From contig JAGVIE010000055.1 in NCBI GenBank assembly GCA_020056225.1, positions 1 to 64,000 on the forward strand: 64,000 nt of DNA, given 5' to 3'. This DNA comes from Bacteroidota bacterium. Its GTDB lineage: Bacteria > Bacteroidota > Ignavibacteria > UBA10030 > SZUA-254. The first letter of the stretch is position 1. Every line of letters starts with the position of its first letter. Below the pieces are notes generated by a model that saw only the letters and a program-made list of their open reading frames with translations, had not been told where the DNA came from and ran no database searches. Both the position numbers and the translations under genes were made by a program. Below, piece after piece: positions 1 through 64,000 of this stretch.

Positions 1-860
1 CGCAGCTTGGGGATATCCCACTGTTTATTGCCCAGGTCATAAATAAGCTGCCCCACAGTCTCTTCAGGTTTTACCTTAAAGAATTCATAGAAGGAACGGC
101 TGACCGTGACCACCCTGAGGTCTTGATCCAAAGAAATTAAGGGTTCACGCACAGTGTTGATGATGCTCTCAGCGAATTCGCTGGCTTCATCTGCGGATTT
201 TTTAATTACTTCCAGTTCTTTACTCTCCCGCTGTGCCTCTTCCGCCCGCTTGCGCTCGGTTATGTCGCGTGCAATGCTCAAAACCCCGACAATTTTATCG
301 CCGCTCTTTAATGGAGAGGTAGTGAATTCGCCAATCCTATACTCATCTGATTTAGTAAGAATGAGTAACTCATAAGCTTCGACTTTTTCACCTGACAAAA
401 TTTTTCGGAAAGCATTTATTGCTTTGGGTAAATCTTCAGGATGGACGAGGCTTGCGAATGGCTTATCTATCCATTCTTCAACAGACCAGCCGGTGAGTGT
501 TTCAAACGCGGGATTGATGGTTACTAATTTGCCTTCGGGAGAGATTGTAGATATACAGTCGTGGACGCTCTCGAAAATTGAGCGGTATCTTTTCTCACTT
601 TCTCGCAACGCCTCTTCCGCCTGTTTGCGTGTGATAAGGGACTGATTGAGAAGTTTGAATTCCCGGAACAATAGTCCATAGAGCAACACAGCGGAAGCAA
701 AAACAAATGCCCACCCTTTGTATGTTTGAAGTGCTGTGAGAGTTTCTGTGTCGGGTACAAGATATTGCAGGATACGATCAGAAATCAATATCCATACGCC
801 GCCAACTATGGCGTAGATGATAACAGTGGAAATGGGGAAACGTAATGGAGTTTTTTTCAT
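1..860 (-). CDS. PAS-domain membrane sensor protein, C-terminus cut by window edge
   Basis: The frame is open from an ATG at 860 to the left edge of the window, giving about 286 residues without a stop. The start is supported by a GGGAG ribosome site just upstream. Two hydrophobic segments (residues ~7-30 and ~50-70) precede a coiled linker, a complete PAS domain with PAC tail ending in [11 protein letters not shown] (~95-220), and the beginning of a second PAS domain. The first PAS domain is strikingly close to the one encoded at about 32400-32770 on the other strand: both contain SPEG, LTGWSV, HPEDLPKAIN or [22 protein letters not shown] and SGDKIVG. PAS proteins of this type sense small molecules or redox state and usually end in a kinase or cyclase. 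The output domain lies outside the window, so it is unknown. Confidence 0.85.
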   Translation of the reverse strand, partial: MKKTPLRFPISTVIIYAIVGGVWILISDRILQYLVPDTETLTALQTYKGWAFVFASAVLLYGLLFREFKLLNQSLITRKQAEEALRESEKRYRSIFESVHDCISTISPEGKLVTINPAFETLTGWSVEEWIDKPFASLVHPEDLPKAINAFRKILSGEKVEAYELLILTKSDEYRIGEFTTSPLKSGDKIVGVLSIARDITERKRAEEAQRESKELEVIKKSADEASEFAESIINTVREPLISLDQDLRVVTVSRSFYEFFKVKPEETVGQLIYDLGNKQWDIPKL

Positions 861-1140
861 ACGGAACTCCCTTGGAGATTTGTGCTGTCTGGGATAGTAT
901 AATTTTTTACTGACATATCGATTCTTAACCTGCCATTCTCAATATATCTAATGTGTATACAATGCCCCTTGAACATTGGTACGATCAATTCTATTTATGA
1001 TAGAATCTCCTTGTAATTATACAAAGATGTTTGGATAAAACCAACTCTACAGCTTACGAAAAGAGTGAATTATACCGCAAATCCCGCATAACAGTTCAAT
1101 ATTTTCCACCTTTGGTACACACAGCCTCCCTGTTCGAAAG

Positions 1141-1203
1141 GTTTGCTAAGTAAACCTCCGGTATCTGTCTCAGTTTTTAAAAGAAAGATGCCGGGGGTTT
1201 TTT
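1141..1203 (+). repeat. Structured dispersed element, copy A (terminator-like stem-loop)
   Basis: A GTTTGC box is followed by a stem whose left arm AAACCTCCGGTATCT pairs over 15 positions (two G-U) with AGATGCCGGGGGTTT. The loop contains CTCAGTTTTT, and a T-run follows on the plus strand. A second copy at 8634-8698 keeps the box, the loop and the stem with compensatory changes. It sits about 90 bases beyond the stop of the hybrid kinase gene. It may serve as a terminator (better T-run in the plus direction), but conservation of box and loop goes beyond a simple terminator. Confidence 0.6.
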
Positions 1204-1210
1204 GTTTTCG

Positions 1211-1269
1211 TCCCGACGCTCCGCGTCGGGATGCATGTCCTCGCACCGGCGCAGGAGCGCCGGAGCGAG
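1211..1269. repeat. Two GC-rich REP-like palindromes
   Basis: TCCCGACGC-tcc-GCGTCGGGA (1211-1231) and a second hairpin with arms CTCGCACCGGCGC and GCGCCGGAGCGAG (1240-1269, one mismatch) lie back to back in AT-rich surroundings. A similar CCCGCC/GGCGGG hairpin occurs at 58546-58566. They look like REP-type intergenic palindromes; no function is shown. Confidence 0.55.
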
Positions 1270-1291
1270 AATGTGGATTCCATCTTGCATT

Positions 1292-4200
1292 TTATTGTTT
1301 ATGTAAAACAGAATGAACAGTTTCTAAAAGTTTTTCTGCGTTGTACGGTTTTACGATGAAGGCGTTCACACCCAACTCTTTATCTGTCGCAACATGACCA
1401 TTGCCTGTAAGACCGCTTGAAGCAATAATCTTAACAACAGGTTTCATCTTGCGAAGGACTTTGATTGTACGTGATCCATCCATAATTGGCATCATCATAT
1501 CGGTCAACACCAGGGCAATTTCCTCTTTTCTAGATGCGAAATTCGCAACTGCTTCTGTTCCATCCGATGCCGTAATTACCCGATAACCATGTGCCTCAAG
1601 CGTATGTTTGGTAATTTGTTGGATTGAGCTTTCATCATCCACCACCAAAATTAGCTCCCCGTTGCCCAGTAACATTTCTTTAGGTTTTTCTAACTTCGGT
1701 TTAATCTCACCAGTCTCCTTCGCGGCGGGTAAGTAAATTCTGAATGTTGTTCCTTTACCAACTTCGCTATACACGTTGAGAAAACCACCGTGACTTTTGA
1801 CGATGGCGTGGACTGTAGAGAGTCCAAGCCCGGTTCCTTTCCCTACTTCTTTGGTGGTAAAAAACGGTTCAAAGATATGTTCCAAAACTGCGGGTGGTAT
1901 GCCGCATCCGGTATCCTCGACACTAAGCATAACGAACCGGCCCGGTTTCGCCTCGATGTGCATACGGGAATAGTGTTCGTCAATGACTTTGTTCTCCGCC
2001 TTGATATTAATGGTTCCGCCATCCGGCATTGCGTCACGTGCATTAACACACAGGTTCAACACCAACTGGTGCAGATTTGTCGGGTCACCGACAATTGTCC
2101 AGATGTCTTTTGGAATATCCTCTAATATTTTTATCGATTTCGGGAATGTTTCCCTCATAATATTGGTAATTTCGTTAATGATATGGCGAAACTGAATGGG
2201 CACTTGTTCTCCTTGAACTCCTCGAGCAAAGCCAAGGATTTGCTTTACGATAGCAGCGCCACGGTGTGCACTGGTTTCTATTGTTTCAAGCATTTTTTGA
2301 CTTCGTTCGTCCGGTATTGCTCTCTTAAGAATCTCGATGGAAAGCATTATGGGAGCCAGCACGTTGTTTAGATCGTGCGCAATACCGCCGGCGAGAGTAC
2401 CAATGCTCTCCATACGCTGCATGCGCATAAATTGTTGATCAAGCAGTTTCTTCTCTGTAACATCACGGCTTACGACAACCACGTTCGTGATTTTTCCGTC
2501 TTTATCACGTATTACGCTACCCTGCGATTCAATGTGGGAAATTGTGCCGTCCTTTTTCATAAACCTATACTCCGCACGCTGACCGATGCCCGTTTTCACT
2601 GTCTCCTGGAAAATGGCTTTAATTTTGTCACGGTCGTATGGATGAATTTCCTGGAAAGAATCGGTACCGCGTAACTCATTCGGGTCGCCGATGATATTCT
2701 TGTACATAGGGCTGTTGTACACACGCCGTCCTTCAAGGTCAAGCACTGCGATGAGGTCGGCGACGTTTTCTGATATAAGGCGGAACCGTTCCTCGCTCTT
2801 GCGCAGTGCCTCTTCACCTTCAATCCGTCTTTTTTCTGTTTCGATTGTTTCTAATGCAAACGAAATATCATTCGTTACTTCATCGAGTAAAACGATTTCT
2901 TCCTGATCAAAGAAATGAGACACACGCGCATAAAGACTGAAAGTGCCAATTACCTTTCCAAACAATTTTATCGGTAATGCAATCGAAGAACGATACCCGC
3001 GTTTTAATGCTTCGTCCTTCCATGTCGCCATACGCGGGTCGTTTTCAATATCATCGCATACAAAATGTTTTCCTTCTCTAATTGCGGTTCCGGTTGGACC
3101 ATGTTCTTCGGGCACATCGCCGATAGAAATCTTTTTAATCGTTGAGAGGTAACCATCTTCAACTCCAGAATGAACAACCGGATTCACAAGTTTTGTTCTT
3201 TCATCTGCTAAACCGATCCATGCCATCTGGAATTTTCCGAAATCAATTGCGGTGCGGCATGCCTCCCGGAAAAGCTCGTCCTTGTCGCGTGTTCGTACAA
3301 TCATCTGGTTTATTTGACTAATCACGGCATAAACGCGGTTCGCTTTAAGAATTTTTTCTTCGGCAAGTTTGCGCTCGGTGATGTCCTGGACGGTACCAGC
3401 AGAACGGAATGGAATCCCTTTACCATCATAGAAAGTTTCACAGCGTTCATGTACAAACTTTATACGACAGTCAGGCATCAAAAGACGATGGACTATATCA
3501 TATTCACTTCGGTTGCGAACAGAACTCGTATAAGCTTCATTAACCATCACCCTGTCGTCGGGATGAATGATATTTAAAAATGCTTCGTACGATACTCCAA
3601 GTTTAGCAGGATCCATTTCGAAGATGCGATATATTTCATCAGACCAAGTTAGGTGGTTCTTAATTAAATCTAAGTCCCAATTACCGACATGAGCAATTCG
3701 TTGTGCTTCACGTAATCCCTGCTCGCTTTCTCTTACTGATTTTTCCGCCATCTTGGCTGTCAGTTCGGAAAGCTTGCGCTCGGTGATATCAATCGAGAGA
3801 ACGAAGATACCTTCGGGCGTGGGCTGAATGCTAAGCTGGAACCACATCTTCGTATTATCAGGATATGTAAATTCATTTTCCATCTGTTGTGGGATGCGCT
3901 CATCCATACAGCGCCGCAGAGCAGCGAACATTTCCGTATCTTCGATACCCGGATAAACTTCCATCATTTTATAACCCACGAACTCTTCCTTTGACTTCCG
4001 ACCATGTTTAGCGGCAGCATCGTTTAGATAGCGATAACGCCAATCGGTACCAATAATCTGTATACCCTCTAACATGTCATCAAGAGTTTGTCGCAACCGC
4101 TCCTCGCTTTTTTTCAGCTTCTCGTATGCCTTCCTCAATTCAGCGGTTCGTCTGTCGATGCGTCGCGCAAGATCCGCGTTGAGTTTTCGGACTTCCTCTT

Positions 4201-5491
4201 CCGCTTGCTTGCTCTCTAATTCAGCGAGCTTACGAACCCGATTCTCGCGAATCAGCAGCACGAATACCGCCATGAGTAAAACAAAACTTACAATGTTTCC
4301 ACCAATTAAAGTTACAATAGCATTGTGTGAGCTTGCCTCCGATTTTTTGATTCGTTCCTGAAGAAGTCTGCTCTCCTCAGTTTTCATTTCTCCAATTTTC
4401 ACGCGAATCTCATCCATCAATTGATTGCCACGCTTGGTTTGGTATTGCTCAATCACCGTAGCTTCAAATCCTTTTGTTTTCCTGATAGTGATTGCATCGG
4501 ACATAAAGGCAATTTTGTCTTTCACAATCGGATCAAGAAGATCAATGCATCGTTGGTGGTTAGGATCATCCGACGTTAATCTGCGAAGCTCATTTAACTC
4601 TATCCCGATGCTATCGTATTGAGCATAATACGGTTCGAGATACTCCTCTTTGCCGGTAATTACAAAACCCCGAACGCCCGTTTCAACATCTTTGATGTCA
4701 GAGAGTACCTCCTCAAGTTTCTGAAGAACCTCGTGTGTATGTGTTACCCGCTTTGCATCTTCAATCTGGCTGACATTGTTCCAATAGGAGATGACGCCAA
4801 TATATAAGAGTGTAACAACAGCAATCCAGAACCCAGACCTAATGATAAACTGTGAATCAAAGACAGCCCTTATCGATAACAAACTTACTGCAAGGAAGAT
4901 GAAGGTAATGGAAGTATGAAGTGCCATTGGCGTAAAGGGACCAAGGTTGTGCAACAATCTTAAACCGAACAGGTAACCCATGAACGAGAATAATGCTATT
5001 ACTGCCATCACTGAGATAAGCACACGCGCCGCCGTGAATACTTTTCGTGAGTATAACAAAAGTGAAATGCCAATAAGTAAAAAATTGAAAGCTGTTGCCG
5101 GCGCCATGCGCCCCGGATTAGATGTTTCAACGGCACCGATCGGTTCTGTAAACAGAAGTTGGTCTATACCGAAGTCAATTCCGAAAAGATATTGAGCAAG
5201 TGATAATCCACCAAGAAGAGCCACTATAACCGCACATGCTTGCGCAAAATAGATCTTCCATTGTTTCGTTTGTTCATCGATCAAGAACCATAGAGATATT
5301 CCAGAGAGAATAAACCCAATAGCAGTGTTTGCTTTCATCGAAACGAGGTTCGGATAGATACTCTTCAAAATGGGAATATCAAATATCCAACCAATAATTG
5401 CACTGATGCCAACAAGCATCACAAAACCACTTGCAACTTTTGAAACGGATTTGGATGTAGAGATGAAATTAGAATTTAGATTAAAATTCAT
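1292..5491 (-). CDS. Hybrid sensor histidine kinase (multi-TM, CHASE3, PAS, GAF, HisKA, HATPase, REC)
   Basis: A 1399-residue membrane hybrid kinase. A hydrophobic N-terminal module with about seven helices (residues ~15-225) is followed by a CHASE3-like periplasmic domain (~240-370), another membrane helix (~397-417) and a coiled segment. Then come PAS (~465-570), PAS (~590-705), GAF (~715-885), PAS (~900-1005), and a HisKA domain with the phospho-acceptor His in GIAHDLNN (~1037). The HATPase has N-box NLCVNARDAM, G1 DTGCGIPP and G2 GKGTGLGLS, and a C-terminal receiver (~1279-1395) carries Asp in LTDMMMP and Lys in VKPY. All catalytic residues are present, so it should phosphorylate itself and relay within the protein. 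The GAF domain is closely related to the one in the kinase at 30888-34040, and the kinase core to that at 35135-39679. A GGGGAGGG ribosome site precedes the ATG. A 39-codon ORF overlaps the start. Confidence 0.93.
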   Translation of the reverse strand: MNFNLNSNFISTSKSVSKVASGFVMLVGISAIIGWIFDIPILKSIYPNLVSMKANTAIGFILSGISLWFLIDEQTKQWKIYFAQACAVIVALLGGLSLAQYLFGIDFGIDQLLFTEPIGAVETSNPGRMAPATAFNFLLIGISLLLYSRKVFTAARVLISVMAVIALFSFMGYLFGLRLLHNLGPFTPMALHTSITFIFLAVSLLSIRAVFDSQFIIRSGFWIAVVTLLYIGVISYWNNVSQIEDAKRVTHTHEVLQKLEEVLSDIKDVETGVRGFVITGKEEYLEPYYAQYDSIGIELNELRRLTSDDPNHQRCIDLLDPIVKDKIAFMSDAITIRKTKGFEATVIEQYQTKRGNQLMDEIRVKIGEMKTEESRLLQERIKKSEASSHNAIVTLIGGNIVSFVLLMAVFVLLIRENRVRKLAELESKQAEEEVRKLNADLARRIDRRTAELRKAYEKLKKSEERLRQTLDDMLEGIQIIGTDWRYRYLNDAAAKHGRKSKEEFVGYKMMEVYPGIEDTEMFAALRRCMDERIPQQMENEFTYPDNTKMWFQLSIQPTPEGIFVLSIDITERKLSELTAKMAEKSVRESEQGLREAQRIAHVGNWDLDLIKNHLTWSDEIYRIFEMDPAKLGVSYEAFLNIIHPDDRVMVNEAYTSSVRNRSEYDIVHRLLMPDCRIKFVHERCETFYDGKGIPFRSAGTVQDITERKLAEEKILKANRVYAVISQINQMIVRTRDKDELFREACRTAIDFGKFQMAWIGLADERTKLVNPVVHSGVEDGYLSTIKKISIGDVPEEHGPTGTAIREGKHFVCDDIENDPRMATWKDEALKRGYRSSIALPIKLFGKVIGTFSLYARVSHFFDQEEIVLLDEVTNDISFALETIETEKRRIEGEEALRKSEERFRLISENVADLIAVLDLEGRRVYNSPMYKNIIGDPNELRGTDSFQEIHPYDRDKIKAIFQETVKTGIGQRAEYRFMKKDGTISHIESQGSVIRDKDGKITNVVVVSRDVTEKKLLDQQFMRMQRMESIGTLAGGIAHDLNNVLAPIMLSIEILKRAIPDERSQKMLETIETSAHRGAAIVKQILGFARGVQGEQVPIQFRHIINEITNIMRETFPKSIKILEDIPKDIWTIVGDPTNLHQLVLNLCVNARDAMPDGGTINIKAENKVIDEHYSRMHIEAKPGRFVMLSVEDTGCGIPPAVLEHIFEPFFTTKEVGKGTGLGLSTVHAIVKSHGGFLNVYSEVGKGTTFRIYLPAAKETGEIKPKLEKPKEMLLGNGELILVVDDESSIQQITKHTLEAHGYRVITASDGTEAVANFASRKEEIALVLTDMMMPIMDGSRTIKVLRKMKPVVKIIASSGLTGNGHVATDKELGVNAFIVKPYNAEKLLETVHSVLHKQ

Positions 5492-5600
5492 AATTGATTC
5501 CCTCCCCGAGGTTATTAATGATACCTTTGATACGCTGATGTGGATTACACACTATTAATTCTTGTACATGTTTCTCGTTTTTCTTAAAATATTTTATCAT
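5481..5600 (-). CDS. Short upstream ORF (39 aa) overlapping the hybrid kinase start
   Basis: An ATG at 5600 preceded by a strong GGGAGGG ribosome site opens a 39-codon frame. It ends 11 bases inside the kinase gene in another frame (stop at 5481-5483, kinase ATG at 5489-5491). The peptide starts MIKYFKKNEK and ends GEGINYEF; it is basic and has no recognised family. The arrangement suggests translational coupling, with the ribosome ending here and restarting at the kinase ATG. It could also be a chance ORF whose ribosome site is fortuitous. Confidence 0.4.
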   Translation of the reverse strand: MIKYFKKNEKHVQELIVCNPHQRIKGIINNLGEGINYEF

Positions 5601-5653
5601 GATACCCTCCCAAAGAATGATTTTAAAGATTTATAAAAACCTTCATTCATTTT

Positions 5654-8035
5654 TTATCTTTTTAAATCGTTGAAATATTTCTCTGCACATTCCGGGCAGA
5701 TACCGTGCGTAAATTTGGCATCTGAATGCTCGATTATATATTTTTCTAATTGATTCCAATATCCTTTGTCATCGCGTATTTTCTTGCAGGAAGCACAAAT
5801 AGGGATTAAACCGCTTAGTGTTTTTATGTTGTCCATTGCTTGCTGCAACTCCCCAATGATTTTTTCTTTCTCGGCTTCCGCCTGCTTTCTCTCGGTGATG
5901 TCGCGGACAATAGCTTGCAGATAAACCTTGTTGCTAATTTCGATTCTGTTTAAGCTCACTTCAGCGTCGAATAGTTCGCCGTCAAGGCGGCAATGTTTCC
6001 ATTCAAAAAATTGAGGTTCACCTTTTAATGCAGCACGAATTTTTTCTACTGCCTTTTCAGCCGACAAACGCCCATCGGGCTGTAGTTGTGGCGAGAATTC
6101 AATCGGCGAATGGTTAATTATATCTTTTTTTGAGCATCCAAAGATGACCTCGGTTTTGGAATTGCAGTCAATGAAGTTTTTCTTATCCATTATAAAGATT
6201 GCGTCATTAGCTGTCTCAAACAGGGTTTTGAACTTGGTTTCGTTTTCCTTGATTGCTTTCTCTGCTCGTTTACGTTCAGTGATATCTTCTTTCACTGCAA
6301 CGAAATGGGTAATAACACTGTCTTTGTTCTTGACGGGTGAGATGTATGCCATTTCCCAATACAGATCACCGTTCTTCTTTTTATTGTGAAATTCACCGCA
6401 CCATTCCATGCCTGCAGTTATAGTCTTCCATAAGGTTTTGTATTCTTCAGCAGGCTTTTCGTCCGATTTCAAAATCCGGGGATTCTTTCCGAGAGCTTCT
6501 GCAAATGTATAGCCCGTAACTCGTGTGAACTTTGGATTGATGTATTCGATGTCGCCGTGCGAGTCTGTGATTACGATGGAGGCGGGGCTTTGTTCAACTG
6601 CAAGAGAGAGTTTATGCAATTGCTCTTCTGCGCGCATGCGCTCGGTGATGTCAAGAAATGTAGCTATTGCACCTACTACCACACCGTCCTTTACAATCGG
6701 ATGCGACCAGTATTCAACCGGGACCGAACCACCGTCCTTACGCCAAAACACCTCATCAGAAACATTGATTGGTTGATTGGTATGATGAGCGCTATACATT
6801 CTGCATTCACTTGCCGGATATGGACTGCCATCGTTATGAGAATGATGAATGAGTTCGTGTATATGTTTGCCGAGTACTTCTTGCTCGTTCTGATAACCAA
6901 GAATTTGTAAGAATGATCGGTTTATGAATGTACAATTGCCATTGGTGTCCACTCCATATGCACCTTCAGCGATTGAATTTAACAGACGATACAAGTCCTC
7001 GCGAGAATCTTGTAGTGCCGCCTCAACACGCTTGCGCTCGGTGATGTCTTTATCCACGCCGCGGTAACCTTTGAGATTCCCCTCTTTGTCCAGTATAGGC
7101 ACACCATTGGTGAGGAGGCAGATTCTTTCACCATTCTTATCAGTATTCCAATTTTCGAGATCCTTTATGGGAACCTTGTTTGCCACGATTTCAGAGAATA
7201 TTGCCGCCACTCTCTTTGCTTCATCCGGTGGCATAAAATCGAACGGTGTCTTTCCGATGATGTCTTCACTGGATCGCCCAAAAAGGTCAAAGCCCTTATG
7301 CGAGCTGTAGGTATAGACGCCATTCTCGTCTACCTCCCACACCCAATCGGCGATGCTGAACATGATATCTCTCAGTCGCTCTTCACCTTCCTGCAGCTTT
7401 TTTTCCGCTCGGTTGCGCTCCGTAATATCCCGCGCAACGCCAACCATTGCAACCGGTTTGCCATCGTCATCTTTGACAAGAGATGCCCAAAGTTCGATCG
7501 GGAAATCACTGCCATCTTTCCGGCGATTGATCAATTCACCATGCCATTCTCCGGTAAGTGTAGTGGGAAGTATTTGTTGGAATGCTTCCAGCGATGTTTT
7601 TGGAGGGCGGACCATTGATATATTTTTGCCCGCTAATTCCACATTAGTATATCCGTACGTATTTATGAAAGCGTCATTTACAAATATAATGTTATCGTTC
7701 AGATCGGTAATAGAAATGCAATCCTTTGCGGATACAACAGTTTGTGCAAGTAATCTTATCTCCGCTTCTTGAGATCGGCTTTTGGCAATTTCATTTCTTA
7801 GTTCTCTCCACCTACGGAAGGAGAAAACTCCAAGCGCAATTGTTAACACAATAAAAATAACAATAATTTCGTCGAGTTTGTATTTTTCTAAATAGATGTG
7901 CCATTTAAAAAATATCCCTAACCAATTGAAATAAACTGCCAATATTAATACTACAACGGCGACAATCGAGATTACAAGTAAATCCTTGTATGGTACTATA
8001 AGTTTTTTTTGTATTTCTGTGCTGTTCTTATTCAT
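5654..8035 (-). CDS. Membrane protein with five PAS domains and a C-terminal CxxC/CPxC module
   Basis: A 793-residue protein with two membrane helices (~15-38 and ~50-72). Five PAS/PAC units follow (~90-205, ~222-335, ~345-465, ~475-595, ~610-720), each closing with a DITER-type linker. No HisKA, ATPase, GGDEF or receiver domain is present. Instead it ends in a ~60-residue module, [19 protein letters not shown] ... [11 protein letters not shown], whose two Cys pairs could bind a metal. The same module ends the protein at 25962-27848. Such tails are common on PAS or receiver proteins without a kinase, and their function is not established. PAS4 and PAS5 resemble PAS domains in the kinases at 35135 and 30888. 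The 61-aa ORF upstream ends 11 bases before this ATG; an AAGGT ribosome site lies in the gap. Confidence 0.88.
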
Positions 8036-8046
8036 ATATTTGGACC

Positions 8047-8232
8047 TTACCCCAATTTGTAGACAAGAAGAAATGCTGTAGTTGTAATTGCCTCCATGGC
8101 TACTACACCGAGAAGAAAGGACTTGAGGATGGCAATATCAAACTCCCAGCCGGTGAGAACGAGAAGATTAACCAATGCTGTTAGTGTCTCTGCAATGGTT
8201 GAAAGTTTTGTTAATGAAATTCCACGCTCCAT
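8047..8232 (-). CDS. Small membrane protein (61 aa), detached sensor-module fragment
   Basis: A 61-codon ORF with a good GAGAGGTG ribosome site before its ATG, ending 11 bases upstream of the 793-aa PAS gene. It aligns by eye with the N-terminal membrane module of the hybrid kinase at 1292-5491: [11 protein letters not shown] here, GWIFDIPILKS there, with similar hydrophobic flanks. It is therefore probably a truncated copy of that multi-helix sensor, now only two helices long. It is either a remnant left by recombination or a small membrane partner of the PAS protein. Codon structure is intact and the spacing suggests co-translation. Confidence 0.6.
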
Positions 8233-8447
8233 GTTTCACCTCTCAATAGTTTTAAACTTACTCCTGTTAAGTCAACTACTTTTTCTTTCACAATCAAAGA
8301 CAATCCTCACTAATAACTTGCAGATAATATAGAGATATTTTCTAATATCACCAAATTAAAATTGGCAATTCTTTATGACTAAAGATATAGAAATCAGGGA
8401 TGTACGACATGAAAAAGCTCATTATCAATCGATTTTCGAATGATTAA

Positions 8448-8582
8448 AGCAATAAGGGGTTGGTGAATGCCGGTAGCGGTGAGCGTGTAATGCGTTTCCG
8501 CCCGCCGCTTACAATTCAGAAGCACGAGATTGATGAGGGAGTGAATATACTTCGTACTTCTTTAAAAGAAATGAAAGCGTAA
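8448..8582 (+). pseudogene. C-terminal remnant of a class III aminotransferase
   Basis: A plus-strand frame ending at TAA 8580-8582 encodes KGLVNAGSGERVMRFRPPL followed by TIQKHEIDEGVNILRTSLKE. This matches the C-terminal end of pyridoxal-phosphate class III aminotransferases (acetylornithine/4-aminobutyrate type), where a KGLLVN...VxRFxPPL strand and an EIDEG helix close the fold. An in-frame stop at 8445-8447 and the absence of any upstream domain show that only the last ~44 codons survive. The structured element just downstream could have been this gene's terminator. The surviving piece cannot be an active enzyme. Confidence 0.65.
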
Positions 8583-8591
8583 CGTTAGCAA

Positions 8592-8620
8592 ATGGAACCC
8601 ACCTTCAAGGTGGACTCCAT
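8592..8620. repeat. Short inverted repeat
   Basis: ATGGAACCCACCTT and AAGGTGGACTCCAT flank a one-base centre and pair over nearly their whole length. The phrase GTGGAxTCCATxTTGCA recurs at about 1273-1289 near copy A of the structured element, suggesting that both loci share a larger repeat unit. Confidence 0.5.
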
Positions 8621-8633
8621 TTTGCAGGTCAAT

Positions 8634-8698
8634 GTTTGCCTAGTAAACCTACGACATCTAACTCAGTTTTTTCACAGTAAGATGTCGGAGGTTTTAAT
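8634..8698 (+). repeat. Structured dispersed element, copy B
   Basis: Same GTTTGC box, CTCAGTTTTT loop and 15-position stem as copy A at 1141-1203. Here the arms are AAACCTACGACATCT and AGATGTCGGAGGTTT (one mismatch). Against copy A one base pair has changed from G-C to A-T on both sides and two G-U pairs have become Watson-Crick, which is what a maintained hairpin would show. It lies directly after the stop of the minus-strand cohesin gene and may act as a bidirectional terminator. Confidence 0.6.
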
Positions 8699-8703
8699 TT
8701 GAC

Positions 8704-10719
8704 TTACCGAATTAAGATCATTTTCTTCACATCGATGAATGCTGAGCTTGTCGAAGCCCCAGCCGTTAACTTGTAGTAATAGAGTCCACTTGCAAGATTA
8801 CGTGCGTCAAAATCCACCGAATATTTGCCAGCCTCTTTGTATTCGTTAACAAGTGTGGCAACTACCTGTCCTAAATTATTATAAACCTTAACCGTTACAT
8901 AATTGTCAATTGGCAATTGATAATTGACAATTGTTGATGGGTTAAACGGATTAGGATAGTTTTGTCCTAATGAATATTCTTTTGGCTGATTCATCTCGTT
9001 CTCATCAACCGCTGATGTGCCTACTATTATCTGTCCATTGGTTGGCAGTGCCAATGGTTTCCCTTCGTTCAGCAAGTTTGATGCGAAGTTAACAGGATAT
9101 GAGCCGAGAGGTGCTGATGCAGAAATTTTGTACCGTATCTTCAACAAAACTCCCGGTCCGGTTACAGGTGTAGCTCCGGCGGCAGTGATATTTACACTTC
9201 CCGCCGTGGGAGTTGCCATCGCAATCATCCGACCTTCGAATAATGTTCCTGCCGTAATAACCTCTATCGGCGTGAAGTAATTCTGGTTGTGAGTAAGAGA
9301 GAGTTGTGTTGAAAATACACCGGGCAGATATGATCCAATTTCCACCGACACCTCAACAGAATCGCCAGCAGAGCCGGTAACATTCAGCAAACGGATACGC
9401 ATATCGTACAAAGTAATATTGCCGCTTGTGCCTGTGGCTCCAACAGAATCGATAACCAAAACATGAATGATTCCGCTTTTCAACACTTTCAGTTTACCTG
9501 TTGATGAAATTGTTGCGAGGGTAGAATCGGTTACAGACCAAAAAACAGGAGGAGTTGCACCACCTGAAACAGTGAACTGCAAAGAATCTCCGGCAATCAT
9601 AGTAGCAGTAGAGGGAGTAACAGTTAGATTAGCGCGGAGAATTGGAGTGAAAGTTCCGTTCTTGATGTTTCCAGTTATGTTTTCGTTAAACAAGATGTCG
9701 GAAAGTTGAAGTGATGTTCCGTACGTGTTTATTTCGGTTATCTTGAAACGGATATAAGCGAGTATAGAAGTTCCTATACTGTTAAGGCGCATTGTATCGC
9801 TTGCGAATGCAACAGTTATCTTGCCCGAAGCGAAGTGCATAACAGGTGCAGGGAATGATGCTAACAATGCCCCATTAGTTATCATGTCAAGAGCAGTCAA
9901 TACGTTAGCATTATACGAAACGGAAAACGTGCCAGATTTAATATCGACTAAAGTAAGATCACTTATATAAATCGGAATGTTGATTGTTTGTCCCTGCAAA
10001 TATGTTGTGTCGCGAATTGTCAGTTTGAACGATCTCACTTCGATCAAACCTGTTGTATCGGTGATACCATTACTGTCAACTGCAACAACGCCGCATACAC
10101 CGCCATGTTGCGATGTTAGCAAACCGCTGGAGTTGATAGTTGCAACGTATGGATCCGTTGTATACCAACTATAAGGGGATTTACCACCGCTCACGCTAAA
10201 TTGCCATGTGTCTCCAACAGTAAGCAATGCTGTATTCGGTGAAACGGTTATGATAGGAAGATTGACAATTGTAATCGTTCCGTTTCTTGTACTTGTAGTG
10301 GGTGTACCTTCGTTAAAATACGCTTTAACAAATTGAAGCGAGGCATACGTTGATGTTGAAGTGAGTGGGAGCGATGTTTTAAGATATAAAAAGATTCCCG
10401 TTCCTGCGAGGGGAGTAGTCCCTGCACCGGCAATTGTGATTTTGCCTGAAGAGAGATGAAACGCAGGTGCGCTCCAACCCTCGATCATCGATCCGTTAGT
10501 AAGAACGGAATCGATGATCAAAGCACCGGCACTGTAATTAATATCAAGTTCGTACGATTTCACATTCAAGCCAGTAACACTGCTATCAATCCAAACTGGA
10601 ATGTAAACAGTTTTACCTCGCGTGATTGTTGAATCACGGAACGAAACCCTGATGGGTCCCGCCAATAAAGGCAGGACCGATAGAGTTCCGAGCAATATGA
10701 TGAATATAATTTTTTTCAT
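8704..10719 (-). CDS. T9SS-exported protein with three cohesin-like and two Big2-like domains
   Basis: A 671-residue secreted protein with a signal peptide (MKKIIFIILLGTLSVLPLLA). Three cohesin-like beta-sandwich domains (~22-150, ~232-365, ~442-565) alternate with two bacterial Ig-like (Big2) domains (~152-230, ~368-440, with the VGDTWQFSVSGG / AGDSLQFTVSGG signature). A T9SS type A sorting domain begins at [10 protein letters not shown] (~590) and ends KKMILIR. Cohesins bind dockerins; the neighbouring giant protein carries a dockerin-like segment, so the two may dock on the cell surface. That pairing is inferred. The tail contains an ASTSSAF insert encoded by a dispersed repeat (GCTGAGCTTGTCGAAGC, 8741-8757). 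A TAAGGAGC ribosome site supports the start. Confidence 0.88.
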   Translation of the reverse strand: MKKIIFIILLGTLSVLPLLAGPIRVSFRDSTITRGKTVYIPVWIDSSVTGLNVKSYELDINYSAGALIIDSVLTNGSMIEGWSAPAFHLSSGKITIAGAGTTPLAGTGIFLYLKTSLPLTSTSTYASLQFVKAYFNEGTPTTSTRNGTITIVNLPIITVSPNTALLTVGDTWQFSVSGGKSPYSWYTTDPYVATINSSGLLTSQHGGVCGVVAVDSNGITDTTGLIEVRSFKLTIRDTTYLQGQTINIPIYISDLTLVDIKSGTFSVSYNANVLTALDMITNGALLASFPAPVMHFASGKITVAFASDTMRLNSIGTSILAYIRFKITEINTYGTSLQLSDILFNENITGNIKNGTFTPILRANLTVTPSTATMIAGDSLQFTVSGGATPPVFWSVTDSTLATISSTGKLKVLKSGIIHVLVIDSVGATGTSGNITLYDMRIRLLNVTGSAGDSVEVSVEIGSYLPGVFSTQLSLTHNQNYFTPIEVITAGTLFEGRMIAMATPTAGSVNITAAGATPVTGPGVLLKIRYKISASAPLGSYPVNFASNLLNEGKPLALPTNGQIIVGTSAVDENEMNQPKEYSLGQNYPNPFNPSTIVNYQLPIDNYVTVKVYNNLGQVVATLVNEYKEAGKYSVDFDARNLASGLYYYKLTAGASTSSAFIDVKKMILIR

Positions 10720-10748
10720 TTTAGTTTGCTCCTTATTTTAATTTGAAT

Positions 10749-13700
10749 TTATTTCATGAGGAGCATTTTCTTTACGCTCGTGAAGTTTTTATTTCCGGCC
10801 ACCGTTATACGGTAAATATACATGCCGTTTGCAACCGGAACGCCGAAGTTGTTCGTCCCATTCCATTCAATCTGATATTCACCTGCGGATTGAGTTACAT
10901 CGAGAAGTGTACTAACCAATTCACCGATGGAGTTGTAAATCCGGAGAGTAATATGTGAAGCATCTTCCGGTATCTGATATCGGATGGTAGTTGTTGGGTT
11001 GAACGGATTGGGGTAATTCTGATCTAAAGCAAATTCGGTTGGTTTACCGTTGATGGTTAAATCACGGTTAATTGCCGATGAGCTTAAATCAACTTCGTTG
11101 ATGAGCAGTTTGGTGAAAGTGATTTGGGATTTCACAACGCCGCGCACATTTCCGGCGATATCAAATGTGATGAACAGGAGGTTGTCATCGGCATCAATAA
11201 GCTTATTGCTTGCCATAGCGATGTTGATTGAACCGTTAGCGAATTTATTCTGCATCAGCATTGAAGAAACACCTGAGGCGAGTTTTATTTCCTTAGGTGT
11301 AAGAAGTTTCGCGTCGTATTTCAATCCAATATCAACCGATGCAAAATTCCTTAATCCATCAACTCTGATTGGAATGGTGAAAGATGAAACGGTCGTGCTT
11401 ACCGGTTCACCAACTTCAATAGATGAAGCACTAAGACGCGGTAGAGTTGTGGAAATATTTTTCCCCAACTCACTTGGGAAGTTTAAAATATTACCGACGA
11501 CATATTGCAGAATTAATGAAGCATCGTAAGAGGTGATTCCACCAGCCGCGCTCACATCTGCAACTTTCTGTTGAATTGCATCCAGTGGATAAGTCCCTGG
11601 ATCAACCACGTATTGCAATATTACGGTTGCATCGTACGCCTGCACAAAGCCATTTAAGCTGACATCTCCGGCAAGTGGCGCCTGAGCACCGATTGTTCTG
11701 AATGGTGCATACTGGACGCTATCGGTTACTTTATCTCCCGTACCGAGTGGGTTTCCTGAATGTGTTGGTCCTGAGTTATTTCCCCACCAATTATAACGTG
11801 CATCTATATTAAACGTTTTATTAACGTTGTTGACTCCGTAATTCGAATTTTGGTATATGTCGCTGTAATTCATGACCGGCTTTGCTGAACCTGTTGCTTT
11901 TATTGCATCGTAGTTCTTCGAGAATGAAGAGTATGTAATTGTGGGGCTTGCATTATTAGCCGTTATTGCTGCTGTGCTATAAGAGAGTCCAGCATATCTA
12001 AAGATACAATTTTTAATTCTGCAGAGAGGATCAAGTGATTCATCTTGGAACGTAATTCCATACCAGCCATTATAGCTGCTGTAAGGAGAAGTAGCTGTTG
12101 TATCTGCGTTTGTATCTCCACCATAAAAATCGTCTCGGTAGTCGGTAAATACAATCGCGCTGTCTGGAGTGGCACCGCCTTCAGCAATAAGTCCTTTTCT
12201 TACCGTCATACCGTTGTAATAAAAGAACTTGATAACCAGCCCGGGAGAAATTGTGAGAACTGCACCGGTGCCGATGTTGTAATTTCCGAATAGGTAAGGA
12301 ATGTTGGTTACACCTGCGAAGTCTCGTTTTACAAGTGTTACATCTTGTACGAGTGTTTCGTTTTCAAGAACACCGATTGCTCGAAATGTTTTTCCTGAAA
12401 TAACATTGTTCGCGGTAGAGCGTGGATACGAAACAAGAGATGTTCTTATCGGTGCGTAAGTGAGGTTATTAAAAACACAAGTATCAATAATCGGGTCCGA
12501 GACACCGGTGAGGTACATACCCCAATTATCTTTATCGAAAGTTGTATTAATAATCTTTGGTGAACTGCTTAAGGTCGTGATTCCGCCCTCGCGATAACGT
12601 ATGATAGCGTGATTAACAAAGCTCAAACTGTCGTTACTGATATCCGAGAAATATACGCGCTGTCCACCCTGGATGTTTGGTAATGTTAGTGATCCGTCTC
12701 CTTTTGAATCAGCCGGGTTGCCATAACTGTCATCAGCATCGTCAGTGAAGATCACCGGCGATGTTGAAGTCCCGTTGACTACTATAGCACCATTGACGGT
12801 CAAGTCACCATTCTTGAAAACAAGACCGGCAGGAATTGTCAATACAGTCCCTGAATTAATAGTGCATGTGGTGTATAAATAGTAAGTGATGTTATCATAT
12901 CCGGCAAAATTCCGAATAGGAATAGTATCATCTACAGAATAATTTTCCGGAACAATACCAAGCGCCATATATCCGATATTCAAAGCTGAAATGTTGGTGA
13001 ATGTCGGGTTTGAGAACATGCTCATGGCAACCGGACAGCCGGTTATATTATTTATCTGAAGGTTAGAGAATGTTGGATCGGCACTCCCGAAAACCCCGAT
13101 TGCAGTTGTACTCGATTGCTGGATAACACAGCTATCTGCAACGACTTTGGAGTTTGTTACCCTGATTACTCCATAGGTATAGCTATACGCATAAGCTCCA
13201 CTACCGCCATATCTGAATTCACAATTCTTAAATGAATTCAAGGTATCAGCAGATGAACTTACGAAATCGATGACATTCCAATTTCCGCGAGCAGGTTGAG
13301 AAGCGTTTCCATCGTTGTTTGTATCTCCTCCATCCGCATCGTCTGGTAATGAAGTGAAAATAATTTTTTGTACTGCAGTACCGTCGGCAATTAGCGCACC
13401 CTGAACAGCAATGCCGCTGTAACCGTTGTTAACAAACTTAATTACTACACTGGGTGCGATAGTGAGAACAGCATTCGGTGCAATGGTCAAGTTGCCTACG
13501 ATGTAAGCAATATTATTTATTCCTGCTACATCGCGAGTGTTAAGAATTGCGTTTGATGAAAGAGTACCTTCCAGAATCCTGATGCCTTTACTGCCATTCG
13601 CGGCAAATGTTATATTCAAAAAAGTCGGATCGGAAGTCAACGACATCGCAATTGGGTCTAAGCGGCAATTAATGATATCAACACCATTGATAGTTGGCGT

Positions 13701-15998
13701 TGCACCGCCATCGCATTCAATACCGTAATAATAAATATCACTGAGTATGGTGTTTGATAATGTTCCACCCGCGTTTGTAAATGTCACTCCTCCATAATAC
13801 GATCCTCCGTATTTTATCAAACAACTATCTATGAGGCAGAATCCATCATCACTCGTTGCTAGAAATTGAATTGTTTGCCAATTACCCCAAGCAGGAGAAG
13901 TTGCAGCGCCATCGCCATTAGTATCGCCGGGATTTCCAAAATTATCATCTTTGAGTGATGTAAAAACAATTTGTCCACCCACTGCTGTTCCTTTAGCTCT
14001 AAATCCGCCGTTAACATAGATTCCCTGTCCATTTACTTTGATTATAACACCTGGATCAATTGTCATATTCGTTCCGGAATTAACTGTCAGGTCCTCAAGC
14101 AACACGTACGTGATGTTATCATATCCTGCAACGTTACGTTTCCGAATAGTTCCATTGAATCCTAAATTTTCACCGACGATTCCTAACGCAGTCCATGTAG
14201 TGTTGATGAAATGAACTCCGCTAAATATTGGATCGGCAGAAACCGAGAGAGCAATCGGTGTATAAGTTGTATTGATTATGGTATCGTTGATGATTCTAGG
14301 TCTTGAAGATTGAAATGCATAAATACCGTAATAAGTATCTTTAAGAATACAGTTTGATATTGTCGGAGACGTTCCAACAGTTGTTACCGTACCACCACTG
14401 ATATAGCGCGTATTATAATACGACCCCGGTAGACTTGCATACTGAAAACGGCAGTAGTTCAAGATGGAGGTAGTATCACTTCCTTGTTCGAATACAATTC
14501 CACCCCAATCACCTTTGTTTGGTATGGTTTGAGTTCCGTCTTTGTTCGAGTCGCCCGGGTTCCCAAAGTTATCATCTCTGGCAGAGGTAATTGTTATCAT
14601 ACTGTCGGGAGTTGCGTTTGCTGTTAATTTCCCTTGAACGATGATTCGTTGATAATTGCTGTATCCCTTTATTACAACTCCTTTATTGATGGTAAGACTG
14701 TTGCCAACCGGGACTGTAACAGCTTCAAGAAGGAGATAGGTTACGTTGGGAATCGATGTAACAGAGCGGATCGGAAGAACTGCATTGGCTGGAAGCGTTC
14801 CACCGAGCAACCCTATTGCGTCGTAAGTATTATCGGAAAAAGAAAATGTGTTGTTTACAAAATTTGGATTTGCAGCAAATGACATGGCAATGGGAACCAT
14901 ATCACTTGATCCGATTGTATTATTTATAAAATTCGGATTTGAGACATATTGCATCATAGCGCCGTAATAGTTATTTGCCATATCACAGCTATCGACAGTC
15001 GGGCTTGCATTATACATTGTTATGCCGCCGATATTTCCTGAGCCGGCAAATGTTATATTACATCGTCTCATTATACAACTTCCATCTATGCTGGCATCTT
15101 GAAACACCACGCCATCCCAATATCTCGAAGCAGGAGCGGTTGCGGTTCCATCAGCATTTGTATCGCCGCCGACATTATCGTCTGTATAACTGGTAAACTG
15201 AATGTTTTGACCCGATGCTGCTGTAGCATTTAGTGAACCACTCACATCTAAACGTCCGCCGCTTGTGAACTTCAACATATTTCCCGAAGCAATCTGCATC
15301 GAACCGCCTGCATATACTGTATAATATGCTAATACATATGGAATGCTAACAGTATCGAGGACCAATGCATTGGAGTTGCCATAGTAGCTCAACGAAATTC
15401 CGTTATGCGTATTACCGGTAAGAATATTACCGGCATTAAAAATTAGTGAGCCCGGTCCATTATAAACGATGGGCCAATCGCACGAAGCGATATTACTGTT
15501 AGAAAGAGTCGCCGTGCCCGAAGTGTTCAATAAAATACCATAATTTTTACTGCTTGTAATATCTGTTCCACTTAAAGTTGCAGAACCCCAATAGACATAA
15601 ACATTCGGATTTGCAGAAGGGAAGGATGTCGTGCCACCATACCTGATTCGGCAAGTATCGAATTTTGCGGTGCCGCTGCTGCTGTTGCCGACCTGTATAT
15701 AATTCCAATCTCCTTTTGCCGGGATTCCACCAACTGTATCTTTAGCAGAAGTAAATAGAACATACCTGGCGTTCAGCGTGCCGTTGATATACAGACTCTG
15801 ATTACTTTGGAATCGAACCGTAACTCCGGAATCGATTGCCAGAGTTTTGTTCTGGAGGATCGTTGCGTTGGAAGTTACAATATACGGACTTGAGCTTCGT
15901 GTCCATATTGTATCCGTTATCGTTCCGGATACGATCGTCTGTCCGTTCACACTTGCTATGGTGAGCAAGACAGCAAAAAGCGTTAATACTAATTTCAT
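10749..15998 (-). CDS. Giant parallel beta-helix protein with dockerin-like, cohesin-like and T9SS domains
   Basis: A 1749-residue exported protein. I place the start at the ATG at 15998 (MKLVLTLFAVLLTIASVNG, a signal peptide) because an AAGGAGT site precedes it; the frame stays open for 60 more codons upstream. The body is six to seven tandem units of ~200 residues (~600 bp), each with right-handed beta-helix turns of the NosD/pectate-lyase type and a Ca-loop-like DTNxDG or DSNKDG sequence at ~280, 487, 690, 890, 1093 and 1297. A two-repeat dockerin-like segment follows (~1443-1510; GDVSLNGF...YDATVILQYV and SYDASLILQYV), then a cohesin-like domain (~1519-1649) and the T9SS type A tail. The helix likely serves in adhesion or polysaccharide binding; no catalytic residues could be assigned. 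Confidence 0.88.
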   Translation of the reverse strand: MKLVLTLFAVLLTIASVNGQTIVSGTITDTIWTRSSSPYIVTSNATILQNKTLAIDSGVTVRFQSNQSLYINGTLNARYVLFTSAKDTVGGIPAKGDWNYIQVGNSSSGTAKFDTCRIRYGGTTSFPSANPNVYVYWGSATLSGTDITSSKNYGILLNTSGTATLSNSNIASCDWPIVYNGPGSLIFNAGNILTGNTHNGISLSYYGNSNALVLDTVSIPYVLAYYTVYAGGSMQIASGNMLKFTSGGRLDVSGSLNATAASGQNIQFTSYTDDNVGGDTNADGTATAPASRYWDGVVFQDASIDGSCIMRRCNITFAGSGNIGGITMYNASPTVDSCDMANNYYGAMMQYVSNPNFINNTIGSSDMVPIAMSFAANPNFVNNTFSFSDNTYDAIGLLGGTLPANAVLPIRSVTSIPNVTYLLLEAVTVPVGNSLTINKGVVIKGYSNYQRIIVQGKLTANATPDSMITITSARDDNFGNPGDSNKDGTQTIPNKGDWGGIVFEQGSDTTSILNYCRFQYASLPGSYYNTRYISGGTVTTVGTSPTISNCILKDTYYGIYAFQSSRPRIINDTIINTTYTPIALSVSADPIFSGVHFINTTWTALGIVGENLGFNGTIRKRNVAGYDNITYVLLEDLTVNSGTNMTIDPGVIIKVNGQGIYVNGGFRAKGTAVGGQIVFTSLKDDNFGNPGDTNGDGAATSPAWGNWQTIQFLATSDDGFCLIDSCLIKYGGSYYGGVTFTNAGGTLSNTILSDIYYYGIECDGGATPTINGVDIINCRLDPIAMSLTSDPTFLNITFAANGSKGIRILEGTLSSNAILNTRDVAGINNIAYIVGNLTIAPNAVLTIAPSVVIKFVNNGYSGIAVQGALIADGTAVQKIIFTSLPDDADGGDTNNDGNASQPARGNWNVIDFVSSSADTLNSFKNCEFRYGGSGAYAYSYTYGVIRVTNSKVVADSCVIQQSSTTAIGVFGSADPTFSNLQINNITGCPVAMSMFSNPTFTNISALNIGYMALGIVPENYSVDDTIPIRNFAGYDNITYYLYTTCTINSGTVLTIPAGLVFKNGDLTVNGAIVVNGTSTSPVIFTDDADDSYGNPADSKGDGSLTLPNIQGGQRVYFSDISNDSLSFVNHAIIRYREGGITTLSSSPKIINTTFDKDNWGMYLTGVSDPIIDTCVFNNLTYAPIRTSLVSYPRSTANNVISGKTFRAIGVLENETLVQDVTLVKRDFAGVTNIPYLFGNYNIGTGAVLTISPGLVIKFFYYNGMTVRKGLIAEGGATPDSAIVFTDYRDDFYGGDTNADTTATSPYSSYNGWYGITFQDESLDPLCRIKNCIFRYAGLSYSTAAITANNASPTITYSSFSKNYDAIKATGSAKPVMNYSDIYQNSNYGVNNVNKTFNIDARYNWWGNNSGPTHSGNPLGTGDKVTDSVQYAPFRTIGAQAPLAGDVSLNGFVQAYDATVILQYVVDPGTYPLDAIQQKVADVSAAGGITSYDASLILQYVVGNILNFPSELGKNISTTLPRLSASSIEVGEPVSTTVSSFTIPIRVDGLRNFASVDIGLKYDAKLLTPKEIKLASGVSSMLMQNKFANGSINIAMASNKLIDADDNLLFITFDIAGNVRGVVKSQITFTKLLINEVDLSSSAINRDLTINGKPTEFALDQNYPNPFNPTTTIRYQIPEDASHITLRIYNSIGELVSTLLDVTQSAGEYQIEWNGTNNFGVPVANGMYIYRITVAGNKNFTSVKKMLLMK

Positions 15999-16647
15999 TG
16001 TGGACTCCTTATAATGGTAATTGTATTTTGAGATTAAAAAATAATTTCTGAAAAAAATATTCTGAGTGAAAATGGCGATGCCGCGTACCGGGTGGTAAGG
16101 CAAAGAAAATGGGAATGATCTATTTGAAGATAGATATCTCAACATAGAAGAACGATAATTGATTAATGATAGCAACAAGATAACTGACTTTTTTCAGATT
16201 GTCAAGAATTATTTTAATCCTGACATACTTTGTGAACAGTAAAAGGCACGTATTAGTTTCATGCAAGGGTAGATTGAATTATTTCGGATTTTATTAACTG
16301 ATGTTACGCACCGTAGGTGCGAAATGTCTATAGGAGTTTCTGACGGAACCATTTCAAGCTCCGTAGGAGCGAAATGTCCATTTTTACATCTCGCCCCTCT
16401 GGGGCTTTTTCAAGAAACTATCGAATTCTACAAACATTACGTCCCTACGGGACTTTGTGCCGTAATCATAATCAGAAGAAAAATGAGTTTTGCGTAACAT
16501 CAATTATTAAATGAAAAATGAACGAACTCATGCCCAGGTGAGGATAGATTCAATAAATTGGGATTCTTATAAAATTACACAAAGAATCAATTTCTCCCAA
16601 TGTCTCCCCCGGTGTTAATTCTTCACAAGCCGGATTTTTCTTCAGAT
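15999..16647. other. Intergenic region with a MITE-like hairpin element
   Basis: The left side is the promoter and leader of the giant beta-helix gene. The rest holds a ~200-bp element bounded by inverted repeats (16299-16502), described separately. No gene is seen. Confidence 0.6.
16299..16502. repeat. MITE-like element with four 13-nt hairpins
   Basis: An 11-base perfect inverted repeat, TGATGTTACGC (16299-16309) and GCGTAACATCA (16492-16502), brackets four small hairpins of the same shape: GCACCGTAGGTGC (16308-16320), GCTCCGTAGGAGC (16358-16370), GCCCCTCTGGGGC (16393-16405) and GTCCCTACGGGAC (16441-16453). The arms differ but stay complementary, and GAAATGTC follows the first two. There is no coding capacity. 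It resembles a non-autonomous, transposase-mobilised repeat. Confidence 0.6.
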
Positions 16648-18384
16648 TTAGCGGATTACGATCATCTTTCTCACCTCAACAAATATTCCAGCCGTTAATT
16701 TGCAATAATAAATACCACTTGCAAGATTAGTCGCGGAAAACTCCACTGATTTATATCCTGCCTCCTGTATTCCGTCAACCAAAGTTGTTACTTCCTGACC
16801 GAAGACGTTGTAGATTTTCAGCGTAACGTAATTTTCAGTCGGCAATTGGTAATTGATAACAGTAGATGGGTTGAAAGGATTGGGGTAATTTTGTTTCAAG
16901 ATGTAATTTGTAGGCAGGGTGATATTCTCTATTTTAACTGATGTTGTACTATCGGGGATAATTCCTTCAACGTGTACAATAAACTCACCGATATTTGTCT
17001 CGATTCTTAGTGAATCAATAAATGTACCTACAAATGTCGGCGTTAAAGTAACCATTATAGAATGTCTTCCCGCCGGAGTTATAATGAATGTTTGTTCCGA
17101 TATTAAGATGTTGGGGTTTTGGCATACGAGGTTATTTATCTTGATCGAATCAGTAAGTGAATTGGTAACATTGAAGAAAGTAACATTTATTTCTTTTGAT
17201 TTTCCCAGTACAACAGTATCGAAGTTGATGGGTGAAGGTACGGTGACTAAATTTGAGGTATCAAATACGATTGGTGATGTCATAGAAGGATCAATATAAA
17301 ACTTTCCGTAAACTTCGTCAGTGTCGTGCGGGTTTACCTCGCTTCCAAAAAAATTGAATCGGGCGTTAATAGTATTCAATCTATAATTTGCTAATTGATA
17401 CCCCAGTCCTTTATCTGGATAGTTGTCCAGAGCTATATTATCATGTATATTATTTCCGTTTCCGATGCTGCCACCTATAATGGGTGTAATATTATTGGAA
17501 TAACTTTCGAGAAGAACACCTCCTCCAAAACCAGGGAAAAATCCACCGGCGGTATCGTTCTTAATTGTATTTCGAATAATCAATGCTGAACCATCACAAG
17601 AAATACCGCCACCAGCATCCGAAATGTTTGTGTCAAGAGTGTTATTTTTGATGATTGGATCGCTTTGGCAATAAATTCCGCCACCAGCTCCACCAAATAA
17701 AGCGAAGTTAATATTAGATTCGATCAGGTTATTGCTGATTATACAATGTTCCCCATCGAAAATAGTTATTCCTCCTCCCATAGCACCATCAGCCACTGAG
17801 GTGTTACTGATAAATTTATTTTGTGTAAGCAAAAGGAATGATGAATTCTTAGCATATAATCCTCCACCGCTGGCACCTCCACCTGTGTTATTGGTAGCAC
17901 GGTTTTTAGTGATCAAGTTGTTGGAAACAGTTATGAATGACGAATAACTTATTGAGATGCCGCCGCCGTAATTGAAATTTCCATCAGTCGGAGCAGTACC
18001 TCGTTTGATGGTGAAGCCATCAATTTTTATATTGGTTACACTGTCGCACCGGATGATTCTATTTTTCGATGTAGGATAAGAACCATCCAAAATAGTCAAT
18101 GAATCACCGGCTCCTTGTAACGCAATGTGACTCTTCATTACTAATGGATATGTTTCTCCGGTTAGACTCAAACTATATGTACCGGGTGCAACATGAATAA
18201 CATGAGAGTTAGAAGGTGTGCCATCCAAAACAGAAAGCGCATGTGTGATTGTCTTCCAGGGTTTTGATATTGAGCCATCCCCCGTCGAGTCGTTTCCGGT
18301 TGTCGTTACATAATAATCTCCACCCATCCCCGGAGCCACTGCAATGAGTGTAAGACATAGAATGAGAGTTATGTTTCGTATCAT
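16648..18384 (-). CDS. DUF1565-type right-handed beta-helix protein with T9SS tail
   Basis: A 578-residue exported protein. A signal peptide (MIRNITLILCLTLIAVAPGMG) is followed by a DUF1565-like start (YYVTTTGNDSTGDGSISKPW) and Gly-rich parallel beta-helix coils (~30-350; repeated GGGIxxxxS and NNLI turns). Next is an Ig-like ASH/choice-of-anchor-type domain (~370-470, INFDTVVLGKSKEINVTFFN), then the T9SS type A domain (~488-578). Its sorting domain is almost the same as that of the protease encoded at 18477-21656, pointing to recent duplication or gene conversion of the tail. The beta-helix suggests carbohydrate binding or lyase ancestry, but no active-site residues are recognisable. A GGGAG site precedes the ATG. 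Confidence 0.87.
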   Translation of the reverse strand: MIRNITLILCLTLIAVAPGMGGDYYVTTTGNDSTGDGSISKPWKTITHALSVLDGTPSNSHVIHVAPGTYSLSLTGETYPLVMKSHIALQGAGDSLTILDGSYPTSKNRIIRCDSVTNIKIDGFTIKRGTAPTDGNFNYGGGISISYSSFITVSNNLITKNRATNNTGGGASGGGLYAKNSSFLLLTQNKFISNTSVADGAMGGGITIFDGEHCIISNNLIESNINFALFGGAGGGIYCQSDPIIKNNTLDTNISDAGGGISCDGSALIIRNTIKNDTAGGFFPGFGGGVLLESYSNNITPIIGGSIGNGNNIHDNIALDNYPDKGLGYQLANYRLNTINARFNFFGSEVNPHDTDEVYGKFYIDPSMTSPIVFDTSNLVTVPSPINFDTVVLGKSKEINVTFFNVTNSLTDSIKINNLVCQNPNILISEQTFIITPAGRHSIMVTLTPTFVGTFIDSLRIETNIGEFIVHVEGIIPDSTTSVKIENITLPTNYILKQNYPNPFNPSTVINYQLPTENYVTLKIYNVFGQEVTTLVDGIQEAGYKSVEFSATNLASGIYYCKLTAGIFVEVRKMIVIR

Positions 18385-18476
18385 TTTAAGTCTCCCTTCG
18401 TCTAATGTTGTATTTGTATTCCTTCTATTACTTTTCCTGATTTATTATTGTAATCGGATTTTGCATTATTTAGTTA

Positions 18477-21400
18477 CTATCGCAATAATACCATCTTCTT
18501 CACATCGATGAATGCTGAACTTGTGGAAGCACCAGCCGTTAATTTGTAATAATAAACTCCGCTTGCTAAGTTGTTTGCGTTCAACTCCACCGATTTATAT
18601 CCTGCCTCCTGCATTCCATCGACCAATGTTCTCACTTCTTGTCCAAAGACGTTGTAGATCTTCAGCGTAACGTAATTCTCAGTCGGCAATTGGTAATTGA
18701 TAACTGTAGATGGATTGAAAGGATTGGGGTAATTTTGCTCTAAAACAAATTCATTCGGCAATACAGATGCCGGAGCCGAAAAGAGCCGGAGCCGGATATC
18801 AGTTGTCGGATTACCAATCTTGGTTGTTCCTTCTTGATCTAATGCAATTTCTTTTCCATCAATTATCAGTAATGCTTTGCGGCTTCCATCGTCCATCTTC
18901 CATCCGATTGTTATAGGATATTCGCCGGATGAGATTAAGATTGGAAAATCTTTTAGCCGTTCATTCTCTGCCAATGCGAGGCGGTATCCACCTGCGAAAC
19001 GTACATCAAATACTCCGTCCGGCGGAGGTGGTGGAAGCTCAAACTTATCCATACTTTTTTTCAACTCATCCGCAAAACTAAAATAGAGTGTTTTATTGTT
19101 CCCGATGCGATCTTCTATTGTAATACTATTCGGCGGAGTAGGAGTTTGATTCAGCGTGGAAACCGATGTAACTGCCTGAGATGTAAAAGCGTTGAGAACA
19201 AGTTTTCCGTATGATTTAACTTTCACCCAATAACTATGATGTGGCAGAAGATCAGGACAAGGTCCATAGTCACAATAGTAATCATGATAACCCGAAATGA
19301 TAATACTATCAGGAATCTGGATTACAGAAGTTTTTACAACATTCTTTGAGAGTGTTGCAATCATATTCCATCCGGCAAAAACATCGATTGTATCTATTAA
19401 TCGTGGAAGACCCGGAATCATAACATTCAGCGATGAATTAGATTTCAACCAGAAGCCCATCTTCTCAGGTATGGTGTCGAGTGGAATATATGAATTCTTG
19501 TATATCCATGCATCGGACACCGCGGAAGGATAAATAGAGTACCGATTGTGATCCGTTACTTTATTGGGTAAAGATAACAAATTCCAGCCCCAAAGAAGTT
19601 GGTATGTTGAGTCGGGGAAATAATAATTACCAAAAATAAAACCGCTTGTATCAAGTCCGCTGGTCATCGTGATTGAATATGAACCGTAATTAAGCGGAAT
19701 AGTCTGGAACCAACCAACCTGAGCGCTCTCCGATAGTGTGTATGCGCCGGCACCGATATCCGTGAAAGTGAAATTCCCATCACCATCGGTTGTTGTACGG
19801 TAGGAGGTGGGTCCGGTAAAATTCAAAACCCAATTTGCCAGTCCGGGTTCCCCTGCATCCCGAACACCATTATGGTTTGTGTCGTCGAATGCTATACCGT
19901 GCACAGTAGCGAGTTGAAAATTTCCGAAATTGATTCCGGCAGTATCAATACCGTGCAGAAGATTGATTGAATATGCTGATGCCGGTACCGATTCTATCCA
20001 TCCGATTGGAAGGTTCTCCGTAATCGAATAAGTGCCGATGGCAAGACTATCGAAGAAATAATTTCCATCGACATTTGTTATAGTAGAATCTGTTATTGCT
20101 CCTGTAAGATATATCTTTTTCCCGGAAATAACCGGATCGCCGATATCTTTAACGCCGTTGCCATTTAGATCGTGGAAAACATTGCCGCTGATTTGCCCCA
20201 TAGGCAGTGCGCCAAAATATTTAATAGCGCTATCTGCATTTAATATTCCCCAGCCCATCAGGTTGTTCGGTGCCGACGCCTGGCTCGCTGTTTGCCGCAT
20301 AGCATCTCGCACCTGCATTGGAGTGAGATTTGGATTAGCACACCGAATGAGTGCGGCAACACCGGCGGATAGCGGACAGGAAAATGATGTCCCGTTTGCT
20401 GAACCATATCCCGTCGTATTAGTAGAGCTTGCAACTTTTACACCGGAACCCATTGCCATTATATCGGGTTTGGTTCGTCCATCGGCTGAGGGTCCAACTG
20501 AACTGAAAGAAGTTCGTGTGCCGTTTGAGTACACAGCACCGGCGGCTATAACACTATCGCCATCCGAAGGCGCACCGAGTGTATTATGAACTCCGTCTCC
20601 GGCGCCGGAATTTCCTGCTGAATTAACGACAGCGATTCCCAGGCTTACAGCATGATCGGAGGCTTGTGTTACCAATGTCGTGTTGCCGTCCATATCTGCC
20701 CATGTCCAGCTTGTATATGGCGCATCATAAGTTAAATAGCCGAGCGATGTACTTGTCACATCTACGCCGATACTGTCAGCCCATTGGATTGCCGCCGCCC
20801 AATTATCTTCTTCAATCGGTGTTTCGCTCGAATCGTTCTCTGTTCGTGCAAGAATATAATCCGCTTTGAATGCCGGACCAATCAACTGTCCCGGTTTATA
20901 CCCGCCGATTGTAGAAAGTGTATTCACTCCATGCGATCCGAAACCTGTGCTTGGATTGTATGGAATCACACTCTCTTTGTGATCTACAAAATCGTGTTGA
21001 GCGATTATGTTCATCGAAGCGAATGATTCATGATTAAGAATCCGGAAACCATTATCGAATACACCAACTACTACTCCTTGTCCGTATATGCCGAGATTGT
21101 GTACCGCAGGTACAGTGATTTGGTTTACCTGAGTGAATGATGTTCCGTAGTCAAGCGCAGTTGTTCCGCTGGGCATTGGCTGTGGGAATGTTTCTTTAAG
21201 TGGAGATTCTACTTCGTCGTCGATTTTCTTTTTCCATCTTCCCACTATCTCAATCTCTTTTACAAATGATAAAGATTGGAGTGTTTCAATCTGCTGTTTC
21301 GTTGCAACTACGCTCACCGCGTTAAACCATTTCAACTCATGCCGGACTCTTAGCACCCGGCTTGATACCGCCTGAACATAGGAATGCTCGAGAGGATAAT

Positions 21401-21656
21401 CACGCTCGTCGATAATATTGTTCCGAACTTTCATTCGCCGGGCGATGGAACGTTCGGAAATAAAATTTACAGACATACTCGATTTGAATTTGGTAATGTT
21501 GCCCTTGTCGGTAAAGTACACAAGGACAACAATCTCGTCGTTATTATTCATCGCAGGTAATTGTTTGCTCAGGAGTTTGCCAATCTGCGCCTGTTGGGCA
21601 ACGGATGCGCAAGTTATGATGAAAATGAAAGATAGTATCGAAAGAAGAGTTTTCAT
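18477..21656 (-). CDS. Subtilisin-like (S8) surface protease with SdrD-type repeats and T9SS tail
   Basis: A 1059-residue exported serine protease, counted from the ATG at 21656, which begins a good signal peptide ([20 protein letters not shown]). An ATG four codons upstream is also possible, and no ribosome site decides. An I9-like prodomain region (~30-120) precedes the S8 domain with the triad Asp in VGVFDNGF (~200), His in GSHGVN (~240) and Ser in NGTSFSCP (~423), plus oxyanion Asn in [11 protein letters not shown]. Two SdrD/CNA-B-like repeats follow (~486-575 and ~580-680; [20 protein letters not shown] Ca-binding loops), then a beta-rich region and the T9SS type A domain (~967-1059). 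It probably degrades or matures proteins at the cell surface. The tail carries ASTSSAF, as in the cohesin protein. Confidence 0.92.
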
Positions 21657-21795
21657 GAAATCTGCCATATAGGTTAGTTCGCTTGTCGGAATATTCTTAA
21701 TAAAACTTACCAAAGTTTGAGGGGAAAGTCAAGAAGTTGAATTCAGTTTGAGTTTTCACTATCTTTGTAAGGAAATATCGCATATTATAATAAAA

Positions 21796-22569
21796 ATGAC
21801 ATCTCTTCAAATAAATTCCGATACCATCAAAAAAATCCTAATAAATTTCATCCGCACTGAAGTTGCAAAAACCGGACTTACTAAAGGAATTGTTGGATTA
21901 TCCGGCGGCATCGATTCTGCGCTCGTTGCATCTCTTGCAACTGAAGCGCTGGGTAAAGCAAACGTGCTTGCGGTTATGATGCCGTACAAGACCAGCAGTC
22001 CCGAAAGTATTACAGATGCGAAAATTGTAATTAAACAACTCGGTATTCGATCGGAAATAGTTGAAATTACTCCGATGGTCGATGCTTATATCGGACGGGC
22101 GGGTGAAATGAATTCCATACGTAAAGGCAATATCATGGCGCGCCAGCGTATGATCGTGCTCTATGATATTTCGGCGAGAGAAAGAGGGTTAGTTATTGGT
22201 ACGAGCAATAAGACTGAAATCTTACTGGGATACGGAACACTCTTCGGTGACACTGCCTGTGCAATCAATCCAATCGGTGAATTATATAAAACACAAATAT
22301 GGCAGTTGGCAGAAGCATTGAATATTCCGAGACGCATCATCGATAAAAAACCGACTGCCGATCTCTGGGAAGGTCAAACTGATGAAGGGGAGCTTGGATT
22401 TTCATACAAACGCGTTGACATGTTACTGTCTGCTATGATAGATAAGAAATTAAATGATGACGAATTGTTGAAGCAGGGATTTGAGAAAGATTTTATCGAA
22501 AAAGTTCGAGGTCTGATAAGCCAGAATGAATTCAAACGTCGTCCATCGCTCATAGCTAAACTCGGATAA
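21796..22569 (+). CDS. nadE: NAD+ synthase (ammonia-dependent type)
   Basis: A 257-residue cytoplasmic enzyme that amidates deamido-NAD to NAD using ATP, the last step of NAD biosynthesis. The PP-loop ATP pyrophosphatase motif GLSGGIDSALVASLA is near residue 35, and the substrate-binding stretch GTSNKTEILLGYGTLFGD and the KPTADLWEGQTDE loop are both present. There is no nitrilase (glutaminase) domain, so ammonia or a separate amidotransferase must supply nitrogen. I chose the ATG at 21796; the frame extends upstream only through a TTG. rsmI follows after 25 bases, probably in the same transcript. Confidence 0.95.
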   Translation: MTSLQINSDTIKKILINFIRTEVAKTGLTKGIVGLSGGIDSALVASLATEALGKANVLAVMMPYKTSSPESITDAKIVIKQLGIRSEIVEITPMVDAYIGRAGEMNSIRKGNIMARQRMIVLYDISARERGLVIGTSNKTEILLGYGTLFGDTACAINPIGELYKTQIWQLAEALNIPRRIIDKKPTADLWEGQTDEGELGFSYKRVDMLLSAMIDKKLNDDELLKQGFEKDFIEKVRGLISQNEFKRRPSLIAKLG

Positions 22570-22594
22570 TTCAATCTGTGAAGAAAAACGAAAT

Positions 22595-23326
22595 ATGAGT
22601 GAAGCGATCCAGCGTGGTACGCTCTACATCGTCAGCACGCCCATTGGGAATCTTGAAGATATGTCTGTACGTGCGGTTAATATTCTATCAGGTGTCGATC
22701 TGATCGCCGCTGAAGATACACGAAAGACAAAAATCCTTCTCGATCATTACAAGATCAATAAACCGATGCTGAGTTATTTCAGCTATAACGAAATTCGTCG
22801 AACACCGGAGTTGATAGCTAAACTGAAAGCCGGGTCTTCCATCGGTCTCGTGTCGGATGCCGGCACGCCCGGCATATCCGATCCGGCATATCGCATCGTT
22901 CACGAAGCAGTCGAAGAGCAAATACCGGTTGTCGCTATCCCGGGTCCTACTGCGTTTCTTTCCGCGCTTATTGTAAGCGGCCTGCCTGCAAATCGTTTCG
23001 TATTTATCGGATTTCTTCCGGGTAAAAAAGGGAGGAAGACAATGTTGGAAGAAATATGCTTATTAAAAGAAACAATCATTTTGTATGAATCACCACATCG
23101 GTTGATGAGAACTCTTGCAGACTTAAAAGAATATTGCGGCGATCGAAATATTTCCATCTCACGCGAACTGACGAAGAAATTTGAAGAGACTACTCAAGGC
23201 AGAATCACCGACATGATTGAGCATTTCAGTAAGCATTCACCACGTGGAGAGTTTGTTCTGATCATAGAAGGTTGTTCGAGATATAGGATGAAAGGAAACA
23301 TAATTAATAAACACAAGGATGTATAA
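22595..23326 (+). CDS. rsmI: 16S rRNA (cytidine(1402)-2'-O)-methyltransferase
   Basis: A 243-residue SAM-dependent methyltransferase of the tetrapyrrole-methylase fold that 2'-O-methylates C1402 in the decoding centre of 16S rRNA. Family hallmarks are seen in order: LYIVSTPIGNLEDMS, AAEDTRKTKILLDHY, LVSDAGTPGISDPAYR, VAIPGPTAFLSALIVSG, FIGFLPGKKG, YESPHRL and SRELTKKFEE. The last ~15 residues are basic and not conserved. It lies 25 bases after nadE, suggesting co-transcription. Confidence 0.95.
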   Translation: MSEAIQRGTLYIVSTPIGNLEDMSVRAVNILSGVDLIAAEDTRKTKILLDHYKINKPMLSYFSYNEIRRTPELIAKLKAGSSIGLVSDAGTPGISDPAYRIVHEAVEEQIPVVAIPGPTAFLSALIVSGLPANRFVFIGFLPGKKGRKTMLEEICLLKETIILYESPHRLMRTLADLKEYCGDRNISISRELTKKFEETTQGRITDMIEHFSKHSPRGEFVLIIEGCSRYRMKGNIINKHKDV

Positions 23327-23476
23327 GGAACGATTATTGATGAATTGAAAAACGGACCAGGATGTCGCGGCTCCGCAAAACCACAACCTGACAGTTATTT
23401 GCCAACATGTCAAAACATTCCTGAAATATTTTTTAATTCTGTGACAAAAAGTCACTAAAATCTTCCGACTATTTTT

Positions 23477-23632
23477 TCAATCATTAAAATCATTCAAATA
23501 TCTAAGTTTCTTCTTTGGCACATCCTTTGAGTTGTATAAAGCTAAAAGTTCATCAATAATCAATTTATGCAAAATCTCCAGAAGAGGCGTTTCCTCAATT
23601 CTTGATTTTATCAGCGGATTTACATATATTTA
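23477..23632 (-). pseudogene. Possible C-terminal remnant of an unknown protein
   Basis: A minus-strand frame without an ATG, bounded upstream by a stop, encodes VNPLIKSRIEETPLLEILHK followed by LIIDELLALYNSKDVPKKK and ends LRYLNDFND-stop. The composition is protein-like (amphipathic helices) and differs from the low-complexity intergenic sequence around it. I do not recognise the family. It may be a decayed gene end, or chance. Confidence 0.25.
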
Positions 23633-23644
23633 TGCGTTCTAAAG

Positions 23645-23653
23645 GAGTGCTAA
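23645..23653. promoter_or_regulatory. CIRCE-like half-site upstream of groES
   Basis: GAGTGCTAA matches exactly the right half of the HrcA-binding CIRCE element (TTAGCACTC-N9-GAGTGCTAA) about 95 bases before the groES ATG. The expected left half is not recognisable, so HrcA control is only a possibility. Confidence 0.3.
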
Positions 23654-23748
23654 TCTGGACTGGCTTTACTTCATTTCGAAGTGGTATTTTCAACAAAGAA
23701 CTTAACTTATTAACCATTGATATTAAATAACTTATAGGAGCTATACTT

Positions 23749-24033
23749 ATGAAAATTAAACCATTAAGTGATCGTGTTGTAATTAAGCCTTCTCAGGCGG
23801 AAGAGAAGACAAAGGGAGGAATTATACTTCCCGACACTGCAAAAGAGAAGCCAGTGATTGGTGAAATTGTTGCAGTAGGTCAGGGCCGGAAGGCGGATGA
23901 TGGCAAATTGATACCGCTGGATCTCAAAGTCGGAGATAAGGTTCTATATGGAAAATATTCGGGCACTGAAGTCACCATCGATGGTCAGGAGTATTTGATC
24001 ATGCGCGAGTCAGACATCTTTGCCGTTGTTTAA
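23749..24033 (+). CDS. groES: Co-chaperonin GroES
   Basis: A 94-residue 10-kDa chaperonin that forms the heptameric lid of the GroEL folding chamber. The characteristic start [20 protein letters not shown], the mobile loop [16 protein letters not shown] with its hydrophobic IIL contact, and the end [13 protein letters not shown] are present. Length is normal. An AGGAG site lies upstream, and groEL follows after 46 bases. Confidence 0.98.
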
Positions 24034-24073
24034 TAAAATGAAATCAAACAAATAATATAATAATAGGAGTTGA

Positions 24074-25717
<1,644 letters not shown>

Positions 25718-25755
25718 AAAAGTCGATAAGTATTTAGTACCTCGTAAGTTAGAAG

Positions 25756-25795
25756 AAAACCCCGGTCATCAAAATGGCTGGGGTTTTATATTTTG
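25756..25795 (+). terminator. Rho-independent terminator after groEL
   Basis: AAAACCCCGGTCAT and ATGGCTGGGGTTTT form a stem (with wobble pairs) around a small A-rich loop, followed by TATATTTTG. It starts 38 bases past the groEL stop. Confidence 0.8.
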
Positions 25796-25961
25796 TTAAT
25801 TCATTGTAGATTATAGATATTATACTCTATATATTCAAAAATATTGAAGTCGTCGAAGTATCTAGTTTCAATGGAATCTGCTGAACCGACAGATTTCTTA
25901 GGAAAGGCATCACATAATGACCTTTGGGACAAAAGCGCATAAGCCGTAAAGGAGAATAATT

Positions 25962-27848
25962 ATGCAAAAACTAATAATACCAGACAACGAGTTTGAGCGA
26001 CTTAAAGCTCTACATCGATACGCAATACTAGACACACCAGCCGAAAAAGTATTCGATGATATAACCTTCCTTACTTCCCATGTATGCCAAACACCTTATT
26101 GCATGATCAGTTTTGTTGATAGTGAACGCGTCTGGTTCAAATCAAAAACTGGATTAGATATTAAAGAAATTCCGCGCGACATCGGTATTTGCGCTCGTGC
26201 GATTATGAAACCGGATGATCTTTTCATTATCAACGATACAACGTTTGATGAACGTTTCGTAAACAACCCTATGGTACAAAACGAGCCGCACATCCGTTTT
26301 TATGCGGGCGCGCCGTTAGTTACATCGGATAATTTTGTGTTAGGAGAACTTTGCGTTCTCGATTCCGTACCGCGAGAGCTGACTAAAGAACAAATGACTG
26401 CCTTATGGGCATTAAGTCGATCGGTGGTTAATGAACTTGATCTGCGGCGGAATATAAAAATTCTTTCTAATGCCAACTCAGAACTCAAACGGACAGAAAC
26501 CGAAATGAGAGAAGCTGAGGAACGGCTTCGTGATTTTCTGGAAAATGTAAACGACATGATCCAATCTGTAGATAATGAAGGAAATTTTCTTTATGTAAAT
26601 CGTTCATGGCTGAGCACTCTGGGATACAATAGATCGGAAATGTCGAAACTTAAATTAATGGAAGTTCTTCATCCTGATTGCCGTGAGCAATGTATGGAAA
26701 AATTCATGCAGGTGTTATCCGGTAAAGTTATTGGCGAAGTTGAAGCAGAATTCATTACGAAGGACGGTAAGAAAATTATCGTTGAGGGGAACTCGAATGT
26801 GAAATTTGAGGATGGAAAACCGCTTTACACCCGCAGTATCTTCCGCGACATCACCGAACGCAAGCGAATGGAAAAAGAATTGCAAATTAAACAAGCGTAT
26901 TTTCAACAGCTGTTCGAGAACGCGCCGGAAGCAATCGTAGTGCTTGATAATGAAGATAGAATTATCGACGCCAACCGTGAGTTTACCCGCATGTACGGTT
27001 ATACGCACGAAGAATCGATTGGTCATTACATCAATCAGCTTATTGCGCCTTTCGAGCTTCGGGGTGAAGCGCTTTTGTTAACCGCTAAGGTTGCCAAGGG
27101 GGAAACGATTAGTTATGAAACAATCCGGCACAGAAAAGATGGAACGGTATTGACTGTCTCGATTCTCGGAACGCCAATAACGGTGGAAGGCGGTAAGATA
27201 GGAGTTTACGGCATATATCAGGATATCAATCAGCGTAAGCAGATGGAAAAAGAACTTCAAATCAAACAGGCATATTTTGTGCAATTGTTTGATAGTTCTC
27301 CGGAAGCGATAGTGATACTTGACGAGTATGACCGCGTTCAAAATCTTAATAAAGAATTCACGAAGATGTTCGGTTATACGCTCGAGGAAAGTATGGGCCA
27401 GCAGATTCATGAGCTTGTTGCTTCTCAGGACCTGCGGGATGAAGCGCTAGCGCTCACGAATAAAGTAGCTCATGGTGAGATGATTAGCTTCGAAACTGTA
27501 CGAAAGAAAAAAGATGGTTCGCTTTTCGATGTTTGGATTCTCGCGGCACCCATTTATGTAGAGGGCGGAAAAATTGCTCTTTATGGAATGTACCGCGATA
27601 TCACCGAGCGAAAACGAATTGAGAAAGAGCGGGAACAGCTTATTCATGATCTTCAGGAAGCCCTCGCGAATATTAAGACGCTTCGCGGACTTATTCCTAT
27701 TTGTGCGTGGTGTAAAAAAGTCCGAAACGACACCGGTTATTGGAATCAGGTGGAAACGTACATAGAACAGCAGGCAGATGTAAAATTCTCGCACGGCATC
27801 TGCCCGGATTGTTTTGCAAAAGTTAAAGCTGAATCTAAGTACGAATAA
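25962..27848 (+). CDS. Cytoplasmic GAF-PASx3 protein with C-terminal CxxC/CPxC module
   Basis: A 628-residue soluble sensor. A GAF domain (~1-165, beginning with the NEFERLKALHRYAILDTPAE motif common before sensor GAFs) is followed by three PAS/PAC units (~190-300, ~305-425, ~430-555). The second and third are tandem near-duplicates, each starting MEKELQIKQAYF. The protein lacks any kinase or cyclase and ends in the same ~55-residue module as the 793-aa PAS protein: IPICAWCKK (~582) and HGICPDCF (~614), a potential metal-binding double Cys pair. It probably signals through protein interaction; its partner is unknown. A GGAG site precedes the ATG. Confidence 0.87.
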   Translation: MQKLIIPDNEFERLKALHRYAILDTPAEKVFDDITFLTSHVCQTPYCMISFVDSERVWFKSKTGLDIKEIPRDIGICARAIMKPDDLFIINDTTFDERFVNNPMVQNEPHIRFYAGAPLVTSDNFVLGELCVLDSVPRELTKEQMTALWALSRSVVNELDLRRNIKILSNANSELKRTETEMREAEERLRDFLENVNDMIQSVDNEGNFLYVNRSWLSTLGYNRSEMSKLKLMEVLHPDCREQCMEKFMQVLSGKVIGEVEAEFITKDGKKIIVEGNSNVKFEDGKPLYTRSIFRDITERKRMEKELQIKQAYFQQLFENAPEAIVVLDNEDRIIDANREFTRMYGYTHEESIGHYINQLIAPFELRGEALLLTAKVAKGETISYETIRHRKDGTVLTVSILGTPITVEGGKIGVYGIYQDINQRKQMEKELQIKQAYFVQLFDSSPEAIVILDEYDRVQNLNKEFTKMFGYTLEESMGQQIHELVASQDLRDEALALTNKVAHGEMISFETVRKKKDGSLFDVWILAAPIYVEGGKIALYGMYRDITERKRIEKEREQLIHDLQEALANIKTLRGLIPICAWCKKVRNDTGYWNQVETYIEQQADVKFSHGICPDCFAKVKAESKYE

Positions 27849-27875
27849 ATCTTAGCGTGCGTTGCGGTTCGTAGC

Positions 27876-27888
27876 GAACATGGCGAGA
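27876..27888. repeat. Copy of the GAACATGGCGAGA repeat word
   Basis: GAACATGGCGAGA occurs here after a small GTTC-gtagc-GAAC palindrome. The same word forms both arms of the structured intergenic element at 40212-40286. Confidence 0.35.
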
Positions 27889-27930
27889 AAGAAGTTGGTT
27901 ATAATAATGAATGGAAAATAAATAATATTA

Positions 27931-28057
27931 ACACCTCGACCTGCCTGCCGCCGGCATGTTAAACGAGGTAGACTAAATAATAAATACCGTATTAACACCT
28001 CGATTTATCGAGGTGTCTGTAGAAGTAGAAAAACAATGCCTAACTGTTTCAACAGTT
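27931..28057. repeat. REP-like palindromes upstream of the transposase
   Basis: Three palindromes precede the transposase remnant. One is an ACACCTCG/CGAGGT pair (27931-27970) with a GC-rich CTGCCTGCCGCCGGCATG insert inside it. The second is ACACCTCGAT-TT-ATCGAGGTGT (27995-28016). The third is AACTGTTTCAACAGTT (28042-28057). Confidence 0.7.
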
Positions 28058-28076
28058 TAAGAGAGGAGAATAACAG

Positions 28077-28525
28077 ATGTCACTGCACTCATACACCAAA
28101 TACTGGCTGCATCTGATATGGGGCACACTAAAACGAGAGAAACTCCTGATCACTCAAGAGACCAGAAAAGCCGTCTCTTCATACTTATATAAATATTCAG
28201 AAGATAATAACATCTTCATGAAAATAAACCACGTTAACAACGACCATGTTCACTCGATAGTAGATTTACCGACTAACATGGCAATTGAAAATGTCATGAA
28301 GTTATTCAAAGGAAGTTCTTCTCATTGGATAAATCAAAATAATTTTATCCCGACTAAGTTTGCTTGGGGAAGAGGGTATGGGGTTTTTCTGTTTCCGAGT
28401 CAAACTTAGAAATAGTTATGGATTATGTTAAAAATCAAGACGAGCATCACAGGAAGAAACAATTTTCAGAAGAGCACCAAGAATTTATTGAGCATTATGA
28501 ATTGCGATTCATCACAGAAGATTAA
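28077..28525 (+). pseudogene. REP-associated (RAYT, IS200-like Y1) transposase, frameshifted
   Basis: The frame opens at ATG 28077 and encodes an IS200-like/Y1 transposase: YWLHLIWGTLKREKLL, the metal-binding region NDHVHSIVDLP (HxH type) and LFKGSSSHWIN. Near 28390 one base appears to be missing in a GGGGTTTTT stretch, and the frame runs into a stop at 28409. In the neighbouring frame the family's expected ending continues: FSVSESNLEIVMDYVKNQ (this holds the helix that follows the catalytic Tyr region) then EEHQEFIEHYELRFITED and stop at 28523-28525. Together the parts give a normal ~150-residue protein. It is flanked by palindromes of the kind such enzymes act on. Either it is a recent pseudogene or the base was lost in sequencing. 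Confidence 0.85.
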
Positions 28526-28719
28526 ACCGTTGAAACGGTTAGCCAATTAATAACTTAGTTGGCTAACACCTATCTGAAGATAGGTGTTAATCTAGCCATA
28601 ATGATATAACACATTAACACCCCGATTCATCGAGGTGGAATAAAAGTAAGGTGATAATAAAGTAAGGTGATAATATAGAAATGCTGAGACTAACATTAAC
28701 ACCTCACTTCAGTGAGGTG
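28525..28719. repeat. REP-like palindromes downstream of the transposase
   Basis: Five palindromes in a row: AACCGTTGAAACGGTT (28525-28540), AGCCAA/TTGGCT arms (28541-28564), AACACCTATC-TGAA-GATAGGTGTT (28565-28588), CACCCCGATTCATCGAGGTG (28618-28637) and CACCTCACTTCAGTGAGGTG (28700-28719). The outer CACCT/AGGTG bases stay fixed while the inner arms change together, so hairpin shape is what is kept. The first pairs with AACTGTTTCAACAGTT on the other side of the transposase. Confidence 0.7.
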
Positions 28720-28736
28720 GGTTAGAAAGTAAAACT

Positions 28737-30884
28737 ATGAATACACAAAATGAATTACTCAAAAGCGAAGCGTACAACCGCCTCCTCTTTAATTCATCAC
28801 CTATCGGGTTGGCGCTTTGTAAAATGGACGGCTCGCTCATCGATGTGAATCCTGCCTACGCTAATCTTTTAGGTCGAACTATCGAGGAAACTTTGAAGCT
28901 TTCCTATTGGGACATCACTCCAAAGAAATACGAAGATCAAGAGAAACAACAAATAAAATCGCTAGATGAAACCGGCAGGTACGGACCTTATGAAAAAGAA
29001 TACATACACAAAGACGGGCATCTTGTCCCCGTCCGGCTTCAAGGTTCGATCTTTGAGCAGGAAGGTGAGCGTTTCATCTGGTCGAGCGTAGAAGATATAA
29101 CAGAACGTAAGTCTGCTGATGAAAAAGAGAAAGAATATCTTCGGCGAATTACTAATATCTTTGAGCGTATAAGCGATGGCTTCGTTGCGTTCGATTCTCA
29201 GATGAATTATACCTACGTCAGTGCGCGCGGCGGTGAAATGCTAGAACGCCCGCCCCAAGACTTGATTGGTAAAAACTATTGGAAGGAATATCCTGAAGCA
29301 AAGGGCACACCTTTCGCCAACGCATATCTGCGTGCGTTGGAAACCCAGACAACGATCATCATCGAAGATTATTACGCACCGTTCAACCGCTGGTTCGAAA
29401 ATCGTATTTATCCGTCAAAAGATGGGCTGGCGATTTTCTTCTCAGACGTCACTGAGCGCAAGTTATCAGAACACTTGCTCGTATGGGAAAAGCAGGTTCT
29501 CGAAAGGATCTCAACACGAGTCGCTCTTGATGAAGAGCTAAACTCCATAGTTTTAGGCATCGAGTCGCTCTCAAAGGAGACTATCGCGTCTATCTTGTTG
29601 CTCGATATTGATAGTAAGCATGTGCACCACAGTGTGGCTCCGCACCTGCCCGGTGCCTATAATCAGGCACTAAAGGGTGCACCCATTGGTCCACGCGCCG
29701 GTTCGTGCGGCACAGCAGCATATCGCAAGGAACCTGTTATCGTTACTGATATTGAGACCGATCCATTATGGGATGATTACCGCGAGCTTGCAAGAGCACA
29801 TGGACTGCGTTCCTGCTGGTCAACGCCTATTATCAATCAGGAAGGAAATGTCCTCGGCACATTTGCAATGTATTACCGGGAGCCGCGCAGTCCGGTGGAA
29901 AAAGATTTTAGGTTAATTGAACGCGCCACTCACCTCGCAGGAATCGCCATCGAGCGCAAACGGTCGGAAGAAGCATTGATTTCAAGTGAAGTGCGTATCC
30001 GCAACATTTTTGAGCAAGCAAATGACGGCATTTACATTATCTCCGCTGAGAACCGCTACCTCGACGCCAATGCGCGCGGGCTTGAACTGCTGGGTTACAC
30101 ACTCGACGAACTCCTACAGATGAGTGTTGCCGATGTACTCGCAACTTACGAAGTAGAACGGCTCAAAGTTGAACCACCACGGATGATGAGCGGCATACCC
30201 CACTTAGCTGAATGGGATCATGTACGCAAGGACGGCTCGACGTTTCCGGGCGAAGTCAGCGCACGTCGGCTCGATGACCACTCGTATCTTGCTATCGTAC
30301 GCGACCTGACCGAGCGGCGGCGCATCGAAGCAGCAATGCGCGCGAGCGAAGAACGCTTGAGGTTATCTACCGAGTTAGCGAATGTTGCCGTTTGGGAATA
30401 TAATTTTATCACCAACAGCATGTCGCGCTCGAAAAATCATGATCAACTCTATGGACTTGAATGGCAGGCAAAATGGGATCTAAATACTTTTACTAATGCA
30501 ACCCATCCTGATGACCGTCAGTTTTCAAATGATATGATTCAAAAGTCAGTTGCCGCCAATGGTCCAGATGAATACCAATTCGATTTTCGTGTGGTTTATC
30601 CTGATCAGACAATTCATTGGCTGAATGTCGTTGGAGAAGTGGTTGAACGCGATTCGGAAGGAAAGGGTACAATTGTGCGCGGATGTCTTATCGACATCAC
30701 CGAACGCAAGCGGGCGGAAGAAGAATTGCGCGAGAGCGAGGAACGCTATCGTCTCATTCAAGAGAATAGCATGGATGCCATCCTTTTGACTGCGCCGGAC
30801 GGATCCATTCTTTCCTCGAATCCAGCCGCATGTGAAATGTTTCAAAGACCGGAAGAGGAAATTTGCCGGATTGGGAGGAACTGA
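28737..30884 (+). CDS. Giant PAS/GAF sensor kinase, N-terminal part (ended by in-frame TGA)
   Basis: This 715-residue ORF holds PAS (~10-125), PAS (~135-245), GAF (~250-412, with the AGSCGTAAYRKEPVIVTDIE motif), PAS (~420-530), PAS (~540-660) and the first third of another PAS. It stops at TGA 30882-30884 in the middle of that domain (ICRIGRN-stop). The same reading frame resumes at once ([10 protein letters not shown]...) and completes the PAS domain, so the TGA stands where the family normally has Gly (GRNGLVD). The real gene is 28737-34040, about 1767 residues, interrupted by a nonsense change (GGA to TGA) or a sequencing error. No membrane segment is present. Confidence 0.85.
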   Translation: MNTQNELLKSEAYNRLLFNSSPIGLALCKMDGSLIDVNPAYANLLGRTIEETLKLSYWDITPKKYEDQEKQQIKSLDETGRYGPYEKEYIHKDGHLVPVRLQGSIFEQEGERFIWSSVEDITERKSADEKEKEYLRRITNIFERISDGFVAFDSQMNYTYVSARGGEMLERPPQDLIGKNYWKEYPEAKGTPFANAYLRALETQTTIIIEDYYAPFNRWFENRIYPSKDGLAIFFSDVTERKLSEHLLVWEKQVLERISTRVALDEELNSIVLGIESLSKETIASILLLDIDSKHVHHSVAPHLPGAYNQALKGAPIGPRAGSCGTAAYRKEPVIVTDIETDPLWDDYRELARAHGLRSCWSTPIINQEGNVLGTFAMYYREPRSPVEKDFRLIERATHLAGIAIERKRSEEALISSEVRIRNIFEQANDGIYIISAENRYLDANARGLELLGYTLDELLQMSVADVLATYEVERLKVEPPRMMSGIPHLAEWDHVRKDGSTFPGEVSARRLDDHSYLAIVRDLTERRRIEAAMRASEERLRLSTELANVAVWEYNFITNSMSRSKNHDQLYGLEWQAKWDLNTFTNATHPDDRQFSNDMIQKSVAANGPDEYQFDFRVVYPDQTIHWLNVVGEVVERDSEGKGTIVRGCLIDITERKRAEEELRESEERYRLIQENSMDAILLTAPDGSILSSNPAACEMFQRPEEEICRIGRN

Positions 30885-30887
30885 TTA

Positions 30888-33800
30888 GTGGATATTAATG
30901 ACCCGCGCTTGCCAGTTTTAGTTGAGGAACGGGCACGCACAGGCAAAGCCTACGGTGAACTCACTATGCTTCGAAAAGACGGGTCGGGGTTTCCAGTAGA
31001 ACTGTCCTCATCCGTTTTTGTTGACAGACATGGCGAGAAGAAAACCAGTATGGTTATTCGTGACATCACTGAGCGCAAGCGGGCCGAAGAACAAATCCTT
31101 AAAGCAAATCGTGTGTATGCTGTTATCAGTCAGATTAATCAGGCAATCGTAAGAATAAGTAGTGAAGATAAACTATTTGAAGAAGTATGCCGCATAGCAA
31201 TTGATTTCGGAAAATTCCAAATGGCGTGGATTGAATTAGTTGATGAAGAAACTAAGATCGTTAAACCGATAACTTTCTCGGGCGTTGAAGACGGCTATCT
31301 AACAAAAATCAAAAAGATTTCTATAAGTGATGTCCCGGAAGGACGCGGTCCAACAGGAACAGCAATAAGAGAAGGAAAGCATTTTATATGCGATGATATT
31401 GAAAACGACCCGTGTATGGCAGCATGGAAAGATGAAGCATTAAAACGCGGCTATCGTTCTTCTATTGCTTTACCGATCAAATTATTTGGAAAAGTTATCG
31501 GCGCATTTAGTCTTTACGCCCCAACCACTCATTTCTTCGACCAGAAAGAAATAGATTTATTAGATGAAGTAGTAAACGATATTAGTTTTGCACTTGAATC
31601 TATCGAAACGGAAAAGAAACGGCAAGAAGCAGTAGAAAGATTAAAGCAAAGTGAAAATCGCTTTCATACTGCTTTCGAGAATGCCGCTACAGGGATGTGC
31701 TTAAATGCTCCTGAAGGAAATTTTTTACAAGTAAACAAAGCACTATGCCGGATGCTTGGTTATTCGTCGGATGAACTCCTCAACGCTACATTGGCACAAA
31801 TTACTCATCCCGATGATATCTCTCTTAGTATGAAGAGTCTTGCAAGGTCTGTAGAAGGAAAAGAAGACACACATCATTTTGAGAAACGATACCTACGAAA
31901 AAATGGGGATGTGATTTGGGCAGAAATTTCTTCATCTCTCTTACGAGGCACAAAGGGTGAACCCCTTTATTTTATCAATCAAATAATTGACATCACCCAG
32001 CGCAAACGGGCGGAAGAAGCGCTGCGGGAGAGCGAATCTAAGTATCGAACCCTTTTCGAGACGGCCAACGATGCTATTTTCTTGATGGATAGGGATATTT
32101 TTATCGACTGTAATGCGAAGACTCTGGAGATGTTTGGTTGTACTCGGGAGCAGATTATTAGACAGCCTCCTTACCGGTTTTCTCCGAAGGTTCAGTCTGA
32201 TGGGAGAAGCTCAAAGGATAAAGCATTGGAGAAGATCAACGCGGCTTTCACAGGTCAGACACAGTTTTTTGAATGGCAACACAGTCGCTATGATGGTACC
32301 CTGTTTAATGCGGAGGTCAGCCTGAATACTTTCACCATCGCTGGCAAAGACTATCTTCTGGCAATTGTACGCGACATCACCAAGCGCAAGCTGGCTGAAG
32401 AAGCATTGCGAGAAAGTGAGGAGAAATACCGCTCAATTTTCGATAACGTCCGCGACTGTATTTATACAATTTCTCCCGAAGGTATATTAATGACCATCAA
32501 TCCCGAATTTGAACCACTCACCGGCTGGTCAGTAAAAGAATGGCTTGGCAAATCCTTCACCGAACTTGTTCATCCAGATGATTTACCCAAAGCCATAAAT
32601 GTTTTCCAAAAAATTTTGTCGGGTGAAAAAGTCGAAGCTTATGAGTTACGCATTATCACTAAATCAGGTGAGTATAGGATCGGCGAATTCACTCCCTCTC
32701 CTTCAAAGAGCGGCGATAAAATTGTTGGAGCTTTAGGCATTGCTCGCGACATCACTGAGCGCAAGCGGGCGGAAGAAGAAATCAAACTAACAAACAAAGA
32801 ACTTGAAACAATAAACAAAACAATCGTAACGTCAGCGAGCACTTTAGACCTTAATGTTATATTAGAAAAAGTAATGGACGAAGCAATTCTGGTCGTTGGA
32901 TTAGAAGGCGGAACCATCTGCCTTATTAATCCGGACAATACTTTTGACCTTGCAGTTGAAAGAGGAGCTTCTCAAGAAACAATCGAAGATCTCTCTAAGC
33001 ACAAGATCAAAATCGGTGATTGCCTCTGCGGTAATTGCGCCAAAGAATGTAAACCGCTCATCTTACAAACGAAGGAAGAAGTTTTGGAATACGCAACACG
33101 TGAAGTGCTTCGCGGAGAAGATATTCGCTTCCATGCCGCGTTCCCATTTGTCGTTGGAGAAAAATGCGTCGGCGTTCTTTGTGTTTTCACTCGCACCGAT
33201 AAAAAACCCACACAAAGAAACCTGAAGTTGCTGGAATCGATTGTAACACAAACCGCAATCGCTATCGAGAACGCGAGATTGTATGAAGAGGTTAAAAAAT
33301 ATACTTCACAACTTGAGAAGATTGTATCTGATAGAACCGCAGAACTTCAGACGGCGAACAAAGAGCTTGAAGCATTTTCATATTCAGTCTCGCACGACCT
33401 ACGTGCACCATTGCGCGCGATAGATGGTTTCTCCAGAATTTTATCTGAAGATTATGAAAAAGTACTCGATGATGAAGGAAAGCGGCTCCTGAACATCGTT
33501 CGTACGGGTACCAAGAAAATGGATCAGCTTATAAGCGATCTTCTCAATCTCTCCCGTGTCGGCAGAACCGATATGCAGAAAAACAGTATCGATATGAGGG
33601 TGCTTGCTCGCTCTATTTACTATGAGGTTGTACCCGCTGATATTAGGGAAAAATTCACATTTTCAGTTAAATCTTTGCCTGAAGCATACGGAGATTCGGG
33701 TTTGATTCGGCAGGTTTGGATCAATTTGATTTCTAATGCGATTAAATTTACATTACCAAAGAGCCGGCGAAGAATAGAAATCGGGTTCCGGGTCGAAGGT

Positions 33801-34040
33801 GCATTGAATATTTACTATGTTAAGGATAACGGTGTCGGGTTTAACCCTGAGTATTCGCATAAACTCTTCAATGTATTTCAGCGTCTTCACAGCGTTGAAG
33901 AATTCGAAGGCACGGGAGTCGGACTGGCAATCGTTCACCGCATCATTCATCGCCACGGCGGTAAAGTGTGGGCAGAAGGGAAAGTAGATAAAGGTGCTAC
34001 TTTTTATTTTTCACTGCCGGGTGGTTTTGAAAGTAGGTAG
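30888..34040 (+). CDS. Giant PAS/GAF sensor histidine kinase, C-terminal part
   Basis: A 1050-residue ORF in the same frame as the preceding one. It contains the rest of a PAS domain (~1-65), GAF (~75-240), PAS (~245-365), PAS (~375-495), PAS (~500-620) and a second GAF (~630-800; [14 protein letters not shown] is Cys-rich). A coiled coil leads to HisKA with His in [13 protein letters not shown] (~835), and the HATPase (~925-1048) has N-box [15 protein letters not shown] and GTGVGLAIV. No receiver is attached, so phosphate presumably goes to a separate regulator such as the one at 34610. A GTG at 30888 follows a GGGAGGAAC ribosome-site-like stretch, so translation could restart here after the upstream TGA. 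The first GAF and third PAS match domains in the minus-strand sensory block. Confidence 0.88.
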
Positions 34041-34068
34041 TAAACAGTAGGTAGTTAATAGTAAACAG
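34031..34068. repeat. AGTAGGTAGTAAACAG low-complexity repeat (left flank)
   Basis: AGTAGGTAGTAAACAG is repeated imperfectly just before the four-helix-bundle gene. Its partner in inverted orientation (TACTACxTACTxxTTACT words) lies after the gene at 34471-34530. Confidence 0.5.
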
Positions 34069-34083
34069 CGGGAAGTTGAATAG

Positions 34084-34467
34084 ATGAATGATAAAAAAGA
34101 ATACAGGGGGTTTAGAGATCTAATAGTTTATCAGCTTGCTTATAAACTTGCTTTGGAGATTTTCGAAATCACAAAATCGTTTCCAAAGGAAGAGAAATAT
34201 TCTCTTGTCGATCAGGTCCGGCGTTCTTCTCGTTCTATTGTTGCGAACCTTGCTGAAGCTTGGTATAAGCGTCAGTATCCGAAATCTTTTGTCAGTAAGT
34301 TAGTTGATTGCTCTGGTGAAGCGGGAGAGACAGTGGTATGGATTGATTTTTCATCTGATTACGGCTATATCACCAAAGATCAACACAATTCCCTTTGTAT
34401 GAGGTATGATGAAATCTGTCGAATGCTCAACAGTATGATAAATCAACCGGAAAAACTCTGTCACTAA
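34084..34467 (+). CDS. Four-helix-bundle protein (23S rRNA intervening-sequence type)
   Basis: A 127-residue protein of the TIGR02436/S23 four-helix-bundle family. It shows the family start FRDLIVYQLAYKLALEIFEI, the middle SLVDQVRRSSRSIVANLAEAW, and a final helix with YDEICRMLNSMI. Members were first found inside 23S rRNA intervening sequences but are mostly scattered single genes; they form pentamers and their role is unclear. Here the gene sits between the split kinase and a response regulator, flanked by low-complexity repeats in inverted orientation, which suggests it arrived as a small mobile unit. Confidence 0.9.
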   Translation: MNDKKEYRGFRDLIVYQLAYKLALEIFEITKSFPKEEKYSLVDQVRRSSRSIVANLAEAWYKRQYPKSFVSKLVDCSGEAGETVVWIDFSSDYGYITKDQHNSLCMRYDEICRMLNSMINQPEKLCH

Positions 34468-34470
34468 ATG

Positions 34471-34530
34471 ATACTACATACTCCATACTGCTTACTACGT
34501 ACTACTTACTGTCGGCTATCTACTCCATAC
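34471..34530. repeat. TACTAC/TTACT low-complexity repeat (right flank)
   Basis: Overlapping words TACTACATACTCCATACT, TTACTACGTACTACTTACT and CTACTCCATAC follow the four-helix-bundle gene. They read as an imperfect inverted copy of the repeat before it. Confidence 0.5.
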
Positions 34531-34609
34531 AATGCACAATAAAACATTCATAAATGAAAAAATCATTTAAAGACGGAATGATCAATCGATTTAAGAAGAA
34601 AGTATAGCC

Positions 34610-35053
34610 ATGACCGATCCTAATACAGTAGATATCCTTCTCGTTGAGGATAACCAGACCGATGTTGAATTAACCATCCGGGCTTTAAAGAAGCATAACC
34701 TTACCAACCGCATATTCGTTGTGAAAGACGGCGAGGAAGCGCTGGACTTTTTATTTAGGCAGGGTGTGTACAGCAAAAGAGAGACTACGAACAGTCCTAA
34801 AATAATCTTCCTCGATCTGAAACTTCCCAAGGTGGATGGACTTGAAGTTTTAAAAAAGGTGAAGACCGACGAGCGAACAAAGATAATTCCCGTCGTCGTT
34901 CTAACCTCGTCGCGTGAAGAACGGGATATTGTGGAAAGTTATAAATTAGGCGTGAACAGTTACATAGTGAAACCGGTGGACTTCGATAAATTTGTCGAGT
35001 CGGTTTCTCAGATCGGACTTTACTGGTTATTGCTCAACCAGCCGCCGCTCTGA
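34610..35053 (+). CDS. Single-domain response regulator (Rcp1-like)
   Basis: A 147-residue receiver domain without an output domain. The acidic pair is in LLVEDNQTD, the phospho-acceptor Asp in [10 protein letters not shown] (~66), the Thr/Ser in [12 protein letters not shown] and the Lys in [11 protein letters not shown]. The extended loop between strands resembles the Rcp1 subfamily that partners phytochrome-like or PAS/GAF kinases. It lies between two large kinases, so it is a likely acceptor for the kinase at 30888-34040, which lacks its own receiver. Confidence 0.93.
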
Positions 35054-35134
35054 AATTGTTTTGGACAATCTTTATCTGTAAGTAACGGATAATAGGAAAT
35101 ATCAGGTTTAAAATTTACAGTCGAGAGGATCAGC

Positions 35135-38100
35135 ATGAAAAAGAAATACCGTATTTTGTTCGTGGAGGATATGCCTTCGGATGTCGAATTAGCGAAGCAC
35201 GAGCTTAAGCATGCGGGCATCGAATTCGAATCGCTTTGTGTCGAGACAAAGAAAGATTTTCTTGAAGCGTTGAAAAATTATCAGCCGGATATCGTTCTCT
35301 CCGACTATTCACTGCCGAAATTCGACGGCATGACCGCGCTGAAGTTAACCCTGGAGCACGCCCCAACAATTCCGTTTATCCTCATTACCGGCTCGATGAA
35401 CGAAGAGACGGCAGTCGAATGTATGAAAGCCGGCGCTGTGGATTATATTATCAAACAGCAAATCAAGCGGCTTCCCGGCGCATTGATGTCGGCAGTTGAG
35501 CAATCGCATTTACGTGAAGCTAAAAAGCGTACCGATGAGCAGAACCAATTCCTAGCCTATCTTGTCGAAAAAGTCAACGACGCTGTTATTTCAACCGACA
35601 TAGATTTTAACGTAGTAAGCTGGAATAGAGGAGCAGAAAAAACATACGGCTGGTCTGCTTATGAAGCGCTGAATCAACCATTCGATAAGCTCGTGAAGAC
35701 TATGTATGTAGGAACAACGCGCAAAGAAGTTATTAAACACTTTTTTGAGTTCGGTTTTTGGAAGGGCGAGGTTGTTCACCACTTTAAAAACGGTAAACCG
35801 CTTGCTATTCTTTCCTCCGTGACGATGCTGAGGGATAACGACAAAAAACCAACCGGCGCCGTTGCTATCAATCGCGACATCACGGAGCGAAAACGGGCAG
35901 AAGACGCACTACGCAGAAGTGAAGTGCTTTATAGAACTCTTATCGAAACTGAACCGGAATGCGTTAAAGTTATAACTAAAGATAATATTCTAAAGGACAT
36001 GAATCCGGCAGGCCTTGCAATGATCGAAGCAAATTCACTTAAACAGGTAGTTGGTAAATCCTTTCTGGGGATTATCGATCCAGAATGTAGAGCGGCATTT
36101 ACGGATCTCGTTCAGCGCGTCTTTCGTGGTGAATCCGGTATCCTCGAATTTAAGATTACCGGTTTGAAGGGAACGAAGCGGTTACTTGAAACCCATGCAG
36201 TACCAATGAGTGATGAAAAAGGGAATATTCACTCATTACTTAGTGTCACACGCGATATCACCGAGCGCAAACGTGCCGAAGTAGCTTTACAAAATAGTGA
36301 AGAACAACTCCGTACTACACTCGAATCTACTGCTGACGGGATTTTAGCAGTAGATAACAATGGAAAGGTTGTAAAAACGAACAGGCGATTTGCTGAAATT
36401 TGGCACATCCCTCAATTACTCATCGAGAGTGGCGATGACAATAAACTTCTGAATTTCGTCTTGGATCAACTCGTCGAGCCAGAAGCATTTATTAAAAAGG
36501 TGCAATCACTATATAAATCATCAGAGAAAGATATCGATACATTGAAATTCAAAGACGGACGTGTGTTCGAACGATATTCTTCTCCAATGTTACTTGAAAA
36601 ATCTATCATCGGCAGGGTTTGGTCGTTCCGCGATATCACGGAGCGCAAGCATGCGGAAGAAGCTCTGCAAATGAGCGAAGAGAAATACCGTCAGCTTTTC
36701 GAGCGTAATCAGTCGGGTGTGTACCGATCTACAGTGGATGGAAAACTGCTCGATTGTAATGAAAGGTTCGTCTCGATGCTTGGTTATACATCTGTGGTAG
36801 AATTGAAGAGCCGCCCCGTTCAGGAACTGTACCCGCTGGCGACAGACAGACAGGATTTCATCACCCGCCTTAAGGTTAACAACTATCTGGAAAACCACGA
36901 GTGTTATCTTAAGCGAAAAGATGGAACTTCAATCTGTATTTTGGAAAGCGTGGTATTAATGGAGGAAAATAAGGGAGAGCCTGCCATTATCAATGGGACT
37001 TGTGTCGATATTTCGGAGCGCAAACGTGCAGAAGAAGCATTGCTCGCGAGCGAGGAACGTTATCGTACAATAGTTGAGAATGTTAATCAAGCATACTATG
37101 AAGCCGACAGCCGCTCATTGTTCACGTATTGTAATCCGGGCTTACTGATAATCAGCGGGAACACTGAAGAAGAATTATTAGGCAAATCTTCTTTCCGGCT
37201 TGTTGCTGAAGAACACCGAGATCATGTTATTAAAACATATACGCGATGGAGAGCTGAAAAACGAACCGATATGTCTATGGAATTCTTAGTCGTTACCAAA
37301 TCCCAACGAAAGTTTTGGGTAGAGCAAAATACGCACTTTGAATTTAATGAAAAACGTGATCTCATTAAGGCTACAAACTTCTTGAGAGATATTGATGAAC
37401 GTAAGCGTGCCGAAGAAGCACTGCGCGTAAGCGAGGAGCGTTATCGCTCGCTGTTCGATAGAATGATGGACGGCGTTTATCGCAGTACCCACGAAGGAAG
37501 GTTCGTCGAAGTGAATCCAGCTCTGGTAAAGATGTTCGGCTTCGCAAGCAAGGAAGAGATGCTGAATGTTGATATTAAAAAAGATCTTTACTTTGCACCG
37601 TCTGAGAGAGATAGTTTATTCATGGACACGGGGCAGGAACGAACGGAAATATTCCGGATGCGGCACAAGGATGGTTCGGAAATCTGGGTCGAGGACCACG
37701 GCAATTATGTGCATGACGAGAAAGGAAATGTCATCTTCCATGAAGGTATCTTACGCGATGTGACCGCCCGCCTGATGGCGGAGGATGAACTTAGGAAATC
37801 GGAAGAGAAGTATAAAGATATTTTTACCTGGGCGCCAGTCGGCATTTATCAATCTTCTGTCGATGGAAAAATTGTAACGGCAAATAAAAGTCTTGCCGAT
37901 ATGCTTGGTTATGATGTCGTTGAGGATCTCATTAATAGGGATATAGCAAATGACGTCTATTACAACAAAGAAGAACGCCATAAGTTGATCAAAGAATATG
38001 ACACGAAAGGACAGGGATCGGTCACGAACCTTGAAATTCTTTGGAAAAAGAAAGACGGTTCTCCCGTCTGGATCATGCTCACCGCACATGCTATTAAAGA

Positions 38101-39679
38101 CAAGAGCGGTAAGACGATTTATTACGAGGGATTCGTTTACGACATAACTGAGCAGAAGCGAGCAGAGGAAAATATCCGGATGCTTTCCCGCGCGATGGAA
38201 CAAAGCCCTGCTTCTGTTATTATAACCGATTTGGAGGGAAAGATAGAATACGTTAATCCGAAGTTTACGCAAGCTACCGGCTACACCTCCGCAGAGGCGC
38301 TCGGGCTGAATCCACGTGTACTGAAGTCGGGTGAGACCTCGGACAAAGAGTACAAACAGCTTTGGGAAGCGATAACATCCGGAAACGAATGGCGGGGGGA
38401 ATTTCACAACAAGAAAAAGAACGGCGAGTTTTATTGGGAATACGCATCGATCTCTCCGATCAAGGATGTATCCGGCAAGATAACTCATTACCTCGCAGTC
38501 AAGGAAGATATCACTGAGAAAAAGATGTTAGAACAGCAGTTTTTCCGCACACAACGGCTTGAAAGCATCGGAACGCTTGCCGGCGGTATTGCTCACGATT
38601 TGAATAACGTGCTTGCTCCGATTCTTTTATCTGTTGAACTCCTGAACCGCCGCCACTCAGATGAAGCCACGAAACAGCTTCTTAGATCGATGGAATCGAG
38701 CGCGCTACGCGGAAAAGATATCATCAAACAAGTTCTTACGTTTGCGCGCGGTGTAGAAGGACACCATGTCTCCATCGATGTTAGACATTTAGTCAAAGAG
38801 ATGGATAATATCATCATGGAAACATTCCCGAAAAATATCAAAAAAATCATCAACATTCCGAAAGATCTTTTGACGATAGTAGGTGATGCGACTCAGGTCC
38901 ATCAGGTGTTATTGAATCTTTGTATTAATGCGCGCGATGCAATGCCGCATGGCGGCACGCTCTCAATCACAGCGAGCAATATCCAGATCGATGCCCAGTA
39001 CGCGAGGATGAATATGAACGCGAGGCAGGGTACTTATGTCTTACTAAATGTCGCAGATACAGGGACAGGGATTCCGCCGGAGATATTGGGGAGAATATTT
39101 GAGCCGTTCTTTACAACAAAGGAAGTCGGGAAAGGAACGGGCTTGGGATTGTCCACGGTTTATACGATCATAAAAAACCATGGCGGTTTCCTCGAAGTAC
39201 AAAGTGAGTTAGGCAAAGGGACAACGTTTAAAGTACATTTCCCTGTAGTCGAATCTGTTCAGTCAGAAAAGATTCAGGAAGAACATACGCAACCCGTCAG
39301 CGGCAAAGGCGAATTGATTCTTGTTGTCGATGATGAAGCATCGGTGCTCGATGTTACAAAACAAACGCTGGTAATGTATGGGTATAATATACTCACTGCC
39401 TCTGATGGTACAGAGGCAATCGCGCTTTATGCACAGCATAAAAATGAAATCGATCTGGTTATCAGCGATATTTTAATGCCTACGCTGGACGGCGTGATGA
39501 CGGCGCGAACTTTGCGCCGGATGAAACCCGATGTGAAGATCATTCTGACCAGCGGTCATAAGCAAGATGAATCCCAATCACCTCAAGATGATATAAAAAT
39601 AGACGCGTTTCTGCAAAAACCATATACAGCCGAGTATTTACTTAAAATCGTACATGATGTTTTGTCAACGAAAAAATAA
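35135..39679 (+). CDS. Hybrid sensor kinase REC-PASx8-HisKA-HATPase-REC
   Basis: A 1514-residue soluble hybrid kinase. An N-terminal receiver (~1-125; Asp in VLSDYSLPK, ~55) is followed by eight PAS/PAC units (~130-1135), each closed by a [10 protein letters not shown]-type linker. HisKA has His in GIAHDLNNVLAP (~1152), the HATPase has NLCINARDAM, DTGTGIPP and GKGTGLGLS, and a C-terminal receiver (~1390-1512) has Asp in VISDILMP and Lys in LQKPY. With a receiver at each end it can take part in a multistep relay. The kinase core and last receiver are clearly paralogous to those of the minus-strand hybrid kinase at 1292-5491, and PAS8 to PAS4 of the 793-aa protein. All catalytic motifs are intact. 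Confidence 0.94.
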   Translation: MKKKYRILFVEDMPSDVELAKHELKHAGIEFESLCVETKKDFLEALKNYQPDIVLSDYSLPKFDGMTALKLTLEHAPTIPFILITGSMNEETAVECMKAGAVDYIIKQQIKRLPGALMSAVEQSHLREAKKRTDEQNQFLAYLVEKVNDAVISTDIDFNVVSWNRGAEKTYGWSAYEALNQPFDKLVKTMYVGTTRKEVIKHFFEFGFWKGEVVHHFKNGKPLAILSSVTMLRDNDKKPTGAVAINRDITERKRAEDALRRSEVLYRTLIETEPECVKVITKDNILKDMNPAGLAMIEANSLKQVVGKSFLGIIDPECRAAFTDLVQRVFRGESGILEFKITGLKGTKRLLETHAVPMSDEKGNIHSLLSVTRDITERKRAEVALQNSEEQLRTTLESTADGILAVDNNGKVVKTNRRFAEIWHIPQLLIESGDDNKLLNFVLDQLVEPEAFIKKVQSLYKSSEKDIDTLKFKDGRVFERYSSPMLLEKSIIGRVWSFRDITERKHAEEALQMSEEKYRQLFERNQSGVYRSTVDGKLLDCNERFVSMLGYTSVVELKSRPVQELYPLATDRQDFITRLKVNNYLENHECYLKRKDGTSICILESVVLMEENKGEPAIINGTCVDISERKRAEEALLASEERYRTIVENVNQAYYEADSRSLFTYCNPGLLIISGNTEEELLGKSSFRLVAEEHRDHVIKTYTRWRAEKRTDMSMEFLVVTKSQRKFWVEQNTHFEFNEKRDLIKATNFLRDIDERKRAEEALRVSEERYRSLFDRMMDGVYRSTHEGRFVEVNPALVKMFGFASKEEMLNVDIKKDLYFAPSERDSLFMDTGQERTEIFRMRHKDGSEIWVEDHGNYVHDEKGNVIFHEGILRDVTARLMAEDELRKSEEKYKDIFTWAPVGIYQSSVDGKIVTANKSLADMLGYDVVEDLINRDIANDVYYNKEERHKLIKEYDTKGQGSVTNLEILWKKKDGSPVWIMLTAHAIKDKSGKTIYYEGFVYDITEQKRAEENIRMLSRAMEQSPASVIITDLEGKIEYVNPKFTQATGYTSAEALGLNPRVLKSGETSDKEYKQLWEAITSGNEWRGEFHNKKKNGEFYWEYASISPIKDVSGKITHYLAVKEDITEKKMLEQQFFRTQRLESIGTLAGGIAHDLNNVLAPILLSVELLNRRHSDEATKQLLRSMESSALRGKDIIKQVLTFARGVEGHHVSIDVRHLVKEMDNIIMETFPKNIKKIINIPKDLLTIVGDATQVHQVLLNLCINARDAMPHGGTLSITASNIQIDAQYARMNMNARQGTYVLLNVADTGTGIPPEILGRIFEPFFTTKEVGKGTGLGLSTVYTIIKNHGGFLEVQSELGKGTTFKVHFPVVESVQSEKIQEEHTQPVSGKGELILVVDDEASVLDVTKQTLVMYGYNILTASDGTEAIALYAQHKNEIDLVISDILMPTLDGVMTARTLRRMKPDVKIILTSGHKQDESQSPQDDIKIDAFLQKPYTAEYLLKIVHDVLSTKK

Positions 39680-39801
39680 TTGTATAAGAGCTGCGGGTAT
39701 GCACGGGCGGTACAATAATTGAACAAAACAAGCGGCAAAACCGCAGAAACGAGACGGTAATAATCACTTTAATATTTAATGCAAAACATCAAAGATTTTT
39801 C

Positions 39802-39830
39802 TTGACATAAATGAAAATATTTTTTATCTT
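39802..39830 (+). promoter_or_regulatory. Sigma70-like promoter upstream of the PUR-alpha-like gene
   Basis: TTGACA (39802-39807), a 17-base spacer and TATCTT (39825-39830) precede the gene by about 130 bases. CTTGACAT starts two other well-spaced promoters in this window (51265 and 62305). Confidence 0.5.
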
Positions 39831-39957
39831 CATTCCAATATATTTAATATAGTTACGGGACGCGGTATCTTCCCAAACAAGCGGAGAAATAATGATAGTT
39901 GTATTTAAACATAATTAATAATTCACCTATTATTTCACTTTCTAATCGGAGGATCTC

Positions 39958-40185
39958 ATGGATTCGTTATTCTCAAAAACAGTAAAAGCGGGCGACCGTA
40001 CATATTTTATAGATGTGAAGGAAGCCAAGAACAAATCTAAATATTTGACAATCGCGGAAAGTAAGCTTGCGAAAGAAGGAGAAAAAAAATTCTCCCGGTC
40101 GAGTGTGATGATTTTCGATAATCAAATCGAAAAATTTCGTGATGCTTTGGACGAGGCGCTTAAACTCGTCGGTACTAAACAATAA
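39958..40185 (+). CDS. PUR-alpha-like (DUF3276) nucleic-acid-binding protein
   Basis: A 75-residue protein of the PUR-alpha/DUF3276 family typical of Bacteroidota and spirochaetes: YFIDVKEAKNKSKYLTIAES, then the basic strand KKFSRSSVMIFDNQIEKF and the helix RDALDEALKLV. PUR repeats bind single-stranded purine-rich DNA or RNA as dimers. The ATG follows a GGAGG site, and a structured intergenic element follows the gene. Confidence 0.85.
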   Translation: MDSLFSKTVKAGDRTYFIDVKEAKNKSKYLTIAESKLAKEGEKKFSRSSVMIFDNQIEKFRDALDEALKLVGTKQ

Positions 40186-40211
40186 ACCGATTCGTCAGTT
40201 GTTGTAAAAGG

Positions 40212-40286
40212 GAACATGGTGAGGAATGTCCCCCAGACCGCTGTGTAGTGGTGGATTAGTGGGAGTGGAATTGTCTCGCCATGTTC
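40212..40286. ncRNA. Possible structured RNA or palindromic element
   Basis: GAACATGGTGAG (40212-40223) pairs over 12 positions with CTCGCCATGTTC (40275-40286). Inside, TCCC/GGGA (40229-40232 with 40261-40264) and the hairpin ACCGCT-gtgt-AGTGGT (40237-40252) can form, giving a nested fold. The outer-arm word recurs at 27876-27888. It could be a small RNA, a 3' UTR structure of the PUR-like gene, or a mobile palindrome. No known RNA family fits that I recognise. Confidence 0.35.
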
Positions 40287-40340
40287 ATTATCTCCGATAA
40301 TATTATCGAAGCTGATGAATAATTTCAGTAAGGAGGTTTT

Positions 40341-41291
40341 ATGCTGGAAATATTAGATGCAATATTAGCCGCCGGCGCCGTTATTCTTGCTATCAGCCTG
40401 ATTGTCCAGGCAATTCAGCAAATCTTGAAGCAATTCTTCAACCTTAAATCCAGTTATATGGAGCGCGAGCTAGTGATGATGTTCCTCTCGGAGGATGCAT
40501 TGAAGAATTTTACAGTCCAATGGAAAAACATGGCAGAAAGATTCACGCCGGATTGGAGGATATTCCAAAGCATCGGGGACAAAGAGAGGCAGATCGTAGA
40601 TGAGCTGAAGATTAAACTGCGCTCAATCGGGTACAAAGATCTCGAAATACTCGAAGACCTGAGCGTCGAACAGATGCAGACGATCATCCGCGGATTGCCG
40701 GTCTTTTCCGGCATGAGTGAAGAAGGAGATAATTTATTAAAACATACCATTACCGATATCAGGGACTGGTTTGAAATTACAAAGCGCGCATTCCAGGATC
40801 ACTACGAAAGAAAAATGAAAATCTGGGCGCTTGGCATCAGCGCCGGCGTGGTCCTAATTTTGAATGCGAATCTATTCGACATCTACAGCGAGTTTTCACA
40901 GAACAAAACCATCCGCGATGCCGCTGTTGTTTGGGCTGAGAGAATCACAAATCAACCTCGCGACTCAGTTATAGCAATCAGAACCGAAGGACTCCCCGAC
41001 AGTATAATCCAAAAACCGAAATCAGATACTGCCATAGTTGCCGAGATCAAAAAGAACATCGCTGATATCCAGACATTAGTAAACGCCAACTCGTTCCAGA
41101 TTATGCGGTGGGAGAAATTCAAGGGATGCGATAGTTGCGGTTCATTGTGTATGGTTTATTTATTGAAAACTTTCCTCGGATGGATTGCAATGATTTTATT
41201 AGTCAGTCTGGGCGCGCCATTCTGGTACGATCTTCTGAAAACGATCACGGGAATTAAAAATCAGTTGAAAGCAAATAAACCATTGAAGTGA
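40341..41291 (+). CDS. Membrane protein of unknown function
   Basis: A 316-residue protein I do not recognise. One N-terminal helix (~8-30), a second hydrophobic segment (~160-180) and a C-terminal helix (~270-290) span the membrane. Between the first two lies a ~120-residue charged helical part (EILEDLSVEQMQTIIRGLP), and between the last two a ~70-residue region with GCDSCGSLC, a Cys-rich motif just before the last helix. A GGAGG site precedes the ATG. It heads a same-strand run ending at 49829. A DNA-free scaffold or channel-like role is possible but unsupported. Confidence 0.7.
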   Translation: MLEILDAILAAGAVILAISLIVQAIQQILKQFFNLKSSYMERELVMMFLSEDALKNFTVQWKNMAERFTPDWRIFQSIGDKERQIVDELKIKLRSIGYKDLEILEDLSVEQMQTIIRGLPVFSGMSEEGDNLLKHTITDIRDWFEITKRAFQDHYERKMKIWALGISAGVVLILNANLFDIYSEFSQNKTIRDAAVVWAERITNQPRDSVIAIRTEGLPDSIIQKPKSDTAIVAEIKKNIADIQTLVNANSFQIMRWEKFKGCDSCGSLCMVYLLKTFLGWIAMILLVSLGAPFWYDLLKTITGIKNQLKANKPLK

Positions 41292-41422
41292 TTACAACAT
41301 GGAGCAAGAGAAATTATTAGAACAAACGTCAATTTTAATCATTCACTGTATCGGTGAACTGTTGCATTGGAACAACAAGAAATTCTTTAAGAAGATCATT
41401 CATCAATATTCTTGAGGATGTT

Positions 41423-42052
41423 ATGAAACCATTGTTATTTGTGTTTGTTACATATTGTTTGATTATCCAATCCTGTGCCACCATTCCAAGGGAAGCGGTT
41501 CAGCTCAGCGAAGAACTAACAAGCATGATTCGCTCTGCCGAAGCTTCACATCTCGCGCTTATCGATGAATACATAGCCGGAAGGAGAGAGCAGGTAAATG
41601 AATTTTTTGAGAAAACCTGGATTCCGACATTTATGGGATTCGTTTTAACACGTCAGAGAGTAGTAAGCGATATAGAAGCAGCAAACGATCTGCAGAAGAA
41701 ACAGGCTGTATTTAAAGAACTTCTCGCAGATGCTTCGACAGAAATTAAAAACCAACGTGATACGTTTATGACGGCGATTGATCGGGTTGATAATGAGCTG
41801 AGAAATGCGGTAAGTGCGCACTATGCCCAGATGCTGGCAGTCAGCCAAGCATTAACAGCGCACCTCGCTTCGGCAGCAAAAGTGACTGAAACTCGTGAAG
41901 AACTCATGGCAGCGTTGAAAGTAGATATGAAAAAAATACTTCCCCTCGATAAAATCAATAATATTTTGGATAAAGCCCTTGAGTACGGTAAAAAAGGAGA
42001 AGAGATATTAGGTTATGCCGATGAAGTTAAATCTTTATTAAAGGAGAGATAG
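41423..42052 (+). CDS. Predicted helical lipoprotein
   Basis: A 209-residue protein starting MKPLLFVFVTYCLIIQSC; the lipobox places Cys18 as the lipidated residue. I chose the ATG at 41423 because it gives this signal and follows TTGAGGATG. The mature part is almost wholly helical and charged, with likely coiled coil (KNQRDTFMTAIDRVDNELRN). No family is recognised. It ends two bases before the next ATG, and lies in a run with the membrane protein upstream, so the three may form one envelope-bound assembly. Confidence 0.7.
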   Translation: MKPLLFVFVTYCLIIQSCATIPREAVQLSEELTSMIRSAEASHLALIDEYIAGRREQVNEFFEKTWIPTFMGFVLTRQRVVSDIEAANDLQKKQAVFKELLADASTEIKNQRDTFMTAIDRVDNELRNAVSAHYAQMLAVSQALTAHLASAAKVTETREELMAALKVDMKKILPLDKINNILDKALEYGKKGEEILGYADEVKSLLKER

Positions 42053-42054
42053 AC

Positions 42055-42315
42055 ATGGGAAAGTACACAGATGAAATGAAAGAAAGCGCCCGCTTGACAA
42101 ATGAGAAGTTGGCATCCCAAATTTCAAAGCTGAAACAGTTCACTACCGATGATATTGACTCGCTGTTCCCGCAACAAGTGGATAAGGAGAATTTACAAAA
42201 GCTGTTGGATATTATGAACGAGGCAACTGACGAAAATGAAAAGATTATTAAGCTAAAGATGAACATAGAAAAACTTGCGGGAACAGCGGTTAAATTGATA
42301 AAGTTTTTTGTTTAA
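42055..42315 (+). CDS. Small charged helical protein
   Basis: An 86-residue protein, start MGKYTDEMKESARLTNEKLA, with predicted long helices and no signal peptide. Its ATG is two bases after the lipoprotein stop and follows a GGAGAG site, so the two are almost certainly co-translated. No family is recognised. Confidence 0.65.
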   Translation: MGKYTDEMKESARLTNEKLASQISKLKQFTTDDIDSLFPQQVDKENLQKLLDIMNEATDENEKIIKLKMNIEKLAGTAVKLIKFFV

Positions 42316-42520
42316 TTGACATTTTTTGCCGTGAACAAACAAAATAACATAGATAGACCGTGAGTAACAATTGACAATAAGTTGATGTGAGTGGGTGGAG
42401 ATGCTAAAACAATAATTAGGTAATGATAATATTTATTTTTAGTAGTGTAATTAAATTCAGATGTTAAATCTAAGTAATATATCAAACAAACAAAAAACAA
42501 AAATGAAAGGAGTTATACCA

Positions 42521-43297
42521 ATGTCAAGAAAAGATATTGACGACACAGGGCTTTCCGAGTTAGAGAGAGAGCTTGAGCTCGAAATGGGAGACGAAAGGGA
42601 GTCCGTAGATGATAGGGAGTGGGAAAAAGAATTAGAATCGGCTATTGATTCAGATAGAGAACGGCCAGAGGAAGAAGCCGATAAGGGCGATACCGAATCG
42701 ACTGATTATGCTGACAGGTTTTATGAACTCAGTCAACGATCGTTCGAATCGGAATTTGAAATGGATGATTCGGTGAATCGCTTGTTAACCGAGATGGAGC
42801 GGGAGTATTTCTTCAGGGGATTATGGAGAAGAATGAGACAAGGCGGTCGGTGGTTACTTCGGAGAGCCGCTGGCCTTGCTCGTGGAACGCCCATCGGCAG
42901 GATAGTAAGTGGAGTAACACAATTGGCGAGAGGTAATTTACGTGGAGCACTTGGATCATTAGCCCGTGCTGGCTTAGGATCGTTAGTTAGTGCAATCCCG
43001 GGTGGCGCTGCAGCTCTACCTGCGTTAAATGCTCTTGGCTTGGGTGAAACGGACGATCCTGAAAGAAACAGAGAAGGATGGAATAATTACGTCTCAGTCG
43101 TACGTGAAGCATATGATAATTTAGCAAGAAATTTGAACGAAAGGGCAAACGATCCTATCGAAGCAAATAGATTAGCAACTGAAGCATTTAGAGCTGGTAT
43201 GAGAAGCGCTCAGAACAATCGTCCTCAAACCACATCTCGGGGACGGAGAGTAATTTCGCTAAGAAGTGGAGAAAGAGTTATTATTAAAGCCGTTTAG
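42521..43297 (+). CDS. Acidic protein with Gly/Ala-rich hydrophobic core and basic tail
   Basis: A 258-residue protein. I start it at the ATG at 42521, which has AAGGAG upstream; the frame is open for 20 more codons. The first ~110 residues are strongly acidic (ELERELELEMGDERESVDD). A positively charged turn (GLWRRMRQGGRWLLRRAAGL) leads to a Gly/Ala-rich hydrophobic stretch (~135-180, IGRIVSGVTQLARGNLRGAL onward). The C-terminus is basic (RGRRVISLRSGERVIIKAV). This acidic-hydrophobic-basic layout recalls uncharacterised proteins in other bacteria found near peptidoglycan-binding enzymes; that comparison is from memory. No enzymatic motif is seen. It could be a carrier, a membrane-active peptide or a structural protein. 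Confidence 0.65.
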   Translation: MSRKDIDDTGLSELERELELEMGDERESVDDREWEKELESAIDSDRERPEEEADKGDTESTDYADRFYELSQRSFESEFEMDDSVNRLLTEMEREYFFRGLWRRMRQGGRWLLRRAAGLARGTPIGRIVSGVTQLARGNLRGALGSLARAGLGSLVSAIPGGAAALPALNALGLGETDDPERNREGWNNYVSVVREAYDNLARNLNERANDPIEANRLATEAFRAGMRSAQNNRPQTTSRGRRVISLRSGERVIIKAV

Positions 43298-43307
43298 GTA
43301 ACTCGCA

Positions 43308-44558
43308 ATGGATAACAGGTCAAAAAGGTTCCAGACTCGTATTGAATCGCTGAGGTTACGCATTGAAACTCTTTCTTCAATTCGAAAGTTAGTTGATCTG
43401 CCTCCTTCATCACAGATTTCAAAAAGACAGATGTCCGTTATTGAATCTCAATTAGTGACAGCTAAAACACGACTTTTCCTGAGATTAAAACGTGCAGCGA
43501 GGACTTATTTACCAAAATTGCAGAGCAGTGATTCAGTCCGACATCTGAATGAAGTCATAGGTGAAATTGAACTTGAGCTTGCAAAAGCGTTTACTTTCTT
43601 TGATACATATATGGATGTGCTTACACAAAGGCTTACACCTGAACTGGGTCCGATGCTAGCGGGGTGCGATGCTCTTGCCTGGCATGCTCTTAACAAAGAC
43701 CACCCTGCACTGTCACTTGTAGAACAACCACTTGTTTATTGTGACCGTGGTTTTGGCGCATCGATACTCAGGGAAGGAGTAATATTGCCCGATCAATCAC
43801 CCAATCCTGTACCTCTCATACAAATCCCATATTCTCGTCTAAAGGAAAAATATAATCTTACTTCGATAATTCATGAAGTGGGTCACGAGGTTATGATACG
43901 CTTAGGATTGGTCAAAGAGATACCAAAAGCGTTTCGGCTCGCATTGGATAAGGTCGATGCATCGGACAATATCAAAGAACTATATGCGTTATGGTCGGCT
44001 GAAATTGGCCCTGACTTTTGGACATTTTGTTCTACAGGGATGGCACAGTCAGCAAGTATCAAGGAGATTCTTTCTTTACCGGCGAGTTATGTCTTCCGGA
44101 TTTCCTGGGTTGATTCTCACCCACCTGCTTACATACGCGTGCTGCTATCATTCGAGTGGTGCAGGCAGGTGTGGGGAAGAGGAGAGTGGGACGATTGGGA
44201 AGAAGAATGGCTCGAGCTTTATCCGTTGCGGTTATTACCTGAAGACACATTAATGATATTGAAAAAAGCAAGATCGCGTATACCCGTAATTGCACGAGCA
44301 CTTTTAAACACACGTTTTGAGACCTTAAACAGAAAAACAATACCTGAATTATTTAATCTATCTGCAATTGCACCTTCAGAAATAAAAAGAAGAGCAAGTG
44401 AAGCAAATGATGGCATAGTTAATTTAGTTGGATTGCCATTGCCTGCACACTTAACTGTCTTTAGAATAATGAGAGATAAGCGAATAATAAATGAAGATGA
44501 AATTGATAAACTAATGACTAAATGGCTATTAAAAATAAAAGAGCAAATAAAATATTAA
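43308..44558 (+). CDS. HExxH metallopeptidase-like protein
   Basis: A 416-residue protein with a zincin motif, SIIHEVGHEVMIRLGL (~187-200). About 40 residues on, LWSAEIGPDFW supplies a Glu and Asp in an ExxxD arrangement like that which gives the third zinc ligand in gluzincins. The N-terminal ~110 residues are helical. There is no signal peptide or membrane segment. It begins 10 bases after the acidic protein's stop. The family is not one I can name; a protease acting on a neighbouring product or on a target protein is inferred from the motif only. Confidence 0.7.
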   Translation: MDNRSKRFQTRIESLRLRIETLSSIRKLVDLPPSSQISKRQMSVIESQLVTAKTRLFLRLKRAARTYLPKLQSSDSVRHLNEVIGEIELELAKAFTFFDTYMDVLTQRLTPELGPMLAGCDALAWHALNKDHPALSLVEQPLVYCDRGFGASILREGVILPDQSPNPVPLIQIPYSRLKEKYNLTSIIHEVGHEVMIRLGLVKEIPKAFRLALDKVDASDNIKELYALWSAEIGPDFWTFCSTGMAQSASIKEILSLPASYVFRISWVDSHPPAYIRVLLSFEWCRQVWGRGEWDDWEEEWLELYPLRLLPEDTLMILKKARSRIPVIARALLNTRFETLNRKTIPELFNLSAIAPSEIKRRASEANDGIVNLVGLPLPAHLTVFRIMRDKRIINEDEIDKLMTKWLLKIKEQIKY

Positions 44559-44581
44559 TATTTTAATAAGGAGAATTTAAA

Positions 44582-45865
44582 ATGACAACAGGAAAGGTTC
44601 GTGAAATAATATTTAAAAATCTTTTCGATGCGAGTTCGATTGATTTCGAATTCCCGACTGGAAATGAAAAGTGGTGGAAACTTCTTACTGACCTGGCAAA
44701 GGATCAGATTAATGAATACAGTAATAATTATTTCAAACAATCATCTTCAACTCCAACTAGTGCTGCAACAGCTGCAGTAGTAACGACTGCACCAATAACA
44801 CTTGCATTGGAAGGAATAAGGTATCCAAATGTAATATCATTGGAATCAATTCCCTCAACAATTAAATTGCCTTCGACAATAAATATAAGATATGATGAAT
44901 TGGCAAAATGTTTAGTTTTCGAAGGGGAGATGCTTGCTAAAGAAAAGAAGGAGCTCGGAGATCTTGATTCTTCTCCGACTTCTCCATATAAAACAAGCAT
45001 ACTGCAACTTTTCGATAATTCCAAGAAACGTATTAAGAGGGCTTTTATGGCAGACTTAGTATGGCTTTTTTATTTCGAACGACTCGGTATATTTAAAATT
45101 CTAGGTGCAATACTTGATGATTATGTAATAAAAGGCAAATTCTCAGTTGAAAACATACATTCCACTGTTAGTATTCTTGAAAAAATGACTCAATTGACAA
45201 AGATGGGGATTTCTTCCACGGTTAGAGACCGCGATAGCTCATATCGCCGCTGCCTTGGTTGGACTTCCGATCTTGGTCGAAATATGGGATCCGATGCTCT
45301 TGTCAATAATGGATTCAATAATCTTTTTCACAAGTTGATCCAATCTTCGCTTGAGTACTATAAGGATAAGAGATTAGCCCAAGCGATACAGACGACACCA
45401 ACATCAAGACCATCAGCTGCAACAGTTGAAACGATTAAAGATACAATTAATGTACTGAAGAAATCAATTGAACCATTCAAGTATGGACGTAATCATTACA
45501 ATACCGTCAATGGTATTCTTTGGGTTATTACCGGTATGGCGTTGATTAGAGAGTTGAAGGATAAACTTGGTATTCCATTTTCTGAGATTCATCAATACAT
45601 ACCTGCGGCATATTCATTATTAGTCGAACAGAAACCAGCCACATCTTACGATACTAATCGATATGAAGTTCATAAGAAATGTGCAGATAATGGTCGTAGA
45701 ATTCTCTTAGAAGTTGAGCAGTTAGATCCAACTAACTCAGATCAAATCACCGCGTGGCTTGACTCGGAGGAAGATGGAATCGAAGGCTACCGTACCGCCT
45801 ACCGCAGCTTAACAGGCGTTGACCTTGGAGCCAGCGGAACACCTGCAATTGAGCAGCAAGCTTAG
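44582..45865 (+). CDS. Protein of unknown function in the peptidase cassette
   Basis: A 427-residue soluble protein, mostly helical, with a Ser/Thr/Ala/Pro-rich stretch (SSSTPTSAATAAVVTTAP, ~55-75) that looks like a linker, and another (TTPTSRPSAATVETIKDT, ~280). No signal peptide, membrane helix or catalytic motif is visible. It follows the metallopeptidase by 24 bases with an AAGGAG ribosome site, and the murein endopeptidase starts 20 bases after it. I do not recognise the family. Confidence 0.65.
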   Translation: MTTGKVREIIFKNLFDASSIDFEFPTGNEKWWKLLTDLAKDQINEYSNNYFKQSSSTPTSAATAAVVTTAPITLALEGIRYPNVISLESIPSTIKLPSTINIRYDELAKCLVFEGEMLAKEKKELGDLDSSPTSPYKTSILQLFDNSKKRIKRAFMADLVWLFYFERLGIFKILGAILDDYVIKGKFSVENIHSTVSILEKMTQLTKMGISSTVRDRDSSYRRCLGWTSDLGRNMGSDALVNNGFNNLFHKLIQSSLEYYKDKRLAQAIQTTPTSRPSAATVETIKDTINVLKKSIEPFKYGRNHYNTVNGILWVITGMALIRELKDKLGIPFSEIHQYIPAAYSLLVEQKPATSYDTNRYEVHKKCADNGRRILLEVEQLDPTNSDQITAWLDSEEDGIEGYRTAYRSLTGVDLGASGTPAIEQQA

Positions 45866-45884
45866 GAAGGAGGTATACCATATT

Positions 45885-47387
45885 ATGAGAGAACGATTTA
45901 GCTTTGAGAGAGAGATGAGGGACTTAGGTATTGGGGTGACACCGGAATTTCAGGTGTCACCTCAAGCTACAATAGGTCCCGTCGGTTTTGATTATGCAAT
46001 ACAGCAAAACCGAAATTTATCTCAATCGCTTGGTTGGGGTCCATATCTCGACAGAATTGGTTTGGTGTTGAATTTGGGCTTTACACCGACTTCTTCCGGC
46101 GATCCCCGGCTTGCGGAAGCTGTATATCGATGGCAAAATAGAATTCGAGAGTATAGAATTAGTGCGAACGGTACGATTGATTCAATAACTTGGCAATGTC
46201 TTCGTCGAGTATTAGGCCTATCACATGATTGGGGATGGAGAAGCCAGCCGATTGATATATATAGTGCAGTAACGTACAATCAAAACAACATGCGCAATGT
46301 GGCTTGGCAAAACTATAAAAATAGAATAGATGGATTATTGGGATTAGAGAGAACCACTCCACAAGCCTTTGCGCAAGCTGTCGCAAATTGGCAATGGTAT
46401 ATCGAAGGTCTACACGTTGATGGCAAGGTGGGTCGGAATACATGGAACATTATGGCTATACTGCTCAATCTTCCGTCGACCAATATCCAATCACGACAAC
46501 CGTCAGTACAGCAACAACGTACAACTCAACAACTGACAGCAGGACAAATCATAAATTATAGGGAAATAAACCAGACACGACAAGGTAGAATATTTAATGA
46601 TATTTCAACAAGAAGAAATCATAATTTTACCTTATCTGAAAGTTTAAGTTGGAAGAGTCAGTATTGGAAAATAGCCACTTTAATTGGATTAGATAGCTTC
46701 CCAAGTATGAGAAATTTCATCTATCTCGTAGCAGATTGGCAAAGGTCAAATGGAATCGACGAAACAGGAGTAGTAGATGATAATACTTGGAGGCGTATGC
46801 AGTCAGTATTACCTAGTTCTTTATCCTCTTACTTAGAAAGAATTAGATCAAATGTGAATGTACCCTTGAGAGTTTCTATTCTCCCTGAATTGGGTCCGGA
46901 TCCACCAATTGGATTGATGTTTTCAGGTGCAGAAATAAATCAATATGGTCTCCGCAGTACAATCTTGGCTCTTCAGAAAATTGGTTATTCATGGCATGGA
47001 GATCACCGTAGTGGGCCAAGCATATCAATCGGTGGAATTAGTTACTTAGGTGGTGGTATATTCCGCCCGCATTCATCTCATCAATGTGGTGTAGATGTTG
47101 ATATGTACGGAGTACGAAATACAGGTAACGGTGAAGTCTGGTGGAATAGAAGCTGTCAACGCACGGAGCAACCATACACTCAAGTGCCGAGGGAGGAAGA
47201 ATATAATGGAGAATATAATTATTCTGCAACAAAGGATTTAATTGATCTGATAATTGGAAATGGAGTAGCGAGAGTCGAAAGAATCTTTTTCAACGATCCT
47301 AAGTTTTATCTATCTGAAGCCTATAGTAATGTTGTTCATTGGGAGAAGGGGCACGATGATCATCTTCATGTTCGGTTTAATGGATAG
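45885..47387 (+). CDS. Peptidoglycan-binding murein endopeptidase (MepA/LAS type)
   Basis: A 500-residue protein; the ATG at 45885 has a near-perfect AAGGAGG site. Three PG_binding_1-like helical modules (~45-110, ~135-205, ~250-320; each with a GWxxYLxxIGL or WxxIATLIGL type helix) precede a C-terminal LAS metallopeptidase domain (~334-500). Its probable zinc ligands are the His and Asp of SHQCGVDVDMYG (~398, ~404) and the last His of DDHLHVRFNG. This is the arrangement of penicillin-insensitive murein endopeptidases, which cut D-Ala-meso-DAP crosslinks. Unlike MepA there is no signal peptide, so export needs a specialised route, or it works after lysis or as a delivered effector. Confidence 0.85.
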   Translation: MRERFSFEREMRDLGIGVTPEFQVSPQATIGPVGFDYAIQQNRNLSQSLGWGPYLDRIGLVLNLGFTPTSSGDPRLAEAVYRWQNRIREYRISANGTIDSITWQCLRRVLGLSHDWGWRSQPIDIYSAVTYNQNNMRNVAWQNYKNRIDGLLGLERTTPQAFAQAVANWQWYIEGLHVDGKVGRNTWNIMAILLNLPSTNIQSRQPSVQQQRTTQQLTAGQIINYREINQTRQGRIFNDISTRRNHNFTLSESLSWKSQYWKIATLIGLDSFPSMRNFIYLVADWQRSNGIDETGVVDDNTWRRMQSVLPSSLSSYLERIRSNVNVPLRVSILPELGPDPPIGLMFSGAEINQYGLRSTILALQKIGYSWHGDHRSGPSISIGGISYLGGGIFRPHSSHQCGVDVDMYGVRNTGNGEVWWNRSCQRTEQPYTQVPREEEYNGEYNYSATKDLIDLIIGNGVARVERIFFNDPKFYLSEAYSNVVHWEKGHDDHLHVRFNG

Positions 47388-47435
47388 TAGTTTTGACAAT
47401 ATTATGATACTAAATATTTTTCAAAGGAGTATTAA

Positions 47436-48533
47436 ATGAGAATAGCAACTTTTAATGTAGAGAATCTTTTTAGCAGACCTGTCGCTATGAATTATGAAGA
47501 TTGGGATACAGGGCAAAAAGTATTGAATGATTTTAATGAGCTTAATCGTTTATTGAGATTGCAGGATTACACTCAAGACAAACCCAAAATAGAAAAGCTT
47601 ATCGATAAATACAAACTCATGGATCGTAAAGCAGATCATCGCGAACTTATTTTAACTGAGGTACGTGGTAAGCTATGGGAACAACATCAGAACGGTACAA
47701 GAACATGGATAGCTAATGGATCAGATGATTTTCTCGGTTGGGTCGATTTGGTTCGTCAAGAAATTGATGACCGGGCAATTCAAAATACGGCGCGTGTACT
47801 TGCCGAAGTGTCTGCAGATATCCAGGTGTTAGTTGAAGTTGAAAATCGAGTTGTGCTTCAGCAGTTCCATGATCATATCTTAGTTCCCGAACTCCAAAAT
47901 CAAAACAAAGCACCATATAAACATCTATTGCTCTTTGATGGAAATGATCCACGAGGTATAGATGTTGCACTGATGTCGCGCTTACCCGTTTTAAACATGA
48001 CTACACATGTAGAGCTGCTGAATGCTAATAATCATCCTTTATTTCCACGTGATTGCGCCCAATTCATGATAGAAATGCCGGATAAAAAGCCACTTACTCT
48101 CTTCGCTAATCATTTTTCGAGTCAAGGATCGGACTTCAAGGGTAAACGCAGAAAAGAGCAAGCTAAGAAAGTAAGTACATTTGTGGATGAAGCATTACAA
48201 ATAAGTCCATATGTTGTTGTCGCTGGCGATCTCAATGAACCGCCCGCCAAGGGTAATTTATCTGACCTGCTAAATCATCAAGAACTAAAGGATGTGATGT
48301 CAATGAATCAATACCCTGATAAAAATATTTATCCAGGTACTTATCATTCAGGATCCGCATCTACTAAACTTGACTATTTGTTTTTATCAACGGCTCTACA
48401 AAACAAAGTGCAGAATGTTAACGTAGAACGGCGCGGATATAAATCGCGCAAATGGGATCCGTTCGATACAGTAACCGATGTCCGCAGCATGGCATCAGAT
48501 CACCATTGTGTGTGGGTTGATATCAACATCTAA
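47436..48533 (+). CDS. EEP-family endonuclease/exonuclease/phosphatase
   Basis: A 365-residue protein of the DNase I-like EEP fold. Visible elements are MRIATFNVENLF (Asn), the metal Glu in VLVEVENR, GIDVALMSRLPV, ANHFSSQG, the Asp/Asn pair in VVAGDLNEPP, DYLFLS and the final SDHHCVWVDI. Long insertions between the first strand and the Glu distinguish it from exonuclease III. It likely cleaves phosphodiester bonds in nucleic acid or a lipid/sugar phosphate; the substrate cannot be told. There is no signal peptide. An AAGGAG site precedes the ATG. Confidence 0.88.
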   Translation: MRIATFNVENLFSRPVAMNYEDWDTGQKVLNDFNELNRLLRLQDYTQDKPKIEKLIDKYKLMDRKADHRELILTEVRGKLWEQHQNGTRTWIANGSDDFLGWVDLVRQEIDDRAIQNTARVLAEVSADIQVLVEVENRVVLQQFHDHILVPELQNQNKAPYKHLLLFDGNDPRGIDVALMSRLPVLNMTTHVELLNANNHPLFPRDCAQFMIEMPDKKPLTLFANHFSSQGSDFKGKRRKEQAKKVSTFVDEALQISPYVVVAGDLNEPPAKGNLSDLLNHQELKDVMSMNQYPDKNIYPGTYHSGSASTKLDYLFLSTALQNKVQNVNVERRGYKSRKWDPFDTVTDVRSMASDHHCVWVDINI

Positions 48534-48833
48534 CGTGGGGAATTGAAAGTACAGCGGCAACAAACTCTTTTTTTGAAGCTTTATAATATATACGAATATT
48601 CCATCCCCGGGACCCCACTTGCAAGGTGCTGCGCCTCCCCAGCGCCTGCAACCCCGGGGCTGGACTTTTATTCGAGCATGATCTCATCTGTATTTTCATC
48701 ACGTAGTACTCTGGGATGTTTGATCTTATCGGGAGTCGGTTAACTCAAAAATCAAAAATAATGGAATAGAATAATGCAAGGAAATAATCCTTGCAATAAG
48801 CATTCATGAATAATAAATATCAAGGAGAATGGT
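48534..48833. other. Gene-free interval with a palindromic repeat
   Basis: No credible gene. It contains the GC-rich inverted repeat at 48605-48659 and the leader of the next EEP gene, whose ATG at 48834 follows AAGGAG. Confidence 0.6.
48605..48659. repeat. GC-rich imperfect palindrome (MITE/REP-like)
   Basis: CCCCGGG at 48605-48611 and CCCCGGGG at the right end enclose arms that pair imperfectly: TTGCAAGGTGCTG on the left with CAGCGCCTGCAA on the right. It is far richer in GC than the flanks. It separates the two EEP genes. Confidence 0.55.
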
Positions 48834-49829
48834 ATGGCAGAGTTTGAAAAACCAAAAGTAGATTACGCGTATGATTTAGCAAAGGAGCGTAAAGCACTGC
48901 AGGAGTTGAAGGTCAAGCGCGGTATCCCGGAGAAAACGCCTGATACGTTATTGATAGCCACATGGAATCTGGCGAACTTCGGTGCGCAGGATCGCCGCGA
49001 CGACGACATCAAGCTCATGGCGAAAATATTAAGCTGGTTCGACCTAATCGCTGTGCAGGAAGTAAGGGAGAATAAAGCGGATTTCGAAAAACTTATGCTG
49101 GAGTTAGGCAATAACTATCAAACTCATTTCACCGATGTCGCCGGAAATGAGGAACGGATGGCATACATCTACGATAGAAAAAAGATCGACACTAGATCGT
49201 TGGTGGCGGAGATTGCTTTGCCACCGAGCCGGTTAAAAGGAATAAATATAGCCGGTGTGAACCAAAAGTTCGATGGTTTCGACCGGAATCCATTTGTGCA
49301 GTCGTTTACTTTTAAAGGTGTAAAACTGTTGCTTGCCAATGTGCACTTGTTCTTTGGTGATAACACGAAAGCGAAAATTGGCCGCAGGCAGCTTGAAACA
49401 CTGGCGGTTGCAAAATGGGCAAGAGATATTGCGGGATCGAAGTATGAGAACGAGCCGAATGTAATTGTTCTCGGCGATTTTAATCTGCCGCACATGAAGA
49501 ACGATGATCCGATATATGCGATATTCCAGAAGTATGGAATAAAAACAACGAGGTATGCTACTACAATCGGTTCAACGCTTCCCGGTGAAAAGAAAAAAGC
49601 GAACGGCGAAGCTGTGAATATTTATCATTATGACCAGATCGGTTTTTATAAAGCATTGAAAGGTTTAAAGTTCGGAGAGACAAACGTATTCGATTTCGAC
49701 AGCGTGCTGTTCGGCGATTTATGGAATAAGTACCAGGGGAAGAAAAATCGCATAACGCTTTTCAATGCGTACATCAGATACTACATTTCAGACCATAGGC
49801 CGCTTTGGGTGAAAGCGGAATTGGTTTAG
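48834..49829 (+). CDS. Second EEP-family endonuclease/exonuclease/phosphatase
   Basis: A 331-residue EEP-fold protein: LLIATWNLANFG (Asn), metal Glu in IAVQEVREN, ANVHLFFGD, VIVLGDFNLP, YHYDQIGFY and the catalytic SDHRPLWVKAEL. It is only distantly similar to the EEP protein before it, so it is not a simple duplicate. There is no signal peptide. Substrate class is unknown; related proteins act on DNA. It closes the same-strand run that begins at 40341. Confidence 0.88.
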   Translation: MAEFEKPKVDYAYDLAKERKALQELKVKRGIPEKTPDTLLIATWNLANFGAQDRRDDDIKLMAKILSWFDLIAVQEVRENKADFEKLMLELGNNYQTHFTDVAGNEERMAYIYDRKKIDTRSLVAEIALPPSRLKGINIAGVNQKFDGFDRNPFVQSFTFKGVKLLLANVHLFFGDNTKAKIGRRQLETLAVAKWARDIAGSKYENEPNVIVLGDFNLPHMKNDDPIYAIFQKYGIKTTRYATTIGSTLPGEKKKANGEAVNIYHYDQIGFYKALKGLKFGETNVFDFDSVLFGDLWNKYQGKKNRITLFNAYIRYYISDHRPLWVKAELV

Positions 49830-49958
49830 CGATGTACCATGCATACGGTATTGAATGCCGGGAGGCAGGGAATATGTTTTTTTCTGTTTGTTTCTTCCAC
49901 TGCTCCTGTGTATATTTTGTAACAATCATAATTTGTAAATTGAACTGAGAAAAATTGT

Positions 49959-51182
49959 ATGTTAGCAACTGAAACCAAACCCACACCAGCGATGGTCAAC
50001 AAAATCCAATCCATCCAATCGGCAATTCGTGAACAAAAAATTGACGGCTGGCTATTCTATGATTTCTGGAAACGGAATGAATATGCCCAGCGTATCCTCG
50101 AATATCCGGGGCATATTATGAACACACGGCGTTTCTTTTATCTGATTCCGGCGAACGGCGAACCGCAAAAACTTGTTCACAGCATCGAGCGCTGGAATCT
50201 TGATCATCTGCCCGGCGAGAGAACCATTTTCCTCAGTTGGCAGTCGCTGGAGGAAGGACTGAAGAAAATTCTCTCAGGACTAAAAACTGTTGCAATGGAA
50301 TATTCACCCGGCAATGCCATACCCTATATTTCCAAGGTGGATGCCGGTACAATAGAGATGGTAAGGAAAGCCGGAGTGAATGTCGTATCGTCGATGGACT
50401 TAACGCAGTTCTTCGAGGCGCGGTGGACAGAGGATGCATACCGCGACAATATTGAAACGTCGAAAATAATGCGCTCGATTGTAGATAAAACATTCGGATT
50501 CATGAAGGAGAGAATACTTAAAAAAGAGCGGATAACGGAGTATGATGTTCAGCAGTTCATGCTGAAGAATTTTCACGATAATGATTTAATTACAAACGAA
50601 GCACCGAACTGTTCTGTGAATGCCAACAGCGGGAATCCGCATTACGAGCCGACAAAGGAAGTTCACTCTGAGCTTCACGAAGGCGATTTCGTGCTCATCG
50701 ATCTATGGGCAAAGAAGAAGAAACCCGGAGCAACTCAAAACGATATTACATGGGTTGGATATTTAGGTAAAGAGGTGCCGGACAAATATTCTAAGATATT
50801 CAATATTGCCAAAGGTGCCCGCGATGCGGCAGTGAATCATTTGATAAAATCGTTTGCTGAAAAGAAAACTGTACGCGGCTGTGATGTCGATGATGTTTGC
50901 AGGAATTTCATAAGTCAGCACGGCTACGCAGAGCACTTCATTCACCGAACAGGACATTCGATTACCGAGGATGTCCACGGCAGCGGTGCAAACATAGATA
51001 ACCTCGAAACAAAGGATGAACGATCCATCATCCCGGAAACATCGTTCTCCATCGAGCCGGGGATATACTTCATCGGTGACTTCGGTATCAGGACTGAAAT
51101 ATGTGTATACCTTTCAAAAGATAAAGAAGTGATAGTCACGGGTGAACCAAGGCAACAGGAAGTTGTTGCGATCTTAAAATAA
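49959..51182 (+). CDS. M24-family Xaa-Pro aminopeptidase-like metallopeptidase
   Basis: A 407-residue pita-bread-fold enzyme. The N-terminal creatinase-like domain (~1-165) is followed by the catalytic domain with the five metal ligands in order: Asp in FVLIDLWAKKK, Asp in TQNDITWVGY, His in HRTGHSITEDVHG, Glu in FSIEPGIYFIG and Glu in IRTEICVYL. Such enzymes remove N-terminal residues before proline or trim dipeptides in the cytoplasm. It stands alone, with its own start at 49959. Confidence 0.9.
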   Translation: MLATETKPTPAMVNKIQSIQSAIREQKIDGWLFYDFWKRNEYAQRILEYPGHIMNTRRFFYLIPANGEPQKLVHSIERWNLDHLPGERTIFLSWQSLEEGLKKILSGLKTVAMEYSPGNAIPYISKVDAGTIEMVRKAGVNVVSSMDLTQFFEARWTEDAYRDNIETSKIMRSIVDKTFGFMKERILKKERITEYDVQQFMLKNFHDNDLITNEAPNCSVNANSGNPHYEPTKEVHSELHEGDFVLIDLWAKKKKPGATQNDITWVGYLGKEVPDKYSKIFNIAKGARDAAVNHLIKSFAEKKTVRGCDVDDVCRNFISQHGYAEHFIHRTGHSITEDVHGSGANIDNLETKDERSIIPETSFSIEPGIYFIGDFGIRTEICVYLSKDKEVIVTGEPRQQEVVAILK

Positions 51183-51264
51183 TATTTGAATTGTCTTCTA
51201 TACATATGAACCAACATTTCCTAGGGTGTCTGGATAATTGCAGAAAGTAAGTGCAAAATAAGTC

Positions 51265-51293
51265 TTGACATAAGTAACTATATTTCGTATATT
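51265..51293 (+). promoter_or_regulatory. Sigma70-like promoter of the TetR/exporter operon
   Basis: TTGACA (51265-51270), a 17-base spacer and TATATT (51288-51293) lie about 120 bases before the TetR ATG and run straight into the palindrome at 51293-51322. Confidence 0.6.
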
Positions 51294-51322
51294 GGAAACG
51301 ATAATAGTCTTATTAGTTTCCA
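51293..51322. promoter_or_regulatory. Candidate TetR operator
   Basis: TGGAAAC (51293-51299) and GTTTCCA (51316-51322) form a perfect 7-base inverted repeat across 16 bases. TAATA/TATTA form a second, offset pair inside. It overlaps the end of the -10 box, which fits autorepression by the TetR protein encoded next. Size and spacing are usual for TetR-family operators, but binding is inferred. Confidence 0.5.
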
Positions 51323-51411
51323 TCTATTTATTATTACTGCTATTTGCAGTTTTTTTATACACGATAGATACTGATAATACGTTTATAGTTTCTACATAAT
51401 TGGTATACAGA

Positions 51412-52032
51412 ATGTCTGAAAGCGATCAAAAAACACGGATTGTTCAATTTGCTCGAGAGAAATTTCTCAAGATGGGATTCTCGAAAGTTACTATGGATGA
51501 GCTTGTACAAGAGCTTGGCATCAGTAAAAAAACCATGTACAAATATTTTGCCAGCAAAGATGAATTAGTTGGTTCTGTACTAGAGATGCAAATATATTTG
51601 ATGAGTACCAAAATTCAAAATATTCTGGATTCACCAGTAGATTTTATGGAAAAGTTAAATGTCCTCTGGATATTTGTTGGTGATTTCTTGTCCGGTATTA
51701 GTAAACAATTTCTCGATGATTTACGCAGATTCCGGCCCGAGCTATGGCACCGTGTGGAAGAGATTAGAACTAAAAAGATTGTGGGTTATTTAACGAAATT
51801 ATTTGAAGAAGGTCAGATGCTCGGCTTGCTTCGGGCTGATGTAAATATAAATGTAGTCGTGCTGATGTTTAGAAATGCTGTACAGGGAATTGTCAATCCC
51901 GACGTGCTTGTACAGCAGTCATTTTCTGCCGGCGACGCGATGAGAGCGATTATTCTTGTATTATTCGAGGGCATTTTAACCGATGAAGCGAAACGGCATA
52001 ATCGTTTTAATACTAATGAAAAAAAAATATGA
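51412..52032 (+). CDS. TetR/AcrR-family repressor
   Basis: A 206-residue regulator. The N-terminal helix-turn-helix shows the family pattern RIVQFAREKFLKMGFSKVTM ... ELGISKKTMYKYFASKDELV. The C-terminal ligand-binding half is divergent, as usual. The frame extends four codons upstream through a TTG; I prefer the ATG at 51412. It is the first gene of a five-gene exporter operon with the same order as Escherichia coli cecR-ybhG-ybhF-ybhS-ybhR, so it probably controls that operon in response to an exported compound. HlyD begins 7 bases after its stop. Confidence 0.92.
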   Translation: MSESDQKTRIVQFAREKFLKMGFSKVTMDELVQELGISKKTMYKYFASKDELVGSVLEMQIYLMSTKIQNILDSPVDFMEKLNVLWIFVGDFLSGISKQFLDDLRRFRPELWHRVEEIRTKKIVGYLTKLFEEGQMLGLLRADVNINVVVLMFRNAVQGIVNPDVLVQQSFSAGDAMRAIILVLFEGILTDEAKRHNRFNTNEKKI

Positions 52033-52039
52033 GGAGATT

Positions 52040-52954
52040 ATGAAACTTATAATATCGTGTATTATTGTATGTTCGATGATTGGATGTTCCACAGGAAATA
52101 AAGGTGGTATCTCTGCTTCAGGCACGATTGAAACAACCGAAGTGACAGTTAGTTCAAAGGTCGGCGGACAGATCACTAGACTTTTTGTCGATGAGGGTGC
52201 AAACGTTAAACCCGGTGATACTCTAGCATTATTAGATCGCACAGAATTAGATATCCAGCTCGATCAAGCCATAGCGAATACCGCGGCAGCCGAAGCGCAG
52301 TATAAGCTTACTGTTAAAGGAGCAAGAGAGGAAGATATTGCTCAGGCGGAGGCATCCCTGAAGAATGCCGAAGATGATTTACGGCGGATTGAGGATTTGA
52401 TAGATGCCGGGAGCGTGACTCAGAAACAGCTTGATGATGCAAGGACCCGTCATATCCTTGCTAAGCAGGCATACGATAAATTGAAAAGAGGCGCAAGGTC
52501 TGAAGAAATTGATATCGCACGAGCCAGGCGCGACCAGGCTATTGCGCAAATGAAATCGATTAAGAAAAGAATAGAAGATTCGTATGTTCTTGCCCCCGTT
52601 GCAGGAGTTATCACCCTGAAATCTTTTGAGGAGGGTGAGATTATTACCCAGAATGGTTCTTTGGTCCGGATATCACGGCTTGATAAAGTTCACCTTGTAA
52701 TTTACGTGTCAGAAGAAGAACTTGCGCTCATAAAGCTAGGGCAGGAAGCGGGGGTTTATATAGATGGAGCGCCGAATAAAACATTTCCGGGGAAGGTCGT
52801 TTATATTTCCTCCATCGCTGAATTTACTCCTAAGAATGTACAAACAAAAGAAGATCGAACGAAACTTGTTTTTGGTGTTAAGATCGAGATCCCAAATACT
52901 GAACAGGCTTTAAAACCCGGAATGCCTGCTGATGCGGTAATAGAAACACGTTAA
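52040..52954 (+). CDS. HlyD/MFP-family periplasmic adaptor lipoprotein (YbhG-like)
   Basis: A 304-residue adaptor starting at the ATG at 52040 (GAGGAG upstream). MKLIISCIIVCSMIGC is a lipoprotein signal with Cys16. A barrel-sandwich/lipoyl half (SKVGGQITRLFVDEGANVKPGD), a long coiled-coil hairpin (~70-180; AEASLKNAEDDLRRIEDL and RARRDQAIAQMKSIKKRIED) and the second lipoyl half (VLAPVAGVITL) are followed by the beta-barrel. It should link the ABC permeases to an outer-membrane channel for export of drugs or toxic compounds. No outer-membrane gene is nearby. Confidence 0.92.
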   Translation: MKLIISCIIVCSMIGCSTGNKGGISASGTIETTEVTVSSKVGGQITRLFVDEGANVKPGDTLALLDRTELDIQLDQAIANTAAAEAQYKLTVKGAREEDIAQAEASLKNAEDDLRRIEDLIDAGSVTQKQLDDARTRHILAKQAYDKLKRGARSEEIDIARARRDQAIAQMKSIKKRIEDSYVLAPVAGVITLKSFEEGEIITQNGSLVRISRLDKVHLVIYVSEEELALIKLGQEAGVYIDGAPNKTFPGKVVYISSIAEFTPKNVQTKEDRTKLVFGVKIEIPNTEQALKPGMPADAVIETR

Positions 52955-52977
52955 CTCCAACACGAAGGTCACTGCAA

Positions 52978-53931
52978 ATGCATGTTATTGAAATTACTGG
53001 ATTGACCAAACGATTCCACGATATTGTAGCTGTCGATAACCTGAATCTATCTGTAAACCTGGGTGAAATGTTTGGAATCGTCGGTCCGGATGGATCCGGA
53101 AAAACAACTCTCTTCAGAATGTTGTGCGGAATTCTTTTACCGACTTCAGGAACGGCATCGATTCTCGGTTTTGATCTCTTAAAACAATCTGCCAAAATAA
53201 ATCGGGAGATCGGTTATCTATCACAACGGTTCAGTCTTTACGGCGATTTGACAGTAGATGAAAATATCGAATTCTTCGCAGAGATAAATGAGGTATACGA
53301 TTTCAAAACAAGAAGAGAGGAACTGCTTGAATTCACCCGATTGACGCCTTTTCGCAAAAGGTTGGCTGAACAGCTTTCAGGCGGCATGAAACAGAAGCTT
53401 GCGCTTGCATGCACATTGATCCATCATCCAAAGATTATTTTTTTAGATGAACCTACAACCGGTGTCGATCCTGTTTCACGAAGAGATTTTTGGAAAATTC
53501 TGTCGAGTCTTCTGAAAATGAACATTACTATTGTTATGAGCACACCATATCTTGATGAAGCTGAACGATGCAGTCGGGTCGCATTGATGAACGGCGGTAA
53601 ATTGATGGTTGCCGATACACCTCAGAACTTGAAGGGATTGATGAACGGAGAAGTAATAGAAATTGTCTGCCAACGGGTACGTGATGCTGCAAATATCTTA
53701 AAGGCAAATCCACAAATCAGAGATGTTCAAACGTTTGGTGACAGGCTGAATATCATCGTTGAAGACAGCCGGCTGATTTATCCGATAATCAAGCAGTCTC
53801 TCCACGAGCATAATATAGAAGTCGAAGTGTGGCGGGTCATTAGTCCGTCGCTCGAAAATATTTTTATATCACTCATGTCGAATCGATCTCAAGGCGAACC
53901 TCAAGAACAAGAAGGCGTCCATCTCTGGTGA
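52978..53931 (+). CDS. ABC exporter ATPase, first (YbhF N-half-like)
   Basis: A 317-residue ABC-2 type ATPase: Walker A GPDGSGKTTLF, Q-loop region SQRFSLYGDLTV, signature LSGGMKQKLALA and Walker B IIFLDEPTTGVDP. In the usual switch-His position MSTPYLDEAER has Pro-Tyr rather than THYLDEA, so the H-loop His is missing in this copy, while the second ATPase keeps it. The two correspond to the two halves of E. coli YbhF and here are separate genes. The pair probably works as an asymmetric heterodimer with one degenerate site. Confidence 0.92.
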   Translation: MHVIEITGLTKRFHDIVAVDNLNLSVNLGEMFGIVGPDGSGKTTLFRMLCGILLPTSGTASILGFDLLKQSAKINREIGYLSQRFSLYGDLTVDENIEFFAEINEVYDFKTRREELLEFTRLTPFRKRLAEQLSGGMKQKLALACTLIHHPKIIFLDEPTTGVDPVSRRDFWKILSSLLKMNITIVMSTPYLDEAERCSRVALMNGGKLMVADTPQNLKGLMNGEVIEIVCQRVRDAANILKANPQIRDVQTFGDRLNIIVEDSRLIYPIIKQSLHEHNIEVEVWRVISPSLENIFISLMSNRSQGEPQEQEGVHLW

Positions 53932-53936
53932 TTTTA

Positions 53937-54878
53937 ATGGAAAATGCGATAGAGGTAAATAATCTTACAAAAATATTCGGCAACTTTGCGGCAGTCGATC
54001 ATATTTCGTTTACAGTTAAACCGGGTGAAATTTTCGGATTTTTAGGCGCAAACGGTGCAGGGAAATCCACCACTATACGGATGCTTTGCGGTCTATTGAT
54101 GGCAACTTCAGGCACTGCTAAAGTCGGGGGATATGATATCAATACACAACCTGATCTGGTGAAACAGAGCATCGGCTATATGTCACAGCGGTTTTCGCTT
54201 TATGAAGATTTGACGGTTGAAGAAAATATTCGCTTCTTCGGCGGCGTATATGGAATTCCTAACCAGCGGCTACAAGATCGTATGAAGTGGGCTGTTAAGA
54301 TGGCAGGACTTCACGGACGCGAAAAAAGTCTGACTAAAACTTTATCGGGCGGCTGGAAACAACGCCTAGCGCTGGGTTGCGCTATCCTGCACGAACCGAA
54401 GATTTTGTTTTTAGATGAACCGACAAGCGGTGTGGATCCGATCTCAAGAAGAAATTTCTGGGAGCTTATCAGCCAGCTTTCCGCTCAGGGTGTCACAGTT
54501 CTTGTTACAACTCATTATCTTGATGAGGCGGAATATTGCGACGATATAATTCTGATTAATGCGGGTAGATTGATAGCAGGCGGAAGTCCGAAGGAATTAA
54601 AAACCGAACACATCACTTATCCTATCCTCGAGGTTGAAGCATCGAATGTGATTGCCGCAATGGATCTGCTAAAAGATAAACCTTGGGTAGTTGAGATATC
54701 GTTGTTTGGTACTTATCTTCATATCGGAGTTCAAAAAGAAGAAACGGGACGCGACGAGATATCAAAGATATTGTCCTCTAATCAAATTGCAGTGAAAAGA
54801 GTCGATGCAATCGTTCCGTCGCTTGAGGATGTATTCCTTCATCTTCTCGAAGAGGATTTAAAAAGGAAAGCGTCATGA
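53937..54878 (+). CDS. ABC exporter ATPase, second (YbhF C-half-like)
   Basis: A 313-residue ABC ATPase with Walker A GANGAGKSTTIRML, Q-loop region SQRFSLYEDLTV, signature LSGGWKQRLALG, Walker B ILFLDEPTSGVDP and intact H-loop VTTHYLDEAE. The ATG at 53937 lies just after the stop of the first ATPase (a GTG at 53928 would overlap it). Its own TGA overlaps the ATG of the next gene (ATGA), so the subunits are translationally coupled. Confidence 0.92.
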   Translation: MENAIEVNNLTKIFGNFAAVDHISFTVKPGEIFGFLGANGAGKSTTIRMLCGLLMATSGTAKVGGYDINTQPDLVKQSIGYMSQRFSLYEDLTVEENIRFFGGVYGIPNQRLQDRMKWAVKMAGLHGREKSLTKTLSGGWKQRLALGCAILHEPKILFLDEPTSGVDPISRRNFWELISQLSAQGVTVLVTTHYLDEAEYCDDIILINAGRLIAGGSPKELKTEHITYPILEVEASNVIAAMDLLKDKPWVVEISLFGTYLHIGVQKEETGRDEISKILSSNQIAVKRVDAIVPSLEDVFLHLLEEDLKRKAS

Positions 54879-56005
54879 CGTTCCGACGAATCAAACCGAT
54901 TATACGGAAAGAATTTTTTCAGATATGGCGGGATAAAAGATCGCTTACCGTACTGCTGTTATTCCCGGCGCTGTTAATTGTGGTTGCAGGATACGCTTTG
55001 AATTTCGATGTCAGGCACATTTCCACGGTAATCTTCGATCAGGACAAAAATTCTCAGAGCCGCGACTTCATACGTAATTTTACCAACACTGAATATTTCG
55101 ACGTTACACGCTCGGTTGATAGTTACAAGGAGATCAATCAATTACTCAACAAGGGTGATGCTCTTATTGCAATTGTAATTCCGACAGGTTTTTCTTCCAA
55201 ACTTCTTGCGGGTGAAGATGTGTCGGTGCAAATACTAATCGATGGATCGAATGCGAACACGGCTACGAATGCGATCGGATATGTAAGCGTGATTATTCAG
55301 ACTTACTCTGCGAATATAGCTACGAAAGTATTTGCGAGCATGGGGAGGGAGCAATTTGTCCCGATAGATTTAAGACCTAAGATTTGGTATAATCCCGAGT
55401 TGAGCACAGCGAAATACCTAGTGCCCGGTCTGATCGGATTTATACTGATGATCAGCGCGGTTATATCGACATCTCTCTCTGTCGTGAGGGAAAAAGAAAG
55501 AGGAACAATGGAGCAGATGATGGTTTCACCTTTGCGTACGGTGGAAATCATCATCGGGAAAACGGTTGCGTATCTGCTTATCGCGCTCGTTGCTTCTGTC
55601 TTTGTTCTTTTAGCAGGCTTTATTCTTTTCGATGTCGCGGTTAAGGGAAGTATATTCTGGCTTTATGTAGGAATACTGATCTTTCTCATCGGCGGGCTTG
55701 GCCAGGGTCTTCTTATTTCAACAGTTACACAAAATCAGCAGGTTGCTTTCATGGTTGCCGTATTTTCTTCTTTGTTGCCTTCATTTCTTCTTTCCGGATT
55801 TGTTTTTCCGATTCGAAGTATGCCTGTTGCGCTTCAAGCGATCTCGAATGTAACACCGGCGAAATTTTTTCTCGTAGTCGTACGCAGTGTTATTATAAAA
55901 GGTGTGGGACCTTCAGCTTTTTGGGATCAGTTGGTTTATATGGCTATCTTTGCAGTTATCATGATAGCGATCAGCTCTGTTCGATTACTGAGGAAAGCGA
56001 GCTGA
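54875..56005 (+). CDS. ABC-2 type permease (YbhS-like)
   Basis: A 376-residue membrane subunit: one N-terminal helix (~22-45, RSLTVLLLFPALLIVVAGYA), a large periplasmic domain (~46-175) and five more helices with the ABC-2 signature KERGTMEQMMVSPL in the cytoplasmic loop. It pairs with the next permease to form the transmembrane pathway of the exporter. It starts within the stop of the ATPase gene, and the second permease starts one base after its stop. Confidence 0.92.
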   Translation: MTFRRIKPIIRKEFFQIWRDKRSLTVLLLFPALLIVVAGYALNFDVRHISTVIFDQDKNSQSRDFIRNFTNTEYFDVTRSVDSYKEINQLLNKGDALIAIVIPTGFSSKLLAGEDVSVQILIDGSNANTATNAIGYVSVIIQTYSANIATKVFASMGREQFVPIDLRPKIWYNPELSTAKYLVPGLIGFILMISAVISTSLSVVREKERGTMEQMMVSPLRTVEIIIGKTVAYLLIALVASVFVLLAGFILFDVAVKGSIFWLYVGILIFLIGGLGQGLLISTVTQNQQVAFMVAVFSSLLPSFLLSGFVFPIRSMPVALQAISNVTPAKFFLVVVRSVIIKGVGPSAFWDQLVYMAIFAVIMIAISSVRLLRKAS

Positions 56006-56006
56006 T

Positions 56007-57134
56007 ATGAGAATTATATACCACATAATCGTTAAAGAATTGTTGCAGTTCCGACGCGATAGGAGGATGGTTGCTGTGTCTTTTCTTGCGCCGGTTGTTC
56101 AGCTTCTTTTACTCGGTTATGCCGCTACCACCGATATTAAAGAAATCCCGATGCTTGTCTTTAACCAGGATAAATCGAGCACAAGCAGAGAATTCGTAAA
56201 TCAATTCATCAACTCCGGATATTTTGTGGTGAAGGAAGAGGTCAACTCATCTAAAGATATCGATAGACATATTGAGAACGGCGATGTATGGCTCGCATTG
56301 GTAATACCGCCTGATTTTTCCGATAATCTTCTTGCGATGAGACAAACTTCAGTGCAACTGCTTGCCGATGGCAGCGATGCAAACTCAGCCAACGTTAGTA
56401 TCGCATACGCTTCGCAGATCGTCAGCAAATATTCTCAATCGATTGTAGTGAATTTAAGAGAAAAATTTCCTGGAATAAAACAGCCGGCGCGCATAAATCC
56501 GGAAGTCAGAATCTGGTATAATCCGGAGTTGAAGAGCCGTAATTTTATGGTGCCCGGGGTTCTTGCCATGGTGCTGTTGATTGTTACAATGACGCTCACA
56601 TCGCTCGGTATAGTGAAAGAAAAAGAAATTGGAACGCTCGAGCAATTGATGATCACGCCTATCAAACCTTATCAGCTAATTATTGGAAAACTTCTGCCGT
56701 TTGTTATCATCGGCGCTTTAGATGTAGGGCTGGTTCTTATTGTCGCGCGTTTCTGGTTCGGTGTACCATTGCAAGGAAGCGTTTTATTGTTGCTCGGCTT
56801 GAGCGGCTTATTTGTACTTACAACCCTTGGACTTGGATTGTTCGTCTCTACGATATCGAAAACTCAGCAACAGGCAATGATGACAGCGCAATTTTTCTTC
56901 TTCATGCCGTTCATTTTTTTCTCGGGGTTCACATTTCCCATTGAAAACATGCCGCAAATTATTCAATATCTAACTTACGCAATACCACTGCGATATTATA
57001 TCGTGATTGTTAGGGGAATATTCCTTAAAGGTGTGGGTGTAGCTGAGTTATGGCAGCAAGCGCTGGCACTGCTTCTTTTCGGGGTTCTTATTCTATCATT
57101 AAGTGTATGGAGATTCAAAAAGCGGCTTTCATAA
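56007..57134 (+). CDS. ABC-2 type permease (YbhR-like)
   Basis: A 375-residue permease paralogous to the one before it, with the same layout: N-terminal helix (VAVSFLAPVVQLLLLGYA), periplasmic domain (~46-170), then five helices and the KEKEIGTLEQLMITPI signature. The stop of the upstream gene precedes its ATG by one base. With TetR, HlyD and two ATPases it completes a YbhGFSR-type exporter. The substrate is unknown; the E. coli system handles cephalosporins and other drugs. Confidence 0.92.
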   Translation: MRIIYHIIVKELLQFRRDRRMVAVSFLAPVVQLLLLGYAATTDIKEIPMLVFNQDKSSTSREFVNQFINSGYFVVKEEVNSSKDIDRHIENGDVWLALVIPPDFSDNLLAMRQTSVQLLADGSDANSANVSIAYASQIVSKYSQSIVVNLREKFPGIKQPARINPEVRIWYNPELKSRNFMVPGVLAMVLLIVTMTLTSLGIVKEKEIGTLEQLMITPIKPYQLIIGKLLPFVIIGALDVGLVLIVARFWFGVPLQGSVLLLLGLSGLFVLTTLGLGLFVSTISKTQQQAMMTAQFFFFMPFIFFSGFTFPIENMPQIIQYLTYAIPLRYYIVIVRGIFLKGVGVAELWQQALALLLFGVLILSLSVWRFKKRLS

Positions 57135-57253
57135 ATGTTCATTTGAAAATGAATTTCTCGGGTGATAAATTTATTAAGGAGTAATATCCATCAATATCTA
57201 TTTATGGATATGCATTAAGATAAAATCATAAAAATAACATAAAGGGAAATACC

Positions 57254-57856
57254 ATGAAACATACTAACAGCACTATTGCATTTTCCGTATTGATGTTTTG
57301 TGCAGCGATTCTGTTCCTACCGAACATCCTTCTTGCACACTGCGATACAGTGGAAGGACCAGTTGTCAAAGCTGCAATGAAAGCGCTTGAAACGGGAGAT
57401 ATAAATCTCGTTCTCGTCTGGGTTCAGCCGAAAGATGAAGAAATAATCAAGGAAGCATTCGACAGGACGTTGAAGATTCGGAAGCTGAGTCCCGAAGCGA
57501 AGGAGATGGCTGACATGTATTTCTTTGAAACGCTTGTGCGCATCCATCGGGCAGGTGAAGGAGAGCCATATACTGGAATCAAGCCCAAAGGCACAGAAAT
57601 TGAGACTGGAATCGAAATGGCTGATCAAGCTGTTGAGAAGGGATCATCTGATGGATTGATCAAGCATCTTTCGAAAGCTATTCAACAGAAAGTTGCTGCA
57701 TCTTTCAACGAAGTAAAAGAGTCAAAGGTTTACAATAAAGATGATGTTGAAGCAGGACGAAAATTTGTGAAAGCGTATGTCGAATTCATCCACTACGTTG
57801 AGGGAATTCACAAAGCAGTAGCTGGATCAGCCGAAGGACATGGACATGAAGAATAA
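57254..57856 (+). CDS. DUF6448-family exported protein
   Basis: A 200-residue protein with a signal peptide (~1-29, FCAAILFLPNILLAH). The mature part begins with the family start AHCDTVEGPVVKAAMKALET and contains ADMYFFETLVRIHRAGEGEPYTG. It has many conserved His and Glu residues (HCD, IHRAG, FIHYVEGIHKAV, GHGHEE), which suggest metal or haem binding, but the family is uncharacterised. A hemerythrin gene follows after 60 bases. Confidence 0.8.
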   Translation: MKHTNSTIAFSVLMFCAAILFLPNILLAHCDTVEGPVVKAAMKALETGDINLVLVWVQPKDEEIIKEAFDRTLKIRKLSPEAKEMADMYFFETLVRIHRAGEGEPYTGIKPKGTEIETGIEMADQAVEKGSSDGLIKHLSKAIQQKVAASFNEVKESKVYNKDDVEAGRKFVKAYVEFIHYVEGIHKAVAGSAEGHGHEE

Positions 57857-57916
57857 GAAGCGAGTGTGATCAGAAGTCGCTATATTTATGAAATATCTTT
57901 TTAAAAGGAATATTAA

Positions 57917-58471
57917 ATGAAAGCAACATCGGAACTGATGAAAGAACATGAAGGCATAACATTAATGCTGAATATAATGAATAAGGTATCGGATAATATT
58001 CAGAAAAATAATGCTTTAAATTCCGAACACATGGAAAAAATAATCGAGTTCTTGAAAGTCTTTGCTGATAAATGCCATCATGGGAAAGAAGAAAAATTAT
58101 TGTTTCCAGAACTAGAACGAAATGGAATTCCAAAAGATAGTGGACCTATAGGTGTAATGCTTCACGAACATCAAGTTGGACGAGGTTACATCAAAAATTT
58201 GAGCGATGCTTTTAGTAAATTCAAAGAAGGTGATAGCAAAGCATTGACTCCGATAGCAGATGAGATTAAAAAATATGTCAATCTTCTCACAAGCCATATC
58301 CAAAAAGAGAATAATATTCTTTTTCCGATGGCAGATAAAGTCCTAACTGAGAAACTTGATAATGAATTGTTTGCTCAATATGAAAAGTTGGAAGAAGAAG
58401 AGATAGGACGGGGTAAACACGAGGAATTCCATCAATTATTGAAGCAGTTGAAAGATATTTACCTCCCATGA
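57917..58471 (+). CDS. Hemerythrin HHE-domain protein
   Basis: A 184-residue four-helix bundle with the HHE iron-ligand pattern: His in LMKEHEGI, His-x3-Glu in KCHHGKEEKLLFPELE, His in MLHEHQVGR, His-x4-Glu in LTSHIQKENNILFPMAD. It probably binds a di-iron centre and senses or stores oxygen or nitric oxide in the cytoplasm. It is close to the DUF6448 gene and ends just before a bidirectional terminator. Confidence 0.92.
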   Translation: MKATSELMKEHEGITLMLNIMNKVSDNIQKNNALNSEHMEKIIEFLKVFADKCHHGKEEKLLFPELERNGIPKDSGPIGVMLHEHQVGRGYIKNLSDAFSKFKEGDSKALTPIADEIKKYVNLLTSHIQKENNILFPMADKVLTEKLDNELFAQYEKLEEEEIGRGKHEEFHQLLKQLKDIYLP

Positions 58472-58477
58472 AATTAA

Positions 58478-58506
58478 AAGGGTGATGAGAAATTCTCATC
58501 ACCCTT
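58478..58506. terminator. Bidirectional terminator between convergent genes
   Basis: AAGGGTGATGAGAA and TTCTCATCACCCTT are perfectly complementary over 14 bases around a single A. The hairpin lies 7 bases after the hemerythrin stop and about 80 bases past the stop of the convergent SdrD-repeat gene. Confidence 0.8.
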
Positions 58507-58545
58507 CATAGATTCTTTCCTCAGGTTCCTTTACTTCAAGAGTAT

Positions 58546-58566
58546 TCCCGCCAGAGAGCGGCGGGA
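58546..58566. repeat. GC-rich hairpin
   Basis: TCCCGCC-agagagc-GGCGGGA forms a 7-pair stem just after the stop of the SdrD-repeat gene on the minus strand. It may be a second terminator or a REP-type repeat. Confidence 0.5.
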
Positions 58567-58586
58567 TTTCTGATCAACTGACTGCG

Positions 58587-61500
58587 TCACTTGATCATCA
58601 ACATCTTCTTTACACTGACAAAATTCTGCCCGACAGGATTATCTTCATCTGTTATGGTCTCTGCGACTAAACGGTAGAAGTAAACGCCGGATGAGAGATT
58701 TATTGTAGCAGCCGACAATTCGACCTCTTGAATTCCATCTCCCATTTCTTGCTTATCGAGTAGTGTTGCTACTTCCTGACCGAGCGTGTTATATATTTTT
58801 AATGTAACGAAGCTCTGGTATGGAAGGTTGAATTCTATCGTAGTCGATGGATTGAATGGATTAGGATAGTTTTGATACAACATAAATTGCTCAGGGACAA
58901 TTGAGGGAATCGGTTTAAATGCAAACGTTCCCATGGCGATGAATGAGCTGTCAAGATGGAAGAACGGCACATCTTTAAGCTCATAAACCGGGGTTAGGCG
59001 TAAGCCAGATGCAAAGCTAATTGTATCGATCGGACCAACGAATGCAGAATCGATTTTCCGAATTATGCGATAGAACTCCACTGAATCTATTCCTTCAAAC
59101 CAGGGTGGAGACTGACGTACTTTGAAAGTATCATTGTAACCTGACATGAACGAATCCAATCTTGCTGCTATCGCTCTGATAGTCAAGCCGTTCATTGTAT
59201 GCGCGGGATCGTAACCAGTGCCTTCATCAAAAATTAAGCCAGCAAAACCGCCAGGTAGAATCCCATAATCGCTACCATTGATATTTGCCTCAAGAGCTAT
59301 AGCTTCGGCAAATAGCTTATTGTTATGCTTCGATGGTGGCAAATATTTTTGTTGAGTTTTTATCGGCCTGTAAGTAGTGCCACTGAATTTATCCAGACAA
59401 CGTGGTGCACCGATATGCATTCCATGAGGATCGTATAATGACTTAAGAACATATTTGTAAGTCGGGTGTAGTACAGTATGTTTACCACCTAAGCCGACTT
59501 TCAAATTTATTCCAGCGCCTGCAGATAAAACATTGATTGCATTTGGCATCGGGTAACATAAGACATTTTTTGCAACAATAGCGTCGATTCTCCATGGACA
59601 TTCCGGTAATGAAAATTTTCTGAATCTGTACTTTGTTACAACTTGCAATTTGGGCTTATTTACCCATCCTTCGAATCTGATCGTATCTCCTACATTAAAA
59701 CTCAAACCTCCATTCCATGTCAATTTCCATCTCTTAAGCTTAGAAGTGAGAACCGGTTCAACCAACGGCATCGTTGGAGTGATTACCATCGGCTTTGTAG
59801 TGTCGACCGGTTGTCCGAAGACGATTTCTAATTGTTGGGTGTTTAGTGAATCGACAATGAAATAAAATTCAAATTTCACTTTGTCGGGTCTTGTTAAAAT
59901 GGGATTATGTTTTCCTCTTAGATCAAGTGCCTGAGCGAAGTCTTCGGGTAGGAATGTCCGGAAAGCCATACTAAACGTATTATCAGCCACGTTACCGAAG
60001 TCTTTTCCGGTTAAATTTTCCTCAAGATTTAAATTGATTATATGCGGTCCAAGATTCGGTGGATGAGTTTGCCGCCAGTTGGATTTCATCACTTCACTGA
60101 CTGTATAACGACCGGGCCACAAACCTGTAAATGAGTAATTACCATCTTGATCGGTAACTACTGAGCCACTGGCAGATGTTCCGTAATATGAAGTACCCAC
60201 AAGAGTGATTGTCCATCCGCTTAATCCCGGCTCACCTTGATCTTTTGAGCCGCTTGAATCGAGGTCGTTGAATTTCATCCCGCTTATTGAACCCGGGGAT
60301 AATTCATAATTACCGAAGTCAACACTATCTAATAATTCACTATTGTGCAACACGAGATCGTACTGCGAGATTGGATACGAGGGCCACCAGCCGATGTTTT
60401 TCTGGTCGATAATCTCTTTTACCACGCATCTTCCGGCAGGAACTCCCTGGAACTGATAGTATCCACTGCTATCGGAAGTACGCTTCCGGTTGTAAATGAT
60501 GTCGTCTAATTCGTCGAACACCTTCAGTTGGATAACGAATCCCGGCACTCCAAGCTCATCAGGATCGAAAATACCGTTGCGGTTGCGATCATTGAATTTC
60601 TGACCTATCACGGCATTCGTTAGTGGTGAATAATAATTTCCAAAGTCGTTGCCGTTCACAATAGTGCTCAAATCGGGAATGTCGATTGTATATGTTTCAC
60701 TTGGTGGGAACGATTCAACCCACCCTTTCTGCAGGCGGCCCGGGGCTTCACTTACAACATATCTGCCCGGCTGGAAAACAAACAGTTGATATAATCCAAT
60801 TGAATCGGTGTAATCGTAATCTATCATATTACCGAGTGTATCGGAGAGGATTACCCTCCATCCGAATAACATTGAATCGGTACCGGCATCATAGGCACTG
60901 TTCATATTTACATCGTTAAATACAGACCCGTTGATGAGGCTTGCGTTTGTAAAATTACCGAACCAGACACTATCTACGAGTGTGTCCGGGGTTGACATCG
61001 TGATACTCCATGATGATGGAAATGGTGATGGGAAAGTTTGTGTCCATCCCGGCTTTAACTCATCTGTGATGGTATATGTGTCAAGCGGCAATGGCAGCCA
61101 ATATTTTCCCCGATAATCTGTTTTTGTTGTTATGGTGATCGAACCGCTGGCGGCGGTAACGAGCCAGTCTTTTACGCCTCTGTCTGTACTGTCTTTAATT
61201 CCATTGCTGTTAACATCATAGAAAGTTTTACCGGTAATCAATCCGCCCTGATCGAATACTAAAACATTATCCACGAACCATCCTGGAAATTCATTGAAAA
61301 GTGAATCACCGGTATCAAAGTAGAACCGTATTTTTATTGTTTGATTTGTGTAAGATGAAAGATCAAGCGATGAAATCGTCCATCCATCGCTATTGCCTGA
61401 TGGCGCTGAACCATATCCGCCCCGGAGAGGTGTCCAATTAGCCCCGCCATCATTACTTACATCAACCATACAAAAATCCCACCCTAATTCAGTAACTATA

Positions 61501-61997
61501 TTCTCGGTGAAAAGCATCTTGATCGGACCGGTTGCACCTGTTAAATCAATTGACCGGGAGACGATTGCAGAATTAACGCGCTTGCCTGTGTTGTAGTTGG
61601 CATTGATATCATTTCCAAACCACCAACTATTAATCGGAGAGTTTGAATTTATAGTTGTTCGATGCCACAAGTCATCGCCGCTGTACACTTCTGATGTCCA
61701 GTCAGATGTACCTGATTCCATATCATCGTGAAAAAAGATCGTTGATGCGGTTTTATAATTTCGATCGATGTTAATTCCAACCTGAGCAGGTGCCGCGGAA
61801 AGTTTCTTAAGCTTCGAATTTTGCAGTTCAAGCGCCGCTTGCCGATGAAAATCGCGCAACTGCTGAGCGGCGTTCATTGCACGTTCACGAAGCGATTGTT
61901 TCCTTTGCTGATCGCCCGCAAGTGATAGCGGTGAGGCGATGACAGTGAGTAGGATTACAAATGCAACCAGAAAAAATATTGTACTCAGTGATTTCAT
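58587..61997 (-). CDS. T9SS-exported protein with jellyroll domain and four SdrD-like repeats
   Basis: A 1136-residue surface protein. I start it at the ATG at 61997 (GAGGGT site; signal peptide MKSLSTIFFLVAFVILLTVI), 27 codons inside the open frame. A jellyroll domain of the immune-inhibitor-A/MAM type (~75-250, FFHDDMESGTSDW ... GWFVDNVLV) precedes four SdrD/CNA-B-like repeats (~255-345, ~350-460, ~465-570, ~575-680), each with a Ca-loop such as DVNSNGIKD, DRNRNGIFD or DLDSSGSKD. Then follow a beta-rich region and the T9SS type A domain (~1045-1136). Rigid Ca-bound repeats suggest a stalk or adhesin. No catalytic residues are recognised. Confidence 0.88.
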   Translation of the reverse strand: MKSLSTIFFLVAFVILLTVIASPLSLAGDQQRKQSLRERAMNAAQQLRDFHRQAALELQNSKLKKLSAAPAQVGINIDRNYKTASTIFFHDDMESGTSDWTSEVYSGDDLWHRTTINSNSPINSWWFGNDINANYNTGKRVNSAIVSRSIDLTGATGPIKMLFTENIVTELGWDFCMVDVSNDGGANWTPLRGGYGSAPSGNSDGWTISSLDLSSYTNQTIKIRFYFDTGDSLFNEFPGWFVDNVLVFDQGGLITGKTFYDVNSNGIKDSTDRGVKDWLVTAASGSITITTKTDYRGKYWLPLPLDTYTITDELKPGWTQTFPSPFPSSWSITMSTPDTLVDSVWFGNFTNASLINGSVFNDVNMNSAYDAGTDSMLFGWRVILSDTLGNMIDYDYTDSIGLYQLFVFQPGRYVVSEAPGRLQKGWVESFPPSETYTIDIPDLSTIVNGNDFGNYYSPLTNAVIGQKFNDRNRNGIFDPDELGVPGFVIQLKVFDELDDIIYNRKRTSDSSGYYQFQGVPAGRCVVKEIIDQKNIGWWPSYPISQYDLVLHNSELLDSVDFGNYELSPGSISGMKFNDLDSSGSKDQGEPGLSGWTITLVGTSYYGTSASGSVVTDQDGNYSFTGLWPGRYTVSEVMKSNWRQTHPPNLGPHIINLNLEENLTGKDFGNVADNTFSMAFRTFLPEDFAQALDLRGKHNPILTRPDKVKFEFYFIVDSLNTQQLEIVFGQPVDTTKPMVITPTMPLVEPVLTSKLKRWKLTWNGGLSFNVGDTIRFEGWVNKPKLQVVTKYRFRKFSLPECPWRIDAIVAKNVLCYPMPNAINVLSAGAGINLKVGLGGKHTVLHPTYKYVLKSLYDPHGMHIGAPRCLDKFSGTTYRPIKTQQKYLPPSKHNNKLFAEAIALEANINGSDYGILPGGFAGLIFDEGTGYDPAHTMNGLTIRAIAARLDSFMSGYNDTFKVRQSPPWFEGIDSVEFYRIIRKIDSAFVGPIDTISFASGLRLTPVYELKDVPFFHLDSSFIAMGTFAFKPIPSIVPEQFMLYQNYPNPFNPSTTIEFNLPYQSFVTLKIYNTLGQEVATLLDKQEMGDGIQEVELSAATINLSSGVYFYRLVAETITDEDNPVGQNFVSVKKMLMIK

Positions 61998-62304
61998 AAG
62001 ACCCTCGTATGGTTTGTGAAATATGCGGATGAGGATAGTCATTTGCTTGTTGGTAATGAGAGAAAATGCTTCCTCCAAGTATAAGAATTCTATGATTTAA
62101 AGTCAAGAAGATTTAACAAAGAAGATTGGATAATTATTGTTCTATTGGCATGATTTCGGCAATTCTTCCATAATCTAACTATTTCTATGAAAAGATAAAT
62201 TTCAATCTAATGTTTAACAATACTTGGTCAAAAGTTGGGCTTGTACGAAAGCCATCACCGAATAAAATATTATACTTAATTACAACTTATTTTACGATTT
62301 TTCC

Positions 62305-62333
62305 TTGACATTACATTCTTTTTTTCTTAATAT
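62305..62333 (+). promoter_or_regulatory. Sigma70-like promoter of the Asp-box gene
   Basis: TTGACA (62305-62310), a 17-base spacer and TAATAT (62328-62333). The microsatellite starts about 40 bases downstream, inside the predicted leader. Confidence 0.6.
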
Positions 62334-62374
62334 AGCTTAGCCCTGAGATGGAATGGAGGCAAGAGGTATCAGCT

Positions 62375-62419
62375 CTATTCTATTCTATTCTATTCTATTC
62401 TATTCTATTCTATTCTATT
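62375..62419. repeat. Pentanucleotide microsatellite (CTATT)9
   Basis: Nine exact CTATT units occupy 62375-62419, between the promoter and the start codon of the Asp-box T9SS gene. Such tracts change length by slippage and could vary expression. Confidence 0.9.
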
Positions 62420-62447
62420 TTAATAAAGTATTCAGGGGAGAGTTATT

Positions 62448-62483
62448 ATGTTTAATATTTACGAGAGGAACATAAAGAAATGA
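62448..62483 (+). CDS. 11-codon leader ORF coupled to the Asp-box gene
   Basis: ATG at 62448-62450 follows a strong GGGGAG site and encodes MFNIYERNIKK. Its TGA (62481-62483) overlaps the ATG of the main gene (62480-62482) as ATGA. The layout is that of a translationally coupled leader peptide; it contains no run of a single regulatory amino acid. Confidence 0.45.
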   Translation: MFNIYERNIKK

Positions 62484-64000
62484 AGGAGTTTATTAAGAGG
62501 GTAGTACATAGATTTTTCGCACTTGTTTTTTTCGTGATTTATTTCCCCGTATTAATATTTTCCCAAGACACCACCGACGGCATTGTTTGGGAACCGCCGA
62601 TACAGCTAACCGACACCTCGTACAGCGCATACATGCCCAAGATTGCATTAAGCGGTGATGATACGATACATGTTACATGGGGGGGTGGAAAACTAAGAAT
62701 ACCGTATGCTTCTTCAATTGACGGAGGTATTAATTGGAATTTGAAAGACCTAATTATTGATACAGTTACTTATCCCTATCCATTTTTAAGCAATCTAATA
62801 GTCGCACAGGATCAAAATGTTTATATGTTTTCAGCAAACGAACCCATGTCACAAACGACCCTACCAAGGGAAACTCGGATGCATAAAAGTACTAACGGTG
62901 GAATATCCTGGTCTTTGCCATTTATTATTGGTGATGATTCGTCGGGAGGATTATTTTCGGCTAATATAAATAAAGATACTTTAGTATTAGTCTATTCACC
63001 CGAGAAAAATGGTTATTCAAAAAAACCGATGATGATTGTTTCCACAGACGCCGGAGAAACCTGGCAGAAGCGACCCGATACACTCGACGGTTGGACACGG
63101 ACAGCACTAACACCGGGTACACTGCATTTAGTGCGAGATGTATTTACAAATGGCGCTCAAGAAAAACTCTATCTTCGCAGTACTGATTTAGGAAGTACTT
63201 GGGAAAAAGCAGAAACACTTTCTACGGTTGATGGAAAATTTGCCATAGAGCATTGTATAGCATCGAACAAATTTGTAATTCAATCGCCGATTTTCGTAGC
63301 TTGGCGCGATGCTATCGCATGCGATGGTATGGTTGGATGCACAATTATTTCACGCGAAACATATAATAACGGCAACGATTGGACCTCGCCAGAAATACTA
63401 ACCGAAGAACCGCGTGGTTATAATCCCTCCGCAGCTATTAGTGATGATGGAGCTACAGCAGTAGCTTGGACAAGCGAGCTTTTATTTGTAAACGATCATG
63501 TTGTAAGTCGCATACGGAAACATCCTGATAGTTCCTGGTCTTCAATTGTTGATCATACGCCAACATCGCGCGTTGGAGAAGTACCACAAGTTGCCATTAC
63601 AAGTAGAGCAGTCCACCTTGTTTGGACACAGAGCGTTGGTGAAGGTTCAAATGAAAAGTTTTGTACCTTCTACCGTCGCGGAATATTTCTTACAACCAAC
63701 GTAAGGGAAGAAAAAAATAATATCCCCGATGGTTATTCGCTCAGTCAGAATTATCCAAACCCGTTCAATCCAAGTACTAAGTTGTCATTCGTTATTAGTC
63801 ATTCGTCATTAGTTTCGGTGAAAGTATATGATGTATTCGGAAGAGAAGTAACAGCATTGGTAAATGAAAAAAAACAACCTGGCAGATATGAGGTTGAGTG
63901 GACTCCTTCGACAAGCTCAGGCCAATTGCTTTCAAGCGGTGTCTATTTCATTAGAATGAATGCCGGTACTTATTTTTCGACAATAAAAGCGATTTTGATG
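62480..64000 (+). CDS. T9SS-exported Asp-box (BNR) beta-propeller protein, cut at right edge
   Basis: An open frame from ATG 62480 (GAGAGGA upstream) to the window end, 507 codons, lacking only the last residues. A signal segment (RFFALVFFVIYFPVLIFS) precedes a sialidase-type beta-propeller with Asp-boxes SIDGGINW, STNGGISW, STDAGETW and STDLGSTW. A T9SS type A domain follows from [11 protein letters not shown]. Sialidase-fold Asp-box proteins may hydrolyse glycans or just bind; I see no sialidase FRIP motif or clear Arg triad, so enzymatic activity is doubtful. The T9SS tail contains PSTSSGQ, encoded by the dispersed CTTCGACAAGCTCAGG repeat, and a SFVISHSSLVS stretch from low-complexity ATTAGTCATTCGTCATTAG DNA. 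Confidence 0.85.
   Translation, partial: MKEFIKRVVHRFFALVFFVIYFPVLIFSQDTTDGIVWEPPIQLTDTSYSAYMPKIALSGDDTIHVTWGGGKLRIPYASSIDGGINWNLKDLIIDTVTYPYPFLSNLIVAQDQNVYMFSANEPMSQTTLPRETRMHKSTNGGISWSLPFIIGDDSSGGLFSANINKDTLVLVYSPEKNGYSKKPMMIVSTDAGETWQKRPDTLDGWTRTALTPGTLHLVRDVFTNGAQEKLYLRSTDLGSTWEKAETLSTVDGKFAIEHCIASNKFVIQSPIFVAWRDAIACDGMVGCTIISRETYNNGNDWTSPEILTEEPRGYNPSAAISDDGATAVAWTSELLFVNDHVVSRIRKHPDSSWSSIVDHTPTSRVGEVPQVAITSRAVHLVWTQSVGEGSNEKFCTFYRRGIFLTTNVREEKNNIPDGYSLSQNYPNPFNPSTKLSFVISHSSLVSVKVYDVFGREVTALVNEKKQPGRYEVEWTPSTSSGQLLSSGVYFIRMNAGTYFSTIKAILM
63905..63923. repeat. Dispersed CTTCGACAAGCTCAGG repeat inside coding sequence
   Basis: CCTTCGACAAGCTCAGGCC lies in frame in the T9SS tail and encodes PSTSSGQ. 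A reverse-strand copy is at 8741-8757 in the cohesin gene tail, and a decayed one at 18514-18530 in the protease tail. Confidence 0.6.

Follow-up and report, generated by a model that had tools for sequence, protein, structure and literature searches.

A recurrent pair of T9SS-tailed genes places a dockerin-bearing beta-helix protein beside a three-cohesin protein in a candidate non-cellulosomal surface assembly

Cohesin-dockerin pairs are best known from cellulosomes, in which dockerins outnumber cohesins, and their role elsewhere is an old question. Among the non-cellulosomal cases, the system of Archaeoglobus fulgidus presumably comprises two adjacent genes, one of which carries both modules; it is archaeal, unlike the bacterial pair described here, and to our knowledge it lacks a T9SS, a giant beta-helix and a three-cohesin partner. 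Archaeal non-cellulosomal versions are given as verified to bind in the available text of a study of such proteins (PMC9012536). The dockerin/cohesin proteins of ANME archaea treated there are likewise non-cellulosomal and combine one dockerin with several cohesins per protein, but they are archaeal, their partners vary, and the same available text describes no conserved two-gene cassette (PMC9012536). The cellulosome-like complex of Ca. Stygibacter (Cloacimonadota) resembles our pair in that a C-terminal domain attaches its cohesin scaffoldin to the organism's own surface, and in having dockerin-bearing partners, whereas its scaffoldin is 3,755 aa long and carries CBM2/CBM3, and its dockerins sit on enzymes (GH18, GH57, peptidases); a two-gene rod-and-hub pair is not described for this organism in the part of the report available (PMC8542988). 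For the cellulase genes of Melioribacter roseus, the accessible portion of the source reports no dockerin (PMC3534657). Cohesin-dockerin assembly and surface-tailed scaffoldins are, on the accessible text of these sources, already known (PMC8542988, PMC9012536); a conserved two-gene rod-and-hub cassette was not found described in the literature searched by title and abstract start, which mostly excluded subscription journals.

The window, meaning the whole stretch of 64,000 nucleotides that was analysed, carries two neighbouring genes, here called A and B, on its minus strand, with B lying 29 bases downstream of A (Table 1). The original prediction had described one protein with three cohesin-like domains beside a neighbour in which a two-repeat dockerin-like segment and a cohesin-like domain follow a six-unit beta-helix, and every one of these modules was recovered. 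In B, PF00963 matched three stretches (86.5 bits), giving the order cohesin, Big_2, cohesin, Big_2, cohesin, T9SS tail, while the modules of A were identified by Pfam, by predicted fold and by their loops. Elsewhere the window encodes two further proteins that combine a T9SS tail with SdrD B-like repeats (18477-21713 and 58587-62078, minus strand); the one listed first is a subtilase.

Table 1. Coordinates of the two genes and their modules, numbered from the first letter of the window
Feature	Coordinates	Strand	Remarks
Gene A	10749..15998	-	1749 aa when started at 15998 (likely ATG); carries a likely signal peptide, a beta-helix of six units, a dockerin, a cohesin and a T9SS tail
Likely signal peptide of A	15942..15998	-	Putative, read off the sequence by eye
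Right-handed beta-helix of A	11690..15941	-	Six ~200-aa units, with an acidic loop of the DD..G..D type in every unit; Pfam Beta_helix, loops, blastp
Dockerin type I of A	11499..11672	-	Two repeats; Pfam over cut-off; fold match Z 12.3
Cohesin of A	11088..11417	-	PF00963 over cut-off; relatives-built profile 83 bits; fold Z 14.9
T9SS C-terminal sorting domain of A	10752..11042	-	TIGR04183 24.8 bits, cut-off 23
Gene B	8704..10719	-	671 aa; three cohesins separated by two Big_2 domains, then a T9SS tail
Cohesin B1	10303..10647	-	Relatives-built profile 69 bits; Pfam 23.4 bits, just below cut-off
Big_2 region B1-B2	10024..10302	-	Inter-cohesin gap; Big_2 found in B
Cohesin B2	9676..10023	-	Pfam; relatives-built profile 79 bits
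Big_2 region B2-B3	9397..9675	-	Inter-cohesin gap; Big_2 found in B
Cohesin B3	9058..9396	-	Pfam; relatives-built profile 94 bits
T9SS C-terminal sorting domain of B	8707..8985	-	TIGR04183 33.9 bits, cut-off 23

Most of A is occupied by the beta-helix, which Pfam Beta_helix matched in 8 stretches. The acidic loops at residues 273, 475, 684, 886, 1089 and 1289, spaced by 200-209 aa, mark the six units and probably bind calcium. Searched against solved structures, this region gave no match at E up to 1, while blastp with the window beta-helix matched all 72 of the 72 A regions of other loci. In one A gene (L075, G037:C10), an in-frame TAG interrupts the beta-helix.

The dockerin that follows scored 24.9 bits with Dockerin_1 (PF00404; cut-off 22.9) in the whole-protein scan and 32.4 bits in the genome search. 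It spans residues 1503-1560 of the 1809-aa open reading frame, or 1443-1500 when counted from the ATG at 15998, within the segment 1443-1510 originally named, and residues 3-73 of its predicted structure match the double dockerin 8x39 of C. thermocellum (Z 12.3, rmsd 1.4, 69 residues aligned). Under the calcium-loop pattern applied (D1, x3, N/D5, D12), loop 1 is intact (D-V-S-L-N-G..D) but loop 2 is degenerate, with alanine at position 5; the absence of a calcium-binding loop had been named in advance as part of what would refute the original prediction, and it is not what the sequence shows. Among 82 aligned dockerins, position 5 of loop 2 varies (N 32, A 18, T 11, D 8), and 81 retain D, S and N as loop 1 ligands, with a gap in the remaining row. 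Positions 10-11 of repeat 1 are A/S then Y/F in 82/82, and position 11 of repeat 2 is Y or F in 74/82; positions 10-11 are the recognition sites that govern the specificity of clostridial dockerins, and a dual binding mode is possible where the two repeats are alike.

The degenerate second loop, in modules known here from sequence and predicted folds, would fit a reading in which the dockerin-like and cohesin-like modules are structural fillers of surface proteins that bind nothing, their adjacency reflecting history only. This explanation sits poorly with the retention of the loop 1 ligands and with the recurrence of the pairing rule at an unrelated subtilase locus of the source genome, described below, and we consider it very improbable.

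Cohesins were searched genome-wide with PF00963 (cut-off 24.1 bits), which recovered those of A (32.1 bits), B2 (36.2 bits) and B3 (37.4 bits); B1, although just under this cut-off on its own, is recognised by a profile built from relatives (Table 1). The A cohesin, over the cut-off in this search, is absent from the output of the whole-protein Pfam scan; its predicted fold matches type I cohesins (Z 14.9), with 2xdh among the top fold matches (Z 14.6). The latter, from the likewise non-cellulosomal A. fulgidus proteins, is also the best cohesin match by sequence among solved structures (E 0.019). Searching B against solved structures yielded intimin chains over the Big_2 part, one weak match to a viral protein and no cohesin. 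A strand-by-strand comparison aimed at the binding face showed stronger conservation of loop 4-5 and strand 5 in B1 and B3 than in A, a difference that does not by itself locate an interface.

Both proteins end in a sorting domain of the T9SS, and the genome encodes the sortase PorU (970.6 bits) and the translocon SprA (1030.1 bits) of that system, so that the two tails have a likely export route. No catalytic family was detected in A or B by the Pfam scan of the window pair, and B had no match to a CBM family in Pfam at E up to 10. Set beside a cellulosome, B has the several cohesins of a scaffoldin, but a CBM and dockerin-bearing polysaccharide-degrading enzymes were not found. The cohesin and dockerin folds are shared with the clostridial cellulosome (type I; 2vn5, 8x39), from which the pair differs in lacking catalytic and carbohydrate-binding modules, in being T9SS-anchored and in the predominance of cohesins over dockerins.

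That predominance emerged from an inventory of dockerins across the 3.5 Mb source genome, a check proposed with the original prediction, in which three dockerins exceeded the cut-off and all three adjoin a three-cohesin gene. Besides the dockerin of A, one lies on a paralogous A gene and one on a subtilase; a fourth match (contig C62, 15.4 bits) is below the cut-off. Pfam returned ten cohesin matches at E up to 10, nine of them at three places: the window pair, the paralogous pair on contig C60, and a three-cohesin gene beside the subtilase-dockerin gene on contig C43, where one cohesin exceeds the cut-off. The tenth (contig C5, 14.3 bits, below cut-off) stands apart, and no cohesin over the cut-off occurs outside the three places. 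Since every dockerin over the cut-off adjoins a three-cohesin gene and cohesins over the cut-off are confined to these places, chance is excluded as an explanation. The ratio of cohesins to dockerins is ~3:1, the opposite of that in cellulosomes.

The C43 locus (L014:6678-12906, plus strand) encodes a subtilase with a dockerin and a T9SS tail and, in the next gene, three divergent cohesins split by HYDIN/ASH-like Ig domains, and is a second, separate case of the rule that joins a dockerin gene to a three-cohesin gene, with an enzyme as cargo. In proteins with no recognised cohesin, such as this subtilase, the stretch after the dockerin was compared by hhalign as a candidate diverged cohesin: the probability was 44% against A cohesins and 36% against B3, and at most ~1% against B1, against B2 and against two controls.

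Across 40 genomes including the source, 26 had a dockerin match and 26 a cohesin match (E up to 0.01). When the dockerin loci of the relatives were annotated with profiles built from those same loci, A followed by a three-cohesin B was found at 19 loci in 14 genomes, with a one-cohesin gene between A and B at two loci (L055, L074). Other dockerin proteins of the relatives are either cohesin-dockerin-cohesin chains or a dockerin and tail with no recognised cohesin. Seven loci (L034, L035, L041, L044, L051, L063, L071) unite cohesin-dockerin-cohesin and a T9SS tail in one protein, with no three-cohesin neighbour in the stretch examined; L034 also has CARDB and L063 PD40 propeller repeats.

Scanning a wider collection with the dockerin-cohesin profile A1 confirmed 175 places, the best 80 of which were analysed; this set overlaps the 40 genomes, and the two sets of counts are not additive. 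At all of these best 80 of 175 loci A is directly followed by a cohesin gene, with a median frame gap of 16.5 bases. The following gene holds exactly three cohesins in 73 cases, four in 1 and fewer in 6: a contig end cuts off three of the six (L138, L148, L156), at two others an additional one-cohesin gene precedes the one with three (L116, L118), and at L157 a three-cohesin gene comes after an A gene whose frame is broken. A gene with at least three cohesins was seen at 77 of these 80 loci, the other 3 being those cut by a contig end. Within A, again among the best 80 of 175, an HMM cohesin follows the dockerin in 75 genes, with linkers of 19-50 residues, and none was recognised in 5.

Some variation surrounds this arrangement. 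The one-cohesin gene between A and the three-cohesin gene at L055, L074, L116 and L118 is a possible fifth socket, and some B genes (L159:10937-18163, L013:12093-16868) bear long C-terminal additions, either He_PIG/Big_9 repeats with DUF4350 or DUF7619, beyond the constant three-cohesin block. No third conserved gene was found near the pair in the best 80 of 175 loci. A group of LuxR-type response regulators occurs nearby in 10 of these 80 (flanks L094-L173), three of them Balneolota; 7 members lie upstream, where more than 1.5 kb was present in 50 loci, and a hybrid-sensor-like protein was found in 8/80.

By the NCBI labels, which may be wrong for metagenome genomes, the best 80 of 175 loci fall in Bacteroidota, Ignavibacteriota, Chlorobiota, Balneolota, Fidelibacterota (Marinimicrobia), Kryptoniota, Calditrichota, Fibrobacterota and Cloacimonadota, with four unlabelled; the carriers include named Balneola, Carboxylicivirga and Labilibacter. 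With the beta-helix as query, 12 of 296 genomes of the phylum matched at E up to 1e-40, and all 15 full-size matches selected in this way carry a dockerin and a cohesin and are followed by a three-cohesin gene; of the two partial matches, one is a fragment at a contig end and the other the N-terminal part of a gene that contains a TAG. The dockerin-cohesin profile matched 47 of 296 genomes at E up to 1e-10, many of them weakly. On these counts, the pair is patchy and not universal. Because the same two genes stand side by side in bacteria of several phyla, a dedicated surface assembly is probable and a cellulose-degrading complex is not.

The modules of the pair are unequally conserved. From 60 full A genes, 51 loci were usable, and 41 once near copies had been removed; over 362 between-phyla pairs, the median identity (in %) was 61.8 for the dockerin (54.2 outside the scan patterns, whose placement within the dockerin inflates its conservation), 49.0 for the beta-helix, 40.7 for Big_2, 35.0 for B2, 34.4 for B1, 30.8 for the T9SS tail of A, 27.4 for B3 and 23.7, the lowest value, for the A cohesin. 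The original prediction had offered two outcomes, a non-cellulosomal surface assembly and polymers through head-to-tail contacts. The first is well supported by the T9SS tails and machinery, the lack of a catalytic family and the adjacency across phyla. In the second, the dockerin of A would bind the cohesin of the next A, so that the rods form rows or a lattice in which B acts either as a three-way node or as a cap. Both modules are indeed recognised in A at 75 of the best 80 of 175 loci, and with T9SS tails on both window proteins such links would run along the surface; however, the A cohesin diverges fastest (24% between phyla) while B1, B2 and the dockerin are better kept, and pairing within one chain would compete with polymerisation and could block it. 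Polymers are thus less favoured, and we hold them to be quite improbable.

A tree of 308 cohesins, in which A genes with no HMM cohesin (5/80) were excluded and B rows were taken only from genes with at least three cohesins, required 4 changes for the position label A/B1/B2/B3 (minimum 3) and 54 for the phylum label, although many forks are unresolved and B1, B2 and B3 do not each form one side of a single branch. As cohesins group by position in the cassette and not by phylum, the four-socket layout was most likely in place before the pair spread, to judge from these sequences. Phyla are intermingled in the beta-helix tree (9 changes, minimum 6), and the window A is 60% identical to a Cloacimonadota copy and 58% identical to its own paralog, a pattern that fits either horizontal spread or an old duplication. 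A second A lineage (L040, L058, L074, L171, L189) has a different giant beta-helix with the same tail, and again a three-cohesin neighbour.

Structure prediction bears on which cohesin the dockerin meets. AlphaFold2 modelled the dockerin-cohesin segment of the window with pLDDT 90.2 and pTM 0.87, and that of a Balneola member, from a disjoint alignment, with pLDDT 90.3 and pTM 0.85, one of five models being poor. High pTM for two domains joined by a loose linker suggests that the dockerin and the A cohesin of the same chain are held, in the models, in a fixed mutual arrangement. The dockerin might accordingly bind the cohesin that follows it, forming a permanent membrane-proximal knob, with the B cohesins acting as Ig-like spacers or binding something else. 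Confident models of two distant members lean this way, implying that the dockerin may be occupied in cis, and the linkers of 19-50 residues and frequent co-occurrence of the two modules (75 of the best 80 of 175 loci) agree. However, pTM alone does not establish the canonical interface, the most conserved domain would be paired with the least conserved, and the three-cohesin gene next door would be left unexplained; we judge this same-chain arrangement somewhat unlikely.

The reading we prefer, tentatively and at just short of an even chance, is that A and B constitute a dedicated two-gene, T9SS-exported surface assembly in which the A dockerin plugs into the B cohesins in trans. Made from one operon, the two proteins would be exported and trimmed by the T9SS and each fixed on the outer surface near its C-terminus. 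A would form a long rod, some 25-30 nm as estimated from the number of residues, whose beta-helix bears acidic loops that probably bind calcium and whose dockerin is membrane-proximal, and B a short hub with three dockerin sockets, so that one hub could gather up to three copies of the same rod. The A cohesin would add a further socket, more diverged than the others, which may shield the dockerin during export or connect rods side by side; trans and cis pairing may perhaps alternate, the dockerin being masked during export and plugged into B outside. The strong conservation of the dockerin, the rod and B1/B2, together with the weak conservation of the A cohesin, leans towards binding to B. Against it count the cis packing in the AlphaFold2 models, the ~3:1 excess of cohesins and the ligand missing at position 5 of dockerin loop 2, and a comparison of dockerin and cohesin distances singled out no partner (correlations 0.42-0.57, Big_2 control 0.56).

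A wider proposal, which we regard as unlikely, is that the pair is a module shared horizontally among Bacteroidota, Ignavibacteria, Cloacimonadota and Marinimicrobia, building bouquets or lattices of calcium-stiffened beta-helix rods on three-socket hubs as a general cohesin-dockerin surface architecture unrelated to polysaccharide breakdown, with the cis cohesin masking the dockerin until export. Between phyla the rod keeps a median identity of 49% across ~1,400 residues, which suggests, from sequence comparison, a specific surface role. The pair is compact and repeatedly conserved, combining a single dockerin with four cohesins that belong to distinct lineages, and its presence in named organisms (Balneola, Carboxylicivirga, Labilibacter) makes the question of non-cellulosomal cohesin-dockerin systems testable.
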